This document shows positions 1 to 64,000 of a stretch of 64,000 nucleotides of DNA, one piece after another. Source of the stretch: Truepera radiovictrix DSM 17093 (GTDB taxonomy: Bacteria; Deinococcota; Deinococci; Deinococcales; Trueperaceae). Position 1 is the first letter of the stretch. Every line of letters starts with the position of its first letter. The stretch is taken from NCBI RefSeq assembly GCF_000092425.1, contig NC_014221.1, positions 524,001 through 588,000 of the forward strand. Direction: 5' to 3'. The translations under genes were made by a program, and so were the position numbers. The notes under the pieces are model-generated. The model made no database searches, had not been told where the DNA came from, and saw nothing but the letters and a program-made list of their open reading frames with translations.

Positions 1-20
1 GGTTCGATTGAGAGGTTAAG

Positions 21-623
21 GTGCACAAATTCGCTCTCACACCTACGCTGAGTGCTGCGCGCTATACACTGCCCCTACTTCTCAGCGCCGCTCTGATCGG
101 CTGCCAGAGTTCGGCGACGTCTGAGGGCGGGCCTCAGGGTGAACGTCCCCAGCACCCTACCTACGAACGCTCCGACTACACGATTCCCTGCCTCGAGGTC
201 GCGCTAGACGCACCCGATGAGGTGAAGGTGGGCACGGGAGTGACCTTCGCCGTTTCCGCGACCAACACCTGCGAAGAGCCTCTAAAGCTAGAGCACATCC
301 CGACCCCGCAGCGGTTTTTCGTCCTCGACGGTGATCAGATCGTCTGGGACTCTTGGCCTGCGGGAGCTGAACCGAGCGCAGTCGCTTATGAGCTGACGTT
401 GGGGCCGGGCGAAAGCGCTTCGTGGGAGTTCCCGAGCCCAGACTTTGGCAAGGCGCCGTTCAGCGGTATCAGTGATGACGGCACCGCCCTTGCTGAGGGA
501 GCGTATACGGTTGTCGGTCGGTTGATGAACTTCCACCCCGCCCTAGAAGAGGGGGCAACCCAGGGACCTCCAATCGTCCCAGGCCTCGACACCGAGCTTC
601 AACCGATTAAAATCGTTCGCTAG
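21..623 (+). CDS. BsuPI-like lipoprotein (paralogue A)
   Basis: The 200-residue product starts at GTG and has a signal peptide ending in a lipobox (LIGC, Cys28), so it should be a lipid-anchored surface protein. The mature part is a single immunoglobulin-like beta domain. It has the run 'FVLDGDQIVWDSW', then a conserved LGPGES turn, then AGAYTVVGRL. This pattern resembles the BsuPI family (named for an intracellular proteinase inhibitor of Bacillus subtilis, often found as a stand-alone extracellular domain). The next gene is a clear paralogue, sharing YERSDxxIPCLEVALDA. Two Cys outside the lipobox (in IPCLEV and NTCEEP) are conserved in both copies and may form a disulfide. The family call is by pattern only and the role is unknown. 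Confidence 0.7.
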   Translation: MHKFALTPTLSAARYTLPLLLSAALIGCQSSATSEGGPQGERPQHPTYERSDYTIPCLEVALDAPDEVKVGTGVTFAVSATNTCEEPLKLEHIPTPQRFFVLDGDQIVWDSWPAGAEPSAVAYELTLGPGESASWEFPSPDFGKAPFSGISDDGTALAEGAYTVVGRLMNFHPALEEGATQGPPIVPGLDTELQPIKIVR

Positions 624-721
624 ACGGTCGAAGTCTATATAGAGGGACGTGCTACACGCGCATCCCTCCGCACATGATTGAGCGCGACCTCATCATCACG
701 GTTAGATAGAAGTGTGGGCAG

Positions 722-1330
722 ATGCAGAAGCGGACGTTGCTGGTAGTGAGCAGCTTGCTCTTGGGGACCGCCCTAGTTGGTTGCCAGCGGACGGGTGGCG
801 CGCTTGACCCAGGGGGCGACCCTAGTGAGCCGGAGCCGGTCTACGAGCGCTCGGACTTTATGATCCCCTGCCTCGAGGTCGCGCTGGATGCGGACGGCGA
901 CGCCCCCTACACCCTAGAGGTTGGTTCGGAGCTGACGCTCGAGCTCCTCGCGACCAACGTCTGTGACGAACCGCTCGGGCTCGAGTACGACGCCAGCCCC
1001 ACGCAGACGCAGCTTTTGGTGCTTGACGCCGACGGGCGCGTCGTGTGGAGCGCCCCGCGGTCGAACCTGCCCTACCCCGATGTCCTTTTGCGCGTCACGC
1101 TGGCACCCGGTGAGACGATGAGCTGGCCCAACCGGGACGACCCGACGGGAGCTGGACGGCATGCGCCCGTGGTCTTTACCGGGCTCGACAACGCGGGGAG
1201 GGCCCTCGCGGCGGGGGCGTACACGCTCGTGGGGCGGCTCAGCGTGGGGCAGGTCGAGGTAGGGCCACCGTCCGAGGCCCCGGAGCCGGGGACCATCGAC
1301 ACGGAGCCGCAGCCGCTCACGTTGCGCTGA
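722..1330 (+). CDS. BsuPI-like lipoprotein (paralogue B)
   Basis: The 202-residue product has a short signal peptide and lipobox (LVGC, Cys21). It is a tandem paralogue of the preceding gene, with the same YERSDFMIPCLEVALDA block, the same NVCDEPL and LAPGE turns and the same AGAYTLVGRL ending. Divergence is considerable, so the duplication is not recent. The 98-bp gap between the copies and the intrinsic terminator just after this gene suggest one two-gene unit. No enzymatic motif is seen. A binding or inhibitor role is only an analogy with BsuPI. Confidence 0.72.
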   Translation: MQKRTLLVVSSLLLGTALVGCQRTGGALDPGGDPSEPEPVYERSDFMIPCLEVALDADGDAPYTLEVGSELTLELLATNVCDEPLGLEYDASPTQTQLLVLDADGRVVWSAPRSNLPYPDVLLRVTLAPGETMSWPNRDDPTGAGRHAPVVFTGLDNAGRALAAGAYTLVGRLSVGQVEVGPPSEAPEPGTIDTEPQPLTLR

Positions 1331-1340
1331 CGCTCGCAGC

Positions 1341-1376
1341 GCCCGTACGGTGAAGCTTGGGCCGTACGGGCCCTTC
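1341..1376 (+). terminator. Intrinsic terminator-like hairpin
   Basis: A perfect 10-bp inverted repeat (GCCCGTACGG at 1341-1350, its complement at 1362-1371) has an 11-base loop and a weak T-containing tail. It lies between the convergent ends of the lipoprotein pair and recJ, so it could serve either strand. Confidence 0.6.
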
Positions 1377-1390
1377 GTTGGGTGTGGCGG

Positions 1391-3568
1391 TTACGTGCGC
1401 TTCGGCCCGGCCTCCGAAGGGCCAAAGAGCGTCCAGACCGTCTCCGCGAACGCCACGTCCGAGAGGGCGCGGTAGGCCTTGAGAAAGCCCTGCAATTTGT
1501 AGCGCTCCAAAAGCCCTTTGACGAAGCTCTCGGAGCTGTAAGGGTCGCGCTTCTGGCCCCGGAGGGCGTGGCCCGAAGGGCCGACCAGCTCCAACTCCTC
1601 CAAGATCCGCCGGCAGAGCTGCGCCTTGGGGGTGTCCGCGGGCAAAGGGGTGCCGCGCCGCAGGCAGACGAAAGCGCGGCGCACCTCGCTCAAAGTCGGT
1701 GGGAGGGGGAGCGCCGCTAGGCGCCCCAGCTCCGCCTCGGGGAGGTCGAAAGAGAGGGGCTCGCCGCGCCGCACGAGCGCCGCCAAAGGTGCGGTGAGCT
1801 GCAGGAGGTCGGCGCTCAAGGGGACTTCGCGCACCCACCGCGCGTCGACCCCTTCGGGGGGTGGGCCGCGGTAGAGCGGTCGCCGCACCGCGGAGGGGGT
1901 GCTTAGCTCGAGCGGCGCGGCGGGGCGCACGTCGTCGGCCAGGAGCTCGAGCTGCGTTTTGCCCTGCCAGGTGTTCTCGCGCAGGGTGACGGCCGCATTG
2001 ATGACCCCGGCGGCCCGCAGGGCGGGGGCGTCTGCGCCGCGGTCCCACGCGACCCCCCGGACCCCGCCCACGCGCAGGTTGAGGTGCTTGCCCCCTTCCC
2101 CCATGCACCCGACGCCCTCGAGCGGCGCGCAGAGGGCGAAGCGGGGTGCGGGGTGGCCCTCGCCGTAGGGCTCCAGGGTGCAGAGCGCGCGGTAGAGGTC
2201 GGTGTCGATCTCGTCGGGCGCGAGCAGGGTGTCGGCGACGAGCTCGGGTCGCGGGGTCGGGTGCTGGCGGGCGTAGTCGTACACGCGCTCGCGAAACGCC
2301 TCGACGCAGCCCTCCCGGATGGCGAAGCCCGCCGCCTGCGAGTGCCCACCGAAGCGCTCCAGAAGGTCGCGGGCGTATTCAAGCCCGCCGACGGCCGAAA
2401 TCCCCGGGGTCGAACGCACCGAGCCCTTGCCCTGCGCGATGATAAAGACGGGTTTGTAAAAGCGCTCTAAGAGCTTGCTCGCCACGATGCCCATGACGCC
2501 CGGGTGCCAACTGGGGCGCTCGAGCACCAGCGCGGGCGCCTCCGGATCGACGAGTTTGAGGGCCTCACCCAACATCGCGTCTTGCACCTTGCGGCGGTCG
2601 GCGTTGCGGGCGTCTAGGTAGCTCGCGAGCTCCAGCGCGCGGCGCTCGGAGGCGGTGGTGAGGAGCTCGAGCCCCAAGTCGGCCTCGCCCAGACGCCCCG
2701 CGGCGTTGAGGCGCGGCGCCAGCACGAAGGCGACCTCGCGCGCGCTCGGCGCCCGCCCGTGGGAGAGCGTGCGCGCCATCATCGCGCGCAGCCCCGGCCA
2801 GCGGCTTCTAGCGAGCTGCGCCAGACCCGCCGTGACGAGCGCGCGGTTTTCACCCATCAGGGGGGCGACGTCGGCGACGGTGCCGATGGTGGCGAGGTCG
2901 CTGTACTCCACGGGCGCTTCCAACCCGAGGTGCTCGTGGAGCGCCCACAACAGGTGATAGGCGACGCCCGCGCCGGTGAGCTCGGGGAGCCCCTTTTTGG
3001 CGTACGGGGAGAGCGAGGGGTGCACCGTGAGGCAGTCGGGGAGCACCTGGCCGGGGTGGTGGTGGTCGGTGACGATGACCTCGACCCCGGCGGCTTGGAG
3101 CGCCGCGACCTCCGCGCGGTTCGAGATGCCGCAGTCGACGGTGATGAAGAGGTCGGCGCCCGCGGCGTGTTCGGCGACCCGCGCCGGGTGCACCCCGTAG
3201 CCGTCGCGCAGGCGGTTGGGGATAAAGGGGGTCACGCGGCCGCCCAGGGCGCGCAGGCCGAGCGTCAAGACGGCCGTGCCGCTGATGCCGTCGGCGTCGT
3301 AGTCGCCGTGGATGAGGATGCGTTTGCCCCGTGCCAGCGCCTCGGCGAGGCGCTCTGCCGCCGTCGCGAGTGCGGGGATGCGGGTGCGTTCAAAAGGCGG
3401 TTGCAGCGCCTCGGGGCTGCGCAGGCCGCGCGCCCAGAGGACGCTCGCCACAAGGGGCGGGAGCGAAAAGGCGCGCACCAGGCGAGCGACCTCGGCGGGC
3501 GGCGCGCTGGGCCGAACCGCCCAGCGCGCCGCGGGTGCGGTGGGGTGGGGGGGAGCGCTGGGGCGCAC
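1391..3568 (-). CDS. recJ: Single-stranded-DNA-specific exonuclease RecJ
   Basis: RecJ degrades single-stranded DNA 5' to 3' in recombination and base-excision repair. The 725-residue protein shows the DHH-phosphoesterase motifs: DYDADG (about residues 89-94), a VDCG block near 145 and DHH at about 168-170. The DHHA1 region follows, ending in a GGHSQAAGFAI signature near residue 405. The C-terminal 150 residues are an extra region as in Deinococcus/Thermus RecJ. The start is GTG, 3 bases after the stop of the LapA-domain gene, so the two are cotranscribed. Confidence 0.95.
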   Translation of the reverse strand: MRPSAPPHPTAPAARWAVRPSAPPAEVARLVRAFSLPPLVASVLWARGLRSPEALQPPFERTRIPALATAAERLAEALARGKRILIHGDYDADGISGTAVLTLGLRALGGRVTPFIPNRLRDGYGVHPARVAEHAAGADLFITVDCGISNRAEVAALQAAGVEVIVTDHHHPGQVLPDCLTVHPSLSPYAKKGLPELTGAGVAYHLLWALHEHLGLEAPVEYSDLATIGTVADVAPLMGENRALVTAGLAQLARSRWPGLRAMMARTLSHGRAPSAREVAFVLAPRLNAAGRLGEADLGLELLTTASERRALELASYLDARNADRRKVQDAMLGEALKLVDPEAPALVLERPSWHPGVMGIVASKLLERFYKPVFIIAQGKGSVRSTPGISAVGGLEYARDLLERFGGHSQAAGFAIREGCVEAFRERVYDYARQHPTPRPELVADTLLAPDEIDTDLYRALCTLEPYGEGHPAPRFALCAPLEGVGCMGEGGKHLNLRVGGVRGVAWDRGADAPALRAAGVINAAVTLRENTWQGKTQLELLADDVRPAAPLELSTPSAVRRPLYRGPPPEGVDARWVREVPLSADLLQLTAPLAALVRRGEPLSFDLPEAELGRLAALPLPPTLSEVRRAFVCLRRGTPLPADTPKAQLCRRILEELELVGPSGHALRGQKRDPYSSESFVKGLLERYKLQGFLKAYRALSDVAFAETVWTLFGPSEAGPKRT

Positions 3569-3571
3569 CCC

Positions 3572-4015
3572 CTAGCGCTCCTCGTCGGTGTCGGTGGGGG
3601 CGTTGCGGCTGCCAAAGCGCCAACCGCGGCGCGGCGCGTGGTTCTCCGCAGCGCTCGAGAGGTCCTCCGGCGACAACGGTTCGGCGTCGCGCTCGGGGCG
3701 CGGCGGCGGGGTGCGGCGCACCTGCGTCGGGCGCGCGGTGTCGCGCTCGGTGAGGGCGGGCTCGAGGACGGCGCCCGCTTTGCTGAGCCGCTGCCGCAGC
3801 GCGCGGTTTTCGCGCGCGAGCCGCCACGCGTGACCCGAGAAGGCGAGCCAACCGACCAAAAAGCCGAGCAGCAGCGAAGCGCCGACCACCCACGAGACGG
3901 GTAAGGAGATAAAAAAGGGCAGGATGACGATCTGCGGGTTGACGTTGTGGAGCACTACCAGGTAGCCGATCAGCGCGCCGAGCGCGAGGAGTTGGATCAC
4001 GCGGAAGATTTTCAC
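3572..4015 (-). CDS. LapA-domain (DUF1049) membrane protein
   Basis: The 147-residue protein has two N-terminal transmembrane helices (about residues 6-22 and 40-62) separated by the short VLHNVNPQIVILPF segment. A basic coiled-coil-prone stretch (RLARENRALRQRL) and a hydrophilic tail follow. This is the layout of the LapA/DUF1049 family, small inner-membrane proteins linked in Escherichia coli to lipopolysaccharide assembly. The role in this organism is unknown. The gene sits directly upstream of recJ with 3 bases between them, probably as a bicistronic unit. Confidence 0.8.
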   Translation of the reverse strand: MKIFRVIQLLALGALIGYLVVLHNVNPQIVILPFFISLPVSWVVGASLLLGFLVGWLAFSGHAWRLARENRALRQRLSKAGAVLEPALTERDTARPTQVRRTPPPRPERDAEPLSPEDLSSAAENHAPRRGWRFGSRNAPTDTDEER

Positions 4016-4078
4016 GAAGACCTCCGTGGGGTCAGTCTAACGCACGCTCGGCGCGTGAGGCGCCCCCCGCAGCGCCCG

Positions 4079-4981
4079 TCAGCTGCCCTCCGCGCGCCGC
4101 CGCGCCTCCGCCAAAAAGTAGCGGTAGGTGGCGTTGTCCGGCTCGAGCGCGCTCGCCTCGCTGTAGGCGCGTTCGGCCTCCCTGTAGTCGCCCGCCTCGA
4201 AGGCGACGCGCCCCACGTAGGCCCACGCCTCGGCGTACGCGGGGTTAAGGCGCGCCGCCTCGGCGAAGCGCTCGCGGGCCCGTTCGCGGCGGCCCGCCTC
4301 GTAGTGCGCAACCCCGTCGTAAAAGGCCCGCGCGGCGGGGAGGCCGTAGCGCACCCCCGCCGCGGCAAGGTCGGCGAAGTGCTCGGCCGCCGCGTCGCCG
4401 GGACGCAGCCGCAGCACCGTCTCCCACGCCTCGAGCGCCCGCTGCGGGCGTTCAAGCTCTAGCAGGATGCGCCCGCGCCAGCGGTGGGCGAGCGGCCGCT
4501 CGGGGGCGAGGTCGGCGACGCGTTCGTAGGCCGCGAGCGCCCCCTCAAGGTCGCCCTGCTGGTAGCGCGCGTAGCCGACCTGGGTGCCCGCGCGCACGAG
4601 CTGGTCTAAAGCGGCCGCGTCGAGCACCCCGCCCGCCGCGACGAAGCGTTCCCAGGCGGCGAACGCGGGGCCGTAAAACCCCGTCACGCCGTTGAGCTCG
4701 GCCAGAAAGCGGAGCGCTTCGGGGTTGTCGGGGGCGAGCTCGACCGCTCGGCGGGCGAGCGAGAGCGCCTCGCGAAAGAGCGGCTGGTCGGGCCGGTAGG
4801 GCGCCTCGTAGGTCTTTAGCGCCTCGCGGGTGCGCTCGCGCGCCCCCTCCAAGACCTCGCGCGCCTCGGCGGGGAGCGGTTGGGTAAGGGTGGTGATCTG
4901 GGCGCTCGCGGGGGGCGCGGTCATCGCTGCGGGCAGCGCCGCGAGGAGCGCGTAGAGCGTAGCGGTGTATAGACGTCGCAT
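4079..4981 (-). CDS. Secreted TPR-repeat protein
   Basis: The 300-residue product has a signal peptide (cleavage probably after PPASA, near residue 27) and then at least five tetratricopeptide-type helical hairpins. Examples are ALAAYERVADLAPERPLAHRWRG... and the last repeat AYSEASALEPDNATYRYFLAEARRRAEGS. TPR arrays mediate protein-protein contacts. No partner is evident. An AGGAGGT Shine-Dalgarno site lies 5 bases before the ATG, and a TAAACT -10 candidate is at 5000-5005. Confidence 0.85.
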   Translation of the reverse strand: MRRLYTATLYALLAALPAAMTAPPASAQITTLTQPLPAEAREVLEGARERTREALKTYEAPYRPDQPLFREALSLARRAVELAPDNPEALRFLAELNGVTGFYGPAFAAWERFVAAGGVLDAAALDQLVRAGTQVGYARYQQGDLEGALAAYERVADLAPERPLAHRWRGRILLELERPQRALEAWETVLRLRPGDAAAEHFADLAAAGVRYGLPAARAFYDGVAHYEAGRRERARERFAEAARLNPAYAEAWAYVGRVAFEAGDYREAERAYSEASALEPDNATYRYFLAEARRRAEGS

Positions 4982-5297
4982 CGGTAACCTCCTGCGAGGA
5001 GTTTACGCAGAAGAGGCCCGCGGGCGGTGTTGGGCGGGGTGCGGGGTGGGGTACACCCCGACTTGGGACGACGCTACGCGTTACTTGACAGGAGATGCTT
5101 TTTTTTCTTAAGTTCTGAAGGGGGTGATGGCGCGTTGGGGGATGCCGTGAGGGTAGCGGTCGCACCCCCGCACGGCAGCGTTAGAATGCCCGGAGACCGT
5201 CACCGAACCCACCGCGGCGGCGCATCGGTGCGCAACGCCGAGCGCAGCCACCGAGCAGAGAAGACGTCGCCGCACCTTGACCCTCTGGACGACCGTT
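4982..5297. other. Divergent intergenic region with two promoters
   Basis: This gap separates the TPR gene (leftward) from the ABC transporter pair (rightward). It holds the TAAACT -10 of the TPR gene and, near 5085-5113, a sigma70-like promoter facing right. No further coding sequence was recognised in it. Confidence 0.5.
5085..5113 (+). promoter_or_regulatory. Sigma70-type promoter for the ABC transporter genes
   Basis: A consensus TTGACA at 5085-5090 is followed after 17 bases by TTAAGT (5108-5113). The spacer is T-rich. The distance to the first gene implies a leader of about 170 bases. Confidence 0.5.
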
Positions 5298-6236
5298 ATG
5301 GAACGACGAAAGAGCCTACCGCTACAAGCTTCCGAGAGTGCTTTTAAGGGTATCTCAGAGCCCCTTATAGCGGCCTCTGAGCTCCACAAATCCTTTCCGC
5401 CCCGTAAGGCTGTCCTTAAGGGCGTCGACCTCACGCTCTACGCGGGCGAGGTCGTCGGGTTGTTGGGCCTCAATGGCGCCGGCAAAACGACGCTCATCAA
5501 GCTCCTGACGGGGCTCCTCGAGCCCGACGCGGGGAGCGTCACCCTGCTCGGCCGCGCCCGGGACCGGCAGGGGGTGCGGCGGCACGTGGCACTCATGAAA
5601 GAGGGGCAGCCGACGCTCTTTGAGTTCATGACCCCGCGCCAAAACCTCCGCTACTACGGCGGCCTGCTCGGCGTACGCGACCTCGCCGCGGGGGTCGCGC
5701 GGGTGCTCGCAGAGGTCGAGCTCACCGAGGTGGCCGACACGCCCCTCTTGTACCTCTCGAACGGCACCAAACGCCGCGTCGGGCTCGCGCTCGCTTACCT
5801 CAAGGGCGCGCGCGTGCTGCTCCTCGACGAGCCGAGCGCGGGGCTCGACATCCGGAGCACCGCGCTCATGAAAGGGGCGCTTAAAGCCTTTGCCGCGGCC
5901 GGCAACGCGGTGCTTCTAACGGGGCACGAGATGGGGTTTTTGGAGTCGGTGTGCGACCGGGTGGTGGTGCTGCACGGCGGGCGCGTCGCCGCCGAGGGGA
6001 CGCTGCGGGCGCTTTTGCAGCGCTTCGCCCCCGAGCAGTGGGTGGAGGTGTGGCTCGAGGGTCGCCCCGGCGCGGGGGAGCTTTTGGAGGAGCAGGGCGG
6101 GCTCTTTCGGGTGCGGCTGCCACTGGCGGAGCTCGGGGCGCTCGGGGCGCTGCGGGTGCGGCAGCTGCGGCTCGAGACCCCCGCCCTCGAGGCGCTGTTG
6201 CGCGAGGTGGGTGATGTGGCGCGCCGAGTGGCTTAG
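5298..6236 (+). CDS. ABC transporter ATP-binding protein (ABC-2 type)
   Basis: This is the ATPase subunit of an ABC-2 type exporter. It has Walker A (GLNGAGKTTL), a signature region LSNGTKRRVGLALAYL, Walker B VLLLDEPSAGLD and an H-loop TGHEMG. The signature is LSNGT rather than LSGGQ, as in some ABC-2 exporters. About 35 residues precede the ABC domain. I chose the ATG at 5298 over a TTG at 5277, but neither has a clear ribosome-binding site. It overlaps the permease gene, so the two form a complex. Substrate unknown. Confidence 0.85.
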   Translation: MERRKSLPLQASESAFKGISEPLIAASELHKSFPPRKAVLKGVDLTLYAGEVVGLLGLNGAGKTTLIKLLTGLLEPDAGSVTLLGRARDRQGVRRHVALMKEGQPTLFEFMTPRQNLRYYGGLLGVRDLAAGVARVLAEVELTEVADTPLLYLSNGTKRRVGLALAYLKGARVLLLDEPSAGLDIRSTALMKGALKAFAAAGNAVLLTGHEMGFLESVCDRVVVLHGGRVAAEGTLRALLQRFAPEQWVEVWLEGRPGAGELLEEQGGLFRVRLPLAELGALGALRVRQLRLETPALEALLREVGDVARRVA

Positions 6237-6969
6237 GCTCCGCGCCGACTGGCTCTTCTACCGCCAGCTCCTGCTGGGCTCCTTGCTCAACCAGGTGCTG
6301 GTCACCGTGGGGGCGTTTTGGGTCGTGTCGCTCCTCGCCGACAAGAGCCTGGCGACCTTGATGGCGCTCTTTTTCTGGCAGTACGCCAGCGTCCCCCTAA
6401 GCCGCGTCGCGGCGGACATCTGGGAGGAGACCTCGACGGGGGCCTTTGAGCAGACCTACCTGCACGCCGGCGCGCCGGTCGCGGTGCTTTTCGTGCGGCT
6501 CTGCCTCTACTTCGTCCGGCAGAGCGCCCTGCAGCTCCCCGTGTTCGCGGCGCTCGCCCTGCTGAGTTTCGGGTGGGCGCCCCTAGCGAGCTACCCCTGG
6601 TTCGGGTTTGCGCTCAGCCTCGCGCTGACGCTCGCCAGCCTCGCCGGCCTCGGACTCGTCGTCGGGGGGGTGCTGCTGGTGAGCCGCAACGCGATCAGCT
6701 ACGCCAGCGCCGCCGAGTACGCGCTGCTCTTCCTGTCGGGGGTCATCGTCCCCATCGCCGCGCTGCCCGCGCCGCTGCAGGCGCTCGCGCCGTGGCTGCC
6801 GCTGTCGCTCGGCGTCGAGGCGCTAAGGCGCCTCGAGGCGGGCGCGGCGCCCTACGGCCTCCTGCTGCTGCTGGGCGTGCAGGCCGCCGCCCTCCTCCTG
6901 TTGGGGCTCGCGGTCTTTCGGGTGTGCCTCGCGCGGGCGCTGCGGCGCGGTTTCGCCATGGGGCGTTAG
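6214..6969 (+). CDS. ABC-2 type transporter permease
   Basis: The 251-residue hydrophobic protein has about six transmembrane helices and matches the ABC-2 membrane subunit layout. It includes the acidic WEETSTGAFEQTYLHA loop after helix 2, typical of the family. It overlaps the ATPase gene by 23 bases. I prefer the ATG at 6214 because GAGGTGG lies at proper spacing. A GTG at 6211 is also possible. Its stop overlaps the stop of the convergent rdgB by three bases (TTAG). Confidence 0.8.
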   Translation: MWRAEWLRLRADWLFYRQLLLGSLLNQVLVTVGAFWVVSLLADKSLATLMALFFWQYASVPLSRVAADIWEETSTGAFEQTYLHAGAPVAVLFVRLCLYFVRQSALQLPVFAALALLSFGWAPLASYPWFGFALSLALTLASLAGLGLVVGGVLLVSRNAISYASAAEYALLFLSGVIVPIAALPAPLQALAPWLPLSLGVEALRRLEAGAAPYGLLLLLGVQAAALLLLGLAVFRVCLARALRRGFAMGR

Positions 6970-7547
6970 CGCGCCTGCAACCACGCGGCGAGCTCTGCGA
7001 GCGCGCGCCCGCGGTGGCTCACCGCCGCTTTTTCCTCGGGGGTGGCCTCGGCGAAGGTCTTGCCCAGCTCGGGGCTCCAGAACACCGGGTCGTAGCCGAA
7101 GCCGCCCGCGCCCCTGGGCGCCTCTAAGATCACCCCGTCGCAGCGGCCCTCGAAGGTGTGGGCGTCCCCCGCGGGGGTGACGAGCCCGAGCACGCAGACG
7201 AATCGCGCCCTTCGCTCCCCCTCCGGAACCCCCCGCAGCTGCGCCAAGAGGTGCGCGGTGCGCTCGAGGTCGCTCCCGCTAGCGAAGCGGGCGCTGTAGA
7301 GGCCGGGGGCGCCGCCCAGGGCGTCGACCTCGAGCCCCGAGTCGTCGGCGAGGCTTAAGAGCCCCGTGCGCCCCGCGAGAAAAGCCGCTTTGGTCAGGGC
7401 GTTGGCCGCGTACGAAGCGCCCGTCTCGGCGGGGAAGTCGGTGACGCCGAGCTCGCGCGCCGAGACGAGCGTCAGCGGACTCTGGGCGAGCGCGCGCCGA
7501 AACTCGCGCACCTTGTCCTCGTTGGCGGTCGCGAGCGCGAGCTTCAC
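6966..7547 (-). CDS. rdgB: XTP/dITP diphosphatase (RdgB/HAM1)
   Basis: This house-cleaning enzyme hydrolyses non-canonical purine nucleoside triphosphates (XTP, ITP, dITP) to monophosphates. The 193-residue product has the family hallmarks ATANEDKVREF at the N terminus, TGASYAANALTKA, LADDSGLEVDALGGAPG, a GFGYDPVFW block and SHRGRAL near the C terminus. The start is GTG at 7547, overlapping the rph stop by 4 bases (GTGA), so translation is coupled. The open frame continues upstream but only as a shadow of rph. Confidence 0.93.
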   Translation of the reverse strand: MKLALATANEDKVREFRRALAQSPLTLVSARELGVTDFPAETGASYAANALTKAAFLAGRTGLLSLADDSGLEVDALGGAPGLYSARFASGSDLERTAHLLAQLRGVPEGERRARFVCVLGLVTPAGDAHTFEGRCDGVILEAPRGAGGFGYDPVFWSPELGKTFAEATPEEKAAVSHRGRALAELAAWLQAR

Positions 7548-8254
7548 GTGAAGCTCCCGCGCACGTGCGCCAAAAGCCCCTGCACCGCGCTGATCCCCTG
7601 CGCGACGAGCTCCACGTAGCGCCCCGCGTCGATCGGCCGCTCCTCCCCGCTGCCCTGGACCTCGACGAGCTTGCCGTCGGCGGTCGCGACCACGTTGAGG
7701 TCGATCTCCGCGGCCGCGTCCTCGTGAAAGTCGAGGTCTAAAAGCGTCTCCCCCCGAACGACCCCGACGCTCACCGCCGCGACCTCGTGCGTGAGCGGCC
7801 ACTCGTCGAGCGCGCCCTTGCGCACGAGGCGTCCGGCGGCGTGGTGCAGCGCCGCGTACCCCGCCAAGATGCCCGCGCAGCGGGTGCCGCCGTCGGCCTG
7901 GAGCACGTCGACGTCAACGGTCAACGTCTGGCCGTGAAAGAGCGTGAGGTCGGTGACGCTGCGCAGGCTCCGGCCGATCAGCCGCTGGATCTCGAGCGAC
8001 CGCCCCCCCGCGTAGAGGCGTTCGCGCTGCGTGCGTTCGGCCGTGCTGCGCGGGAGCATGGCGTACTCGGCGGTGAGCCACCCCACGCGGCCCTTTTTGC
8101 CGCGCAGGTGTGGCGGGAGCTTGTTCTCCACGGTGACGGTGGCGAGCACGCGGGTGTCGCCCCACTCGACCAGGGCCGAGCCCTCGGCGAAGCGGTTGTA
8201 GCCCGGCGTCACGCGGATCTCGCGGAGCTGGAAGGGTTGGCGACCTTTTCTCAT
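7544..8254 (-). CDS. rph: Ribonuclease PH
   Basis: RNase PH is a phosphorolytic 3' to 5' exoribonuclease that trims tRNA 3' ends. The 236-residue protein is full length, with GSALVEWGDTRVLATV, TAEYAMLPRST, GRSLEIQRLIGRSLRSV and LQADGGTRCAGI. GAGAGGGG precedes the ATG. It sits between murI (108 bases upstream) and rdgB (overlapping), probably one operon murI-rph-rdgB. Confidence 0.95.
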   Translation of the reverse strand: MRKGRQPFQLREIRVTPGYNRFAEGSALVEWGDTRVLATVTVENKLPPHLRGKKGRVGWLTAEYAMLPRSTAERTQRERLYAGGRSLEIQRLIGRSLRSVTDLTLFHGQTLTVDVDVLQADGGTRCAGILAGYAALHHAAGRLVRKGALDEWPLTHEVAAVSVGVVRGETLLDLDFHEDAAAEIDLNVVATADGKLVEVQGSGEERPIDAGRYVELVAQGISAVQGLLAHVRGSFT

Positions 8255-8362
8255 CGGCTGGCCCCTCTCAGCGGCCGGTACGTCGCGTGGCGTTGAGGCA
8301 TGTCTAGGCGTGGGGTGGATAGGTGCATAGCGGAGGCTCTCTAGGGGTGAAGCGTCGGGGCT

Positions 8363-9175
8363 TTACGGTTGGGCGACGGGGGGCGCGCCCAAGACGACGC
8401 GCTCGAGGGCGCCCTCGGGTCCCCCCAACAGGCGGGCGGTGTGGGCGTAGGAGGGGAGGTCGCCCGTGACGAGGTGCCGCACCGTCCCCGGCGCCGCGTT
8501 GGGGTTGGCGAGGCCCAACAGGGCGAGGTCGTGCGCGACGACGCGCGCGGTCTCCTCGGCGGAGTCGAGGAGCGCCGTGCCGGGGAGCACCTCGCTCAAG
8601 ATGCCCTTGAGGGCGGGGTAGTGGGTGCAGCCCAAGATGGCCGCGTCGAGCGCCGGCGCGTCTTTGAGGTAGTGCTCGGCGACGAGCCGAGCGATCACCG
8701 TGTCGGACACCCCCTCCTCGACGATGGGGACGAAGAGGGGGCAGGGGCGCGCCCAGACGCGGCAGCCGGCCGCCTCGAGCGGGCGCTGATACGCCCCCGT
8801 GCGGATCGTCCCGGCGGTGCCGAGCACGCCGATACGCCCCCCCGGCGCGCGGCGCAAGGCCGCCTGCACCCCCGGTGCGATCACCCCCCACACCGGCACC
8901 GGCAGCTCGGCGGCGAGCCCCGGCAGGGCGGCGGCCGAGGCGGTGTTGCAGGCGACCACGATCCCCTTGACGCCCCGGCTAAGGAGCAGCGCGCAGATCT
9001 CGGCGGCGAACGCGCGGACCATCTCCAGGGGTTTGGAGCCGTAGGGGACGCGGGCGGTGTCGCCCACGTAGAGAAAGTGCTCGGCGGGGAGGAGCGCGCG
9101 CAGCGCTGCCAAAACGGTCAAACCGCCCACGCCGGAGTCGAAGACGCCGAGCGGGGCGTGGGGGGGGGTCTTCAC
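8363..9175 (-). CDS. murI: Glutamate racemase
   Basis: MurI makes D-glutamate for peptidoglycan. The 270-residue protein carries both catalytic cysteines, in VACNTASA (Cys76) and GCTHYP (Cys183), the FDSGVGGLTVL motif and GDTARVPYG. The start is GTG at 9175, 7 bases after a TAAGCT -10 element and without a Shine-Dalgarno site, which suggests a leaderless mRNA. Confidence 0.95.
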   Translation of the reverse strand: MKTPPHAPLGVFDSGVGGLTVLAALRALLPAEHFLYVGDTARVPYGSKPLEMVRAFAAEICALLLSRGVKGIVVACNTASAAALPGLAAELPVPVWGVIAPGVQAALRRAPGGRIGVLGTAGTIRTGAYQRPLEAAGCRVWARPCPLFVPIVEEGVSDTVIARLVAEHYLKDAPALDAAILGCTHYPALKGILSEVLPGTALLDSAEETARVVAHDLALLGLANPNAAPGTVRHLVTGDLPSYAHTARLLGGPEGALERVVLGAPPVAQP

Positions 9176-9182
9176 GGGGCTC

Positions 9183-9188
9183 AGCTTA
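9183..9188 (-). promoter_or_regulatory. -10 element of leaderless murI
   Basis: TAAGCT on the minus strand, 7 bases before the GTG of murI. Confidence 0.5.
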
Positions 9189-9221
9189 TCACCCTGCGGT
9201 GAGCCCCAGAGCGCCCTCGGG

Positions 9222-9503
9222 TCAGTCGCGGTCGGTCGAACGGTTGCTGCCGGGGTTGAGGTTGACGCCGAAGGCGAACAGGCTCGGGTTGTTCTTCTCG
9301 CGGTACTGGTACGGCACGCGCGCCTTGGCGGCGGCGACCTCCGCGGCGCGCTGGCCCTGGCCCTCTTGCGGGACGATGACCCCCGCTTGCTGCACGTTGT
9401 GCGGGCCGTCTAAGCGGGTGGTGTCGCCGACTTGGGTGTTGGGCCCACAGGCGGTGAGAGCGGCGAGGGTGGCGAGGAGGCAAAAGCGACGAACGAAGCG
9501 CAT
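9222..9503 (-). CDS. Small lipoprotein
   Basis: The 93-residue product has a basic signal peptide and lipobox (ALTAC, Cys19). The mature part is short and polar, with an Ala-rich helix (AAEVAAAKARVPY) and an Asn-rich ending. I recognise no family. AAGGAGA lies at good spacing before the ATG, and a TATAGT -10 candidate lies about 70 bases upstream. Confidence 0.65.
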   Translation of the reverse strand: MRFVRRFCLLATLAALTACGPNTQVGDTTRLDGPHNVQQAGVIVPQEGQGQRAAEVAAAKARVPYQYREKNNPSLFAFGVNLNPGSNRSTDRD

Positions 9504-9684
9504 GGCGTCTCCTTATGCTTTCAGGTACGTGTGGTCGTGGCGGCGGGCTCGAGCGTCGTGGGCTCGTCGCCCTCACTATACCGTTGGGGTTAGTGTAACG
9601 GAACGGGGGCGCCGTCTCAGGGCGAAATGTCCCGCCCCCGAGCGCTTTCGTCGGCGGCGGCGCCTGTTCGGGTGTCTGCCGCGC

Positions 9685-9690
9685 TACACT
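9685..9690 (+). promoter_or_regulatory. -10 element of leaderless rnr
   Basis: TACACT, 7 bases before the ATG of rnr. There is no Shine-Dalgarno site between them. Confidence 0.55.
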
Positions 9691-9697
9691 AGGGGCA

Positions 9698-12073
9698 ATG
9701 AGTGAACTAGATCGGGAGCGCCTCTACGCCTTTTTCCAACAGCACCCTGAAAAACCCTGGCACCTTCAGGACCTGCAAAAGCGCCTTAAGCTAAGTGATC
9801 GGGCCGACCTGCGCCGAGAGCTCGGGGCGCTCGTCGAGGAGGGGCGGTTGGTGCGCACGCGGCGGCGCTCGTACGGCCTGCCGCAGGAGATGAACCTGCG
9901 CCCCGGGCGGTTGCAAGTCACCGCCGGCGGGTACGGGTTCGTCATCTTGGACTCCGAAGAAAAAGACCTCTTTATCCCCGCCGAGAGCCTAAACGGCGCT
10001 TGGGACGGCGACCGCGTGCTCGCGCGGCTCAACCCTGAACGCGAGAACGGGCGGCTTTCGGGCGAGGTGGTGCGCATCTTAGAGCGCAAACATAACCGCG
10101 TCGTGGGGACGCTCGAGTACGCCCGCGGCTACGCCATCTTGCGCCCCGACTCGCCGCGGCTGCGCGAGCGCATCCTGCTGCTGCCCGAGTCGGTCGGTCA
10201 GGTCGAGGCGGGTACCCGCATCGTCGCCAAGATCGTCTGGCCGGAGGTCTCCGGCGAAAAGGACCCCTTCGGCGAGGTCGAGGAGGTGCTCGGCGCGGGC
10301 GACGACGCCGAGGTGGAGACGCGCGCGGTGATCGTCAAGTTCGACCTCAAAGACGCCTTCGACCCGGACACCCTGGCCGAGGCGCGGGCGGTGCCGAGCA
10401 CCGTCTCCGAGGAGATGATGCGCGGGCGGCTCGACCTGCGCGAGGTCAACACCTTTACCATCGACGGCGCCGACGCCAAAGATTTCGACGACGCTATTTC
10501 GCTAGAGCGCCTCGGCAAGGGCAAAAACGCGCTGTTGCGGGTCGGCGTGCACATCGCCGACGTGTCGTACTACGTCGCCGAGGGGACGAGCCTCGACCAG
10601 GAGGCCAAGGCGCGGGCGACCAGCGTCTACCTCCCCGGGCGCGTCCTGCCGATGCTCCCCGAGGCGCTCTCGAACGGCATCTGCTCGCTCGTCGAGGGGG
10701 AGCCGCGCCTGACGCTCTCGGTGCTCGTCGACCTGACCAAAGACGGCGAGGTGAAAGCGATGCAGGTCGCCGAGACGGTCATCGTCTCGAACGCGCGCCT
10801 GACTTACGACGAGGTGCAGGCTTTCGCCGACGGCGAAAAGCTGCCCAAAGGCAGGGGTAAGCTGAGCCGCGACCTCACGCAGCTGTTAAAGCTCACCCAA
10901 AAGCTGCGCGCGGCGCGTATGGCGGCGGGGGCGCTCGACTTCGACTTTACCGAGACGAAAGTCGACGTCGACCCCGAGGGCGAGCTCAAGGTGATGCCGG
11001 TGCGCCCGAACGCGGCGCGGCAGCTTATCGAAGAGCTCATGCTCCTAGCCAACCGCCTCGTCGCCGAGTACCTGTCCAAACGCGACCTGCCGGCGCTCTA
11101 CCGCGTCCACGAGGACCCGAGCGAGGCGAAGATGCAGGCGCTGCAGGCGAGCCTGGCGCGCCTCGGCTACACCCTGGACCTCGAGCACGCCACCCCGCAA
11201 GACCTCCAGGCGATCGTCCGGGCGGCCTCGAGCAAACCCGAGTCGCAGCTGGTGAACACCCTGCTCCTGCGCTCGCTCAAGCAGGCGCGCTACAGCGCCG
11301 ACAACCTGGGGCACTTCGGCCTCGCCTTCGAGCACTACCTGCACTTTACCTCCCCCATCCGCCGCTACCCGGACCTGGTGGTGCACCGGGTGCTGCGCGC
11401 CGCGCTGCAAAACCGCCTCTCACCGACCCTCAAAGAGCGCCTTAAGAGCGACTTTCCGGCGCTCGCGCAGCACACGAGCGAGCGCGAGCGCCTCGCCGAG
11501 GAGGCCGAGCGCGACCTCACCCGCTACTACCAGGCCAAGTGGGCCAAAGAGCACCGCGGCGAGGTCTTTAACGGGCTCATCACCGGCGTCACCAACTTCG
11601 GCGTCTTCGTCGCCCTACCCAACGGCGTCGAGGGGCTGCTGCACGTGTCGCAGCTCGACGACGACTACTACATGTATATCGAGGAGCAGATGATGCTCCT
11701 CGGCAAGACGAGCAAACGCAAGTTCCGCTTAGGCGGCCGCCTCGACGTGCGCATCTTGAGCGCCAACCCGACCGTCCGGCAGATCGACTTGGGGTTAAGT
11801 AGCGCCGAGCTGCCCGACGAGGAGGAGGCCGACGAGGTGCGCCCCGAACGGCCCCCCAAACGCTTGCGCAACCCGCTGACCGACCGCTCGCCCGAGGACG
11901 AGGTGCGCGAGCGCGTCGAGGGGCGGCGCCACCGGCGCGGCCGCCGCCCGGAGGAGGAGCGTGAGGCGCCAGGGGAGAGCGCGAGCGCCGAAACGCCGAC
12001 TGCACCGGCTCAGGCGCCGAGCGGGGTTCGCAAGCGCCGCGTGCTCGTCTTCGGCGACGTGTACAAAAAGTAG
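9698..12073 (+). CDS. rnr: Ribonuclease R
   Basis: RNase R is a processive 3' to 5' exoribonuclease able to degrade structured RNA. The 791-residue protein has, in order: an N-terminal winged helix (residues 5-62); cold-shock domains (65-235); the RNB catalytic domain with DGADAKDFDDAI (acidic metal ligands around 256-265) and HFTSPIRRYPDLVVHR; an S1 domain (from about 625, GEVFNGLITGVTNFGVFVAL); and a low-complexity Arg/Glu/Pro tail ending in KRRVLVFGDVYKK. The gene is monocistronic with a leaderless-type promoter. Confidence 0.95.
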   Translation: MSELDRERLYAFFQQHPEKPWHLQDLQKRLKLSDRADLRRELGALVEEGRLVRTRRRSYGLPQEMNLRPGRLQVTAGGYGFVILDSEEKDLFIPAESLNGAWDGDRVLARLNPERENGRLSGEVVRILERKHNRVVGTLEYARGYAILRPDSPRLRERILLLPESVGQVEAGTRIVAKIVWPEVSGEKDPFGEVEEVLGAGDDAEVETRAVIVKFDLKDAFDPDTLAEARAVPSTVSEEMMRGRLDLREVNTFTIDGADAKDFDDAISLERLGKGKNALLRVGVHIADVSYYVAEGTSLDQEAKARATSVYLPGRVLPMLPEALSNGICSLVEGEPRLTLSVLVDLTKDGEVKAMQVAETVIVSNARLTYDEVQAFADGEKLPKGRGKLSRDLTQLLKLTQKLRAARMAAGALDFDFTETKVDVDPEGELKVMPVRPNAARQLIEELMLLANRLVAEYLSKRDLPALYRVHEDPSEAKMQALQASLARLGYTLDLEHATPQDLQAIVRAASSKPESQLVNTLLLRSLKQARYSADNLGHFGLAFEHYLHFTSPIRRYPDLVVHRVLRAALQNRLSPTLKERLKSDFPALAQHTSERERLAEEAERDLTRYYQAKWAKEHRGEVFNGLITGVTNFGVFVALPNGVEGLLHVSQLDDDYYMYIEEQMMLLGKTSKRKFRLGGRLDVRILSANPTVRQIDLGLSSAELPDEEEADEVRPERPPKRLRNPLTDRSPEDEVRERVEGRRHRRGRRPEEEREAPGESASAETPTAPAQAPSGVRKRRVLVFGDVYKK

Positions 12074-12287
12074 CGGGGCAGCGGGGCAGCCCGCGCCCCT
12101 CACCCCCGAGCGGACGGGGTCTGATAGACTCCTCTAGGACGACCCGCACCCCTGACGGTGCTCTGTAGGCCACTCGCCGCTACTTCTAATGTCGTCGGGC
12201 CGCTCCGGGACCGGCTTGGGCGCCCCTACCGCGCGTTGAGGGTGTGGGGAACGGTGTACCGGCGGTGTTGACGAACGAGGGGGAGAC

Positions 12288-13586
12288 ATGACGACGGAGT
12301 TTACCTACTGCCTGACGCGCATCTGCTTGCGCACGGGGCAGCTCACCCTACCGCTTTCGATGCGCGAGCTTTTCCCCGCGCCCGGCTCCGTGCGCGCGGT
12401 CGACACGAAAACCGGCGACAGCCTCGAGCTGCAGGTCACCGCCTCGCACCAGCTCCTGGGCGTCGCGCCCTTTCTCGCCCGCCATGGGCTTGCGGTCAAC
12501 GACCTCTTGAGCGTGCGCGCGCTCCCCGACGGCGCCTACGCGATCACCCCCTTGCCGAGGCCCAAACGCCCCGACTACACCCGCCCCGAGGCGCAGCGCG
12601 AGCTGATCGACCGCATCGTCGAGCAGGCGCCCTTGTCCGAGCGGGAGATCCGCGCCCTCTTCCCCGATCTGCCCCCTGAGTTCGACCTCGGCGCCGCGCT
12701 GCAGCGCGACGGACGGCTGACCAAGTACGAGGGGCGCTGGGGTTTCGCGGTTCCCGACGCCGCCCCCGCCGCGCCGCGCCCCTACCCGACCGTGACGACC
12801 TTCGTCGCGCGCAGCGGCGAGGCGTCGTTTGCGCGCCCCTCGGAGGCGCCGAGCACCGACACCTCGCAGAGCGCGCTGTTGCGCCGCGCTCTAGAGACCT
12901 TCGGCTTCCGCGTCGAGGCGCACGCGCACGGCCACCTCGTCGCGCACGCCGAGCTCGGGCGGCGCCACTACACGGTGCTCGCTCACCTCCTGGCGGAAGG
13001 GGCGCGGCTCGACTGGACGAAGCTCCTAGCCCGCCGCCGCGAGCTGAGCAGCACCTACCTGGCCGTTTTTGGCAGCCACCACGACCTGCTGCGGCTGCGC
13101 GCCCCCGCCGCGGGTGCCGGCGCGACGCTCTGGTCGTGGGAGGCGTTGGAGCGCGCCTTGGGGCTCTTGGCGACCGTACCGCTAAGCCCCGTCGACCTCG
13201 AACCGCACTTCGTCAAAGAGGGGCTTTTCGACGAGGGGTTGCGCCGCTTCGAGCGCACCATCGAGCGCCGCGTCGCCGAGCGGGGGGCGTTTTCGCAGGT
13301 GCTCTCGCGCCTCGCGGGGCTGCGCGCGCCCTCGGTGTTTCTGCTCGACGACGTCGTCGACGGCGCCGCGCCCTCCCGCGAGGAGGTGCTCAAGGTGCTC
13401 GAGCTCCTCGGGGAAGCGCCCTTTCACCTCGTGAGCCGCGTCGACTCGGGCGAGTTCTGCTTGCGCCAGGGCGTCCCGGAGAGCCTCACGCACCTCTCGG
13501 CTTACGCCCTGTCGCTCGTCGAACGGCTGCCCGAGCGCCGCACCGAGCGCGTGCGCGGGGTCGCGGTGCTCGCGGCGGACGAGTAG
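12288..13586 (+). CDS. Conserved-looking protein of unknown function
   Basis: The 432-residue soluble protein follows a good ribosome-binding site (GGGGGAG, 5 bases). I do not recognise it. The N terminus (RTGQLTLPLSMRELFPAPGSVRAVD) faintly resembles an AbrB/SpoVT-like swapped-hairpin strand pattern. Residues about 105-160 look like a small winged-helix unit (REIRALFPDLPPEFDLGAALQRDGRLTKYEGRWGF). The second half is mixed alpha/beta with a QSALLRRALETFGFRVE start. No membrane segments. It ends 4 bases before the convergent carB stop. Confidence 0.7.
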   Translation: MTTEFTYCLTRICLRTGQLTLPLSMRELFPAPGSVRAVDTKTGDSLELQVTASHQLLGVAPFLARHGLAVNDLLSVRALPDGAYAITPLPRPKRPDYTRPEAQRELIDRIVEQAPLSEREIRALFPDLPPEFDLGAALQRDGRLTKYEGRWGFAVPDAAPAAPRPYPTVTTFVARSGEASFARPSEAPSTDTSQSALLRRALETFGFRVEAHAHGHLVAHAELGRRHYTVLAHLLAEGARLDWTKLLARRRELSSTYLAVFGSHHDLLRLRAPAAGAGATLWSWEALERALGLLATVPLSPVDLEPHFVKEGLFDEGLRRFERTIERRVAERGAFSQVLSRLAGLRAPSVFLLDDVVDGAAPSREEVLKVLELLGEAPFHLVSRVDSGEFCLRQGVPESLTHLSAYALSLVERLPERRTERVRGVAVLAADE

Positions 13587-13590
13587 CGCG

Positions 13591-16674
<3,084 letters not shown>

Positions 16675-16787
16675 ACCAACTGAAGACCATAACACGCGGC
16701 TTTAGGGCATAAAGATGCGCGCGCAAGCATATCCAAAGCGTCCGTCGACCCTGCGCGCACCGACGCCAAGCCCGTGAGCGCGGCTGC

Positions 16788-16793
16788 TAAACT
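16788..16793 (+). promoter_or_regulatory. -10 element of leaderless Uma2 gene
   Basis: TAAACT, 5 bases before the ATG at 16799. Confidence 0.5.
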
Positions 16794-16798
16794 AGCCT

Positions 16799-17338
16799 AT
16801 GATCACCAAGCGCAAGCTCACGGTCGCCGACTTTCTGGCGATGGGGGAGGCGGGGCTCTTCGCGCCCGATGAGCGCGTGGAGCTGCTGGAGGGAGAGATC
16901 TACACGATGTCGCCGCCGAGTAGCAAGCACGCCGCCTGGGTCGACCGGATGATGAAGGCGCTCGAGCGTGCCTGCGGCGACCGCGCAATCGTGCGCGTTC
17001 AGAGTCCGGTGGCTCTCTCCGAGGAGGACGCCCCCGAACCCGACGTGACCGTCCTCGTTCCCCGCGCGGACTTTTACGAAGCGGAGCTGCCCAGGGCTAC
17101 CGATGTGTACCTCGTCGTCGAGGTAAGCGTGTCCACGCTCCTGCACGACCGCAAGGTCAAGCTACCCATCTACGCCCGCACGGGGGTGCCGGAATACTGG
17201 CTCGTCAACCTTGAAAAGGGGCGGCTCGAGGTCTACCGGGAGCCGCAGGGCGACCACTACCGGGTACGGTTGCTTTTGGGCCTTCACGAACCGCTGACGC
17301 TCGCCGCGCTCCCGACACCCTCACCGGTCGCCCTCTAG
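16799..17338 (+). CDS. Uma2-family (DUF820) nuclease-fold protein
   Basis: The 179-residue protein belongs to the Uma2 family of restriction-endonuclease-like folds, abundant in cyanobacteria and Deinococcota. The diagnostic blocks are present: ADFLAM, ERVELLEGEIYTMSPPSSKHA, PEPDVTVLV, LVVEVSVSTLLHDRKVKLPIYARTGVPEYWLV. The acidic PD...EV plus Lys core typical of the fold is kept. The biological role of the family is not settled. Its last 18 bases overlap the 3' end of the convergent S4 gene. Confidence 0.85.
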   Translation: MITKRKLTVADFLAMGEAGLFAPDERVELLEGEIYTMSPPSSKHAAWVDRMMKALERACGDRAIVRVQSPVALSEEDAPEPDVTVLVPRADFYEAELPRATDVYLVVEVSVSTLLHDRKVKLPIYARTGVPEYWLVNLEKGRLEVYREPQGDHYRVRLLLGLHEPLTLAALPTPSPVAL

Positions 17339-17572
17339 CTCCCCCGCGAGCCCGAGCACGAACGTCTCGTCGCCGACCGTGACGGTGTCCCCCTCGCGGA
17401 GCTTGCGTTTGCGGCGCGTCTCGACCTCGCCGTTGACCCGCACCCTCCCCGACTGGATCATCAGCTTGGCCTGCCCGCCCGTCTGGGCGAGCCCCGAGAG
17501 CTTGAGCGCGTCGTTTAGGGTGATGGTGGGCTCAGGGTCGTCGAAGCGGTCGGTGTCGGGGGGGCGGTTCAT
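17321..17572 (-). CDS. S4-domain RNA-binding protein (YbcJ/YaaA-like)
   Basis: The 83-residue protein is essentially one S4 RNA-binding domain (ITLNDALKLSGLAQTGGQAKLMIQSGRVRVNGEVETRRKRKLREGDTV). The GGxAKxxIxxGxVxVNGExExRRxxKLxxGD pattern is typical of the stand-alone YbcJ/YaaA group. It probably binds rRNA or tRNA. Its ATG overlaps the pheA stop (ATGA), so it is translated with pheA. Confidence 0.85.
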   Translation of the reverse strand: MNRPPDTDRFDDPEPTITLNDALKLSGLAQTGGQAKLMIQSGRVRVNGEVETRRKRKLREGDTVTVGDETFVLGLAGELEGDR

Positions 17573-18426
17573 GAGGCGACCTCGCTCACGCTCGGGGCGG
17601 CGGGATAAGAACCCAAAAACTTGACGAAGGCCGCGCGGCGCATGAGGCCGGTCACGGCGGCCTGCACGTTGGCGTCGTCGAGGTGCCCCTCGATGTCGAT
17701 ATAAAAGAGGTAGCTCCAGGGTTTGTCGCGGCGGGGGCGCGACTCGAGCTTGGTCATGTTGATGCCGTGCCGCGGAAAGAGCTCCAAGCAGCGCACGAGG
17801 TCGCCGGGGCGGTGGCGGGTGGCGATGACCAAACTCGTCTTGTGCTCCCCTTCGCCCCGCGGCACCTCGTCGGCGCCCAGGATGAAAAAGCGCGTGTAGT
17901 TAAAGTCGGTGTCCTCGATGTTGGCGGCTAGGATCTCGAGGCCGTAGATCTCGGCCGCCCGCTTGGAGGCGATCGCCGCGTGCCCGTGCGCCCCCCCGTT
18001 CTCCTGCCGTTCGGCGAGGAGTTTGGCGGCCCCCGCCGTGTCGAAGTCGGTCACCGCCTCGAAGCCGTGGCGGGTCAGGAAGCCGCGGCACTGCTCTAGA
18101 GCCTGCGGGTGCGAGTAGACCCGCCGAACGTCCGCGAGCTTGGTGCCGGGGACCACGAGCAGGTTGTGTTCGACCCGCACCACCTGCTCCCCGACGACGT
18201 GCAGCACCGAGTCGGTCAAGAGGTCGTAGGTCTGGTTGATCGAACCCGCCAGGGAGTTCTCCACGGGTAAGCAGGCGTAGTCGCACGCACCCGAAACCGC
18301 CGCCGCGAAACCCTCTTGGAACGTGCTGTAGCCAACAGCCTCGGCGTGGGGGCAAAACTGGAGCGCTGCTTGCTCGCTGAACGCGCCGGCGACCCCTTGA
18401 AAGGCGATACGAGGGGGGGTGTGCAT
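17569..18426 (-). CDS. pheA: Prephenate dehydratase
   Basis: PheA converts prephenate to phenylpyruvate in phenylalanine synthesis. The 285-residue protein has the PDT catalytic domain (GVAGAFSEQAALQ at the start, TRF motif in DTDFNYTRFFIL) and a C-terminal ACT domain with the phenylalanine-binding ESRP motif (KLESRPRRDKPWSYLFY). It is stand-alone, not fused to chorismate mutase. The TACACT -10 sits 7 bases before the ATG, a leaderless arrangement. Confidence 0.95.
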   Translation of the reverse strand: MHTPPRIAFQGVAGAFSEQAALQFCPHAEAVGYSTFQEGFAAAVSGACDYACLPVENSLAGSINQTYDLLTDSVLHVVGEQVVRVEHNLLVVPGTKLADVRRVYSHPQALEQCRGFLTRHGFEAVTDFDTAGAAKLLAERQENGGAHGHAAIASKRAAEIYGLEILAANIEDTDFNYTRFFILGADEVPRGEGEHKTSLVIATRHRPGDLVRCLELFPRHGINMTKLESRPRRDKPWSYLFYIDIEGHLDDANVQAAVTGLMRRAAFVKFLGSYPAAPSVSEVAS

Positions 18427-18433
18427 CGTAGGC

Positions 18434-18439
18434 AGTGTA
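18434..18439 (-). promoter_or_regulatory. -10 element of leaderless pheA
   Basis: TACACT on the minus strand, 7 bases before the pheA ATG. Confidence 0.55.
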
Positions 18440-18453
18440 GCACCCTAGCCGCC

Positions 18454-19092
18454 TCAGCTCGTCACCACGGGCATCTGCTGCACGAAGCGCGAGCTTGCCA
18501 CCTCCTGAAGCATAAAGTCGGCCACGTCCGCCCGCGAGACCTGCACCCCAGAATCCTTGCCGACAAAGCCCACGCGGTAGCTTCCGGTGTGCGGACCGTT
18601 TGTGAGGCGCGGTGCGCGCACGACCGTCCACGCAAGCCCGCTCGCTTTAAGCCGCGCGGCGTGCTGCTCGCCGTCCTCCAACACCGCCCCCGAGAGGCGC
18701 TTTAAGAGAAAGGTGAAGACGCGGTCGATGAGTTTGGGCCTGTCTCGCGGGTCGGGGACGCCCGCGCCGGTAAGCGTCACGATCCGCCGGACGCCGTGCG
18801 CATGCATCGCGGCGAGGATGTTCTCGGTCGCGCGGGTGACGAGGTCGGGCGGCGAACCCTTCGTCTGACCGAGCACGCTGAGCACCGCGTCCACCCCCTT
18901 CACCGTGCGCGCGACGGCCTCCGGGTCGAGCGCGTCGCCCTGAATAAGCTCGAGCCGCTCGTGCCCGCTTAGACTTAGCGGCAGTTTGCCGGGGTCGCGT
19001 ACGAGCGCCCTGACCTCGTGGCCCGCCGCGAGCGCCTGCTCTAAAAGGGGACGCCCCGTCTTCCCCGTACCACCAAACACCGCGAGCTTCAC
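18454..19092 (-). CDS. NAD(P)-binding oxidoreductase, NmrA/SDR-like
   Basis: The 212-residue protein is one Rossmann domain with the glycine-rich FGGTGKTGRPLLEQAL motif and the second-strand ALVRDPGKL, typical of atypical short-chain dehydrogenases of the NmrA/biliverdin-reductase-B type. The classical YxxxK triad is not obvious. It starts with GTG behind GGAGGTG. Substrate unknown. Confidence 0.85.
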   Translation of the reverse strand: MKLAVFGGTGKTGRPLLEQALAAGHEVRALVRDPGKLPLSLSGHERLELIQGDALDPEAVARTVKGVDAVLSVLGQTKGSPPDLVTRATENILAAMHAHGVRRIVTLTGAGVPDPRDRPKLIDRVFTFLLKRLSGAVLEDGEQHAARLKASGLAWTVVRAPRLTNGPHTGSYRVGFVGKDSGVQVSRADVADFMLQEVASSRFVQQMPVVTS

Positions 19093-19111
19093 GCGTACAC
19101 CTCCAGATGAC

Positions 19112-19129
19112 GCCCCAAGCTGTTGGGGC
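19112..19129. repeat. Stem-loop upstream of the oxidoreductase gene
   Basis: A 7-bp inverted repeat (GCCCCAA, loop GCTG, TTGGGGC) lies about 10 bases before the Shine-Dalgarno site of the leftward gene. Nothing else was recognised between 19130 and 19343. Confidence 0.4.
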
Positions 19130-19343
19130 CGCTAGGTATGGCTTGGCTGATCGTAAACCTGAGCACGGCCTCGGGCGTGGCGTTTTGCTCCACGTCCGGC
19201 GCTCTAGCGAGGGTCGGCGCTCGTAGCGCACCCATGTTGACCGGGAGTGTTGGCAGCCTAAGGCGATGTGGGGCTGACCCTGCACGCTCACCCCGCGCCG
19301 GTGTGCTGCGTCAAGGGGCGTCTCTCGCCGGGACAAGCCGTGA

Positions 19344-19727
19344 TCAGTTGCTCTGGCACTGCGGGCAGACGCCGTAGAGCGTGAGCTCGTGGTGCTTGAC
19401 GGTGAAACCGCCCGGCAGGGTGAGCCCCTCTAACACCACGACCGGGCAGGTGGTGGTGAGTTCAAACACGCCGCCGCAGCTCTGGCAGCGGAAGTGGTGG
19501 TGGTGCCCGCGCCCGGCGATCTCGAAGCGGGCGCTCTCGCCGGGGAGGTGGACGGGGACGACCTCCCCCTCGGCTTCCATAGTGCTCAGGTTGCGGTAGA
19601 CGGTCGCTAGGCCGAGGCTCGCGTGCGTCTCGCGGGCGGCGTGGAGGACCTCCTGGGGCGTTAAGGGACCGGGGGCACGCTCGAGCGCGCGCAAGATGGC
19701 GCGGCGCTGCGCAGTCTGGCGTTTCAT
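19344..19727 (-). CDS. Fur-family metalloregulator (probable Zur)
   Basis: The 127-residue repressor has the Fur winged helix (TPQEVLHAARETHASLGLATVYRNLSTMEAEGEV) and the metal-binding half: HHHHFRCQSCG, then YGVCPQCQSN, giving the two CxxC pairs of the structural zinc site. I start it at MKRQTAQ because TACACT lies 6 bases upstream (leaderless). It diverges from the cysteine-free L33/AztD-like/S14 operon, whose promoter carries a Zur-box-like palindrome. From context it most likely senses zinc. Fur or PerR cannot be excluded from sequence alone. Confidence 0.88.
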   Translation of the reverse strand: MKRQTAQRRAILRALERAPGPLTPQEVLHAARETHASLGLATVYRNLSTMEAEGEVVPVHLPGESARFEIAGRGHHHHFRCQSCGGVFELTTTCPVVVLEGLTLPGGFTVKHHELTLYGVCPQCQSN

Positions 19728-19733
19728 CAGCCC

Positions 19734-19739
19734 AGTGTA
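19734..19739 (-). promoter_or_regulatory. -10 element of the leaderless Fur-family gene
   Basis: TACACT on the minus strand, 6 bases before the ATG at 19727. Confidence 0.5.
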
Positions 19740-19843
19740 GCAAACCAAGAGGTGAGAGCGCGTTCTTCTCCACGTCTCGTGTCCCGACTGTTGAAGGTAA
19801 ACGCAGGTTCGGTCAGCGGGACGTTTCTAAAGGCGTCTATACC

Positions 19844-19872
19844 TTGACGCCCTTGCGAAAAGCCGCTACGAT
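19844..19872 (+). promoter_or_regulatory. Promoter of the zinc-starvation operon
   Basis: TTGACG (19844-19849), 17-base spacer, TACGAT (19867-19872). The expected start site falls at the edge of the palindrome at 19881-19898. Confidence 0.65.
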
Positions 19873-19880
19873 GGCTCTTG

Positions 19881-19898
19881 CTGATAATCAATTATCAG
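19881..19898. promoter_or_regulatory. Zur-box-like operator
   Basis: A perfect 18-bp palindrome, CTGATAATCAATTATCAG, stands out as AT-rich in GC-rich surroundings. It covers the predicted transcription start of the rpmG operon and lies just before its AAGGGAGG ribosome site. It resembles Fur/Zur family boxes (GATAAT-type half sites), and a Fur-family gene diverges from it. Confidence 0.7.
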
Positions 19899-19910
19899 TA
19901 AGGGAGGATC

Positions 19911-20078
19911 ATGGCGAAAGACGGACCGCGCATCAAGATCCTGCTCCGCTCGACGGCGGGGACGGGGTCGGTGTACGCAACGACGAAAAACCGCCGCACG
20001 ACGACGCACAAGCTCGAGCTCAAAAAGTACGACCCGAGACTCCGCAGGCACGTGCTCTTTCGCGAGGAGAAAGTATGA
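19911..20078 (+). CDS. rpmG: 50S ribosomal protein L33, cysteine-free form
   Basis: The 55-residue protein is L33 ([20 protein letters not shown]..., [25 protein letters not shown]). It contains no cysteine, so it is the zinc-independent (C-minus) form. Such paralogues replace zinc-bound L33 when zinc is scarce and are typically repressed by Zur. That fits the palindrome directly upstream. The stop overlaps the next ATG (ATGA). Confidence 0.95.
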
Positions 20079-21499
20079 ACCGTCTAGGCTACCTGACGCT
20101 GGCCGCGCTGCTGACCCTCGGCGGCGCCTTGGCCCAAGAGGGGGAGGCAACGCACGCCGAGCAGGCGCACGGTGACCACGCGCACGATGGGCACGGCGAT
20201 CACGAAGGTCACGACCACGATCATGACCACGCGCATGACCATCACGAGCACGGCGGTCACCCCCAGGGTGCTCACGACCACGCCGAGCACGACCATGAGC
20301 ATGGCGAGCACGACCACCATGACCACGAGCACCACGACCATCACGACCATGACCACGCCGAGCACGCCCACCACGGCGACCACGACGAGGTTGCGGGGAC
20401 GCGGCTCTTGGTCGCCGACCACGAAGACGCCACCGTGGCGGTGCTCGACCTGCTGAGCGAAGAGGTGCTCGCGAGCTTTAGCGTGCCGGGACCGGGGGGG
20501 AACGTGTACCGCTCGCCGAGCGGGCAGTACGGCCTCGTCGTGCACCGCGACGAAAACCGCGTCACGGTGGTGCACTCGGGGTTGCGCCTAGAGGACCACG
20601 GCGACCACGCCGACCTCGTGCAGGGCGCGCCGTACATCCTCCAGACCCTCAACGTCGGGCGCCAACCCACCCACGTGTGGACGGGCGAGCACGAGATCGC
20701 CATCTTTAACGACGCCGACGGGACCGTGGCGGTGCTCGACGAACGCCTTTTCGGGCTCTCGCTCGAGTACCTCGGTCTCGAGTCCGCGGGGCCCGACCAC
20801 GGGGCGGCGGTCGTGCTCGGCGACCACGTGCTCGTCGGCTACTTGGAGTTGGGGCGCGTCGACGCGTTTACCCGGGGCGGCGAGCTTGAAACGAGCTTCG
20901 AGGGGTGCCCGCGGCTGCACGGTGAGGCCTCGGCGGGCGACGTGGCGGCTTTCGGCTGCGCCGACGGCGTGCTGCTCGTCACCTACGAGGAGGGCGCGCT
21001 GAGCGCGGTGAAGCTGGACAATCCCGCCGGGACGCCCGAAGACGCGCGGGTCGGTACGGTCGTCGCCCACGAGGCTAGCCCCGTGATGGTCGGCAACTTG
21101 GGTGACGGCGTGGTGCTCATCGACGCGGCGGCGCAGACGCTCGAGCCCGTCTCTCTGCCGAGCGCGCCGCTGCGCTTTGCCTTCGACCACACGGGCGAGC
21201 ACCTCTTGGTGCTGACGCGCGACGGCGAGCTGCACCGCCTCGAGGCGCAATCAGGGGAGCTCCAGGGCAGCGTGTCGGTCATGGAAGCGTTCGACCCGGG
21301 CCCGGGCGGCGGGCACGGTGCGGCGCGCCCTGGGCTGGCGGTCGGCGAACACGCCGTCTACGTCAGCGTGCCGAGCGCGGGCGAGGTCGCCGAGGTGCGC
21401 TTTGAGGGCGACGCGCTCAGCGTGACGCGCCGCCTAGAGGTCGGGGGGACCCCGAGCGGCGTGGCGCTGCTCGCGTTAGAGGGCGGTGTGATCCACTAG
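20075..21499 (+). CDS. Secreted His-rich beta-propeller, AztD-like zinc chaperone
   Basis: The 474-residue protein has a signal peptide (cleaved near ALAQ). A very His/Asp-rich segment of about 80 residues follows (residues 25-105). The rest is a beta-propeller built of repeats such as [25 protein letters not shown] and [25 protein letters not shown]. The layout matches AztD, a periplasmic zinc metallochaperone that feeds a zinc ABC transporter. No transporter genes are in the window. Its place behind a Zur-type operator supports zinc scavenging. Confidence 0.82.
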
Positions 21500-21518
21500 T
21501 GACGCCTCTACGGCTCCC

Positions 21519-22811
21519 GTGCGTCCGCTAAGCGACGTTCCGCTCACCGTCGTCGGCGGGCGAGGCCCGCACGGCCTCGCCCTGCACCTCCTCTTGCAAG
21601 ACCGCGGGGTGAGCGGCTACCGGCTGCTCGACAAGGCTGCCGACTGGCTCCCGCTCTACGGCCCGGGTGGCCCCATGCAGGCGGTCGGGCACCTGCGCAG
21701 CCCCGCCGAGCTCGACTTTGCGCTGGGCGTCCCCGAGCGGGGGATGGGCGCTTTCGAGGACGACGACGGCAGCTTCCCGCTTCGGGGCGTCTACCGCCTC
21801 GAGGACGCGGCCGCGAGCGCCTTCAACCTGAGCACCACGCCAGCACACCGCGCCCCGCGCCTCGCGTTCTGGCGCTACGCGAACTGCGTCGCGCGGCGTA
21901 GCGGCGCCGACGCCCACGTGCTGCAGGCCAGCGCCGCGCGCCTCGAGCCCGTGTGGGAAGGCGCCGAGGGGCACTGGCGCGTACACCTAGAGGACGGCCG
22001 CAGCTTCGCGACGGCGGCCGTGGTGCTCGCGACGGGGCTTGGGCCGCACCTGCGCGTCCCGCGGCCGTGGCGCCCCTGGTGGGCGCGCCTGCCGGAGGCG
22101 ACGCGGGCGCACGTGCTCGGTTTCCGCTACGAGGGGCTCGCGGGTAAGCGCGTCGTGGTGGCCGGTTCGTCCAACCTCTCGAGCTGGGAGGCCGCCATCC
22201 GCGCCGCCGAAGCGGGCGCCAAGGTGACGCTGCTCTCGCGCGCGCTCAACCCCATCGAGTGGCAGCTGCCCTTCGCGCCGCACTGGTTCCAGGCGGACTT
22301 TATGGCGCGCTTTATGGCGCTGTCTCCCGAAAAGCGCCTCCGCACGCTGCGCAAAACGCACGTGCCCAACACCTCGCTGCCGGGGCTAGCGGCGCGGGCG
22401 CGCGCGCTCGGGGTGCGCGTCACGTTCTACGCCCGCGTGCAGGCCGCCGCGCCGCTCTGGGGTGGGGTGCAGCTGCAGTACCGCACGCCGGAGGGCGACC
22501 ACGCCGAGTACGCCGACCTCCTGCTCGCGGCGACGGGCGCCGCGCCGCGGCTGCGGGAGCTGCCGCTTATCGCCGAGACCGCGCGCGAGCACCGCGCCCC
22601 CGTGGTGGTGGGCGGCCCCGCCAAACACCGCCCGATCCTGGACGACACCGGGCGCTGGAAGAACCTGCCGCCGCTGTACCCGATGGGGGCGCACGCGCTG
22701 ACGCGCGGCGGGCTCGGCGTCAACACCCTCGCGAGCGCCACGGCCTACTTGCCGCTGACGCTGCCGCACATCGCGCGCGCCGCGGGGTTAGCGCTGCCGA
22801 AAAGCGCCTGA
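21519..22811 (+). CDS. FAD/NAD(P)-binding flavoprotein of the zinc-starvation operon
   Basis: The 430-residue protein has two Rossmann folds: [16 protein letters not shown] at the N terminus (FAD) and [30 protein letters not shown] near residue 210 (NADPH), with an ATG-type motif [12 protein letters not shown] near 340. The order resembles single-component flavin monooxygenases and lysine/ornithine N-hydroxylase-like proteins. The substrate is unknown. The start is GTG without a clear ribosome site, 19 bases after the AztD-like gene. It lies between two zinc-free ribosomal protein genes, so a zinc-starvation role is likely. Confidence 0.8.
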
Positions 22812-22822
22812 AAGGAGCCAGC

Positions 22823-23092
22823 GTGGCCCGAAAGAGCCTCATCGCCAAAAACCGACAACGCCAACGCTTAGCAGCGAAGTACGCCGACAAGCGCCGCGCG
22901 CTTAGAGCCGCCGGCGACTACCGGGGGCTTGGGCGCCTGCCCCGCGACGCTTCAAAGGTGCGCGTAAAAAACCGCTGCGCGCTCACGGGGCGCAGCCGCG
23001 GCTACCTGCGCGCTTTCGGGGTGTCGCGCATCGCGCTGCGCGAGCTGGCGCACGCGGGCCTCTTGCCGGGGGTCAAAAAGGCGAGCTGGTAG
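22823..23092 (+). CDS. rpsN: 30S ribosomal protein S14, cysteine-free form
   Basis: The 89-residue protein is S14 ([27 protein letters not shown]..., [43 protein letters not shown]). It is the longer type and lacks the two CxxC zinc motifs. The single Cys in RCALTGR is normal for this type. GTG start behind AAAGGAG. It is the last gene of the zinc-starvation operon, replacing zinc-dependent S14. Confidence 0.95.
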
Positions 23093-23111
23093 CGCTCGCG
23101 GTAAGAGAGAG

Positions 23112-23138
23112 GCGCTCGAGGTTCTCGAGCGCTTTTTT
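23112..23138 (+). terminator. Intrinsic terminator of the zinc-starvation operon
   Basis: A perfect 9-bp stem (GCGCTCGAG, loop GTT, CTCGAGCGC) is followed by six T. The T run reaches the stop codon of the convergent His-rich gene. Confidence 0.92.
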
Positions 23139-23475
23139 ACGCCACGACCTCGACCGGACCGTGGTCGTCGCAGTGATCCCCGTGCGGGTGGTGCAGGCGG
23201 CCGTTCACCAGGTAGTCGACGTGGTCGCCGTGCGGCACCGCTTCGTGGCCACAGCCGGGGCCGTGGACGTGCGCGGCGTCGTGACCGTCCACGGTGGGGT
23301 TGTGCTCGGCGGGGTTGGTGCTCGAGACCTCTAGCGCGTGCTCCTCGACGGCGCCATCGTCGCGCTGATGGTGCAGATGCCCGTCGTGCAGGTAGTCGGT
23401 GTGACCGTCGTGCCGAACCGCGGTGTGGCCGCAGCCGGGGCCGTGGGTGTGCGGGTGGTCGTCGTGCGTGGCCAT
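23137..23475 (-). CDS. His-rich metal-binding protein with two internal repeats
   Basis: The 112-residue cytoplasmic protein is about one fifth histidine. It has a duplicated unit: HGPGCGHTAVRHDGHTDYLHDGHLHH (about residues 10-36) and HGPGCGHEAVPHGDHVDYLVNGRLHH (about 70-96). Short proteins of this type occur near zinc-homeostasis genes elsewhere and are sometimes misnamed zinc transporter permease, although there is no membrane segment. A zinc buffer or storage role is inferred. The ribosome site is AAGGAGG. Confidence 0.8.
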   Translation of the reverse strand: MATHDDHPHTHGPGCGHTAVRHDGHTDYLHDGHLHHQRDDGAVEEHALEVSSTNPAEHNPTVDGHDAAHVHGPGCGHEAVPHGDHVDYLVNGRLHHPHGDHCDDHGPVEVVA

Positions 23476-23489
23476 GAAACGCCTCCTTA

Positions 23490-23554
23490 GTCGCCAGCTG
23501 CCTGGCGGGCACGTGCGTCGCGTAGCCGTGCGGAGCGGTACAGGGTTTAGTATA
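23490..23554 (-). promoter_or_regulatory. Promoter and leader hairpin of the His-rich gene
   Basis: On the minus strand a TATACT -10 element (23549-23554) precedes a leader of about 70 bases. A CGCCAG-GCAG-CTGGCG hairpin lies immediately before the AAGGAGG ribosome site. No GATAAT-type palindrome was found here. Confidence 0.45.
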
Positions 23555-23746
23555 CAGGTTTTCGCGTTCGGCCTTTGGGCGTTGCGACCAGGTTGGCGTA
23601 GCGGGGTGTGGGACGCACGTGCGGCTGCGCGCCGTGAGCGCGTCAGGAGGCGTGACGGGGGGCGCGCGTGTCGGCGCCCTACCTCGAGCCGCGCAGCCTT
23701 TAAGCTAAGGGTAGGTCCCTGGCAGAAGAGGCTCTAGAGGAGGACC

Positions 23747-25015
23747 ATGAACCGTTTCGCGACCCGCCCCCACCGCTCGTGGCGCGCCCTGCTGTGGGCG
23801 CCCTTGGGGTTGCTCTCGGCCTGCTACGCGCCGGGCGGCCCCACGCCGGACAACCGTCCCCCTACCGTCTCGGCCGGGGGCGACCGAACCGTCACGCTGC
23901 CCGCCGACGGGGTGCTCCTGGCGGGCCGCGCCGCGGACCCCGACGGCGACCCCCTCACGGCGCTCTGGGCGCAGCTCGCGGGTCCCGCCGAGGTGACGTT
24001 TGCCGACGCGAGCGCTCTAGAGACCAGCGCGCGCTTTCCGGAAGCGGGGGCGTACACGCTCGAGCTCTCCGTCACCGACGGCCAAGCCAGCGCCCGTGAT
24101 CAGGCCGTCATCACCGTAGAACCGGGCGCTGGTGGCGCTGGCGCGTGGAGGGCGCTTCCCGAAAGCGCGGCGCCGCGCCAGGAGGTCTCGTACGTGCAGC
24201 TCGGCGGGCGCTTCTACCTCGCCGGCGGCAGCACGCTGCACGAGGTCTACGACCCCGTGGCGCGGACCTGGACGGAGGTCGCGCCGCTCCCCAGAAACCT
24301 CGACCACATCCAAGGGGTCGCGGTCGGCGGGAAGATCCTCTACATCGGCGGCAATGTGGGCGGCGACCTGCGCGTAGAGACCGACACCGTCTACATCTAC
24401 GACCCCGAAACCGACACCTTTACCGAGGGTTCGCCGATGCCGCGCGGGCGCGGTGCGGGGGGCGTGGCGGTCCACGACGGCCTCATCTACTACGCCGGGG
24501 GCTTAAACGGCTTCGTGGCGCGGACCTGGTTCGACGTCTACGACCCCGTAGCGGACACCTGGACCGCGCTGCCCGACATGCCCAACCCCCGCGACCACTT
24601 CCACGCGGTGGTGTTGGACGGGGTGTTCTACGCCATCGGCGGGCGCGAGGCGCGCATCAACGCCACGACCCCCGCCGTGGACGCCTTCGACATCGCCAGC
24701 GGCACCTGGACGACCCTGGACACCGAGCTGCCGACCGAGCGCGGCGGTTTCGCCGCGGCGGTGCTGGGGGATGAGATCTTGGTCATCGGCGGCGAGGGGG
24801 GCGGCAACACCTACGAGGAGGTCGAGGCGTACAACCCGCGCACGAACACCTGGCGGCGCCTCGCCCCCATGCCGACGCCCCGCCACGGCGTCCAGGCGGC
24901 GGTCTGTAACGGCGGGGTCTACCTCGCGGCGGGCGGGGTGGTGCAGGGCATCGGGCCCTCGAGCGCCCACGAGGTGTTTTTCGTGGGCGAGCCCCGGCCC
25001 TGCGAGGCGCCCTGA
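23747..25015 (+). CDS. Kelch-repeat lipoprotein with PKD-like domain
   Basis: The 422-residue protein has a lipobox (LLSAC, Cys26). Residues about 35-125 form a PKD-like Ig domain (RPPTVSAGGDRTVTLPADGVLLAG..., DPDGDPLTALWAQLAGP). At least five Kelch repeats follow (for example YYAGGLNGFVARTWFDVYDPVADTWTALPDMPNPRDHF), forming a beta-propeller. It should be exposed at the cell surface. The ligand is unknown. AGAGGAGGA precedes the ATG. Confidence 0.88.
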   Translation: MNRFATRPHRSWRALLWAPLGLLSACYAPGGPTPDNRPPTVSAGGDRTVTLPADGVLLAGRAADPDGDPLTALWAQLAGPAEVTFADASALETSARFPEAGAYTLELSVTDGQASARDQAVITVEPGAGGAGAWRALPESAAPRQEVSYVQLGGRFYLAGGSTLHEVYDPVARTWTEVAPLPRNLDHIQGVAVGGKILYIGGNVGGDLRVETDTVYIYDPETDTFTEGSPMPRGRGAGGVAVHDGLIYYAGGLNGFVARTWFDVYDPVADTWTALPDMPNPRDHFHAVVLDGVFYAIGGREARINATTPAVDAFDIASGTWTTLDTELPTERGGFAAAVLGDEILVIGGEGGGNTYEEVEAYNPRTNTWRRLAPMPTPRHGVQAAVCNGGVYLAAGGVVQGIGPSSAHEVFFVGEPRPCEAP

Positions 25016-25069
25016 CGTCGCAACCGGCTTGGCGTAAGCGCGCGCTTTTTCGGGGAGGGGAGACCGCCC

Positions 25070-25075
25070 TAGACT
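25070..25075 (+). promoter_or_regulatory. -10 element of the leaderless propeller gene
   Basis: TAGACT, 5 bases before the ATG at 25081. Confidence 0.55.
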
Positions 25076-25080
25076 GCGCT

Positions 25081-26085
25081 ATGCGCTCCTCGCTCCCTGG
25101 TCTAGGCGCCCTCGTCCTCAGCGCGCTGCTCACGCTCGGGTGGGCGCAGCCCTTGGCGCTCCCAGACGGCTACGCGGCCGACCCCCTCGTAACGGGCCTG
25201 CGCGGCCCCACCCAGATGACCTTCGGCCCGGACGGGCGGCTGTGGGTGGCGCAGCTCGCGGGCGGCGAGAACAGCGGCGCGGGGCAGGTCGTGGCGGTGG
25301 ACCTCCGGACGGGGGAGCGGGAGGTGCTGCTGAAGGAGCTCTTCAAACCGACGGGGTTGGCCGTCACCGAGGCCGACCTGTGGGTGATGGCGGGGGACCG
25401 CCTGCTGCGCGCGCCGCTAGCAGGGGGGGCGGTGGGCGAACTCGAGGTCGTCCTGCGCGACCTGCCCAGCAACGGGCGCTCTCAAGGCACGCTGACGCTG
25501 ACCCCGGCGGGCGAGCTGCTCTTCGAGACGAGCGGCGCGCTCACGGCGACCGGCGTGCGGGAGGGCTCCGGCGCGCTGTGGCGCTTGGACCCAGCGAACC
25601 CTGCGGCGCCGCGCCCGCTGGCGACGGGGCTCAAGGGCGCCTACGCCCACGCTTTCGACGCCTCGGGCACGCTCTACAGCACCGAAGTCGGCGACGACTG
25701 GGTGGACGGCCGCCCACCGCCGGACGAACTTAACATCATCCGCGAAGGCGCCGACTACGGCTGGCCGTCCTGTTACGGCGACCGGCAACCCGCCCACAAC
25801 TTTGGGGGCACGCGGGCGCGCTGCGCGGCGACCGAAGCGCCCCTCGCCCTGTTCGCCCGCGGCGCGACGCCGACGAGCGTGGTGGGGTCACCGTTTGAGG
25901 AGGGGGCGCTCTTGGTCGCGCTGTGGGCGGCCTCGAGGGTTGTGCGCGTGGACGCCCGCACGGGTGCGGTGACGCCCTTTATCACCGGCATCAGGCTGCC
26001 CCAGCACCTGCTGGCGCACGAGGGGGCGCTGCTCGTCAGCTCCTTTGCCGACGGGACGGTGTACCGCGTCGAGGCCAGGGAGTAA
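25081..26085 (+). CDS. Secreted ScyD/sorbosone-dehydrogenase-like beta-propeller
   Basis: The 334-residue protein has a signal peptide (cleaved after GWAQ) and a six-bladed propeller of the glucose/sorbosone dehydrogenase or ScyD/ScyE type. Diagnostic blocks are LALPDGYAADPLVTGLRGPTQMTFGPDGRLWVAQ, NGRSQGTLTLTPAGELLFETSG and PPDELNIIREGADYGWPSCYG. Enzyme activity with PQQ is possible but the subfamily often lacks proof. Its last 50 bases overlap the convergent glutaredoxin gene. Confidence 0.82.
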   Translation: MRSSLPGLGALVLSALLTLGWAQPLALPDGYAADPLVTGLRGPTQMTFGPDGRLWVAQLAGGENSGAGQVVAVDLRTGEREVLLKELFKPTGLAVTEADLWVMAGDRLLRAPLAGGAVGELEVVLRDLPSNGRSQGTLTLTPAGELLFETSGALTATGVREGSGALWRLDPANPAAPRPLATGLKGAYAHAFDASGTLYSTEVGDDWVDGRPPPDELNIIREGADYGWPSCYGDRQPAHNFGGTRARCAATEAPLALFARGATPTSVVGSPFEEGALLVALWAASRVVRVDARTGAVTPFITGIRLPQHLLAHEGALLVSSFADGTVYRVEARE

Positions 26086-26362
26086 ACCCGTGCCGCTCCC
26101 GGTAAGCCGACAGCCAACGCGACAGGACCGCCACCGAAACGCCCTGCATGACCTCTAGCGTGTCGCCGTCCTCGAGGATGACCCCCCGCGCCGGCGACCC
26201 GAGGCGCGCCTCTAACAGGTTGCGCCGCTCCGGTTCCCGGGCGACGTCGACGAACGTAAACGGCACGCCCCTCGAGCTCAAGAAGCGTTTCGCCACTTCG
26301 CAAGGGCCGCACCCCGCCAGGCCGTAGAGCCGCACCGGCGGGGCGCTCTCGGGGGCGTTCAC
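26036..26362 (-). CDS. Glutaredoxin-family protein
   Basis: The 108-residue thioredoxin-fold protein has a CGPC active site (Cys18 and Cys21 in LAGCGPCEVAKRFL) and the FTFVDVAREPERR segment. The cis-proline region (SPARGVILEDG) departs from the usual TVP. It starts at a GTG overlapping the stop of the 1-phosphofructokinase gene (GTGA) and is probably coupled to it. The basic C-terminal tail is encoded within the 3' end of the opposite gene. Confidence 0.75.
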   Translation of the reverse strand: MNAPESAPPVRLYGLAGCGPCEVAKRFLSSRGVPFTFVDVAREPERRNLLEARLGSPARGVILEDGDTLEVMQGVSVAVLSRWLSAYRERHGFTPWPRRGTPSRRQRS

Positions 26363-27279
26363 AGCGCCGTCACCACCACCTGCGGCAGCAGCGCCTCGAC
26401 GGTGGGCTTGTGGCACAAGTCGGTGCCGGGGGTCGTGGCGGTCGCCGCGCCGCACGCGACGCCGAGCCGCAGCGCCGCCTCCCACCCCTCGCCCTCGGCG
26501 AGCGCTACCAAGGCCCCACCCAGGAGCGAGTCGCCCGCGCCGACCGCCGAGTCGGCTTTGACCTTCGGCGGCACCCCCTGCCACGCCCCCCCCTCGGTCA
26601 CGAGCACCGCCCCCTGGGCGCCCAAGCTCGCGAGCACCGCTTTGGCCCCCTGCGCCAGGGCGCGCTCGGCCGCCGCGACGGCGCTCCCGATGTCCGTGAC
26701 CCGCAGCCCCGTGAGCCGCTCCAACTCGTACTGGTTCGGTTTGATAAGCTCGACCCCGGCCGCGACGACCTGCGCGAGCTCCTTGTCGATGTCGGCGGCC
26801 ACCTTTACCCCCTGCCGTTTGGCTTCGGCGATGACGTCGGTGTAAAAGTCCTCCGGCATACCCCGCTGCAGGCTGCCCGAGAGCACCAGAAAGTCGGGTG
26901 CGCGCAGCTCGAAGATGCTCGAGCGCAGCATCGCCGTCTCCTCGGGGGACGCTTCGGGGCCGGGTCCGGAGACGCGCAGCTGCTGCGCGTGGTCGTCTTG
27001 GATAATGGCGTTCGTGCGGGTCGTGCCCGACTGCTGCGTGAACCAGGTGCGCACATGCTCCTCTTTGAGGAGCTCTTTAAACTCGTCGCCCGCGCGGCCC
27101 CCGACCAGGCCCATCGCCACCGTGGGGTGCCCCAAGCGCGCCGCGACCCGGCTGACGTTGACGCCGTTGCCGCCGGGGGCGCGAAAGACGGCCGTGGCGC
27201 GCAGCTTGTCGTCGAGCTTAAGTTCGGTGACGCGGTAGGTGAGGTCGAGCGCCGGGTTGGCCGTGACAGTATGGATCAT
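26359..27279 (-). CDS. fruK: 1-phosphofructokinase (PfkB family)
   Basis: The 306-residue PfkB-family sugar kinase matches hexose-phosphate kinases of the 1-phosphofructokinase/tagatose-6-phosphate kinase type: TVTANPALDLTYRV at the start, GGNGVNVSRVAARLG, IKPNQYELERLTG (about 179-191) and the catalytic SAVGAGDSLLGG (Asp250). It phosphorylates fructose 1-phosphate or a close sugar phosphate. The exact substrate cannot be read from sequence. TAAGAT lies 6 bases upstream of ATG, inside the end of the preceding relic gene. Confidence 0.87.
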   Translation of the reverse strand: MIHTVTANPALDLTYRVTELKLDDKLRATAVFRAPGGNGVNVSRVAARLGHPTVAMGLVGGRAGDEFKELLKEEHVRTWFTQQSGTTRTNAIIQDDHAQQLRVSGPGPEASPEETAMLRSSIFELRAPDFLVLSGSLQRGMPEDFYTDVIAEAKRQGVKVAADIDKELAQVVAAGVELIKPNQYELERLTGLRVTDIGSAVAAAERALAQGAKAVLASLGAQGAVLVTEGGAWQGVPPKVKADSAVGAGDSLLGGALVALAEGEGWEAALRLGVACGAATATTPGTDLCHKPTVEALLPQVVVTAL

Positions 27280-27283
27280 AGGG

Positions 27284-27565
27284 TTATCTTAGGCCTTTGA
27301 GGAGCCTCTCCGCCTCGGCGGGTTCAAAGAGCCGCAGCAGCCTCACGTGGGGCAGTAGGGTCGCGAAGTGCGCCTCATAGCGGCGGCGCCCGCGCCAGTG
27401 CGTCTTGCATAACAAGAGGGACTTCCGGCGCAAAAACGCCTGGCGGAACGTTTCCTCGTTCGTCCCCCACAGCACGTCGCGGGTCGCTATGCGGCGCAAT
27501 GTCCGCTTAAAGAGCCGCCAGAGCTTGGTGCCGACGACGGCGACGCGCCGCATAGGGGGGTGCAC
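27284..27565 (-). pseudogene. Internally deleted P-loop kinase (FlaR/topology-modulation type)
   Basis: The 93-codon frame begins like an AAA/shikimate-kinase-like protein of the FlaR or DNA topology modulation group (MRRVAVVG). It then jumps directly to the family's C-terminal half: KLWRLFKRTLRRIATRDVLWGTNEETFRQAFLRRKSLLL, then RRRYEAHFATLLPHVRLLRLFEPAEAERLL. The Walker A GxxxxGKS/T and the DGNY-type segment, about 90 residues in intact relatives, are absent. It looks like an in-frame deletion. The product, if made, cannot bind ATP in the normal way. The family call is from memory. Confidence 0.6.
27286..27291 (-). promoter_or_regulatory. -10 element of leaderless 1-phosphofructokinase gene
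   Basis: TAAGAT on the minus strand, 6 bases before the ATG at 27279. Confidence 0.5.
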
Positions 27566-27567
27566 GG

Positions 27568-28470
27568 CTAGAGGAGAAAGACGCCGGCCTCGAGCCCGAC
27601 CACCGCCCCCTCGCGGTCCTCGGCTCTCCAGGCGTACGCCATGGTGGCGCTGTTAAAGCCCACGCAGAGCTCCCCGGCCTTTGTCACGCTAATGAGCCCG
27701 CCCGAGCCGCCAAAACCCCTGACCTCCTCCAAAGCCCGCTGGACGCTCTCCTCAAGCGCCGCACCCGCCGCGAGGCGTTCGGCGAGCGCTTTGGCGGTGA
27801 CGGCGCGGATGAACGCCTCCCCCTTGCCCGTGCAGGAGACGGCGACGCGGCTGTCGGCGTAGGTGCCCGCGCCGATAATTGGGGAGTCGCCGACGCGGCC
27901 CGGCCACTTGCCGAGCATCCCGCCGGTGCTGGTGGCCGCCGCGAGGTCGCCGCGCGCGTCGCGCACGACCGCCCCGACGGTCGCCGAGGTGGCCGGTTTG
28001 CCCGCGCCCTGCTGCCACGCCCTAAACGCGCGCCGCGTGCGCTCCGTGAGGAGGCTTTCGTTATCGATGGGGTCGTCGACGAGCGCCTCGGCCCCCGCCC
28101 CGACGAAAAAGGCGTGCGGGGTCTCCAACCGCACCTTGTTCGCCAGCAGAACCGGGTTGCGCGCCGTCTTCACGGCCCCGACCGCCCCGGCGGAGCCGTC
28201 GGCGCCCGACATCACCGCCGCGTCGCACTCGACCTCGCCGCGCGCGTTCGGCGAACCGCCCGTGCCGGCGTTAAAGGCGTCCGGATTGTCTTCCATGACC
28301 TTAACGGCGGCCAGCGCCGCAGCCAGGGCGTCGCCGCCGCCCGCGAGCACGGCGAACCCGGCGTCTCTGGCGGCGATCAGGCCGAGGGTGTAGGCTTCGC
28401 GGTCCTCGTCGCGGATGGTACCGGCGCCGCCGTGGATGACCAGGAGGGGGGAGCTAAGGGGGCGGGTCAT
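27568..28470 (-). CDS. Isoaspartyl peptidase / L-asparaginase (Ntn hydrolase)
   Basis: The enzyme hydrolyses beta-aspartyl dipeptides and asparagine. It is made as a precursor that cleaves itself to expose a threonine. The 300-residue protein has LLVIHGGAGTI at the start, NAGTGGSPNARGEVECDAAVMSG, the cleavage site TSATVGAVVRD (probable nucleophile Thr164) and the STGGM substrate loop (181-185). I start it at MTRPL (ATG 28470), where TTAGAT lies 6 bases upstream. It is 2 bases from the relic gene downstream. Confidence 0.9.
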   Translation of the reverse strand: MTRPLSSPLLVIHGGAGTIRDEDREAYTLGLIAARDAGFAVLAGGGDALAAALAAVKVMEDNPDAFNAGTGGSPNARGEVECDAAVMSGADGSAGAVGAVKTARNPVLLANKVRLETPHAFFVGAGAEALVDDPIDNESLLTERTRRAFRAWQQGAGKPATSATVGAVVRDARGDLAAATSTGGMLGKWPGRVGDSPIIGAGTYADSRVAVSCTGKGEAFIRAVTAKALAERLAAGAALEESVQRALEEVRGFGGSGGLISVTKAGELCVGFNSATMAYAWRAEDREGAVVGLEAGVFLL

Positions 28471-28550
28471 AGGCGTATCTAACCACATCGCGCCGGGCAG
28501 TTCCTGCTGCGCGGGTGAGCGCTCGGCTAGGCGCGGCCGGGTGGGGCGGG

Positions 28551-28556
28551 TACACT
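28551..28556 (+). promoter_or_regulatory. -10 element upstream of the uORF and minC
   Basis: TACACT, 9 bases before the uORF ATG at 28566, with AAGAGGAG between them. Confidence 0.5.
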
Positions 28557-28565
28557 AAGAGGAGC

Positions 28566-28619
28566 ATGTGCATCCTCCACCGCCCCTCTAGACCATCCTG
28601 CGCCGCGCGGTCACGATGA
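28566..28619 (+). CDS. 17-codon upstream ORF coupled to minC
   Basis: A 17-codon frame (MCILHRPSRPSCAARSR) has its own AAGAGGAG ribosome site at good spacing. Its TGA overlaps the ATG of the MinC gene (ATGA), while the MinC start has no ribosome site of its own. This is the layout of translational coupling. There is no evidence that the peptide itself matters. Confidence 0.45.
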   Translation: MCILHRPSRPSCAARSR

Positions 28620-29176
28620 AAACGCGCGGCACGCGAAGCGGCATCCTGCTCAGCCTCGAGCCCCATGACACGCCCGAGACGCTGCGCGCGCGCCTCGGGG
28701 CGCAGCGGGAGCTGCTCACCGGCAAGGTTTTCGTCGAACTCGCCGAGCGCACCCCGTGGGAGACCTTGAGGACGCTTGACGACATCGTCACCGAAGCGGG
28801 CGGGCGCCTCGCCGAGGTGCGGCCGCCGACGGCGGTGACGCAAGCGCGCGGCGAAACGCTCATCGTCGGCCGCACCGTGCGCAGCGGCGCGCGCCTCGAG
28901 GCGCGCGGCTCGGCGATCATCATCGGCGACGTCAACGCGGGCGCCGAGGTCATCGCCGAGGACGACATCATCGTCCTCGGCACCCTGCGCGGCGTTGCCC
29001 ACGCGGGCGCGGGCGGTAACGAACGGGCGATCATCTGGGCGCAGCAGGTGCAGTCCAAGCAGCTCCGCATCGCCGGCGCGCTCGCGCAGGCGGGCGGCGA
29101 CGCCAAGACCGTCTCCGGCCCGGAGGTCGCGCAGCTGCATAACGGGCAGATCATCCTGCGCCCGTGGGACCCCTAG
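28616..29176 (+). CDS. minC: Septum-site-determining protein MinC
   Basis: MinC blocks FtsZ polymerisation away from midcell. The 186-residue protein has a short N-terminal FtsZ-interacting part (residues 1-85) and the beta-helical C-terminal dimer domain: LIVGRTVRSGARLEARGSAIIIGDVNAGAEVIAEDDIIVLGTLRGVAHAGAGG, then AIIWAQQVQSKQLRIAG. minD and minE are not in the window. A stop codon at 28589-28591 limits any upstream start. Confidence 0.9.
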   Translation: MKTRGTRSGILLSLEPHDTPETLRARLGAQRELLTGKVFVELAERTPWETLRTLDDIVTEAGGRLAEVRPPTAVTQARGETLIVGRTVRSGARLEARGSAIIIGDVNAGAEVIAEDDIIVLGTLRGVAHAGAGGNERAIIWAQQVQSKQLRIAGALAQAGGDAKTVSGPEVAQLHNGQIILRPWDP

Positions 29177-29192
29177 GGGGTTCCGGGAGCCC

Positions 29193-29237
29193 TTGCAGGG
29201 CGTTGCAACGCGCTTGCAACACAGCTTGGTTTAAGCT
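29193..29237 (+). promoter_or_regulatory. Three phased TTGCA repeats and a -10 element
   Basis: TTGCAG (29193), TTGCAA (29203) and TTGCAA (29214) are spaced 10 and 11 bases, one helical turn each, and are followed by TAAGCT at 29232-29237. This looks like an activator-dependent promoter. It points at the terminator at 29275. Confidence 0.45.
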
Positions 29238-29274
29238 ATGAACGGCCACCGGGGGCCAGAGGGAGACCTCAAAC

Positions 29275-29306
29275 GAGCCTTACTACGCAGTAAGGCTCAA
29301 TTTTTT
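29275..29306 (+). terminator. Strong intrinsic terminator after minC
   Basis: A perfect 10-bp stem (GAGCCTTACT, loop ACGC, AGTAAGGCTC), two A, then six T. It ends the minC transcript and any short transcript from the promoter at 29232. Confidence 0.92.
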
Positions 29307-29327
29307 GGTGGTCGTTTTTGGTGGTCG
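29302..29327. repeat. Two tandem 13-bp repeats
   Basis: TTTTTGGTGGTCG occurs twice in tandem, the first copy overlapping the T tract of the terminator. Nothing else was recognised up to 29435. Confidence 0.6.
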
Positions 29328-29435
29328 ACCGTGGCGTGCGGGGCGCGCTCGGCGTCGCCTCTAAGTGTTGCCTGGCAGCCGCAACAACCCCGTGACGCTG
29401 CAGGCCGCTCCCCCAGGGTCCAAGCCCGGCGCGCG

Positions 29436-30209
29436 CTACAGCTTGCGCGCCCGCAGCGCCGCGAAGAGCGGGATCTCGGGCGCGCGCTCGTCGTGCGGGT
29501 CCGGCAGCTCCTCGAGCCGGTCGACGAGTAGGCCCAACGCGGCGAGGGTGTTGACGTAGGCCTTGAGGGGGCGGTGAAAGCTCAGGGTCGTCCCCGTGCT
29601 CTTGACGCCCGCCTCGGCGTAGGCTTTCATCGGCACGCGGCGCCCTGTCAGGTACTGCTCGACACGCCGATAGGTGAGTTTGCGCGCCGCGTCGTAGCCC
29701 CACCCGCTGCCGCGCGGGCTCCGGAAGCAGGGGTGAACCATAAAGATCACCAGCCGTCCGCCCCGGGAGAGCGCCCACGCCGCCTGTTGCAAAACCTCCT
29801 CCAAGGGGTTCATGTCCTGGATGGAGAGCATAAAGACCGCGACCTCGAAGCTCTCGGCGCTCACCTCGGCGAGCGCCTCGAGACGCCGCGCGTCGCCGTG
29901 GACGAAGCGGGCCTCGGGGTGGTTCTGGCGCGCAAAGCGGACGAGCGTGCGCGAGGCGTCGACGCCTAAGTACGCCGCGCCGCGCTGCAAGACGGCGGGG
30001 GCGAGCACCCCTTGGCCGCAGCCGATGTCGAGCACCCGTTCGCCCTTTTGCGGGTCGCTGAGCGCCAGTACGGTCGGCAGGGCGCTCTTGCGATGATAGT
30101 GCGAGCCCCGCTTCCCGACCCAGCCGTTGTACCACTTCGCCACCGGGTCCCACGAGGAGTGGGCCGGGACTTTCGGGGTGGGGCGGGTGGTGGGTTTGCG
30201 TTTGACCAT
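29436..30209 (-). CDS. Class I SAM-dependent methyltransferase
   Basis: The 257-residue protein has the SAM-binding core: motif I VLDIGCGQGVLAPAVLQRG (about 58-76), the acidic end of strand 2 (LGVDAS), HGDARRLEAL and the GGRLVIFMVHPCFR strand. It resembles UbiE/COQ5-like small-molecule methyltransferases. Substrate unknown. The TAGAGT -10 lies 7 bases before the ATG (leaderless). It diverges from the leader of the ABC exporter genes. Confidence 0.88.
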   Translation of the reverse strand: MVKRKPTTRPTPKVPAHSSWDPVAKWYNGWVGKRGSHYHRKSALPTVLALSDPQKGERVLDIGCGQGVLAPAVLQRGAAYLGVDASRTLVRFARQNHPEARFVHGDARRLEALAEVSAESFEVAVFMLSIQDMNPLEEVLQQAAWALSRGGRLVIFMVHPCFRSPRGSGWGYDAARKLTYRRVEQYLTGRRVPMKAYAEAGVKSTGTTLSFHRPLKAYVNTLAALGLLVDRLEELPDPHDERAPEIPLFAALRARKL

Positions 30210-30216
30210 AGAGAAG

Positions 30217-30222
30217 ACTCTA
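30217..30222 (-). promoter_or_regulatory. -10 element of the leaderless methyltransferase gene
   Basis: TAGAGT on the minus strand, 7 bases before the ATG at 30209. Confidence 0.5.
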
Positions 30223-30266
30223 CCCCTGGTTGGGTCGGCGCGGGGCTCGGCAGATGCCCGTGGGGC

Positions 30267-30295
30267 TTGACAAACCCCGCGCGCCCCGCTAGGCT
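30267..30295 (+). promoter_or_regulatory. Sigma70-type promoter of the ABC exporter leader
   Basis: TTGACA (30267-30272), exactly 17 bases, TAGGCT (30290-30295). It is the best -35/-10 pair in the window. Confidence 0.75.
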
Positions 30296-30337
30296 CAAGG
30301 GGCCTAAGACAGGCAGATCTCGAGAGGAGCGGTGCAG

Positions 30338-30454
30338 ATGGCAGACAACGTAGCTTTGACCATCCCCGTACCCTCCACCCTCCGCGCGCGTGCTGGCGGC
30401 GCCGTCATCCCGGCCGCCGGTGCTCGGTTGCAGAGGAGGTCTGCCCCGTCGTAG
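30338..30454 (+). CDS. 38-residue leader ORF
   Basis: A 38-residue frame (MADNVALTIPVPSTLRARAG..., ending QRRSAPS) follows an AGAGGAG ribosome site about 43 bases after the promoter. It ends 20 bases before an intrinsic terminator. It is Ala/Arg-rich with no signal peptide. Its place between promoter and terminator, ahead of ABC exporter genes, suggests a leader peptide. A small secreted peptide precursor is an alternative. Confidence 0.45.
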   Translation: MADNVALTIPVPSTLRARAGGAVIPAAGARLQRRSAPS

Positions 30455-30474
30455 CCCTTTAGCGTCAGCGCTCT

Positions 30475-30510
30475 AAGGCCGTGGGAGACCCCAACCCCAC
30501 GGCCTTTTTT
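30475..30510 (+). terminator. Intrinsic terminator within the exporter leader
   Basis: An 11-bp stem (AAGGCCGTGGG with CCCACGGCCTT) runs into a T tract. It stands between the first leader ORF and the exporter genes, so it could act as an attenuator. Confidence 0.85.
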
Positions 30511-30568
30511 CGTGCTCTTTCGCCTCGGAGCCGGCCGCCTGGGACGAGAGGCCCACCGAGGAGACGCG

Positions 30569-30754
30569 ATGAACACGCTGCACGCCCACCCAACCCCCTT
30601 TTTCATCTTGCCCCTTAACCGACGCACCTCGCGTGCTGGCGCCGAAACCTCTGCAGTGTCGGCGGGTGCCACCTCCCCCGAAAGGCCGAGGCGTTTGCTG
30701 CCGGTGCTGGCTACCCTCGAGCGACAACCTCCGACCCGAACGCGTACTGAATGA
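30569..30754 (+). CDS. 61-residue ORF directly before the ABC exporter
   Basis: The frame starts MNTLHAHPTPFFILPLNRRT and has a GAGGAG ribosome site. It stops 9 bases before the ABC gene, and that gene's own GAGGT site overlaps its end. It is rich in Arg, Ala, Ser and Pro. It shares a CGCGTGCTGGC stretch and an Arg-Ala-Gly centre with the 38-residue ORF, so the two may be related. Function unknown. Confidence 0.4.
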   Translation: MNTLHAHPTPFFILPLNRRTSRAGAETSAVSAGATSPERPRRLLPVLATLERQPPTRTRTE

Positions 30755-30763
30755 GGTTCTAAA

Positions 30764-32635
30764 ATGCTCCCCTCCGCTCCAACCCCCAAAGCGCCGCCGC
30801 TAAAGCGCTACGGCGCGCTCCTCGGGCGCTACCTCCGCCCGCAGGGCCGCAAGGTCGCCCTCATGGCGACGCTCTTGCTGGCCAGCATCGGCTTGCAGCT
30901 CGTCGTGCCGCAGATTTTACGGTTTTTCATCGATACCGCCGAAGCGGGTGGCGCGCTAGACGCCCTCGTGCGCGCAGCGCTCCTCTTTTTGGGCGCAGCT
31001 TTGGTCAACCAACTCTTGAGCGCCGCCGCCACCTACTACGCCGCCGACGTCGGTTGGAGCGCGACCAACGCCATGCGCGCCGACCTCGCGCGTCACGCGC
31101 TGGGGCTCGACCTGAGCTTTCATACCGCGCGCACCCCCGGCGAGATGATCGAGCGCATCGACGGCGACGTCACGGCCCTGGCGAACTTCTTCTCGCAGTT
31201 TTCGGTGCGGGTGTTGGGTGGGGCGCTCATGCTGCTAGGCATCCTCGTCATCTTGTGGCTCGAGCACGCCGGGGTCGGCCTCGCGCTGACGCTCTTCGTG
31301 GGGTGCGTCTTCGGCGCGCTCTACTTCACCCGCAACGTGGCGGTTGCTGCCACCCGCGACGAGCGCGAAGCCAGCGCGCAGCTCTTCGGCTTCGTCGAGG
31401 AGCGGCTCTCGGGTTTGGACGACCTACGCGCCAATGGCGGCGGGGCGTACACCATGCACGCCTTTAACCGCGTCGCGCGAGAGTTCTTCTATAAGGGCCG
31501 CCGCGCCTGGATGAAGCGCTCGACCATCTGGATGCTCTCGTACGGCATGTTCACCCTGGGCGACCTGATTACTTTGGGTGCGGCTATCTACCTCTACAGC
31601 ACGGGCGCGGTGACGCTCGGCACGGCCTACTTGTTCTTCCAGTACATGCTGATGTTAGAGGCCCCGGTCGAGGAGATCACCCAGCAGATGCAGGAGCTCC
31701 AGAAAGCCGGGGCGGGAGTCGCCCGCATCGACGAGCTGTTTGCGTTAAGGAGCGAGCTGCCGAGAGGGCGCGCGTTGCCGCTCCCCGAGGGGGCGCTCGG
31801 CGTGAGCTTCGAGCGCCTGAGCTTCGCCTACGGCGACGCGCGCATCTTGGACGAGGTGAGTTTCCGCCTCGAGCCGGGTAAGGTGCTCGGGCTCCTCGGC
31901 CGTACCGGCAGCGGCAAGACCACCCTGACGCGCCTTCTCCTCCGGCACTACGACGCGAGTGCTGGGTCGCTCCGCCTGGGACCTCTCGGGGGCGGGGTCG
32001 AGGTGCGCGACATAGACCCCGACGTGCTCCGCCGCCGTATCGGGCTGGTCACCCAAGAGGTGCAGCTCTTTCACGCCTCGGTGCGCGACAACCTGACGTT
32101 TTTCGATCCGACCGTGCCGGACGAACGCATCACCGCCGTGCTGCACGACCTGGGTTTAGGGTCTTGGCTGGCGGGGTTGGAAAACGGTCTGGATACCCTC
32201 CTCGCCGCAGGCGGTAGCGGCCTCTCAGCGGGGCAGGCGCAGCTGTTGGCGTTCGCGCGCGTCTTTCTCACAGATCCCGGTTTGGTCATCCTGGACGAGC
32301 CCTCGTCGCGCCTCGACCCGGCGACCGAAGCGCTTTTAGAGCGCGCCGTGGACAGGTTGCTGGCGGGCCGAACGGCCATCATCATCGCCCACCGCCTAAA
32401 GACCGTGCGCCGCGCCGACGACATCTTGGTGTTGGAGGGCGGCCGGGTGCTCGAGCACGGCCCGCGCGCGCGGTTGGCCCGCGACCCCCGTTCGCGCTTC
32501 TATCGGCTGTTGCGCGCGGGTGGGGAGGGCTCAGGGGCGACGTTGCAGGCGTCCCTCACGGCGCGAGACGACCCGAACGAGCTAGACGACCCTTTCGGCG
32601 CCGAGTTCGAGGGCGCGACCAAGGAGCTGGCATGA
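30764..32635 (+). CDS. ABC exporter half-transporter, consensus ATPase site
   Basis: The 623-residue half-transporter has an N-terminal type IV exporter membrane domain (about residues 15-335, six helices) and an ATPase domain: Walker [11 protein letters not shown] (about 380), signature [16 protein letters not shown] (about 487), Walker [13 protein letters not shown] (about 507) with the catalytic Glu, and H-loop IIIAHRL. It overlaps the next gene by 4 bases (ATGA) and should form a heterodimer with it. Substrate unknown; multidrug or peptide export are possible. Confidence 0.93.
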
Positions 32636-34455
32636 GTACGCAGACCGCTTCACGAGCCCCGTCCCAGACGGCAGGGCATCCCTCATGGACCACCGCCCGC
32701 TTGATGCGGCGGCTCCTGGGCTACCGCACGGGCTACTTCGGGCTCAACATCATTCTCTGGATCCTCATCCACCTGACGCCCGCGGCGTTTCCGGTGCTTA
32801 TCCAGGGCCTTTTCGACGCGCTCGCCGGCGCATCCCCCTTCGGTCTAAACGCCTGGAGCTTTCTGGCGCTGCTGACCGCTCTAAACCTCGGGCGCATCGG
32901 GCTCTTTTTCGCCGGCATCTGGACCTGGGCGACCTACTGGCACGAGCTGAGCTTGCTCTTACGCCGCAACCTCATCGACCACCTCGTGCGCGCACCGGGG
33001 TCGCGGGTCCTGCCCGACTCGCCCTCGGAGGCGGTGAGCCGCTTTCGCGACGACGTCGATGAGGTGACGCTCTACGTCGAAAGCTGGGTGGACTTCGGCG
33101 GGCTGGCCCTCTACGCCGTCGCCGCCGCCGCCCTGATGGCGAGCGTAAACCCGTCCATCACGCTCCTCGTCTTCGCTCCGCTCATCGGGATGGTGCTCCT
33201 CACGCGCGCCTTTACGGAGCGCATCCGCCACTACCGCCGCCGCAGCCGCGCGGCGACGGGGCGCGTCACCGACTTTATCGGCGAGACCTTCGCGGCGGTG
33301 CAGGCGGTCAAGATCGCGGGGGCCGAGGACCGAGTGGTGCGGCACTTCGAGGGGCTCAACCGCACGCGCCGCGCCGCGGCCCTTAAAGACGTCCTCTTGA
33401 CCGAGGTCTTGCGCGGCGTCAACGTCAACATGATGACGATCACTACCGGCATCATCTTGCTCGTCGCCGCTGGACCGATGCTGCGGGGGAGCTTTTCGGT
33501 CGGCGACTTCGCGCTCTTCGTGGCCTTCTTGCCGCGCCTGACGAACGTCATGGCCTTTATGGGCGACCTGCTGGCGCAGCACAAGCGCACGGGAGTGTCG
33601 TTCGAGCGGATGCAGTGGCTTTTGCAGGACGCGCCGCCCGAAAAGCTCGTGGCGCGCGACCCGCTCGATCTGCGGGGTGAGGTGCCAGAGGTGCCGCAGC
33701 CGCACCCCGAGCCGGGTGAGCAGCTGGCGAGGCTCGAGGTGCGGGGCCTCACCTGCCACCACCCCGGCACTGCAAACGGCGTGACGGACGTTACTTTCGC
33801 TCTGGAGCGCGGTTCGTTCACGGTTATCACCGGGCGCGTCGGCAGCGGCAAGACGACCCTGCTGCGCGCGCTCATGGGCCTCCTGCCCAAGGCGTCGGGG
33901 GAGATCCTCTGGAACGGCCAGCCGGTTCAGGACCCCGCGTCGTGGTTCGTGCCGCCCAGAAGCGCCTACACCGCGCAGGTGCCGCGCCTGTTCTCCGACA
34001 CCCTGCGCCACAACATCCTGATGGGGCGCACCGGCGACGGGAGCGCGCAAGTCCTGCAAGACGCGCTCGAGCTCGCGGTGATGACGCCGGACGTGCGGCG
34101 TTTGGAGCACGGCCTAGACACCCCGGTGGGCACGCGCGGCGTCAAGCTCTCGGGCGGGCAGGTGCAGCGCGCGTCGGCGGCGCGGATGTTTTTGCGCGGC
34201 GCGGAGCTGCTCGTCTTCGACGACCTCTCCTCGGCGCTCGACGTCGAGACCGAGCAGCGCCTCTGGGCGCAGCTCTTCGCCCGCCGAGCGACCTGCTTGG
34301 TCGTCTCGCACCGCCGCGCCGCCTTGGAGCGCGCCGACCACATCGTCGTCTTGGAGGGCGGGCGCGTCGCGGCACAGGGGACGCTAGCGGCGCTGCTCGA
34401 GGCGTCGCCGGAGATGCGGCGGCTCTGGGCGGAGGAGGGCGTGGGCGAGGGCTAA
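32632..34455 (+). CDS. ABC exporter half-transporter, degenerate ATPase site
   Basis: The 607-residue partner has the same layout: membrane domain residues 25-340, Walker [12 protein letters not shown] (about 401), signature [16 protein letters not shown] (about 505) and Walker [13 protein letters not shown] (about 526). The usual catalytic Glu after Walker B is Asp. Loss of that Glu in one half is typical of heterodimeric exporters with one degenerate nucleotide site. AAGGAG precedes the ATG, which overlaps the previous stop. Confidence 0.92.
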
Positions 34456-34532
34456 GGTTGCCACTAGGGGTCGGAAGCCTCGCGTTCCTCGGTTACGGCC
34501 GGACGCTCACCGGGTCGCGCGGTGGGGATGGC

Positions 34533-36299
34533 TCAAGGCGGTGCGCCCGCCTCCGCTGCGCCGAAAGACCGTCTAAAGGCGTTTTGAAGCTGCACCTCGA
34601 CCCAACCGTGCACGCTGTTGACTAGCCAGACGCGGGAGGCGTCTAAGAGGTCGTGCTTAAACAGAGGGCGCTCGGTGATCTCACCCGCCTCGAGCAGCTC
34701 GGCGCGAAAAGTCCCGGCGAGCAGGCCGGCCTCGCGCGGCGGGGTGAGGCGCTCGCCACGGCGTTCGACGACGAGGTTGCCGATGGTGAACTCGGTGAGC
34801 TCGCCGCGCCCGTTCCACAAGAGCACGTCGAAGGCGTCCGGAAAGGCGCGGCGGTGACGTGCGTAGACCTCCCGGTGGGTGGTCTTGTGGTAGAGGAAGG
34901 GGTCGCGGGGGTCGATGGGGGTGCGGGCGAGGGCGACGGGTGGTCGTTCCGGCGGGGGCGCGTAGGGGGTGCTCTCGACCGCGACGCCGCTGTGCGAGAG
35001 GCGCGCCCGCACGCGCCGCCGCTCACCGCGAAAGGCCTCGGCGTGCGCCATGAGGGCGCGCTGCAGGGCACGCGCGTCGAACGCGACGCCGAAAAAGCGC
35101 GCCGAGGTCTCCATGCGCCGTAGGTGCCGCGCCAGCAGGGTGTAGCGCGCCCCGTCCCAGAGGAGGGTCTCGAGCAGCTCGACCTCGGGGCGCGGGCGGG
35201 TGATGGCGGCGGCTTTGGTTGCCAGCTCCTCGTACTCGGCCTCCGCCCGCGCGTCGTAGGTGACGCCGCTCCCGACGCCGTACTCGGCGCGCCCGTCGGG
35301 GGTAACGACGAGCGTGCGGATGGGGACGCTAAAGCGCATCTCGCCGTGGGGGGTGACGAAACCGATCGCGCCGCAGTAGACGCCGCGAGGGGTAGTTTCA
35401 AGGCGGCGCAGGAGCTGCATGGTGCTGACTTTGGGCGCGCCCGTGACCGACCCGCAGGGGAAGAGCGCCCGGAAGAGCGCCCACAGCGTCGGCCGCTCCG
35501 GGAGGTCGGCGGTAACCGTCGAGGTCAGGGTGTGAAACGTCGGGTAGGTCTCGAGGCTTAAAAGCGCTGGCACCCGCACCCCGCCGGGGCGCGCGAGCTT
35601 GCCGAGGTCGTTGCGCAAAAGGTCGACGATCATCACGTTTTCGGCGCGCTCTTTGGGGCTCGCCAGAAGCGCCCGCTGCTGCGCCTCGTCCTCCTCCAAC
35701 CAGCGCCCGCGCGCCGCAGTGCCCTTCATCGGCCGCGCCGTGACGCGCGTTCCGCGCACGCTAAAAAACAGCTCGGGGGAGAGCGAGAGGAGGTGCGCCT
35801 CGCCGAGCTCGAGGTAGCTCGCGTAGGGTGGTGCGTGCACCCGCCGGAGCGCTTCGTAGAGCGCGAAGAGGTTCTCGGAGGAAGGCTCGCGCACCCGCCC
35901 GCGCAGCCGCACCGTGTAGTTGGCCTGGTAGGTCACGCCGTCGGCGATCGCCCCTTGGATGGCGGCGACCGCGCGGGCGTACGCTTCGGGCGAGGTGTCG
36001 AGCGCCCAACCGCCCATTCGGCTCGGCGGGCGCGCTGTCAAGGGGGCGCTCCCCGTCGGCGCCTCGTAGAGGCCGAACCAGACGAGCGGCAGCGGGCCGG
36101 GGGGGTGCGTCCTGAGCGCCTCGTCGAAAGCGGGCGCCGCTTCGTAGGCCACGAACCCTGCCGCGTAGAGTCCCCCGCTCACGGCCCGCTGCACGGCCGC
36201 GAACGCCCCCGCGACCTCGCCGAGGCGGTCCGCACGGATGACCTCCAGGGGGCGCCCAAAGACCCGCCGCGGTCCAGGGGAGAAGTCGAACACCAGCAC
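34533..36299 (-). CDS. pabB: Aminodeoxychorismate synthase component I fused to ADC lyase
   Basis: The 588-residue fusion makes p-aminobenzoate for folate. The PabB part has the chorismate-binding domain with RPMKGT (about residue 190, the Lys-containing PIKGT-type motif of ADC synthase), ENVMIVDLLRNDLGKL and FPCGSVTGAPKVSTMQLL. The C-terminal 240 residues are a class IV PLP aminotransferase fold like PabC, with the probable PLP lysine in FLYHKTTHREVY. I start it at GTG 36299, 6 bases after TACGAT. The open frame runs further upstream but only through the promoter and ltaE. Confidence 0.9.
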   Translation of the reverse strand: MLVFDFSPGPRRVFGRPLEVIRADRLGEVAGAFAAVQRAVSGGLYAAGFVAYEAAPAFDEALRTHPPGPLPLVWFGLYEAPTGSAPLTARPPSRMGGWALDTSPEAYARAVAAIQGAIADGVTYQANYTVRLRGRVREPSSENLFALYEALRRVHAPPYASYLELGEAHLLSLSPELFFSVRGTRVTARPMKGTAARGRWLEEDEAQQRALLASPKERAENVMIVDLLRNDLGKLARPGGVRVPALLSLETYPTFHTLTSTVTADLPERPTLWALFRALFPCGSVTGAPKVSTMQLLRRLETTPRGVYCGAIGFVTPHGEMRFSVPIRTLVVTPDGRAEYGVGSGVTYDARAEAEYEELATKAAAITRPRPEVELLETLLWDGARYTLLARHLRRMETSARFFGVAFDARALQRALMAHAEAFRGERRRVRARLSHSGVAVESTPYAPPPERPPVALARTPIDPRDPFLYHKTTHREVYARHRRAFPDAFDVLLWNGRGELTEFTIGNLVVERRGERLTPPREAGLLAGTFRAELLEAGEITERPLFKHDLLDASRVWLVNSVHGWVEVQLQNAFRRSFGAAEAGAPP

Positions 36300-36304
36300 G
36301 GGTG

Positions 36305-36311
36305 TATCGTA
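36305..36311. promoter_or_regulatory. Overlapping divergent -10 elements (pabBC and ltaE)
   Basis: The 7-bp sequence TATCGTA holds TATCGT on the plus strand (5 bases before the ltaE ATG) and TACGAT on the minus strand (6 bases before the pabBC GTG). Only 16 bp separate the two start codons, so both mRNAs should be leaderless. Confidence 0.6.
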
Positions 36312-36315
36312 GCCT

Positions 36316-37389
36316 ATGCCGAGGCGACCGAATGACGCCCCCACTGACGCACGCCCTATCGACCGCCGCCCCATCGACCTACGCTCCGACACCGTCACCC
36401 GCCCGACCCCCGCCATGCGCCGCGCGATGGCCGAAGCGGAGGTCGGCGACGACGTCTACGGCGAAGACCCGACGGTCAACCGCCTGCAGGAGGTGCTCGC
36501 TGAGCGCGCGGGCTTCGAGGCAGGGCTCCTCATGCCCACGGGGACGATGAGCAACCAGGTGGCCATCGCCGTGCACACGCGCCGCGGCGAGGAGGTCATC
36601 GTGCCGGAGGGGGCGCACGTCTACGAGTACGAGTTGGGCAGCATGGCGGTCGTCAGCGGCGCGCTGCCGCGCACCATTCCGGCGCCCTTGGGCGTCCCCG
36701 AAGCGGCGGCGGTGCGCGCGGCGGTGCACCGCAGCGTCCACCAGGCGCCGACGGGGCTGATTGTCCTCGAGAACACCCACAACCGAGCCGGCGGGACGGT
36801 CGTGCCGCTCGGGCGCTGCGCCGAGATCGCCACTGTTGCCCGCGAGGAGGGGCTGCCGCTCCACCTCGACGGCGCGCGCGCCTTTAACGCGGCGGCGGCC
36901 CTCGGCGTCTCGCTCGCCGAGGTCTGCCGCGGTTTCGATTCGGCCTCGCTCTGCCTCTCCAAGGGGCTCGCCGCCCCCGTCGGGACGGTGCTGCTGGGTT
37001 CGACGGCTTTTATCCGCGAGGCGCACCGCTACCGCAAGCTCCTAGGCGGCGGGATGCGGCAGGCCGGTGTGGTCGCGGCGGCGGGGCTGGTCGCCCTAGA
37101 CGAGATGAGCGCGCGGCTCGCCGAGGACCACGCGCGCGCCCGCGCGCTCGCCGAGGGGCTCGTGCGCCTAGGCGTCTCGGTCGACCTCGCGGCGGTGCAG
37201 ACGAACATGGTCTACCTCACGGTGCCGGACGCGCCCGCCTTGGCGGCGCGCCTCGCGCGCAAAGGGGTGCTCTGCGGGGCGCTAGGGCCGCAGAGCGTCC
37301 GCATGGTCACGCACTACGAGATCGGCGATGACGACGTCGCGCGCACCCTCGAGGCGGTCGAGGCGTGCCTCGAGGAGGCGCGGGTGTGA
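36316..37389 (+). CDS. ltaE: Low-specificity L-threonine aldolase
   Basis: This PLP enzyme cleaves threonine and allo-threonine to glycine and acetaldehyde. The 357-residue protein has [38 protein letters not shown] at the start, [11 protein letters not shown], and [19 protein letters not shown] with the PLP lysine at about 216. It overlaps aroE by 4 bases (GTGA). Confidence 0.93.
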
Positions 37390-38216
37390 AGCGGGCCTTT
37401 TTGCTGGCGGGGTCGGCGAGCTACACGCTGAGCCCGGCGATGCACAACGCCGCCTTTCGGGCCCTCGGCGCCAGGGCGCACTACGAGGCGCTGGCGCTCG
37501 CGGCCGCCGAGCTGCCCGAGGCCGTGGCGCGTCTGCGCGACCCCGGGTGTCTCGGCGCCAACGTCACCATCCCTCACAAGCTGGCCGTTGTGCCCCTGCT
37601 CGACACCCTCAGCGAGGCGGCGCGGGCGACCGGGGCGGTCAACACCATCGTGAACCGCGGCGGCGCGCTCGAGGGCCACAACACCGACGCCGCGGGGTTT
37701 ATGCGGGCGCTCAAAGAGGACGGCGGCTACGACCCGGCGGGCCAGGAGGTCGTGCTGCTGGGCGCGGGCGGTTCGGCGCGGGCGGTGGCGTACGCCCTGT
37801 TGCGCTCGGGCGTGGCGCGCCTAGCCGTCTACAACCGCACGCTAGAGCGGGCGCACGCCTTGGCAAGGGCGCTTGGGCCCTACGGCGAGCTCGAGGTGCT
37901 CTCTCCAGCACAGCTGAAGGGGCGCGTGCGCAGCGCGGCGCTGCTCGTCAACACTACCTCCGTGGGGCTCTCTGGGGTGCAGGAGGGGGCGTCGCCGCTC
38001 CCGGAGGACGCGCTGCCCCGCGCCATGGTGTGCGACATCATCTACCGGCCGCCGCAGACGACGCTCCTTAAACGCGCCTCGGCGGCCGGGCTCGCGGTGC
38101 AAAACGGGTTGCCGATGCTCGTCTACCAGGGCGCCGAAGCGCTGACCCTGTGGACTGGTCTGCCAGCGCCCGTCGCGGTCATGCGGGCGGCGGCCGAGGC
38201 GGCGCTGGCCGCTTAG
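37386..38216 (+). CDS. aroE: Shikimate dehydrogenase
   Basis: AroE reduces 3-dehydroshikimate with NADPH. The 276-residue protein has the substrate motif [23 protein letters not shown] with the catalytic Lys, [13 protein letters not shown], the nucleotide loop [14 protein letters not shown] and VNTTSVGL. The start is GTG overlapping the ltaE stop, so the two are cotranslated. The link between chorismate-pathway genes here and pabBC across the shared promoter is notable. Confidence 0.94.
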
Positions 38217-38306
38217 TGGCGGCCGTTCGGCGCCCGTCGGGTATCGCTGGTGTGGTTGGTGCGACATCTGCCGGTTGGGTGTGAACTACCAATACCTCTT
38301 AGTGCA

Positions 38307-38324
38307 ACACCCCTCGAGGGGTGT
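38307..38324. repeat. 18-bp perfect palindrome
   Basis: ACACCCCTCGAGGGGTGT reads identically on both strands. Its size and lack of loop suit a dimeric protein operator or a cruciform better than a terminator, and no T tract follows. Confidence 0.6.
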
Positions 38325-38594
38325 AGGTGTCATTGGGAGCGCTTGGCGACGTGTGCGCGCCGCCGGTCAGCTGGTGCTCGCTCAACTACCGCCGTGGTGC
38401 TTTCTGCTCGTCATGCACTCTTTCTGCATCATACTCATCTTGTGTGACCGCTCACCTTTGCGCCCTGCACCTTGGAAAGCGCCTCTATGCTCCACGCTTG
38501 TATGAGAGATGGGTGGCCGACCCAGGAAGTTCTCTACGCCCGTGCAGGTAAAGAAAAGTTTCGCCTCGCCTCATAAAACTCACATATGGCCTTA

Positions 38595-38608
38595 ACAATT
38601 TTAATTGT
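38595..38608. repeat. AT-rich inverted repeat
   Basis: ACAATT, TT, AATTGT, in the AT-rich segment about 180 bases before the lipoprotein gene. Possible operator. Confidence 0.35.
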
Positions 38609-38785
38609 AGCGCAGGATAAGTTTGCCTCCGCTGAGCGGGTGGCCTCCCCTCGAGCAACCCACGGTGCCCTTAAAGCCTGTGGTGCGCGCACCTTGACCG
38701 CGTAGGTCCTCAAAGGGTGCTTAGGCCTGACCGGGGCGGTTTCTGGTCACACTTCCTGAAGCTGAGCAGCGGAGAGGACAAACAC

Positions 38786-39937
38786 TTGAAACGTACGGCG
38801 AACCCCAAGGTGGCGCGCAGTAGCTGGGCAGGCGTCCTGACCCTCATTAGTCTTCTTTTTTTAGCGGCCTGTAGCAGCGGTTTAGAGCGCGAGCTTCCAG
38901 TTGAGTTGGCGCCGACAAATAGCAGGAGCGAGTGGCACAGCCGACTTTTAGCCAGCATGGAAAGGACGGGTATCGCGCCCGAGCTCGACCCCGTGCGGAT
39001 GGCTGACTCCGGCGATCTCTACGTCTACGGCCGGAACATGAACCACTACCTAACGAGCCTGATCCTGGCGTACCGGACGACGGGGGACCGGCGTTTGGTG
39101 CAGCAGATCGACACGGTGATGAACCGGATGCAGGGGACGCTGCGCGACACCACCGGCGACGGCTTTCGCAACTGGCGCTATCTCAGGAGCGGTTCGGGTA
39201 GCTTTTACGGACGCGACACCCACGAGATGGACGAGATGATGACGCACTCAGTGGTGGCGGCGGCGGCCTACACGCTGCGGCAGGCGGGCTTTAACAGCAG
39301 CGCGGACTTCTGGACGAACTACCTGCGCAACGACTTCGAGGCCAAGTGGCGTCGGCGCAAGGGGGTGCGTTCGGGCTTTCCGTTTTTGACGCGCAACCTG
39401 ATGCACCCGTACGTGCAGTGGATCCGCTACCACCACTACATGGGGAAGCTGACGGGCGACAGCGGCTACACGGCCGAGGCGCGGCGGATGGCGCGGATCG
39501 TGGAGAACAACATGCGCAGCGTCAACACGCCGTCGGGGACGGGGTACGTGTGGGACCACCGGGTACAGCTCTCAGGGCGAGCGAGCAACGGTTGCCAGCC
39601 GATGGTGTACGTGCGGCTGACGACGCAGGGGCTAGCGGACCTGGCGACGCAGGGGGTGTTCAGCAACACCTTTATGCAGCGCGTGGCCAACGGTATGGCC
39701 CATGTCGGCCTCAAGAGCACCGACGGGCAGCTCGCGGGCAACATCTGCGGGAGCGGAACCTATAGCAACCGCAGCGCTGTACGAAACTTCCCCTACGCTC
39801 AGATCGCCTCGTGGGATCGCTCAGGCCGTCTGCGTACCGCGGCTGAACGCGTCTACAACGCTACCGAGCGTCATAACCTCTCCCAGCCTCGGCTGTACAA
39901 TCTCCCAGCAACGATGGTCTTTACCTTGGGTCGGTAA
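38786..39937 (+). CDS. Large lipoprotein with helical-toroid-like sequence
   Basis: I choose the TTG at 38786 because GGAGAGG lies at correct spacing and a clean signal peptide with lipobox (LAAC, Cys29) follows. The 383-residue protein is rich in aromatic, His and Arg residues with repeated helical pairs (NMNHYLTSLILAYRTTGDRRL, EMDEMMTHSVVAAAAYTLRQAGF, WIRYHHYMGKLTGDSGY). This resembles the alpha/alpha-toroid folds of polysaccharide lyases and glycoside hydrolases. I cannot assign a family. Two Cys (NGCQP, NICGS) may pair. Confidence 0.72.
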   Translation: MKRTANPKVARSSWAGVLTLISLLFLAACSSGLERELPVELAPTNSRSEWHSRLLASMERTGIAPELDPVRMADSGDLYVYGRNMNHYLTSLILAYRTTGDRRLVQQIDTVMNRMQGTLRDTTGDGFRNWRYLRSGSGSFYGRDTHEMDEMMTHSVVAAAAYTLRQAGFNSSADFWTNYLRNDFEAKWRRRKGVRSGFPFLTRNLMHPYVQWIRYHHYMGKLTGDSGYTAEARRMARIVENNMRSVNTPSGTGYVWDHRVQLSGRASNGCQPMVYVRLTTQGLADLATQGVFSNTFMQRVANGMAHVGLKSTDGQLAGNICGSGTYSNRSAVRNFPYAQIASWDRSGRLRTAAERVYNATERHNLSQPRLYNLPATMVFTLGR

Positions 39938-39970
39938 GACGCCCCAGTCAACGCCACGAGAAAAGCTGAT

Positions 39971-39992
39971 GGGCCCCGCAAGGGGTCCTTTT
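39971..39992 (+). terminator. Intrinsic terminator after the toroid lipoprotein
   Basis: A 7-bp stem with one GU pair (GGGCCCC, loop GCAA, GGGGTCC) is followed by four T. Confidence 0.75.
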
Positions 39993-40290
39993 CGTTGCAC
40001 CTTCAGAAACAGGGCAGTCCGGCGTGGGCTGACGGTGCTTGAGGAGGAGCGCCCTGGAGGTCTTCGGGGCGATCTCACTCAAAAAATTTAGATTTGACTA
40101 GCGGGTAAACGTAAAAACCCAGAGCACCAGCACTGAGGCGGGGCTTGTAGGGTGCAGCAAGAGAAACCGGCATGGCGATCTGTTTGGGGCACCGGTTGGA
40201 GCCTCATGCACGTTCGGGATGTTTCGCATTTAAGCCGTACCGAACTTCGGTTCTAATTCGGCACAGCGGCTCCGAGGACCCGAGAGGTCC
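39993..40290. other. Gene-free AT-richer spacer
   Basis: No convincing gene. A 7-bp hairpin (GAGGACC, CGAGA, GGTCCTC at 40274-40292) abuts the stop codon of the leftward metallophosphoesterase gene. It lacks a T tract on the minus strand, so terminator function is uncertain. Confidence 0.4.
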
Positions 40291-41160
40291 TCAAACCTTT
40301 TGGGCGGTCAGCGTAAACAACGTCAGTTCCGGCAAGCAGTTGAGCCTCACCGGCGCGACGCTGCACCCGAGCCCGCGCGTCACGTAGAGCCGGTTGCCCA
40401 CCTTGCCGTGCCCCCGCACCCAGTCGTCGGTGTAGACCTCTCCGTCGCGCAACCAGGTGAGCAGAGACCAACCGGGGCCGAGGGGGAGCCTGACTTGTCC
40501 CCCGTGGGTGTGCCCCGCGACGGCGAAGGGCGCTGCGCACGCCGGCACGTTCGCAAACGAGCTCGGATGATGCATCATGACGATGCGTGGCGCCCCCTCG
40601 GGAACCGCCGCGAGGGCTTTCTCGGGGTCGTCGTGCCCCGGGGTGTGGGTGCCGATACCCACCAGATAGAGCGCTTCACCCGCTTCATTTTCGAGGCGCA
40701 CCGCTTCGTTTTCGAGCACCTGCACGTCTATCTCCTCCAAAGCCGAGGTGAGGCGCCTAGCGAGCTCGAGGTCAGGTGTATCTTTCTCGGTCGGCATGGC
40801 GTAGTCGTGGTTGCCCAAAACGGCGTAGCAGGGTAGTCCAGCATCCGTAAGAGGGCACAGCAGTTCGGTGACGGGTTCGATGGCCCGCGCGGTGTCATGG
40901 ATGAAGTCGCCGGCAATGAGCACGAGTGCGGGGCGCTCCTCTAGGACGCGCTCGACAGCTCGGCCCACGGTCGAGCGGTTGTCGCCGAAAAGTCCCACCT
41001 GAAAGTCCGCAAGGAGTGCGACCGTTGCCCCCTCCCAACTCGCGGGAAGCCCCGGCACGTGCGCCTTGTGCCGCTCCGTGACGAGCATGCGGGGCTCGAT
41101 AAGGGCTTGGATGACGCCGATCACGAACAGTCCGACGACCAAAAACACCCAGGGTGTCAT
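40291..41160 (-). CDS. Membrane-anchored metallophosphoesterase
   Basis: The 289-residue protein has one N-terminal transmembrane helix (residues 4-22) and a calcineurin-like phosphoesterase domain: LLADFQVG (the usual DxH is DFQ here), LIAGDFIHD, LGNHDYAMP, MMHHPSSF and AGHTHGGQ. It resembles YkuE/YaeI-type membrane phosphodiesterases. The change of the first His ligand (DxH to DFQ) is a possible functional difference. Confidence 0.87.
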   Translation of the reverse strand: MTPWVFLVVGLFVIGVIQALIEPRMLVTERHKAHVPGLPASWEGATVALLADFQVGLFGDNRSTVGRAVERVLEERPALVLIAGDFIHDTARAIEPVTELLCPLTDAGLPCYAVLGNHDYAMPTEKDTPDLELARRLTSALEEIDVQVLENEAVRLENEAGEALYLVGIGTHTPGHDDPEKALAAVPEGAPRIVMMHHPSSFANVPACAAPFAVAGHTHGGQVRLPLGPGWSLLTWLRDGEVYTDDWVRGHGKVGNRLYVTRGLGCSVAPVRLNCLPELTLFTLTAQKV

Positions 41161-41410
41161 AGCACCGCTCGCTTACGCTCTAGACTCATCATTCTCGGTC
41201 AACCCCCATAGGCGCTTTTTCGGCCGAAGCTCCTCTACCTTAATACGCCGCCGTCAGGGCTTTTCAAGAGGGGTGCGGTAGGTTAAGCTACCCATTAAGG
41301 TTTTCTTAAGCTTGGGTTGGTTAGATGAGATGCCATGCAGAACAGTCCTCGGTACGGCGCACGCTGCGGGGTGGGCTGATGGCAAAAGCTATAGGGTCTT
41401 AGGAGGAAAG

Positions 41411-43456
41411 ATGAAAAAGCGGCTTTGGTCCTTGCCCCTACTGTTGTTGGTAGGGCTCATGGGTTGCGGTGGTCCAGGGGGCCCTGATCCCAATGTTACC
41501 CCGCCACAGATCACCAGCTTTACCGCGAACCCTTCAGCTATCAGTGCCCCTGGTCAAGCCGTCACGCTGAGTTGGACGGTATCGGGTGCGGTGACGAGCC
41601 TCAATCTCTCTGCGGACAACGGTACGAGCCCCGGCGCCGTTAGCGGCAGCAGTACGGTTGTCTATCCGACCCAGAACACGACCTACACGCTCACCGCGAG
41701 CAACAGTGCCGGCTCCGCTTCCTCGTCGACCAATGTCACAATCGGGGGCAACGTCTCTCCGCCAGGTGGCGAAAACGGCTTACCTCCAACGGGTACCTTT
41801 GGCGTTTCACTCACGCAAAGCGACTTTCAAAACGACGCGGGTAGCAACATCTCGAGTCCAGATGACCCCCGCATCGTCCGCGTACAGCCCGGCGGCACCT
41901 TCTACGCACTCGTCTCCTATAGCGACCCCGGCGGGATTTCGGGCGTAAGCATCCGCATAGCCAACAGCAGCCCACCCGGCCTCGCCGCGCCCCTCGTTCA
42001 AGGCCAAGAGGTCGGTGGCTTTACGTTGGTCGGTGAGGTGGCCGGATGCGACCTCTCGGGTACGCAGACGTCCGTTAACTGCATCTACGAGATTCGCGTC
42101 GGCAACATTCAAAACATCGACCAGCTCCAGGGCTCAGGTAGCGAGTTCGCCTACGTCTTCCGCACGAACGTCACGGACAACGCAGGCAACACCTCTGATG
42201 AGGCCATTCGCGGCTACGTCATCGTAGGTAGCAACACCTCGAACCCGCCCTCGCAGCCTTCGCCCCCTTCACCTCCGTCTCCGCCTTCGCCTCCATCCCC
42301 GCCTTCACCCCCTTCGCCTCCATCTCCGCCTTCGCCGCCCTCACCCCCGTCTCCGCCTTCGCCCCCTTCGCCTCCGTCTCCGCCTTCACCCCCCTCACCT
42401 CCGCCTTCGCCCACGACCTACACGTTGACGGTCAACAAAACGGGTAACGGCAGCGGCACGGTCAAGAGCAACCCCAGTGGCATCGACTGCGGGAGTGACT
42501 GCACGGAGAACTACCAGAGCGGTACACAAGTGACCTTGACCGCCACGGCAGCAAACGGCTCGACCTTTGCGGGTTGGAGCGGTGCGTGTAGTGGTACGGG
42601 TACCTGTCAGGTCACGATGAGCCAGGCTAGAAACGTGACGGCAAAATTTGATGCAGCGTCGCCAACGCCGATGACTTACACACTGACCGTTAACAAGCCC
42701 CAAAACGGTACGGTAACCAGCACACCCCAAGGCATCAACTGCGGGGTTAACGGCAACGATTGTACAGAAGATTATACCAGCGGTACGAAAGTCACGCTGT
42801 CAGCCAACCCTGCTACAGGCTACAAGTTCGACTCTTGGGGCGGCGCTTGCAGTGGATCAACTTGTGAAGTCACGATGAATGCTGCGACAACCGTCTCTGC
42901 CACTTTCAGTGCGGTTCCTCAAGAGCTGAACGCCGAAGCTGGCCCGGCTCGTAGATCAGCTACCGTGGGTGAAACCGTTCAGTTAGACGGAAGTGCGTCG
43001 ACAGGGGCCACCACTTACCTGTGGACCATGGAGAAGCCAACGGGAAGCAACGCAACCATCAGCGGTGTAACACGCGTCAGGGCAAGCTTCGTACCGGATG
43101 TACCTGGTCAATACAAAGTCACTCTAACCGTAGGTAACGGCACCGACACTGACACGGATGAACAAGTTGTGGATGTTACCCTTCCCGCACCTGTAGCGGA
43201 TGCTGGCGACGATAGAGAGGTGAAGGTCAACCAGTCAACCCCGCTTGACGCGACAGATTCCAAAAACGCTGCGAGCTTTAAGTGGGAAGTGACTACAAAG
43301 GCGCCAGGTAGTAGCCCTCAAATTGCCGAGCCAACGAAAGCCAGTACGACCTTTACTGCTGATGTTGTGGGTGAGTACGTGGTGACTCTAACTGTCTTTG
43401 ACAGCGAAGGGAAACAGTCCGACAAAGACACAGTAAAAATTACCGTCATCCCGTAG
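41411..43456 (+). CDS. Modular surface lipoprotein with Pro/Ser spacer, InlB-like repeats and PKD-like domains
   Basis: A perfect AGGAGG precedes the ATG. The 681-residue protein has a lipobox (LMGC, Cys19) and an Ig-like domain (PPQITSFTANPSAISAPGQAVTLSWTVSG). A further beta domain ends near residue 275. A PSPPSPP spacer of about 55 residues follows. Two divergent InlB B-type repeats come next (YTLTVNKTGNGSGTVKSNP, FAGWSGACSGTGTCQVTM; then YTLTVNKPQNGTVTSTP, FDSWGGACSGSTCEVTM). Two PKD-like domains end the protein. It looks like a cell-surface binding protein. The last third is markedly lower in GC than the surroundings. Confidence 0.85.
   Translation: MKKRLWSLPLLLLVGLMGCGGPGGPDPNVTPPQITSFTANPSAISAPGQAVTLSWTVSGAVTSLNLSADNGTSPGAVSGSSTVVYPTQNTTYTLTASNSAGSASSSTNVTIGGNVSPPGGENGLPPTGTFGVSLTQSDFQNDAGSNISSPDDPRIVRVQPGGTFYALVSYSDPGGISGVSIRIANSSPPGLAAPLVQGQEVGGFTLVGEVAGCDLSGTQTSVNCIYEIRVGNIQNIDQLQGSGSEFAYVFRTNVTDNAGNTSDEAIRGYVIVGSNTSNPPSQPSPPSPPSPPSPPSPPSPPSPPSPPSPPSPPSPPSPPSPPSPPSPPSPPPSPTTYTLTVNKTGNGSGTVKSNPSGIDCGSDCTENYQSGTQVTLTATAANGSTFAGWSGACSGTGTCQVTMSQARNVTAKFDAASPTPMTYTLTVNKPQNGTVTSTPQGINCGVNGNDCTEDYTSGTKVTLSANPATGYKFDSWGGACSGSTCEVTMNAATTVSATFSAVPQELNAEAGPARRSATVGETVQLDGSASTGATTYLWTMEKPTGSNATISGVTRVRASFVPDVPGQYKVTLTVGNGTDTDTDEQVVDVTLPAPVADAGDDREVKVNQSTPLDATDSKNAASFKWEVTTKAPGSSPQIAEPTKASTTFTADVVGEYVVTLTVFDSEGKQSDKDTVKITVIP
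42243..42414 (+). repeat. Imperfect 9-bp coding repeats (PSPPSPP tract)
   Basis: About 170 bases of C-rich 9-bp units (variants of CCTTCGCCC and CCGTCTCCG) encode the Pro/Ser spacer. Such arrays change length by slippage or unequal recombination. Confidence 0.85.
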
Positions 43457-43474
43457 CGTGTTAATACCTGCATC

Positions 43475-43508
43475 CTCGAGCCCCGTCACCGCGCGGGGCT
43501 CGAGCCCT
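43475..43508 (+). terminator. Intrinsic terminator-like hairpin
   Basis: A perfect 11-bp stem (CTCGAGCCCCG with CGGGGCTCGAG, 8-base loop), followed by CCCTTT. The T tract is weak. Confidence 0.65.
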
Positions 43509-43595
43509 TTGCCGCTTCCCAAGGCCTCGAGCCCGCGGCTGGTAGCGCGCCTTCGTACACTCGAGTAACCGTGCGGGGGCCTCTGCAGGGGCGCC

Positions 43596-43601
43596 TATAA
43601 T
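43596..43601 (+). promoter_or_regulatory. -10 element of leaderless methylmalonyl-CoA mutase gene
   Basis: Consensus TATAAT, 6 bases before the ATG at 43608. Confidence 0.65.
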
Positions 43602-43607
43602 GGCCCC

Positions 43608-45140
43608 ATGACCGTCACCAAAGACACGACGGGGGGGGCCACGGAGGACAAGCTCGGCCGCCCCGGCGCCTATCCCTATACCCGCGGCATCTACCCGGAG
43701 ATGTACGCCAAGGGCCGCCTCTGGACGATGCGTCAGTACGCGGGCTTCGGCTCCGCCGAGGAGTCGAACGCGCGCTACCGCTACCTCTTGAGCCAGGGCA
43801 CCACGGGCCTGTCGGTCGCGTTCGATCTGCCCACGCAGCTCGGCCTCGACCCCGACCACCCGCTCGCGCGCGGTGAGGTCGGTAAGGTGGGCGTCTCGAT
43901 CGCCACTTTGGACGATATGCGGACGCTCTTTCGGGACATCCCCTTGGGCGAGGTCACCACCTCGATGACCATCAACGCCCCCGCGATGATGCTCCTAGCG
44001 CTCTATATCCTGGTGGCCGAGGAGCAGGGCGTGGCCAGCGAGCGCCTCGGCGGCACCGTGCAAAACGACATCTTAAAGGAGTACATCGCGCGCGGCACCT
44101 ATATCTACCCGCCGGAGCCCTCGATGCGGCTGATTACCGACACCTTCGCCTTTTGCGCTAAGAGGGTGCCGAGTTGGAACACCATCTCCATCTCGGGTTA
44201 CCACATCCGCGAGGCGGGCGCTACGGCGGCGCAGGAGATCGCCTTTACCCTCGCCAACGCCAAGGCGTACGTGCGCGCGGCGCTGGAGCGGGGTTTGGCG
44301 CTCGATACCTTCGCCCCACGCCTGTCGTTCTTTTTCGCCTGCCACAACGACATCTTCGAGGAAGTTGCCAAGTTCCGCGCGGCGCGGCGGCTCTGGGCGC
44401 GCGTGATGAAAGGCGAGTTCGGGGCGCAAAACCCCAAGTCGCAGATGCTCCGCTTTCACACCCAAACGGGGGGCAGCACGCTCACCGCGCAGCAGCCCGA
44501 AAACAACATCGTGCGCACCGCCTACCAGGCGCTCGCGGCGGTGCTGGGCGGGACGCAGTCGCTGCACACGAACGCGCTCGACGAGGCGCTCGGGCTGCCG
44601 ACTGACCGTTCGGCGCGCATCGCGCTGCGCACCCAGCAGATTCTCGCGTATGAGTCGGGGGTGACGCGTGAACCCGACCCCTTGGGGGGGAGCTTCTTGG
44701 TCGAGCGGCTGACCGACGAGCTCGAGGCCGAAGCCGAGGCGCTTATAGCGCGCGTTGAAGACCTAGGCGGTTCGGTGCGGGCGATCGAGGCGGGGTTTAT
44801 CCAGGAGGAGATCGAGGAGGCCGCCTTTCGCTTTCAGCGCGAGGTCGAGACCGGCGAGCGCGTCGTCGTGGGCGTCAACCGTTTCCGCTTGGAGCAGGAG
44901 GAGGGGGTGCCCATCCAGCAGCTCTCCGCCGAGACCGAGGGGCGGCGCGTCGAGGAGGTGCGCCGCTACCGCGAGGGGCGCGATGACGCGCGGCTCGAGG
45001 CGGCCCTGCGCGCGCTAGCGGGGGCCGCCGCGGGTGACGAGAACCTCTTTCCCTTCGTGCTCGACGCCTTTCGCGCCAAAGCGACGCTCGGCGAGGTGTG
45101 CGGCGTGCTCCGCCGGGTGTGGGGCGAGTATCGGGGTTAG
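43608..45140 (+). CDS. Methylmalonyl-CoA mutase, large (catalytic) subunit without B12 domain
   Basis: The enzyme interconverts methylmalonyl-CoA and succinyl-CoA. The 510-residue protein is the TIM-barrel substrate-binding part: [99 protein letters not shown] and [32 protein letters not shown]-like blocks. The C-terminal cobalamin domain (DxHxxG) is absent, so a separate small subunit must exist elsewhere. Its stop overlaps that of the convergent hydrolase gene. Confidence 0.93.
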
Positions 45141-46174
45141 GCGTTCGCGCTGGGCTCGGGGACCTGAGGCGCCGGATAGACCCGCACGGGGCGCCGCTCG
45201 CTGGCGCGCACGAGCTTGACGATGGTTTCGGTAGTGGCCTCTAGGTAGGAGCGGCCGTCGGGCAGGTAGCTCTGAAGGTCGAGGTAGCCCCCCGGCCCGG
45301 TGTGGTCCATGGGGCCCATCGGGATGAGCTCGATGATCCCCCGCGCTTTGGCGCTGTTCCACGGCGAGGGGATAAAGGGCCAGCGCCCCGGGAAGAAGAT
45401 GTTGCCGAGGCGTTGCACGTTGTCGCGCGTCCCGTAGAGGTGATAGAGCCGCTCCAGGCTCAGCAGGCCGGGGTCGGCGCTCATCACGCCGCCCAGCGAG
45501 ATGACCGACACGGGCGCCCCCGTGATTTTCTTGAGGTGCGGCGCGGCGCCGACGGCGATCTGACCACCCCCCGAGTAGCCGATGAGGATCACCGGCGTGT
45601 CGGTGCCGTGAGCGCCGGCGCGGTAGCCGTGCCGCCGAAGGCCCCCCAGGATCATCTGCGCCGAACCCTGGTTGTACATGGGGCCGTAGCGGCTGTCGGC
45701 GGAGACGGCGACCTGCCAGAGGTTGCGGAGGTTGATGAGAAACCCCGCCAACCCGGGGCCGCTCAGTTTGCGCCGCAGCGCCCAGCGCCAGAAGCGGGCG
45801 AAGACCCTCGAGCCGGTCAGCGGTTGCGCGGTGACCGAGTAGGGGAAGAGGTCGTCGACCAGCGCCACTTCCGGCAGCGCCCGTTTGAGCCGCGCCAAAA
45901 AGGCGATCTCGCGCTCGGCGAAAGCTTCGCCGGAGACGCTGTTGATCCCCGACAAGAAGACGACGTAGTGCGAGCGGGGGGCGCCGTCGGGCGTCGGGGG
46001 GAGGTCGGGAGCGTGCGCCGCGGCGTCGCTGACGTTGAGCCCCACCTCCGTTTCGTCCGCTTCGCGGCCGTACCACCCCGCCCACCAGCCGAGCGCCTCG
46101 AAGGGGGAGAGCACGCCGGCGAAGAGAAAGACCACCGCGGCGAGCGCCAGGAAAAGGAGCAGCTCGGGGATCAC
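45137..46174 (-). CDS. Membrane-anchored alpha/beta hydrolase
   Basis: The 345-residue protein has an N-terminal membrane helix (residues 3-22) and an alpha/beta-hydrolase domain with the nucleophile elbow GYSGGGQ (Ser201). [23 protein letters not shown] comes before it and a possible catalytic His ([11 protein letters not shown]) late in the sequence. Start is GTG 46174, overlapping the upstream membrane-protein stop (GTGA). The long open frame further upstream is a shadow. Esterase or lipase activity is inferred. Confidence 0.8.
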
Positions 46175-46872
46175 AGCCGCCTCTTGCGGCGCCGCGGCGC
46201 GCGAGCAGCCCGCGAGCGGGTGCTGTAGGGGTTTTGCGGCAGCTCGAAGAGCTCCCGAAGCTCGCGCTTGGAGGTCGCTAACGGCGCCCCCGCGATGCGC
46301 CGCCGCAAGAGGCGCGCCCCCGCGATGATGGGGCGACCGACGGTGCGCTGCACGACCTGCAGCAGCAGCCAGCCGAGGGCCGTGCACGCAAACGCCTGCG
46401 CGAGGGTGAGATCCAGCGCCCCCCGCACCGCCTCGAGGATGGCCAGCAGGCTCCACACCCCTAGCGACAACCCGATGGGGTTGCCGAAGTAGGGGGTGAG
46501 GACGAAAAACGAGAAGAGGTAGGGGGCGTAGCCCAAACCGACGGTGCGCAGGATCGTTTCGAAGGCCACGCTGCGCCCGAAGACCTGCGTACCGACGAGC
46601 CAGATGCTCGCGCTCAGGAAGAGAAACGAAAACCCGTAGAGGCTGGCTGACAGGAGGAGCGAAGCGACGAAGCGGCGGGGTTTGACCCGCGCGGCAAAGA
46701 GCACCACGCACTGCCCGAGCGCCTCGGAGAGCCCCGCGAGGAGCACGACGGTCAGCGCCACGCGCAGCCCATGGGGCGAGGTTTGAACGGCGACGAAGAT
46801 GCGTTCGTCCAAACTCAGGGCGCGCCCGACGGTGTCCCAAAAGGTGGGGGCGTCGGCTAGGGTGAGCCTCAC
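46171..46872 (-). CDS. Yip1-like multi-pass membrane protein
   Basis: The 233-residue protein has about five transmembrane helices and a basic tail ([15 protein letters not shown]). The layout resembles bacterial Yip1/YIP-like proteins: an amphipathic start, then LRVALTVVLLAGLSEALGQCVV and a YAPYLFSFFVL helix. Function unknown. It is coupled to the hydrolase gene and has a TAGAGT -10 6 bases before its GTG (leaderless). Confidence 0.7.
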   Translation of the reverse strand: MRLTLADAPTFWDTVGRALSLDERIFVAVQTSPHGLRVALTVVLLAGLSEALGQCVVLFAARVKPRRFVASLLLSASLYGFSFLFLSASIWLVGTQVFGRSVAFETILRTVGLGYAPYLFSFFVLTPYFGNPIGLSLGVWSLLAILEAVRGALDLTLAQAFACTALGWLLLQVVQRTVGRPIIAGARLLRRRIAGAPLATSKRELRELFELPQNPYSTRSRAARAPRRRKRRL

Positions 46873-46878
46873 CCCTCT

Positions 46879-46884
46879 ACTCTA
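46879..46884 (-). promoter_or_regulatory. -10 element of the Yip1-like gene
   Basis: TAGAGT on the minus strand, 6 bases before the GTG at 46872. Confidence 0.5.
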
Positions 46885-47024
46885 AACCAACCGCCTCGTG
46901 CCTAGCCTGGTCGCTGCAGGTTGGGGGCGCTCGCAGCAACGCTCCGCGTGGTGAAGCTTCTTACACAGCTCTACGGGGCCTTTCTTTTACGCTGGTACGG
47001 CACGCCCAGGATGAGCGGGTGTGA

Positions 47025-47063
47025 GGGTGGGTGGCGCGCCCTTGGGGGGCGCTTGGCCCACCC
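47025..47063. repeat. Nested hairpin upstream of the BTAD regulator
   Basis: Inner stem GCGCCC/GGGCGC (47036-47052), outer stem GGGTGGG/CCCACCC (47025-47063), 50 bases before the regulator start. It could be a leader structure. Confidence 0.45.
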
Positions 47064-47112
47064 CACCCGCAGCGAGGGGCGGTGAGAGCGGACGTAAGGG
47101 GGGTGTAGCGCG

Positions 47113-48222
47113 GTGGAGGTGCGGGTAGAGCGGAATGCGTGGGATGCGCACGGGGGCACGGTAAGGCTGTGCCTGTTGGGGGCGCCCAGGTTGCGCTGCG
47201 GCGCCGAGACGTGCGATCTCGACGCCTCTCGGCCCTCGTTGCTGCTCTTTTACCTCGCGCTGCAGCCTGGTTGGCTCCGCCGCGACGAGCTTGCCTTTTT
47301 TCTGCGCCCCGACGTCGACCGCGAGACGGGGTTGCAGTACCTGCGCAAGCTGCTAAGTAGCGCGCGCCGCCTGCCTTGGGCGGTGGGGCTCGACGTCGAG
47401 GCCGAACGGGTGCGGTGGCGCGTCGACACGGACGTCGCGCGCTTTTGGCGGGCGCACGGTGAGGGGCGCTGGTTCGAGGCGCTCGAGCTCTACCGCGGCC
47501 CGCTGCTGCAGGGGATCGAGACCCCCTTCTCCCCCGGTTTGGAGACCTGGTTGGAGAGCGAGCGCGAGGCGCTCGAACACGCTTGGGCGGGGGCGACCTT
47601 GCACTACGCCGCCGATCAGGAGGCCTCGGGGCACTACCGCGAGGCGGCGGCGGCGGCGCGCAGGCTCCTCGAGCGCGACCCCTTTAACGAGGACGCGCTC
47701 GGGAGCTTTGTGCGTAACGCCTACCTGATGGGGCAGCGCGAGGTGGCGTTAAGGGCGGCGCAAGCATTTGAGGAGCGCTTGACGCGCGAGTTCGGCCTCG
47801 CTTTGACGCCGACGCTCAGGACGCTCGTCGACGACGTCCGCGCGGGCCGACCCCTGCAGCAGCGGGCAGCGGCGCCGCGCTACGGGCGCCGCCGCAGCGA
47901 CCGCACCGGCGTGGAGCGCTCGAAGCAGGCGCTCCTCGGTGAGCTCGTGCAGCTGCTCGCGACGCCCGATTCGCGCCTTTTGTCGATCAGTAGCCCCGAG
48001 CGCGGGGGGGTCACGCTGCTCCTGGCCAAGCGGGTGCCGGACACGCAGGTGGCGCTGCTGGCGGTGCTCGACCTGGCGGCCAAGCTGCTCGCCGAGGGGC
48101 GCCGCGCGCGCGCGCTAGGGCTCCTGCTGATCGTCCTAGACCATCCGTCGTGCAGCGCTGCTCTGCGCGAGCAGGTGCAGGCGCTCTGGCCGGGGCTCGA
48201 GGCGCAGCTGCGACCCAACTAG
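47113..48222 (+). CDS. SARP-like (BTAD) transcriptional regulator
   Basis: The 369-residue protein opens with a winged-helix DNA-binding domain (VRLCLLGAPRLRCGAETCDLDASRPSLLLFYLALQPG..., residues 17-95). A bacterial transcriptional activator domain of TPR-like helices follows (VARFWRAHGEGRWFEALELYRGPLLQGIETPFSPGLETWLESEREAL..., about 105-245). The C-terminal 100 residues are an unassigned helical region. This is the SARP layout, without an ATPase. Start GTG 47113 follows AAGGGGGG; GTG 47119 is possible. It lies just upstream of two promoters with SARP-style direct repeats and likely controls the exopolysaccharide genes. Confidence 0.85.
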   Translation: MEVRVERNAWDAHGGTVRLCLLGAPRLRCGAETCDLDASRPSLLLFYLALQPGWLRRDELAFFLRPDVDRETGLQYLRKLLSSARRLPWAVGLDVEAERVRWRVDTDVARFWRAHGEGRWFEALELYRGPLLQGIETPFSPGLETWLESEREALEHAWAGATLHYAADQEASGHYREAAAAARRLLERDPFNEDALGSFVRNAYLMGQREVALRAAQAFEERLTREFGLALTPTLRTLVDDVRAGRPLQQRAAAPRYGRRRSDRTGVERSKQALLGELVQLLATPDSRLLSISSPERGGVTLLLAKRVPDTQVALLAVLDLAAKLLAEGRRARALGLLLIVLDHPSCSAALREQVQALWPGLEAQLRPN

Positions 48223-48337
48223 GCCATCCCGGTCGATAGCTCAACCCGAGCGGCTTGCGCAGCGCGAGGGCGCGCAAAGCGGGGGTGTCTTTCGGCCATC
48301 GTGAACAGGGTCGGCGCTGTTTGTTAACCCCAGAGTC

Positions 48338-48371
48338 AACCCTCGGCGGGTGTTTCGCGCCGAGGGTTTTG
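48338..48371 (+). terminator. Intrinsic terminator of the BTAD regulator gene
   Basis: A perfect 11-bp stem (AACCCTCGGCG with CGCCGAGGGTT, 9-base loop) runs into TTTT, 116 bases after the stop codon. Confidence 0.8.
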
Positions 48372-48458
48372 CGAGCTGGGCGCGTCAACGACAACGTTCC
48401 CCATCCGGAAAGCCGTTGTTGAGAGGGTCCTAGCGTGCCTTTAAGCGCGTGGGGGCGC

Positions 48459-48490
48459 GTCACGCCACCGTCACACCCACCCCCTAGGCT
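48459..48490 (+). promoter_or_regulatory. SARP-type promoter 1: GTCAC direct repeats and -10
   Basis: GTCAC at 48459 and 48470 (11-bp period; extended CGTCACrCC in both), then 10 bases, then TAGGCT (48485-48490). No -35 element is seen; the repeats occupy its place. Confidence 0.6.
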
Positions 48491-48496
48491 AGAAGC

Positions 48497-48703
48497 ATGC
48501 CCCACGCCGACCCCCTCGCGAGCTTTCTCGTCCGCGTCGTGCACGGTCCCAACGAGCTGCGCATCACCGTCCAAAATCTGCAGACCAAAAAACTGTTCGA
48601 GCTCTCCTCCTGGCACGACCTCGTGTGGGTGCTGCAGCAGCCACCCCTCGACGCGCCCGCAGCAGACACACCCGCCGACGCACCCGCGCGGAAGCGGAGG
48701 TGA
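48497..48703 (+). CDS. 68-residue protein under the SARP-type promoter
   Basis: The start codon lies 6 bases after TAGGCT (leaderless). The product begins with a compact beta/alpha pattern (FLVRVVHGPNELRITVQNLQTKKLFELSSWHDLVWVLQQ) and ends in an Ala/Pro-rich basic tail (ADAPARKRR). No signal peptide. I know no family. Its position behind a regulated promoter, between the regulator and the polysaccharide genes, makes it a real gene in my view. Confidence 0.6.
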   Translation: MPHADPLASFLVRVVHGPNELRITVQNLQTKKLFELSSWHDLVWVLQQPPLDAPAADTPADAPARKRR

Positions 48704-49035
48704 CGCGGTGTCGGCGCTTCGGGCGGGCTCCGTGTTGGGCGGCCTCCGTGCGGGCGACGTTGGCGCCACCGGGGTCACGGGTGGCGCTCCGCCCCTGACG
48801 GCGTCACGGCGGCGTCACGCTGCGCTGCCACAATACCCGCAGATAGGGCCGGAACGGACACGTAAGGCCGGGGGTGTCGGTCGCCCGTCCTATCGTCTTC
48901 ACCGTAGCCCAACACCCGTGGTGCAACACCCGGGGCGAGCCTACCGGCGACTGATGGCGTAAGGTTCCCCTCAGGCACCTTCGCGCTGCTGGTTCCGGAC
49001 ACGTCTCGCACTCACTCCCGTTTAGGAGACCTCCT
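48704..49035. other. Regulatory region and long leader of the exopolysaccharide operon
   Basis: No gene recognised. It contains the second SARP-type promoter (48803-48834) and a leader of about 190 bases. A 12-bp direct repeat (CAACACCCGTGG at 48910 and CAACACCCGGGG at 48924, 14-bp period) lies in that leader, and TAGGAG lies close before the GTG at 49036. Confidence 0.5.
48803..48834 (+). promoter_or_regulatory. SARP-type promoter 2: GTCAC direct repeats and -10
   Basis: GTCAC at 48803 and 48814 (11-bp period; GGCGTCACG in both), exactly 10 bases, then CACAAT (48829-48834). The geometry is identical to the promoter at 48459. It faces the glycosyltransferase operon. Confidence 0.6.
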
Positions 49036-49899
49036 GTGAACGCTGCCTCCTCGAGCCGCCCCCAACGTCCCCGCGTTAGCGTCATCGTCCCCACGCTGAA
49101 CGAGGCCCAGAACTTGCCGCTCGTGCTCCCCCGCATCCCCGGTTGGGTCGATGAGATCATCGTGGTCGACGGTCGCTCGACCGACGACACGGTCGCCGTC
49201 GCCCAGGCGCTCGCGGCTTCGCTCAAACCGGCGCTGCGGGTGGTGCTAGAGTCCCGGCGCGGCAAAGGGGCGGCGCTCCGCGCGGGGTTCGCGGCCGCCA
49301 AGGGCGACATCCTCGTGATGATGGACGCCGACGGTTCGACCGAACCCGAGGAGATCGGCCTCTTCGTCCGCTACCTCATCGACGGGGCCGACTTCGTCAA
49401 AGGCTCGCGCTTTATGCAAGGGGCCGGCACCGCCGACATCTCGCCCCTGCGCTCGCTCGGCAACGGCGTCTTTACGCTCATGGTGAGGGCGCTTTTCGGG
49501 GGGCGCTTTACCGACCTCTGCTACGGTTTCGCCGCCTTCTGGGCCGACGTGGTGCCGCTGTTGGCGCTCGACGGCGACGGGTTCGAGATCGAGACGATGC
49601 TCAACATCCGGGCGCTGCGGGTCGGGTGCCGCATCGTCGAGCTGCCGAGCTTCGAGGCCGAACGCATCCACGGGGTGAGCAACCTGCGCACTTTTCCCGA
49701 CGGGTTTCGCGTGCTGCGTACGATTTTGCGGGAGCGCCTGAGGGGCAAACCGCTTCAGCGCTTGCGCACCGACCCCGCCGGAGCGACCTACCGCGGCCGC
49801 GGCGTGGTCCTCGAGGCTCATCCCGAAACGGCCGGGGCGAACGGCGAGCCGCGTCACCCGGTCGAGGCGCCCTTGGTGCGGGCCGCGAAGAGCTCGTAA
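49036..49899 (+). CDS. Family 2 glycosyltransferase
   Basis: The 287-residue enzyme resembles dolichol-phosphate mannosyl/glucosyl transferases of family GT2. It has SVIVPTLNEAQNLPLVL, IIVVDGRSTDDT, RRGKGAALRAGFAAAKGD and the metal-binding MMDADGST (DAD at 97-99), then the acceptor region with SRFMQGAGTAD and ERIHGVSNLRTFPDG. No membrane helices. It would transfer a sugar to a lipid or polysaccharide acceptor. First gene of the exopolysaccharide operon. Confidence 0.92.
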   Translation: MNAASSSRPQRPRVSVIVPTLNEAQNLPLVLPRIPGWVDEIIVVDGRSTDDTVAVAQALAASLKPALRVVLESRRGKGAALRAGFAAAKGDILVMMDADGSTEPEEIGLFVRYLIDGADFVKGSRFMQGAGTADISPLRSLGNGVFTLMVRALFGGRFTDLCYGFAAFWADVVPLLALDGDGFEIETMLNIRALRVGCRIVELPSFEAERIHGVSNLRTFPDGFRVLRTILRERLRGKPLQRLRTDPAGATYRGRGVVLEAHPETAGANGEPRHPVEAPLVRAAKSS

Positions 49900-49961
49900 A
49901 CCGCGGCTCGCGTACCGCTGCCCTCTTCCCTACGCGTCTTCATCCCTGGACGGTGCACAGC

Positions 49962-52310
49962 ATGCTCCCCCCCTACCCAAACCAGCCCACCGCCTCATCC
50001 TCTCAGCCCACCCTCTCGGTGGTGATCGCGGCCTTTACGGACGCGCGCTGGCCGCAGCTCCTGGCGGCCGTCGCCTCCGTCGCGGCGCAGCGCACGCCGG
50101 CGGAGCTCGTCGTCGTGGTCGACCATAACGACGCCCTGCTCGCCCGAGCGCGGGCCGCGTTGCCCGCGCACTACGCGGCGCACGCCACGCGAGAGGGCGC
50201 ACCTGGCGCGCTTGTCATCATCCCCAACACCCGAGCGCGCGGCCTTTCGGGGGCGCGCAACAGCGGCGTCGCCGCCGCAACGGGCGAGATCATCGCCTTT
50301 TTAGACGACGACGCGGTCGCCGAGCCCGATTGGCTCACGCACCTCACCGCGCCCTATGGCGACCCGCAGGTGCTCGGGGTCGGCGGCGCCGTCTTGCCCG
50401 CGTGGCCAGGCGCGGCGCCGAACTGGTTCCCCGAAGAGTTCGGGTGGGTCGTGGGCTGTTCGTACCGCGGTGGGCCGCGCGCGCGGGCGGAGGTGCGCAA
50501 CTTCATCGGCTGCAACATGTCGTTTCGCCGAAGCGCCCTGGCGGCGGTCGGCGAGTTTCGCGTCGGCCTCGGTCGCCTCGGCGCCCTGCCCGAGGGGGGT
50601 GAGGAGACCGAGCTCTGCATCCGCCTCCGGCAGCGCTTCCCAGAGGGGAGGCTGCTGCACGTGCCGGAAGCGCGCGTGGTTCACCGAATCGCGGCGCGGC
50701 GGCTCTCGCTCCGCTACTTCGCCGCGCGCTGCTACGCCGAAGGGGTGTCCAAAGCGCGCCTTACGGAGACCGTGGGCCGCACCGACGCGCTCGAGGCCGA
50801 GCGTGCCTACACCCGCACGGCGCTCCCCCGGGGGGTGCTGCGGGGCCTTGGCGCGGCCTTTGGTGGGGAGCTCGCGGGGTTCGCTCGGGCCGCCGCCATC
50901 GCGCTAGGACTCGGGCTCACGGCGCTCGGCTACTTCGTGGGGCTTGCTAAAGGCTATGGCCGCGCTCGAGGCACTCCCCGAGCGGCGCTCCCCGCCTCCG
51001 CTGCGGCGTTTGAACCGGTGCAGCTCGTCGACATCGACCTCAAGGGTGGCGTGCCCGACCTGCAACCCGCGCTCAGCGCGGCGGGGCGACCCTACCGGCG
51101 CGCGCTCGCCCTCGTGCGTTTTGCGGGGCGGCCTCTGGGTCTGGTGAAGCTCGAGCCCGGTCGCGCTGGCGTGAGCGCGCGGGCGTTCGGGGAGGCGATC
51201 GCCGCGCAGCTCGGCGTGCAAACCACGAGCGCGAAGCGCGTTTCGCAGGGCCTTCCCGGGTGCGCCGCAGGGGATAAGCGGTGGCCCTTTGTCAGCGTGG
51301 TGATCGCGACGCGCGAGCGCGCGCAGAGCCTCGAGCGCTGTCTGGCGTCGGTGGCCGAGCTCGAGTATCCCGACTTCGAGGTGATCGTGGTCGACAACAA
51401 CCCCGCTACCTCGGCGACGCGCGAGCTCGTGGCGGCCTTTTCGGCGCAGCGTCCGGCGCTTAGGCTACGCTACGTCCGCGAGGACTTCCCCGGCGGTGCG
51501 GCGGCGCACAACCGCGGGGTGCTCGCCGCGCGCGCCGAGATCATCGCCTTTACCGACGACGACGTGGTGGTCGACAAGGGGTGGCTGAGGGCGCTCGTCG
51601 CCGGCTTCGGGGCGGCCGAGCGGGTCGGTTGCGTCACCGGTATGATCCTCCCGGCGGAGCTGGAGACGGCGCCGCAGGGCTGGCTCGAGCAGTACGGCGG
51701 GTTCAACAAGGGTTTCGAGCTGCGCGCCTTTAACCTGACCGATAGGCGCCCGCCGAGTCCCCTCTACCCCTACGCCGCCGGGATCTTCGGTTCGGGGGCG
51801 AACATGGCCTTTACCCGCGAGGCGCTCTTTGCCTTCGGCGGTTTCGACCCCGCCCTGGGGCCAGGGAGCCAGGGGGTGGGCGGGGAGGACCTGGCCGCCT
51901 TTTTCGACGTCGTCACCCACGGTTACACGCTCGTCTATCAGCCGGCGGCACTTTTGTGGCACTACCACCGCCGCGACTACGAGGGGTTGCGGCGCCAGAT
52001 CTACGGCTACGGGGTCGGGTTCACCGCCTTTTTGACCAAAACGGTCGTCGAGCGCCCCGCGCGCGTCTTTGCGCTGTTGCCTTTGGGGTGGTGGGCGCTC
52101 ACCCACCTCCTAAGCCCCACCTCGCCCAAAAACGCCAACAAGCGCGCGGACTACCCGCCGGAGCTGAGTCGCCTCGAGCTCCGCGGTCTGCTCTACGGCC
52201 CCCTCGCCTACTTGCGTAGCCGCTGGCGTTTGCGCGGCGTCCGGGGGCGCGGGCGGCTCGTACGGGAGGCGCCACACCCGTCACTCCCTGCGGAGCGCCT
52301 CGCCGCATGA
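49962..52310 (+). CDS. Two-domain family 2 glycosyltransferase
   Basis: The 782-residue protein has two GT2 domains. The first covers about residues 15-300 (SVVIAAFTDARWPQLL..., ARGLSGARNSGVAAATGEIIAFLDDDAVAEPDW, DDD at 115-117). A hydrophobic hairpin and linker are at 300-430. The second covers about 440-740 (VSVVIATRERAQSLERCLASVAELEYPDFEVIVVDNN, TDDDVVVDKGWL near 530). Bidomain enzymes of this type often add two sugars. The start is uncertain: ATG 49962 or GTG 49953, neither with a clear ribosome site. It overlaps the deacetylase gene (ATGA). Confidence 0.9.
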   Translation: MLPPYPNQPTASSSQPTLSVVIAAFTDARWPQLLAAVASVAAQRTPAELVVVVDHNDALLARARAALPAHYAAHATREGAPGALVIIPNTRARGLSGARNSGVAAATGEIIAFLDDDAVAEPDWLTHLTAPYGDPQVLGVGGAVLPAWPGAAPNWFPEEFGWVVGCSYRGGPRARAEVRNFIGCNMSFRRSALAAVGEFRVGLGRLGALPEGGEETELCIRLRQRFPEGRLLHVPEARVVHRIAARRLSLRYFAARCYAEGVSKARLTETVGRTDALEAERAYTRTALPRGVLRGLGAAFGGELAGFARAAAIALGLGLTALGYFVGLAKGYGRARGTPRAALPASAAAFEPVQLVDIDLKGGVPDLQPALSAAGRPYRRALALVRFAGRPLGLVKLEPGRAGVSARAFGEAIAAQLGVQTTSAKRVSQGLPGCAAGDKRWPFVSVVIATRERAQSLERCLASVAELEYPDFEVIVVDNNPATSATRELVAAFSAQRPALRLRYVREDFPGGAAAHNRGVLAARAEIIAFTDDDVVVDKGWLRALVAGFGAAERVGCVTGMILPAELETAPQGWLEQYGGFNKGFELRAFNLTDRRPPSPLYPYAAGIFGSGANMAFTREALFAFGGFDPALGPGSQGVGGEDLAAFFDVVTHGYTLVYQPAALLWHYHRRDYEGLRRQIYGYGVGFTAFLTKTVVERPARVFALLPLGWWALTHLLSPTSPKNANKRADYPPELSRLELRGLLYGPLAYLRSRWRLRGVRGRGRLVREAPHPSLPAERLAA

Positions 52311-53143
52311 ACGTTCCCATCTTGCTCTACCATAGCGTCGCCGCCGAGGTCGCGCCCGCTTACGAGCCTTGGGCCGTGCTGCCAGAGCGCTTCGCCGAAC
52401 AGCTCGCCTACGTGCGCGCGCAGCGCTACACCCCGCTGACCGTGTCGCAGTGGCGGCGCCTGCTCGAAGAGCGCGCGCCGCTGCCGCCCAGACCGCTGCT
52501 GCTGACCTTCGACGACGGGCTGCGCGACTTTTACACGACGGCCTGGCCGCTGCTGCGCGCCCACGGTTTTGCGGCGACGCTCTACGTCACGGCCGGGTAC
52601 GTCGGTGGCGTGAGCCGTTGGCTCACCGCCGACGGGGAGGGGCAGCGCCCGATGATGGGTTGGTCAGAGCTCCTCGAGGTGAGCCGCAGCGGGATCGAGT
52701 GCGGCGCGCACAGCCTGACGCACCCCCAGCTCGACACGCTCAGCCGACGCGCGGCGCAGCGCGAGATCGGCGGCTCCAAGGCGCTGCTCGAAGCGCACCT
52801 CGGCTGTGCGGTGCGCAGCTTCGCCTACCCTCACGGCTACCACAGCCGAGCCGTCAAGCGCCTCGTCCAGGAAGCGGGATTTGGCTCGGCGTGTGCGGTC
52901 AAGCACGCGCTGAGCTCCCCCGAAGACGACCCCTTCGCTTTAGCCCGCATCGTCATCTACCGCGACACCGACCTCCTGACGTTCAAGCGGCTGCTCGCCG
53001 GCCACGAGCTGCGCCGCGCCCCCTTCCCCGAAAGTTGGAAGACCCGAGGGTGGCGCCTTGCAAGACGTTCGGCGCGCCTACTTAGAGGCGTTCGTGGCAC
53101 CCTCGCGAAGGGCCCTCACGCGCAAGGAGGGTGGTATGGTTAA
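52307..53143 (+). CDS. Polysaccharide deacetylase (NodB domain)
   Basis: The 278-residue protein is a carbohydrate esterase family 4 enzyme. It has ILLYHSV, the metal motif LTFDDG (about 66-70), GAHSLTHPQL with the two His ligands (about 135-141), and RSFAYPHGYHS. It would remove N-acetyl groups from the polymer or an intermediate. No signal peptide is evident, so it may act in the cytoplasm. It overlaps the preceding and following genes. Confidence 0.9.
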   Translation: MNVPILLYHSVAAEVAPAYEPWAVLPERFAEQLAYVRAQRYTPLTVSQWRRLLEERAPLPPRPLLLTFDDGLRDFYTTAWPLLRAHGFAATLYVTAGYVGGVSRWLTADGEGQRPMMGWSELLEVSRSGIECGAHSLTHPQLDTLSRRAAQREIGGSKALLEAHLGCAVRSFAYPHGYHSRAVKRLVQEAGFGSACAVKHALSSPEDDPFALARIVIYRDTDLLTFKRLLAGHELRRAPFPESWKTRGWRLARRSARLLRGVRGTLAKGPHAQGGWYG

Positions 53144-54245
53144 CCCCACGGCGCTGCGCGTCTCCGAGCGCCCCACGCGGACGCGGCAGCTGTGCGTCGC
53201 GGGGCTCGCGGTGCAGGTGACGAGCCCCGCGCCCAGGGCGCTCTGGCTCGAGCTGCTGCAGCGCGATCCCGAGGCGTTACCCTCGCAGACACCCCTGTGG
53301 CTCGACGGCCTCTGTGCGCACAAGGGCTACCGCGACGCGAGCCGCTGCTACCGGTTTTCAGATGGGCAGCAGCTGGTGCTGCCGCTGGTGCAGCGTCAAA
53401 GCCTAGGGGCGTGGTCGCCTCAGGCCTCGCTGCCGTACGCGTGGGGGATGGGGGGGGTCGTCGCCGCGCAGGCGCTCGCTGCGCCGCACCTTCGAGCGGT
53501 GTTCGAAGACCTCAGGACGAGCCCGGCGCTGAGCACCAGCGTGCTGCCCAACCCGCGGCAGGGACCCTTGTGGGCGGCGGCCAAACCCGCGTACGTGCGG
53601 AGCCTGCCGCGCCGCGCCCACGTGCTCGACCTCGAGGGAGGGTTTGAGCGCGTGTGGCGCGAGCGCTTCTCGAAGACGACGCGCCGCATGGTGCGCAAAG
53701 CCGAAAGGCTCGGGGTCACGGTGACGTGTGACACCACGGGCCGCCTCGCTCCGGTGGTCTATCGGCTGCGCCGCGCCGCCGTCGCCCGCTGGGCGGCGCG
53801 GCAGCACGAACCCCGTTGGCTCGCGCATCTGCGCGCCGAGCTGCGCGACCCGCAGAGCAAACTCCAACACCTCGCGCGCGTGATGGGGAGCGCGCTGCGC
53901 ATCTGGGTGGCGTGGCGCTGCGGGGAGCCGATCGCCGCCTCGCTCGTCCTCGTGGGCAGCAACGCCGACGACATCCTGGCGGTGATGGACGCCTCGAAAG
54001 CCGCCGCTACCGGCGCCAATGATCTCCTGCTGCGGTTGTCTATCGAGGACGCGTGCAACGCGGGGTGCCGCTACTACCACCTGGGCGAGTCGGGGGCGTC
54101 GGTCGGCCTCGCGCGGTTTAAAGAGCGTTTTGGCGCCCACGCCTACCCTTACGAGGAGTTTTACGTGGAGCGTCTGCCGCTCAACCAGCTCGACCGTGGC
54201 CTAAGGGGCGCCGTAAAACGCGTGATTGGATTTCGGGATGTCTAA
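53136..54245 (+). CDS. FemAB/CelD-like GNAT acyltransferase
   Basis: The 369-residue protein matches the BioF2-like (Acetyltransf_6) group often seen in exopolysaccharide loci. The C-terminal GNAT fold contains RFSKTTRRMVRKAERLGVTV, YRLRRAAVARWAARQ, WVAWRCGEPIAASLVLV and YYHLGESGASVGLARFKERFGAHAYPYEEFYV. It may acylate a sugar. I start it at MVNPT (ATG 53136), with AAGGAGGG at good spacing, 8 bases inside the deacetylase gene. Confidence 0.85.
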   Translation: MVNPTALRVSERPTRTRQLCVAGLAVQVTSPAPRALWLELLQRDPEALPSQTPLWLDGLCAHKGYRDASRCYRFSDGQQLVLPLVQRQSLGAWSPQASLPYAWGMGGVVAAQALAAPHLRAVFEDLRTSPALSTSVLPNPRQGPLWAAAKPAYVRSLPRRAHVLDLEGGFERVWRERFSKTTRRMVRKAERLGVTVTCDTTGRLAPVVYRLRRAAVARWAARQHEPRWLAHLRAELRDPQSKLQHLARVMGSALRIWVAWRCGEPIAASLVLVGSNADDILAVMDASKAAATGANDLLLRLSIEDACNAGCRYYHLGESGASVGLARFKERFGAHAYPYEEFYVERLPLNQLDRGLRGAVKRVIGFRDV

Positions 54246-54367
54246 CGTTGCTCGGCGGTTACGCGGCTGGCGCCGCGCAAAAGGCGTAGGCGTCGTGGGG
54301 GGGGCGCTCGGCGCCGCTCGTCTAGAGGCGCGCTCTTGGGCGTGGCGCGGCCCGCGCTGGAGGCGCC

Positions 54368-55672
54368 GTGCAAGCGTCTAAGGTGCCCGTGGTAGCGAAG
54401 TTTTGTGCGCAGCTCAAGTCGCATCTGGTGCTAAACGGTTACGCGCTCGTCTTTAGCTCGGGCGCGACCTCGGCGCTAGGGGTGGTCTACTGGATTCTAG
54501 CCGCGCGCCTCTACCCGGAGGCGACCGTCGGCCTCAACTCCGCCGCGCTAGCGGCCATGTTTTTCCTCACCAACCTCTCGCAGCTCAACTTGGTCCACGC
54601 GCTTAACCGCTTCGTCCCGTCGGCGGGGCGGAGCACGGCCAAGCTCATCGCGACGGCTTACCTTGTCAGCGTCGCGCTCGCTCTGCTGACGAGTGGGGTG
54701 TTTCTGCTCGGCATCGACCTCTGGGCGCCGAGCTTGCGGGCGCTGCGCGCCGACCCCGCTTCGGCCGCCTGGTTCATGTTTGCCACCGCCAGCTGGTGCA
54801 TCTTTACGATCCAAGACGGGGTGCTCGCGGGGTTGCGGCAGGCCAAATGGGTGCCCCTGTCGACGACCTCCTACGCGCTGATCAAACTGGCCGTTATCGC
54901 CTTGGCCGCTACGCGCTTGCCTCGAGGGGGCATCTTCTTCTCCTGGACGGCGCCGGTGCTGCTCCTGGTGGTGCCCGTCAGCGCGCTTATCTTTCTGCGG
55001 TTGGTGCCGCGGCACGTCGCCGCTGCGGAAACGCGCGGCGACGGCCTGAGGGGGCGGAGCGTGGTGCGCTTTGTCGCCGGCGACTACCTCGCGTCGCTCG
55101 TCTGGATGGCGACGGTCAACTTGCTGCCGGTGCTGATCGTCGAGCGCGCGGGTGCGTCGGCGGGGGCGTACTTCTACCTGGCGTGGACGATCGCCTACAC
55201 GCTCTACTTCGTCAGCGTCAACATGTGTATGTCGCTGGTCACCGAAGGAGCGCGCGACGAAGCGCGGCTCAACCTCTACAGCTTTGAGACGCTGAAGCAG
55301 ACCCTGCGTCTGGTGGTGCCGATCGTCGCGGTGGTGGTCGTCGGCGCCCCCCAGATCCTGCAGCTCTACGGCAGCGCGTACGCTGCGGAGGGGGCGACGC
55401 TGTTGCGGCTCCTCTGCCTCTCGGCCGTTCCGTACGTCTTCGTCGCGGTCCGCATCAGCATGGCCCGCGTGCAGCGCAAGATCCTCACCATCTTCTGCGT
55501 CTACGGCGCGCTATGCGCCTTGGCGCTCGGTCTCACCCACGTGCTGCTCGACCGCTACGGCGTCGTCGGGGTCGGCTGGGCTTGGCTGGTTGCACAGACG
55601 CTGACGATGGGGGTGCTGCTCCTAACCGACTTGCGTAGGGCGTGGGGACCGCTGCTCGGGCGCGCCGCGTAA
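54368..55672 (+). CDS. Polysaccharide flippase (Wzx-like)
   Basis: The 434-residue protein has about 12 transmembrane helices in the MATE/MVF-type polysaccharide transporter layout. It starts with GYALVFSSGATSALGVVYWILAARLYPEATVGLNSAALAAMFFL and has the family's Asn/Arg-rich first loop (NLVHALNRFVPSAGR). It would flip lipid-linked repeat units across the membrane. GTG start with GGAGG 4 bases upstream. The 120 bases before it hold no recognised feature. Confidence 0.88.
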   Translation: MQASKVPVVAKFCAQLKSHLVLNGYALVFSSGATSALGVVYWILAARLYPEATVGLNSAALAAMFFLTNLSQLNLVHALNRFVPSAGRSTAKLIATAYLVSVALALLTSGVFLLGIDLWAPSLRALRADPASAAWFMFATASWCIFTIQDGVLAGLRQAKWVPLSTTSYALIKLAVIALAATRLPRGGIFFSWTAPVLLLVVPVSALIFLRLVPRHVAAAETRGDGLRGRSVVRFVAGDYLASLVWMATVNLLPVLIVERAGASAGAYFYLAWTIAYTLYFVSVNMCMSLVTEGARDEARLNLYSFETLKQTLRLVVPIVAVVVVGAPQILQLYGSAYAAEGATLLRLLCLSAVPYVFVAVRISMARVQRKILTIFCVYGALCALALGLTHVLLDRYGVVGVGWAWLVAQTLTMGVLLLTDLRRAWGPLLGRAA

Positions 55673-55802
55673 AGCGTTCCGGTCGTCTGGGCGGGGGGTG
55701 CGGTTCGGGTGCCGGGAGTGAGGGCGCTGTGACGTTTTATCTAGCGTGCGGCGCGGCGACCTGGTGAAGTTGGTCAACGTGGCCGCGATGAGGTGAAGCT
55801 TT

Positions 55803-57656
55803 GTGAAGGTATCCAACCAGAGGCCTAAAGTCGGGGTGTTCGTGGGGCGCCGCGCTGCGCCAGCCGCTCGCGTCGGGCGCGGCGCCGGCGACCTCACCCG
55901 CTTTGTCGTAGCGCTGCTCCTCAGTTTGGGCTTCGGCGCTTGGCTGCTGTCGCTCGCGCGTCTTTCCCCCGCTGACATCGACGCTTTCGGGCTCGTCGGC
56001 GCGCTCCCCGTAACCTACTGGCTCGCGCTCGTGAGCACCCTCGCCGTCTTCGTAGCGTGCTTGGGCAAAACCGCCGCCGCGTACTACCTCGGTAGCGTCG
56101 TGCTCCTGATCGTCTACCTGCACGCGACGCCCGCGCTCGTCTACGACGGTCTGCGTTACCCGTGGGTCTACAAACACCTCGGGCTCGTCGAATACATCGG
56201 GGTGTACGGCGCGGTCGACCCGCTCATCGACGCCTATCACAACTGGCCCGGCTTCTTTGCGCTCTGGGCGCTGCTCACCGAGACCGCGCAGCTGCCGCTC
56301 GAGGCGTTAGCGGCGTGGGCGCAACCCTTTTACAACCTGCTCTACCTGCCCCCGCTGCTGCTGTTCTGTCGCGCCTTTAGCCAAGATGCCCGCGTGGTGT
56401 GGTTGGGGGTGTGGCTCTTCTACCTCACCAATTGGGTGGGGCAGGACTACTTCGCACCGCAAGCGCTCGCGTATGTTTTCTACCTCACCGTACTGGCCTT
56501 TTTGCTACACCTCTTTCCGCGGCGTGACAACCGCCTGACGAGAACCCTCGGTCCAGGGGCCGCGCGCCTCTTGCGGACGACCTACCGTCCCCCCGAGGAG
56601 CCCGAGCGTTACACCGGTCGGCGGGCGGTGCTAGCGTACACGCTCGCGCTGCTCGCCTTTGCCGCGATGGTCTACAGCCATCAGCTCACCCCGTTTGTCA
56701 CCATCGTCTGCGTGATCGCGCTCGCGGCGGCGGGCGTTGACCGTCTGCGCGTGACCGCGCTTCTTTTCATGGCGCTCACCGCGCTCTGGCTCACCTTTAT
56801 GGCGACGGGCTACTTAGGTGGGCACCTTACGGAGCTCCTCTCGGACCTCGGCGCGATCGGGCAGAACGTCGAGCGCAACGTCGGCGAGCGGCTTACCGGG
56901 GCGCCCCAACGCCAGCTCGTGCTCAGCGTGCAGCTCGGCTTGTCGGTGGCGCTGTGGCTGCTCGCGGGTGCGGGGCTCGTCAAGAGTTGGCGGCGAGGGC
57001 GCAGCGATCTGGCGCTCGCCGCCTTGGCGTTCGCGCCCTTTCCGCTCCTCGCGCTGCAGCCGTACGGCGGCGAGGCGCTGCTACGGCTCTACTTCTTCAC
57101 CCAACCGGCGATGTGCCTGCTCGCCGCGCGCGCTTTGCTCCCCGATGGCGCCCCCAGGGTCGGGGCGAGGCGTCGGGTCGCGCTCGGAGCGCTTTCCGGG
57201 GTGCTGTTGGGGGGGCTTGTCATCGCTTACTACGGCAACGAAGCGGTCAACTACGTCTCCGCGACCGAAGCCGAGGTGTTTCGCGCCCTCTACGACACCG
57301 TGCCGGAGGGTTCGCTCCTCATGGCGGTCTCGCCCAACTACCCGCTGCGCAACTCGGCCTTTTACTACCGCGTGGTGAACACCTCGCTCGTACAGCAGCT
57401 TCGTCCGGAGCCCTTTGAAGCGGTGTTCGTCGACGAGGGGGTCGTCGACGTCAGCGCGCTCGTGGCGTACATGCGCGAGTTCCCCCACGCCTACCTGGTG
57501 TTTTCGGACGTGCAGCGCCGCAACCTCGAGGTGTTGCGCCCCGTGCCCGCCGCCTCGGTCGCGGCGCTCGCGCGTGCGCTCGCGACCGACCCGGCGCTCG
57601 AGGTGTTCTACCGAGCGGGTGACGTGGTGATCTATACCCTGAGGAGGGCGCCGTGA
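55803..57656 (+). CDS. Multi-pass membrane protein, possible polysaccharide polymerase
   Basis: The 617-residue protein has about 11-12 transmembrane helices and a large C-terminal soluble part (from about residue 490: YYGNEAVNYVSATEAEVFRALYDTVPEGSLLMAVSPNYPLRNSAFYYRVV). Periplasmic loops contain YHNWPGFFALWALL and NWVGQDYFAPQALAYVFYL. The NWPGF and QDYFxPQA pattern is seen in membrane proteins of polysaccharide loci that may act as polymerases or glycosyltransferases. No certain family. GAGGTGA precedes the GTG. It overlaps the next gene by 4 bases (GTGA). Confidence 0.75.
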   Translation: MKVSNQRPKVGVFVGRRAAPAARVGRGAGDLTRFVVALLLSLGFGAWLLSLARLSPADIDAFGLVGALPVTYWLALVSTLAVFVACLGKTAAAYYLGSVVLLIVYLHATPALVYDGLRYPWVYKHLGLVEYIGVYGAVDPLIDAYHNWPGFFALWALLTETAQLPLEALAAWAQPFYNLLYLPPLLLFCRAFSQDARVVWLGVWLFYLTNWVGQDYFAPQALAYVFYLTVLAFLLHLFPRRDNRLTRTLGPGAARLLRTTYRPPEEPERYTGRRAVLAYTLALLAFAAMVYSHQLTPFVTIVCVIALAAAGVDRLRVTALLFMALTALWLTFMATGYLGGHLTELLSDLGAIGQNVERNVGERLTGAPQRQLVLSVQLGLSVALWLLAGAGLVKSWRRGRSDLALAALAFAPFPLLALQPYGGEALLRLYFFTQPAMCLLAARALLPDGAPRVGARRRVALGALSGVLLGGLVIAYYGNEAVNYVSATEAEVFRALYDTVPEGSLLMAVSPNYPLRNSAFYYRVVNTSLVQQLRPEPFEAVFVDEGVVDVSALVAYMREFPHAYLVFSDVQRRNLEVLRPVPAASVAALARALATDPALEVFYRAGDVVIYTLRRAP

Positions 57657-59161
57657 CGCCTCTGCACCAGCGGATCGAGCTGCCACTTGTCAACCTCATC
57701 CTGAGCGGCGCAGCGCTCGCGGTCCTCGCCGCCGAGGCGCCCGCGGCGCTGCGCGCGCCCGTCGTGCTCGCCTTTGTCTTGTTCGGCCTCGGGCTCTCAG
57801 CGCTGCAGTTTCTCAGCTTCGGGGAGCTCGTCGCCGACCTGAGTTTCGTGCTCGCGGCGGGGCTCGCGCTGGTGACGGCGCTGACGGCTGCTATGCTCTA
57901 CCTCGTGGCGTGGTCGCCGCAGACCGCCCTGCTGACGCTCGCGCTCCTCTGCATGGCGCTGGCGCTCACCCGCTTGGGGTGGCACCTCAAACCCCGCTGG
58001 CAGCGCCGCGGGCGCAGCGGCCAGGTCGCGAGCCGCCTCGAGGCGCCGCCCCGCCAGACGCTCCAGGGGGGCACGCCGCTCGGGGGGGGTGCCGGGCGCG
58101 TGGCTGAGCAGGGCGCGCTGCGGGACCTGCTCGAGGGGCATGTGCTCGCCGAGATGGTGTGCCTCGCGACCTTGGCGGTGCTGTGCGGGGCCAACAGCTA
58201 CACGCAGATCCACCAGTACGGCCTAGCGCAAGAGGCGTGGCTGCGGAGCTTTCTGACGCTGCCGTCGGGGGTGCCGTCCCCGGAGGCCTTCGCGCGGCTT
58301 TTCGCGGTGCTGCGCCCCGACGCGTGGCGGCGGCAGCTGCTGGCGTGGACGCGGGCGCTCGTGTCGAGCGCGCCCGAAGCGCCGGGTAGCGCGTCGGTGG
58401 CTGACAGGGACGCCCCCGCCCCCGAGGGGCTCGGTGCGGTGCGCGTTGCTTTGGGCCAGAACGGGCTCGTCCTGGCGCAGCGCCCGGGCGACGAACGCGC
58501 TCACGTCGCGGCGATCCAGGAGCTTGCGACCCTCATCGAGCTTGGGGGCGCCGTCGTGACGACGGGCGCGCACCAGGGGCGAGACGTCGCCTGGACGCTG
58601 CGCGAGCACCGCGCCCACTACGTGCTAGCGCTCCAGGAGCACCCCGGGCTGCTCGCGAGCGTCCGGGACGTTTTCGGTTACGCCGACAAGCTCACCTGGA
58701 AGCTCGAGCACAGCTACCTCGAAACCTCCAAGCGGGAGGGGGAGCGCGAAGCGCGCCGTGAGTGCTGGGTCGTGCCGCCCCCCGAGTGGCTCCCCGAGCG
58801 CGAAGCTTGGCGCGACCTCGCGAGCCTCGTCAAATTGCGTTTAAGCCACACCGTCGGCGACGACACCTTGACCCGAACCCGCTACTTTCTGAGCAGCCTG
58901 CCCCTCGAGGCCGAACGCGCCCTTCACGCCACGCGTTCGTGTGCGGAGGGGGGCTGTGGTTGGCACTGGGTTTTGGAGGTGCCTTTTGAGGAGGATCAGC
59001 GCCCGGCCCGTCGCCAGAGTGCGCAGGCGAGCTGGCGCGCCCTCCGGCAGCTCGTCGCGGAGCTTTTAAACCGTGATGAAACGCTCGGGGGCGGCGACCT
59101 TCGGGCCAAGCGCCTGCGCGCCGGGTGGGACCGTGCCTACCTCTTTAAGCTCCTCTGCTAG
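57653..59161 (+). CDS. Four-helix membrane protein fused to an inactive ISAs1-type transposase fold
   Basis: The 502-residue protein is chimeric. Residues 8-108 form four transmembrane helices; 110-155 are a basic and Gly-rich linker. Residues 156-502 follow an ISAs1 (H-repeat) transposase: LAEMVCLATLAVLCGANSYTQIHQYG, WLRSFLTLPSGVPSPEAFARLFAVLRP, ENGLVL-like QNGLVLAQRP, YVLALQEHPGLLASVRDVF, TRTRYFLSSLPLEAERAL, HWVLEVPFEED, RAKRLRAGWDRAYLFKLL. The three catalytic acids are gone: the DGK block is missing, VTIDA is VVTTGA, and the IEN before LHWVLD is GGC. It overlaps the preceding membrane gene (GTGA), so it is an operon member, not an insertion. Function unknown. Confidence 0.85.
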   Translation: MTPLHQRIELPLVNLILSGAALAVLAAEAPAALRAPVVLAFVLFGLGLSALQFLSFGELVADLSFVLAAGLALVTALTAAMLYLVAWSPQTALLTLALLCMALALTRLGWHLKPRWQRRGRSGQVASRLEAPPRQTLQGGTPLGGGAGRVAEQGALRDLLEGHVLAEMVCLATLAVLCGANSYTQIHQYGLAQEAWLRSFLTLPSGVPSPEAFARLFAVLRPDAWRRQLLAWTRALVSSAPEAPGSASVADRDAPAPEGLGAVRVALGQNGLVLAQRPGDERAHVAAIQELATLIELGGAVVTTGAHQGRDVAWTLREHRAHYVLALQEHPGLLASVRDVFGYADKLTWKLEHSYLETSKREGEREARRECWVVPPPEWLPEREAWRDLASLVKLRLSHTVGDDTLTRTRYFLSSLPLEAERALHATRSCAEGGCGWHWVLEVPFEEDQRPARRQSAQASWRALRQLVAELLNRDETLGGGDLRAKRLRAGWDRAYLFKLLC

Positions 59162-59256
59162 CCGCCGGCCGTTGGTGTTCTCGACGAGGGTGCAACGGTG
59201 AGACGCCAGAAGAATCGGCCGAACGACACTTTTTCGGAGAGTTTTGGTGACTGGAG

Positions 59257-59460
59257 TTGACGACGTTTTTAACCACCCCGACGTTCTCTTGGCTCTCTAG
59301 CGTGGTGCTGTCGCTCGCGCTAGCGTTTTTCGTCGTCTTGGCCTACGCTGCGCTCAACCCGCGCGGCACCCTATACGAGAGGATGCGGCGGTTTGACCTC
59401 CTGGTCTTCGCCCTCTTTGCGCTCGTCATCAGCGCGCACCTCTGGCTGTTGGTCCGTTAA
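59257..59460 (+). CDS. Small two-helix membrane protein
   Basis: The 67-residue product has two transmembrane helices (about residues 12-32 and 48-66) with a polar loop NPRGTLYERMRRFD between them. The start is TTG 59257; no ribosome site is convincing, and a stop lies 9 bases upstream in frame. It is the last gene of the exopolysaccharide operon in this orientation. Unknown family. Confidence 0.55.
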   Translation: MTTFLTTPTFSWLSSVVLSLALAFFVVLAYAALNPRGTLYERMRRFDLLVFALFALVISAHLWLLVR

Positions 59461-59469
59461 GTGCCGCGG

Positions 59470-59510
59470 AGCTACCGATTGCTGCGTTGTGTTAGCAGCT
59501 CACGGTAGCT
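59470..59510. terminator. Nested hairpin between convergent genes
   Basis: AGCTACCG and CGGTAGCT enclose a second stem GCTGC/GCAGC. It starts 9 bases after the small membrane protein stop and covers the last codons of the convergent beta-helix gene. No T tract, so terminator activity is uncertain. Confidence 0.45.
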
Positions 59511-60851
59511 AAACGCGCCGACGTCGAGCTGACCGTCGTCGGGTAGCGGTTGGCCGGCGAGGTCGACCGCGAGCGCGCTGTGGAGCGGCCACCGCGCCCC
59601 CGACGCCCGCGCTGGGCTGTCGGACGTCGGCGTAAAGTCCCCCCGCTGAGGGTCGCGCAAGCGGGGGTCGGCGACGCGCGACGAGCGGTCGAGCGCGAAA
59701 CCGTGCAGCTCGAGGCGCGGCCTTGCGCCGCTGCTCCAGACGAGGTTGTGCGACTCGGCGAAGGGGGCGTCGGCGTAGATGGCCGTCCCCTCGACCCACA
59801 AGATGTTGTTGGTGAGCGTTAGGAGCGACGGGCTGCACGCCATGCAGACGACGCCGGAGCCGTAGCGGGGGGCCATGTAGACGGTGTTATTGAGCGCGCG
59901 CGTGTGGGGTGTGGGGCCAAAAGGCTCCCCGTGACCGCGAACGATCAGGAAGTCTCCTTCCCCGCGCTGCCGGTTGACGTAGAGGTTGTAAGCGAGGGTG
60001 TTGTGGCTGGCGACGCGGCCCTCTAAACTGCCGAGTTCGACGAACGCGGCGAGGTCGTAAGAGACGTTGTGGTGGATGAGGTTGTGGCTGCCGCCGAAGA
60101 TCTCGACCGAGGCGCCGTCCTGGCCGTAGTCGAACGAACAGAAAGCGGCGTTGCCGGCGAAGAGGTTGTGCGACACGACGTTGTGATCGCCGTTGAGCAG
60201 CACCCCGAAAGCCCCCGAATCGTCGTCGCCGCCGGGGGTGTTGACGGACAAGTAGGTGTTGTCGACGAGCTCGCTATGGGTAACGCGGTTGTGCGACGAG
60301 CCCTCATCGACGAAGACGCCCGCGGTCAGCGCCGACGCCCTGACGTGACGCAGGGTGACGTGCGAGGCGTCCGTGAGGCTAAACCCGACGCGCCAACCCG
60401 TCGGGCAGTCCGGGCGGCTGTCGGGTGGGGGGTGCGCGGCGGCAGAGACCTCGAGGTGCTCGACGACGAGGTGCTGCCCCGTGATCTCGACGATCGCGCC
60501 GTTTGCAGCCGGTCGCGTCAGCCGCGGCCGCGCGCCCTCGCCGTAGCTGCCGATGAGCACGGGCGCCGCTTCGGTGCCCCGCCAAGCGGCGCGCAGAGGC
60601 TCGTCGAAGGTGCAACCGCGTCTAAGCAGGAGCTGGTCGCCGGGGTGGAGCTGAGCCTGGGCCGCGCGCGCCAGCGTCCGCCAGGGCTGCGCTTGGCTGC
60701 GGCCGCTAAAGGCGTCGTTCCCTACGGCGCAGTCGACGTAAAAGGTTGCGGGCGTCTCGCGGGCGCCCCTTAAGGCCGGGTTGCGTGAGCACGCTAGGGC
60801 GCTGGCGAGCAGGACGAGCGCGGTGAAAAGCAGAGCGTGCCAGCGCCTCAT
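59472..60851 (-). CDS. Right-handed beta-helix lipoprotein
   Basis: The 459-residue protein has a lipobox (LALAC, Cys21) and a parallel beta-helix of PbH1-type turns (VEHLEVSAAAH, VTLRHVRASALTAGVFVDEGSSHNRVTHSELVDN, HNVVSHNLFAGNA, HNLIHHNVSYDLA). It begins FYVDCAVGNDAFSGRSQAQPWRTLARA, a common start for secreted polysaccharide-acting beta-helix proteins (lyases, epimerases). Its position suggests it acts on the polymer made by the neighbouring operon. The start is ATG 60851, 8 bases after TATACT. Confidence 0.87.
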   Translation of the reverse strand: MRRWHALLFTALVLLASALACSRNPALRGARETPATFYVDCAVGNDAFSGRSQAQPWRTLARAAQAQLHPGDQLLLRRGCTFDEPLRAAWRGTEAAPVLIGSYGEGARPRLTRPAANGAIVEITGQHLVVEHLEVSAAAHPPPDSRPDCPTGWRVGFSLTDASHVTLRHVRASALTAGVFVDEGSSHNRVTHSELVDNTYLSVNTPGGDDDSGAFGVLLNGDHNVVSHNLFAGNAAFCSFDYGQDGASVEIFGGSHNLIHHNVSYDLAAFVELGSLEGRVASHNTLAYNLYVNRQRGEGDFLIVRGHGEPFGPTPHTRALNNTVYMAPRYGSGVVCMACSPSLLTLTNNILWVEGTAIYADAPFAESHNLVWSSGARPRLELHGFALDRSSRVADPRLRDPQRGDFTPTSDSPARASGARWPLHSALAVDLAGQPLPDDGQLDVGAFSYRELLTQRSNR

Positions 60852-60859
60852 GGTAGGCA

Positions 60860-60865
60860 AGTATA
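60860..60865 (-). promoter_or_regulatory. -10 element of the beta-helix lipoprotein gene
   Basis: TATACT on the minus strand, 8 bases before the ATG at 60851. Confidence 0.55.
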
Positions 60866-60935
60866 CGCCCGCGACGCGCGCGCAGCGGTCGCCGGTAAGC
60901 GTGTGGGCGTGGAGGCGTCGACGGAAGCCTCGGCG

Positions 60936-61658
60936 TCAGTCGGTCATCGCCTCGCGGCGCGCGCGCCGAGTGCCGAGGTCGCGTTGGAGCGAGTCGACGG
61001 TGTAAAACGCCGGGTAGACGAGCGACACCACGAGCACCAGGGTGCGCAGGGTGCTCGGCTCGAGAGCGAGGGCAACGAGGCAGAGCGCCGTCCAGAGGAC
61101 GCCGAGGCCGACGTGGAGCGACCGCCCCCACGTCATGCGGCTGACGTAGAGAAAGCGCACCGGGACGAAGACGAGGAGCGAGAGCGCAAAGACCAGCAGG
61201 GTGTTAAAGAGCGGTGGGGTGCCTAGCAGATAGAGGTAGAAGACCACGATGCTCCAGTACGACGGGAAACCGACGAAAAAGCCCTCGTCGGCGAGTTTGG
61301 CGGTGGTGCGGGAGAAGCCGAACGCGCTCGAAAACATTGCGAAGGCGACCGTCAGGGCAACGGGCGGGGCGAGCAGCTCCGCTCTAAGGAGGAGCAGCAT
61401 GGGCAGCACCACGTAGCTCGTAAAGTCGATGATGTTGTCCAGCGTGCTCCCGTCGATGGCAGCGGCGGTCTCTTTGACGCGGTAGCGGCGCGCCAAAGAG
61501 CCGTCGGTCGCGTCGATGACGATGGTGACAGCGAGGGCCGCGAGCGCCAACCGAAACGACCCCGCAAGGATCCACTGCGCGGCGAGCGCGACAAAGAGCA
61601 GCGTGGACGCGGTGTAGGCGTGAACCAGATAACCTTGCAAGTTGGCGCGACTCGGCAT
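60936..61658 (-). CDS. pcs: Phosphatidylcholine synthase-like CDP-alcohol phosphatidyltransferase
   Basis: The 240-residue membrane protein has about seven or eight helices and a CDP-alcohol phosphotransferase motif with a 12-residue spacer: DG (52-53), AR (56-57), then G70, D74 and D78. That longer spacer and the blocks LVHAYTASTLL, SSAFGFSRTTAKLADEGFFVGFPSYWSIVVFYLYLL and FVPVRFLYVSRM fit phosphatidylcholine synthase, which joins choline to CDP-diacylglycerol. Phosphatidylserine or another head group cannot be excluded. I start it at MPSRAN, 5 bases after TAGGCT. Confidence 0.8.
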   Translation of the reverse strand: MPSRANLQGYLVHAYTASTLLFVALAAQWILAGSFRLALAALAVTIVIDATDGSLARRYRVKETAAAIDGSTLDNIIDFTSYVVLPMLLLLRAELLAPPVALTVAFAMFSSAFGFSRTTAKLADEGFFVGFPSYWSIVVFYLYLLGTPPLFNTLLVFALSLLVFVPVRFLYVSRMTWGRSLHVGLGVLWTALCLVALALEPSTLRTLVLVVSLVYPAFYTVDSLQRDLGTRRARREAMTD

Positions 61659-61663
61659 GCTGT

Positions 61664-61669
61664 AGCCTA
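61664..61669 (-). promoter_or_regulatory. -10 element of the leaderless pcs-like gene
   Basis: TAGGCT on the minus strand, 5 bases before the ATG at 61658. Confidence 0.55.
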
Positions 61670-61714
61670 GCACGTCGCGCCGCCGCTAAAGGCAGTCCCC
61701 TAAGCTACGACCTG

Positions 61715-61891
61715 CTACTTTTCGTCCCGGCGACCGCCGACGCGCTGCGAAGCCGCCATGATGCCGCTGCCCAACAAGATCACCACGCCAGCGACGATCC
61801 ACGGCCGCGGCACCCCCAGAAGGTCCGCCGCGAGCGCTAGCCCGGCGATGAGCACCGCGTAGCCGACGAGGTAGAGGACAAGTCCCGCCAC
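61715..61891 (-). CDS. 58-residue two-helix membrane protein
   Basis: A short gene with GTG start, 6 bases after TAGGCT (leaderless). The product has two transmembrane helices (about residues 3-24 and 31-47, VLYLVGYAVLIAGLALAADL and WIVAGVVILLGSGIMA) and a basic tail (RVGGRRDEK). The promoter geometry and the clean helix-loop-helix pattern argue that it is real. No family known. Confidence 0.6.
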   Translation of the reverse strand: MAGLVLYLVGYAVLIAGLALAADLLGVPRPWIVAGVVILLGSGIMAASQRVGGRRDEK

Positions 61892-61897
61892 GCGTTT

Positions 61898-61903
61898 AGC
61901 CTA
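61898..61903 (-). promoter_or_regulatory. -10 element of the 58-residue membrane protein gene
   Basis: TAGGCT on the minus strand, 6 bases before the GTG at 61891. Confidence 0.5.
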
Positions 61904-61940
61904 CCCCGCTCAGCCGCCTTTTGCCGAGCTTTGAGGCTGG

Positions 61941-61946
61941 TAAAAT
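61941..61946 (+). promoter_or_regulatory. -10 element of the phosphoesterase gene
   Basis: TAAAAT, 10 bases before the GTG at 61957, so a leader of at most a few bases. Confidence 0.5.
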
Positions 61947-61956
61947 ACGCTTTACC

Positions 61957-62826
61957 GTGCTCGCTATTATCGCCGACATCCACGCCAACGTGCACGCCTT
62001 GGAGGCGGTTCTAGCGGACATCTACCAGGTGGGCGCCAAACGGATCATCGTCAACGGCGACCTGGTCAACCGCGGCCCCAACAACGCCGCCGTGATGGAG
62101 CGGGTGATGAATGAACCCCGCCTCGAGGCCATCACGCTCGGCAACCACGACGACCTCATGCGCATGTGGAGCGCGCGCGACGCGTCGCTGCCCGCGCTCT
62201 GGTTCGAGGACCCCTTCTGGTACGGCATGGCGTGGCCCGCCAGGCAGCTCGAGGCGGCGGGGTGGATCGGCGCGCTCGCCAATTTGCCGATGACCTACAC
62301 CGTGGCGCCCCCGGGTCCCGACGGCGGCACCCTGCTGTTGTCGCACGGCTCCCCGCGCCACTACCGCGAGGGTTACGGGCCGTACCTCGCCGACGCGGCG
62401 TTTGCCGAGATCACCGCCGCATACCCCGCTGACATCTACATCGGTTCGCACACCCACCGCCCCGCAGAGCGCCGCTTGGGTCGGTACCTGATGCTCAACA
62501 CGGGCGCGGTCGGTACCCCCTTTAACGGCGACCCGCGCGCGCAATATCTGCTCATGCACCCCACCCCCGAAGGTTGGCGACACGAGTTTCGCGCCGTCCC
62601 TTACGACCAGCGCTCGGCACTGCGCGCCTTTAAGACCTCGGGCTACCTCGAGGAGGGGGGGCTAAGCGCGCACATCTTCTACGAGGAGCTGCGGCTCTCC
62701 CGGCCCCTATACATGGGGTTTTGGACCTGGACGGAGGAGGAGGCTCGGCCCAAGGACTGGCCCAGTTGGGAGGCGTTTCGGGCGCGTTACGCGGAGAAGT
62801 TCGTGCCTCAGAGCATCAGCCGGTAG
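61957..62826 (+). CDS. Metallophosphoesterase, YfcE/MJ0936-like
   Basis: The 289-residue soluble protein has the calcineurin-like motifs ADIHANVHALEAVLADI (DxH), NGDLVNRGPNNA (GD), LGNHDDLMRM (GNHD), LLSHGSPRHYREGY and IGSHTHRPAERRLGRYLMLNTGAVG. This order matches small phosphodiesterases acting on nucleotides or phosphoproteins. I start it at GTG 61957, which begins directly with the first beta strand. Confidence 0.88.
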   Translation: MLAIIADIHANVHALEAVLADIYQVGAKRIIVNGDLVNRGPNNAAVMERVMNEPRLEAITLGNHDDLMRMWSARDASLPALWFEDPFWYGMAWPARQLEAAGWIGALANLPMTYTVAPPGPDGGTLLLSHGSPRHYREGYGPYLADAAFAEITAAYPADIYIGSHTHRPAERRLGRYLMLNTGAVGTPFNGDPRAQYLLMHPTPEGWRHEFRAVPYDQRSALRAFKTSGYLEEGGLSAHIFYEELRLSRPLYMGFWTWTEEEARPKDWPSWEAFRARYAEKFVPQSISR

Positions 62827-63203
62827 ACGCGCTCGCCCACCCCCTCGTCGGCCACGTTAGCGATCACGCCGTTTGGGTGAAAACCCATGTGCAGGTGCCG
62901 CGCCTGCGCGGCCTCCTCGTCGGTCTGCGAGGAGCTGAGGAGGGCGATGAACCCCTCGGAGGTGGGGTGCGCGGTGAACTTCGAGCAGCTGCCGCGAGAG
63001 CCCCCGATCCGCGGTGCGCTTCGTCGACAACGATGAATTCTAGAAAGGGCACCGTCGTCCAGAGCACGGTGTAGCGCGCCACACCGACGCGTCGTCCGGC
63101 ACCCTCGACGACGACGGCCTCGCGCGCCGCGACGCAGCAGCTCACGGAGGTCGCCCGGGCGGGCGAAGCGGACGTGATAGAGGGTCTCGTGGTAGGTCAG
63201 CCG
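62808..63203 (-). pseudogene. Frameshifted GNAT N-acetyltransferase
   Basis: Three reading frames on the minus strand add up to one GNAT protein. The first part reads YHETLYHVRFARPGDLRELL. The middle (another frame) reads EAVVVEGAGRRVGVARYTVLWTTVPFLEFIVVDEAHRGSG, with strands and acetyl-CoA loop. A third frame gives LSRQLLEVHRA, and the first frame resumes with GFIALLSSSQTDEEAAQARHLHMGFHPNGVIANVADEGVGERVYRLML before the stop. At least three frameshifts are needed and no start codon remains. The end overlaps the phosphoesterase gene by 19 bases. Confidence 0.72.
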
Positions 63204-63276
63204 TCACACCCTGCACGCCATGCCAACCGCCACGCCTGAGCCTCGCTCAGGAAGGCACGGTGACGGCGCCTGGCTA

Positions 63277-63744
63277 TCAAACCCGCGCCTCGGCGGCCTC
63301 GGGACGGCCGAGGCTGACCGCAGCGGGGCGTGCGCTGCGCGCGACGCCGATGAGCAGGACGCTAATCAGCACAAACGCGACGAGCGCGAGAAAGGGGATG
63401 GTGATGAACCCCAACCAGTTGATGTACTCCTGGTTGCAGGGAACCCCGACGCGGCAGAGCGTCGGGGCGCTAAACCCGGGGACTTTTTGCTCGAGGTAGT
63501 GAAAGAGTGAAAACGCCCCGCCGATGACCGCGAGCGGCAGGGCGTAGGCGACGACCCTGCGGTCTTGCCGGTAGCTGGCGACGCCCAGGATGATCACGAG
63601 CGGGTACATCATGATGCGCTGGTACCAGCAGAGCGTGCAGGGGACGAAGAGGCGCACTTCGGAGAAGTAGAGGCTCCCTGCGGTCGCGACGATGGCGACG
63701 AGCCACGCCGCGTAAAGACCGAAGTCCCGAAAAAAACGCGTCAT
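63277..63744 (-). CDS. dsbB: Disulfide bond formation protein DsbB/BdbC
   Basis: The 155-residue quinone-linked thiol oxidase has four transmembrane helices and both cysteine pairs: CTLC (Cys36, Cys39, in VPCTLCWYQRIMMYP) and Cys97/Cys103 in TLCRVGVPC, followed by YINWLGFITIPFLAL. The short form resembles BdbC. It reoxidises a DsbA-type partner, and such a gene lies immediately upstream. Confidence 0.93.
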   Translation of the reverse strand: MTRFFRDFGLYAAWLVAIVATAGSLYFSEVRLFVPCTLCWYQRIMMYPLVIILGVASYRQDRRVVAYALPLAVIGGAFSLFHYLEQKVPGFSAPTLCRVGVPCNQEYINWLGFITIPFLALVAFVLISVLLIGVARSARPAAVSLGRPEAAEARV

Positions 63745-63853
63745 GTGGAGGTTTCCTTAACCGTGGGGCGTGGCGTTAACGGCATCTCGGGCGGCTTTCT
63801 GGTCGCGGGGCGTCGCCAGCGACCGACGGCGTGCTTACCGTGACCTTCGTGAC

Positions 63854-64000
63854 CTAGTTGCTCTGGGCGTTTTGCACCGCGGCTTGGATCGCTTCGAAGC
63901 TAAAGCTGTCTAAAGCGACCCCGTCGACGAGCACCGTCGGGGTGCCGCGCACGCCGGCGCGGTTGCCGAGCTCGCGGTCGGCTCGGATGACCTCGGCGTA
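63854..64000 (-). CDS. DsbA-like thiol-disulfide oxidoreductase (3' end only)
   Basis: The last 48 codons are visible: YAEVIRADRELGNRAGVRGTPTVLVDG, then a final helix ending AVQNAQSN. GVRGTPT is the cis-proline loop of DsbA/BdbD-like thioredoxin folds. The 5' part, with the CxxC site, is outside the window. It is 109 bases upstream of dsbB in the same direction, probably a dsbA-dsbB unit. Confidence 0.8.
   Translation of the reverse strand, partial: YAEVIRADRELGNRAGVRGTPTVLVDGVALDSFSFEAIQAAVQNAQSN

Follow-up and report, generated by a model that had tools for sequence, protein, structure and literature searches.

Predicted SARP-type boxes before a small gene and an exopolysaccharide operon of Truepera radiovictrix

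The afsS gene of Streptomyces coelicolor encodes a protein of 63 amino acids and is adjacent to the regulatory gene afsR. The box recognized by another activator, PhoB, is CTGTCAT-N4-CTGTCAT. The AfsR box at the afsS promoter consists of two 11-bp direct repeats that lie over the -35 region, from -40 to -19; the promoter has a weak -10 element, CACTGT, and no good -35 element, and the targets of AfsR are pleiotropic (PMC10936776). In Streptomyces, the sequences bound by PhoP and by AfsR overlap at promoters that the two regulators share, that of afsS among them (PMC10936776). In Thermus, the activator DnrS, which has GAF and BTAD domains, controls denitrification targets (PMC5748679), and a leaderless layout with a short distance between the -10 element and the ORF is documented in the Deinococcus-Thermus group (PMC12340547). 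No open-licence paper was found that ties SARP or BTAD proteins to Deinococcus or that describes an AfsR-afsS system outside the Actinobacteria, and as far as we found, the arrangement of a paired-site SARP with a tiny gene was previously known from Streptomyces.

The window considered here, meaning the whole stretch of 64,000 nucleotides that was analyzed, is from Truepera radiovictrix DSM 17093 (contig NC_014221.1, positions 524,001 to 588,000). A first-pass annotation had reported GTCAC-N6-GTCAC, followed after ten bases by a -10 element, at 48459-48490 and again at 48803-48834 of the window. Both the coordinates and the spacing are correct, and the sequence agrees with its statement that a -35 element is absent from the two promoters. 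Site 1 (GTCACGCCACCGTCAC, 48459-48474, + strand) has the half-sites CGTCACG and CGTCACA within 48458-48475, and site 2 (GTCACGGCGGCGTCAC, 48803-48818, + strand) has two identical CGTCACG half-sites within 48802-48819; the period is 11 bp in each. The half-site is better given as 7 bp, YGTCAC(G/A) (48458-48464 and 48469-48475 at site 1, 48802-48808 and 48813-48819 at site 2), which is one member of a wider class, YGNNACG. Ten bases after site 1 is TAGGCT (48485-48490, + strand), the -10 element of the small-gene promoter, and the ATG at 48497 follows 6 bases on. Ten bases after site 2 is CACAAT (48829-48834, + strand), a weak -10 element assigned to the predicted promoter of a polysaccharide operon. 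The two copies of GTCAC-N6-GTCAC in the window compare with 0.11 expected from shuffles.

The gene just upstream (47113-48222, + strand) encodes a regulator of 369 amino acids that scores 52.4 bits against the Pfam BTAD family, above the cut-off. It has the order of domains that defines SARPs, with a winged helix of the OmpR type at the N-terminus and then a BTA domain, and the AlphaFold2 model has an intact winged helix and a helical BTA domain, with the recognition helix at about residues 70-85, including K79. Foldseek matches of the model include EmbR (2ff4, E 3e-10) and the AfsR initiation complex (8k60/8hvr, E about 1e-9). No domain was assigned to the C-terminal 110 or so residues, and the NTPase and TPR regions of large SARPs are absent, so that with 369 residues and BTAD only the protein would be called a small SARP. 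Two linked relatives from other loci that were examined by domain search have BTAD, an AAA/NB-ARC NTPase and TPR, which is the AfsR layout.

We think it quite probable, judging from sequence, that both sites are SARP boxes of this adjacent protein, which would activate the 68-aa gene, the exopolysaccharide operon and probably two secreted lipoproteins. The BTAD protein is the presumed binder: a SARP-type dimer, with a geometry taken from the AfsR structure, would occupy both 11-bp repeats, one subunit next to the other, across the -35 region, and the bound regulator would recruit RNA polymerase to promoters that have a -10 element and no usable -35. Site 1 would then serve the leaderless 68-aa gene and site 2 the exopolysaccharide operon, and a subtilase and a protein of about 430 amino acids, both secreted lipoproteins encoded elsewhere in the genome, would be the probable further targets. 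This circuit would be the local form of a Deinococcota-wide module, in which each SARP regulator has a dedicated tiny gene and each pair its own half-site, the small protein perhaps acting as an AfsS-like downstream effector or feedback partner.

The small gene (48497-48703, + strand, 68 amino acids) is predicted to be leaderless, and its protein has no match in Pfam or NCBIfam. With the single sequence as query, 4 of 61 genomes, the source genome among them, gave homologues; a first profile found them in 27 of 111 genomes and a second in 50 of 111 Deinococcota genomes. Named genomes scanned with the 68-aa protein alone gave no match, and the scan with a subfamily alignment matched only Trueperaceae MAGs, an uncultured MAG of the Thermus/Deinococcus group and Meiothermus hypogaeus. 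Therefore, the small-protein family belongs to the Deinococcota. Its modeled fold is beta-beta-beta-alpha with good confidence in the core (mean pLDDT 77); the best Foldseek match has an E value of 0.43 and VIA gives Z scores of at most 4.1, and so no function was assigned from structure.

The promoters of these genes display a clear pattern. Of 42 distinct upstream regions of 62 bp, 31 have a repeat at lag 11 with at least 6 of 7 matches, versus about 2 in shuffles, and other lags occur in 4 at most. The consensus is YGNNACG-N4-YGNNACG-N9/10-(T/C)AnnnT-N5..7-start. Counting later matches, 48 distinct small-gene promoters carry it, 44 of them with (T/C)AnnnT, and since the start codon is 5-7 nt past the -10 element, these genes are also predicted to be leaderless. 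Counted from the start codon, the half-sites begin at -39/-40 and -28/-29, and thus the two 11-bp units extend from about -40 to -19. Like described SARP promoters, the window sites and the 48 promoters have 11-bp repeats with the 3' repeat near the -10 element and a poor -35, and the two-repeat box at -40 to -19 precedes a small target gene beside the regulator. For 21 later homologues that were not used in defining the motif, 11 reached or exceeded the preset score and a twelfth did so after its start was corrected, versus 3% of random positions. A scan of the fetched loci for repeat, -10 element and start returned almost only members of the small-gene family, and of 18 starts of longer ORFs in the window that look leaderless, none has the repeat. 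Some small-gene subfamilies, those of the 'IWWE' type, do not have it either.

Two other promoters with this architecture deserve mention. The first is at 29203-29305 of the window (+ strand), where TGCAACG-N4-TGCAACA-N10-TAAGCT, with a third TTGCA upstream, forms a site of the GCAAC class, a class with two members in the genome. A strong terminator, GAGCCTTACTACGCAGTAAGGCTC and after it a run of T, follows the promoter within about 70 nt, and the product may be a short RNA or a tiny ORF under another SARP-type regulator. The second is in another genome (G005), where the gene at L096:4724 (+ strand) encodes a secreted protein of 321 amino acids near a BTAD/small-gene pair. It is preceded by the box AGTGACG/CGTAACG and CAGGCT, with the start 6 nt on. 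The box has the half-site class of the nearby pair, and by its sequence the gene is a candidate for a second target that this regulator has nearby, much as site 2 would be in the window.

The small gene adjoins a SARP-type (BTAD) regulator in 35 of the 39 loci that bear the repeat, usually 26-277 bp downstream of it on the same strand, once divergently and once upstream. One of the four exceptions is in the sister species, a member of the same genus, whose contig starts just upstream; the other three have no regulator match within the 1.2-4.5 kb examined. The half-site varies from locus to locus (GTCAC, GTAAC, GTGAC, GAAAC, GCAAC, GGAAC and GACAC), and the two variable bases agree between the half-sites of a promoter in 55 of 76 comparisons, versus 30.4 expected (0 of 10,000 permutations as good). 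The similarity of the recognition helices of the linked BTAD proteins tracks the similarity of the half-sites (Mantel test, 0 of 5000) and still does so after correction for BTA-domain similarity (partial Mantel r 0.26, 20 of 5000). In the whole aligned SARP region, the column that best predicts the half-site is at one position of alpha3, where the window protein has K79; the residue there is for the most part Q where the half-site is GT(A/G)AC, L where it is GCAAC or GAAAC, and K where it is GGAAC or GTCAC. Phylogeny accounts for part of this covariation (r with the BTA domain is 0.49), and we therefore regard it as support and not as proof. The sequence evidence supports the prediction that the repeat is the site of the linked regulator.

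The first-pass annotation had proposed a genome-wide scan for the repeat with a -10 element. In the single contig of 3,260,398 bases, bare GTCAC-N6-GTCAC occurs in 13 exact copies, versus a mean of 9.7 per spacing (263/27, from counts of GTCAC-N4..30-GTCAC over 27 spacings genome-wide), and so an enrichment of the bare repeat had to be rejected. At least six of the 11 other copies are within coding ORFs. What is special is the combination: none of those 11 copies in the whole genome has YAnnnT at the right distance, and the two window sites are the only places in 3.26 Mb with the repeat and a correctly spaced -10 element. A relaxed pattern, TCAC-N7-TCAC-N9..11-YAnnnT, is present at seven places in the genome, two of them the window sites, with no further full-GTCAC site among them; a pattern search of the sister genome returned six places. 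The reversed pattern gave no matches, but CACTG is itself about four times rarer than GTCAC, which makes the control an unfair one. A separate observation from the same genome is an array of five GTCAC with spacings of 11, 8, 8 and 11 in a short intergenic region (2343030-2343072, - strand; G000:C1, locus L007); it is a few kb from the subtilase gene discussed below and has no -10 element at the required distance.

Three of the sites are orthologous in the two species: those before the small gene, before the gene for the secreted lipoprotein of about 430 amino acids (63% identical) and before that for an S8 subtilase lipoprotein (assigned by Pfam; 66% identical). In all three the start codon is 6-7 nt past the -10 element. 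In the window genome, predicted target genes also lie downstream of genome positions 1234615 (- strand) and 2348491 (+ strand). At the small gene, the sister species has CTTCACA/CGTCACG with TACGCT as -10 at the same spacing. The gene at 38717-39937 of the window (+ strand) encodes a paralogue, 43% identical, of the 430-aa lipoprotein, and no box was found before it. These targets give the window genome a testable regulon that ties exopolysaccharide synthesis to secreted lipoproteins. The proposal of a SARP circuit is supported by the conserved repeat, -10 spacing and leaderless start, by the linkage, by the covariation and by the three targets shared with the sister species; the support is good at site 1 and moderate at site 2.

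Site 2 needs a closer look. The predicted transcript, as placed from the -10 position, would begin with an untranslated leader of about 195 nt (48841-49035, + strand), with an SD-like AGGAG before the GTG at 49036. No riboswitch or other known RNA in the leader reached the Rfam gathering score; the only loose matches, a frameshift element (E 0.025) and an sRNA (E 2.9), are far below the cut-off. The first operon gene, a GT2 glycosyltransferase (49036-49899, + strand; Pfam Glycos_transf_2), has an orthologue at the same position in the sister species that is 72% identical. It is followed on the same strand by a protein with two GT2 domains (49626-52310; the listed ORF start overlaps the previous gene and the true start is probably later), a PgaB-like polysaccharide deacetylase (52307-53143), a GNAT/FemAB-like acyltransferase (53058-54245) and two polytopic membrane proteins (54368-55672 and 55803-57656), which are hydrophobic, have no Pfam match and are flippase- or polymerase-like by appearance only. 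In both species, the small gene is succeeded by the series of GT2, double GT2, PgaB-like deacetylase and GNAT/FemAB-like genes. In the ORF at 57653-59161 (+ strand), where the operon ends, the first 120 or so residues are membrane-like, whereas the rest has its match in an ISAs1-type transposase (DDE_Tnp_1_assoc); an insertion may have truncated the last operon gene or become fused to it. The sister operon includes a GH16 gene (Glyco_hydro_16; L155, contig G001:C370, 5663-6562), and none was recognized at the matching place in the window. From this gene content (the GT2 transferases, the PgaB-like deacetylase and the FemAB/GNAT-like protein), control of a capsule-like polymer, as first suggested, is plausible.

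The window has a perfect copy of the site itself; that of the sister species is degenerate (CGGCACG/CTTCACG with GATGAT as -10, correctly spaced), and therefore we grade the operon as a probable, and not a certain, target of site 2. It is unlikely, but worth weighing, that site 1 is a true SARP box and site 2 a chance repeat, which would leave the polysaccharide operon outside the circuit. The background frequency of the bare repeat, the poor CACAAT and the degenerate sister site would all fit with chance. However, the genome has only two full sites with repeat and -10, site 2 among them; the 7-bp half-sites of site 2 are identical, it is intergenic and before the first gene of the operon, and the best site of the corresponding intergenic region in the sister species is the correctly spaced one, which about 1% of shuffles equal.

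Another explanation, which we consider improbable, is that the boxes belong to a different SARP-type protein, such as one of the four other BTAD proteins, and that the shortened neighbor is a decaying or modulatory paralogue. The genome encodes five BTAD proteins, the neighbor has neither NTPase nor TPR, and no orthologue of it was found in the draft sister assembly (91% complete, 380 contigs), where the one match has an E value of 1e-4. The sister contig, however, has just 85 nt before the small gene, and therefore the regulator gene may be in an assembly gap. The other four proteins match the SARP region of the neighbor weakly or not at all, a profile search found no second small-gene homologue elsewhere in the window genome, the winged helix and the BTA domain of the neighbor are both intact, and in relatives such genes are as a rule adjacent.

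It is very improbable that the sites are Pho-box-like targets of a PhoB/OmpR-family response regulator with the BTAD gene an incidental neighbor: such regulators likewise recognize direct repeats of 11 bp placed about 10 bp before the -10 element, TCAC resembles TGTCA, PhoP and AfsR overlap in Streptomyces and the sites are kept in a sister genome with no detected regulator orthologue, but the half-site changes with the recognition helix of the linked BTAD protein across loci, which one global PhoB would not bring about, the linkage is to BTAD genes, and no phosphate gene was seen among the recovered targets (the small gene, the polysaccharide operon, the subtilase and the lipoprotein).

Returning to the SARP circuit, a wider proposal would be an undescribed two-gene module of the whole phylum, in which an AfsR-like regulator is paired with a tiny beta-beta-beta-alpha protein, an AfsS-like effector or feedback partner, through a leaderless promoter and a private half-site, with several insulated pairs per genome (up to about ten small genes). 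We offer this tentatively, as having somewhat less than an even chance of being right, and the role of the small protein as effector or feedback partner, suggested by analogy with AfsS, is a low-confidence assignment. The dozens of paralogous pairs with covarying half-sites and helices make a natural series for working out a SARP DNA-recognition code. They also predict direct targets for otherwise unannotated regulators of radiation- and heat-resistant bacteria, and they bring to notice a family of small proteins for which neither Pfam nor NCBIfam has a model.

How does this system compare with those already described? Thermus DnrS is likewise a BTAD-containing activator and from the same phylum; its domain order and targets differ, and no direct-repeat box or small gene has been described for it. 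The Pho box shares the 11-bp direct repeat in place of a -35 element, whereas here the half-site varies with the linked BTAD protein and the targets found include no phosphate genes. Small SARPs of the ActII-4, RedD and DnrI type, and EmbR, resemble the window protein in having an OmpR-like winged helix and a BTA domain (the fold matches are to EmbR and AfsR), in being situated beside their clusters and in using repeats of 11-bp period near the -10 element; the window system differs from the small SARPs in its half-site, in having no antibiotic cluster and in the extra C-terminal region of about 110 residues. The closest likeness is to AfsR-afsS: a SARP regulator with a small target gene, a box at -40 to -19 (taking the transcription start in Deinococcota to be at the start codon), a weak -10 and no good -35, BTAD-NTPase-TPR proteins among the linked Deinococcota relatives, and pleiotropic targets. 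The differences are that the hosts are Deinococcota and not Actinobacteria, that the mRNA is predicted to be leaderless, that the window regulator is shortened, that one genome has many paralogous pairs with different half-sites, and that the targets are polysaccharide and secreted-protein genes; by appearance, the small protein does not resemble AfsS. Both the logic of the SARP box and the pairing of AfsR with afsS have so far been treated as Streptomyces biology, and the same layout is now found in the Deinococcota.

Follow-up and report, generated by a model that had tools for sequence, protein, structure and literature searches.

In Truepera radiovictrix, a gene of a polysaccharide operon joins a four-helix membrane domain to a transposase-derived domain of the ISAs1 family that has lost its DDE triad. 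The fusion probably arose by insertion of an ISAs1 element into a small four-helix gene, which gave an in-frame fusion whose transposase part is now dead. The window, that is, the whole 64,000-nucleotide stretch of the T. radiovictrix genome that was analysed, contains at positions 57653-59161 (forward strand) a single uninterrupted frame of 502 codons, with a GTG start that overlaps the 3' end of the preceding 617-aa gene by 4 bases and a TAG stop. An earlier note, made from the sequence of the window, had described a fully open frame starting within the preceding membrane-protein gene, and the frame proved to be so arranged. The features of the region are as follows.

54368-55672, forward strand: flippase-like membrane protein, named by context (62% identical in G109)
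55803-57656, forward strand: 617-aa multi-pass membrane protein, Wzy-like by context, with no family match
57653-58006, forward strand: four-helix membrane domain, residues 1-118 (AlphaFold2 helices; position and size as in G109, G097 and G098; similarity to the G109 protein)
58007-58132, forward strand: linker, residues 119-160 (GC 83%, predicted disordered)
58139-59158, forward strand: ISAs1 transposase-derived domain, residues 163-502 (in frame throughout when aligned to the intact relative)
58382-58384, forward strand: Pro244, in the Asp-1 column (DGK motif); surrounding block replaced, 8-residue deletion
58565-58567, forward strand: Gly305, in the Asp-2 column (alignment to intact relatives)
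58751-58753, forward strand: Ala367, in the Glu-3 column (alignment to intact relatives)
59162-59259, forward strand: possible remainder (3' end) of the interrupted small gene, open and in frame with the fusion, ending in ...RRQKNRPNDTFSESFGDWS*
59257-59460, forward strand: 67-aa two-helix protein, positional counterpart of the relatives' 72-74-aa gene

Homology to ISAs1 transposases and loss of the active site

Profile searches confirmed the ISAs1 ancestry that had been proposed for the C-terminal part. The Pfam domain DDE_Tnp_1_assoc (PF13808) matched residues 163-233 of the fused protein (E=6.5e-16), and the NCBIfam ISAs1 transposase model NF033564 matched residues 169-472 over profile positions 2-314 of 314 (E=1.1e-48), with a score of 166 bits versus a curated cut-off of 70. 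The homology had been placed at residues 156-502; at its C-terminal end the RAKRLRAGWDRAYL block is indeed undamaged, but the detectable start lies near residue 163. The N-terminus of the transposase, with its DPR motif, was missing or unrecognisable, and the stretch KPRW at 113-116, which MAFFT aligned with that motif, was not a convincing counterpart.

All three DDE positions were replaced or lost, as the same note had stated. Pro244 stands in the Asp-1 column, where the block that reads LALDGKTARGS in the intact relative has been replaced and is 8 residues shorter, and the other two columns carry Gly305 and Ala367. For its part, the HWGIENGLHW block of the intact relative has become CAEGGCGWHW. 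The transposase part of the fused protein is probably without transposition activity. Compared with the ISAs1 family (NF033564; H-repeat-associated proteins), it shares the whole-length homology, the N-terminal associated domain and the C-terminal KRLRAGWDRAYL block, whereas it lacks the DDE triad, the HWxIEN motif, the DPR-motif N-terminus and the inverted repeats, exists as a single copy and is joined to four membrane helices.

At the ends of the transposase part, the best pair of candidate terminal inverted repeats was no better than those of shuffled sequences. A search for the inverted repeats of the relatives (CAGGG...) and for a target duplication flanking the fused gene gave nothing convincing, and an imperfect 9-mer direct repeat at 58052/59204 (8/9) was judged to be a chance occurrence. 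The left end of the element is probably located in the linker, although no recognisable inverted repeat marks it. Since neither an inverted repeat nor a convincing target duplication is left, we infer the insertion route from synteny and homology.

Elements related to the transposase part

The best match of the transposase part, in the phylum and in the scanned genome collection, was an intact 376-aa transposase from a Trueperaceae genome (CP070651.1, bin86; loci L002/L039), which was 48% identical and the sister of the fused copy in the tree; identity to further ISAs1 relatives was 41% and below. Unlike the fused copy, this closest relative retains the DDE triad, is bounded by perfect 20-bp terminal inverted repeats and has no membrane part. 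The terminal branch of the fused copy (1.04 substitutions per residue) was the longest of 37 and about six times that of its sister (0.165), so that much change happened without the appearance of a stop.

Among the full-length single-frame ISAs1 matches opened from the scanned genomes, the fused copy was the only one without the DDE triad, and most other ISAs1 remnants in these genomes were in pieces. As to mobility, the T. radiovictrix genome held no second full ISAs1 copy, only a split remnant (G000:C1:3183271-3184138; L016, L017 and L038) that is divergent from the fused copy and has a GC content of 54-57%. Two low-scoring long-frame matches, of 498 aa in G095 and 382 aa in G097, were considered as further fusions and rejected: both represent divergent ISAs1 subgroups, their DGK motif is intact and no membrane helices were noticed in them; the first, a 498-codon frame at L108:412-1908, carries a long N-terminal extension that was not membrane-like by eye.

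Relatives of the operon without the fusion

Elsewhere in the phylum, relatives of the 617-aa Wzy-like protein were found in three genomes only, namely, G109 (same genus), G097 and G098. In all three, the next gene encodes a stand-alone small hydrophobic four-helix protein of 114-124 aa (114 aa at L029:3288-3632, 124 aa at L030:3212-3586 and about 122 aa at L034) with no transposase part next to it, and a short two-helix gene comes after it. These stand-alone genes resemble the fusion in position, upstream overlap, length of the membrane part and hydrophobic helices; they differ in ending after the last helix, without a transposase part. Identity between the window and G109 was 59% for the FemAB-like protein, 62% for the flippase and 37% for the Wzy-like protein. 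The membrane part of the fused protein scored 5.6 standard deviations above shuffles against the small protein of G109, whereas its similarity to those of G097 and G098 was not significant, though both resemble the G109 protein.

The earlier note had proposed looking for the same fusion near wzx/wzy genes in other genomes; it was absent from G109, G097 and G098. Nor did genome scans, at the sensitivity used, or a single-protein contig scan reveal a second example, and the literature searched contained no description of this fusion or of ISAs1 domestication. Within the collections searched, the fusion is thus species-specific and, because it is missing from relatives that have the small gene alone, it is best read as a species-specific insertion of an IS.

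An ISAs1-family element would have entered the 3' part of the small four-helix membrane gene, producing a continuous in-frame gene that encodes the membrane part and then the transposase, and the transposase part would afterwards have lost its active site. The stretch at 59162-59259 may be the leftover 3' end of the interrupted gene, because it is open in the fused frame and its stop overlaps the following start codon (TTGA).

Predicted structure of the fused protein

In the AlphaFold2 model, the membrane domain contained helices at residues 11-28, 31-56, 63-85 and 89-111, in agreement with the four membrane helices previously placed at residues 8-108. An Arg/Lys-rich stretch, KPRWQRRGR (residues 113-121), follows directly after helix 4, and residues 110-146 of the linker were modelled with low confidence and predicted to be disordered. 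If the gene is translated, the four-helix part would retain its ancestral role next to the Wzy-like protein, with the tail lying in the cytoplasm as a non-catalytic appendage, as suggested by the Arg-rich stretch after helix 4.

The remainder of the model resembled a transposase domain but was broken in two stretches, residues 236-271 (Asp-1 strand) and 433-453 (HWxIEN helix region), where pLDDT was largely below 50. The intact relative, modelled in the same way, reached a mean pLDDT of 87.8 and a pTM of 0.84, and its model included both the Asp-1 strand (E112-124) and the long helix (H294-317). The two low-confidence stretches in the predicted model fit better with a damaged fold than with a tuned scaffold. 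The comparison with known folds that had been suggested gave no match, as Foldseek with the full fused-protein model returned nothing at E<=1e-3, and a PDB sequence search with the fused protein yielded chance matches only.

Retention of the open frame

Some selection would have kept the frame, whether for the sake of the product or its stability or because expression of the downstream two-helix gene requires ribosomes to pass through the tail. Frameshift-tolerant alignment to the intact relative revealed no hidden frameshifts in the tail, even at a low penalty, and all the length changes were of whole codons. Neutral decay was simulated at several levels of amino-acid change and equilibrium GC values. 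At 40-44% amino-acid change, no stop appeared in about 1% of the runs at an equilibrium GC of 0.66 and in 10-12% at 0.86; at the latter GC, 12-29% of the runs were stop-free at 20-44% amino-acid change.

The GC content of the tail by codon position (0.746/0.515/0.857) was similar to the mean of the host genes (0.715/0.498/0.883), while GC3 was 0.27-0.63 in the intact relatives and 0.62-0.65 in the split remnant, and the non-coding stretch adjoining the tail had a GC of 0.60. The tail differed from L002 and L003 at 31% of the codon-position-2 sites at which these two relatives share an A or T, versus 88% of such sites in position 3. Both the codon-position GC and the retention of A or T at position 2 may date from a period of activity of the element in a high-GC host, and the constraint may be older than the inactivation.

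It is possible, if doubtful, that the dead fold now serves as a co-opted cytoplasmic part of the membrane protein (a protein-protein scaffold, or a domain for nucleic-acid or ligand binding) and was selected for that role. The retention of residues argues for such a domestication: in columns with a conservation of 90% or more among intact relatives, 18 of the 22 hydrophobic, Gly or Pro residues were kept versus 9 of the 24 polar ones (Fisher p=0.003), although the losses cluster in blocks, so that these columns are not independent. At an 80% cut-off the contrast was weaker (p=0.025), neutral simulations there giving a hydrophobic-minus-polar difference near zero (sd, 0.11-0.12). In accordance with this reading, every indel is in frame, the neutral probability of a stop-free frame is about 0.01-0.1 at 40% amino-acid change, and no other full-coverage single-frame match without the DDE triad was found among the scanned-genome matches opened. 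However, conservation at the same place across species, used here as a criterion for domestication, was not observed, since the fusion occurs in one genome and is missing from all three relatives that have the Wzy-like gene, and the Asp-1 strand and HWxIEN helix region, both modelled in the intact relative, fell below a pLDDT of 50. The absence from relatives and the predicted disorder of these two core elements likewise weigh against the earlier view of a co-opted membrane-tethered scaffold or sensor, whereas the open frame, the codon-position bias and the kept core residues favour some constraint on the frame. That the dead DDE domain was adopted as the cytoplasmic part of a polysaccharide-operon membrane protein, its hydrophobic core being selected while the nuclease site was lost, is a tentative proposal.

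Selection may instead have acted on the open frame alone, the tail protein being without function; we consider this unlikely but credible. On this view, a stop or frameshift in the tail would have a polar effect on the two-helix gene at 59257-59460, and selection would preserve nothing but the open frame. The small gene and the two-helix gene of the relatives adjoin or overlap, and the pair is therefore probably translated together. Such a bridge for translation accounts for the absence of stops and frameshifts together with the loss of the catalytic residues. It leaves unexplained, however, the preferential retention of core residues; moreover, the two-helix gene directly downstream has a weak TTG start, and the similarity of its 67-aa product to the 72-74-aa protein of the relatives was not significant.

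That the tail is simply a decaying IS remnant, its frame open only by chance amid high-GC coding sequence, appears improbable. In favour of this reading, stops are rare at this GC (as the stop-free runs at 0.86 illustrate), catalytic and core blocks are both gone, the second ISAs1 remnant of the genome is split and the operon of the relatives does without the tail. Against it, frameshifts are entirely absent from the tail whereas most remnants in other genomes are split, A or T sites changed far less at codon position 2 than at position 3, and the codon-position GC is like that of live host genes, in contrast to the adjoining non-coding 0.60. Taken together, mere tolerance of the tail, or preservation of the frame for the sake of translation into the downstream gene, explains nearly as much as domestication does.

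For insertion of an ISAs1 element into the small four-helix gene, the significance depends on the fate of the tail. If the tail is used, a cell-surface pathway would have gained a non-catalytic, membrane-anchored module from an IS, and the state before insertion can still be seen in relatives. If it is unused, the case would be a warning for high-GC genomes, in which a long open frame with good family matches can be an IS-host fusion. Annotation alone would name the fused frame a transposase or a new multidomain protein.

The polysaccharide operon

The location of the fusion within a polysaccharide operon, already noted from the sequence, agreed with the content of the neighbouring genes. Upstream lie genes for a double GT2 glycosyltransferase, a polysaccharide deacetylase, a FemAB/GNAT-type protein, the flippase-like protein and the 617-aa Wzy-like protein; the last two were named by context because neither has a family match. 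The two GT2 glycosyltransferase domains lie in an 894-codon frame (window positions 49626-52310), the first ~110 codons of which are likely an over-extended start. Farther upstream, at window positions 38217-43607, the non-gene stretches had a GC content of 0.58-0.59, lower than that of most of the window (about 0.63-0.74).
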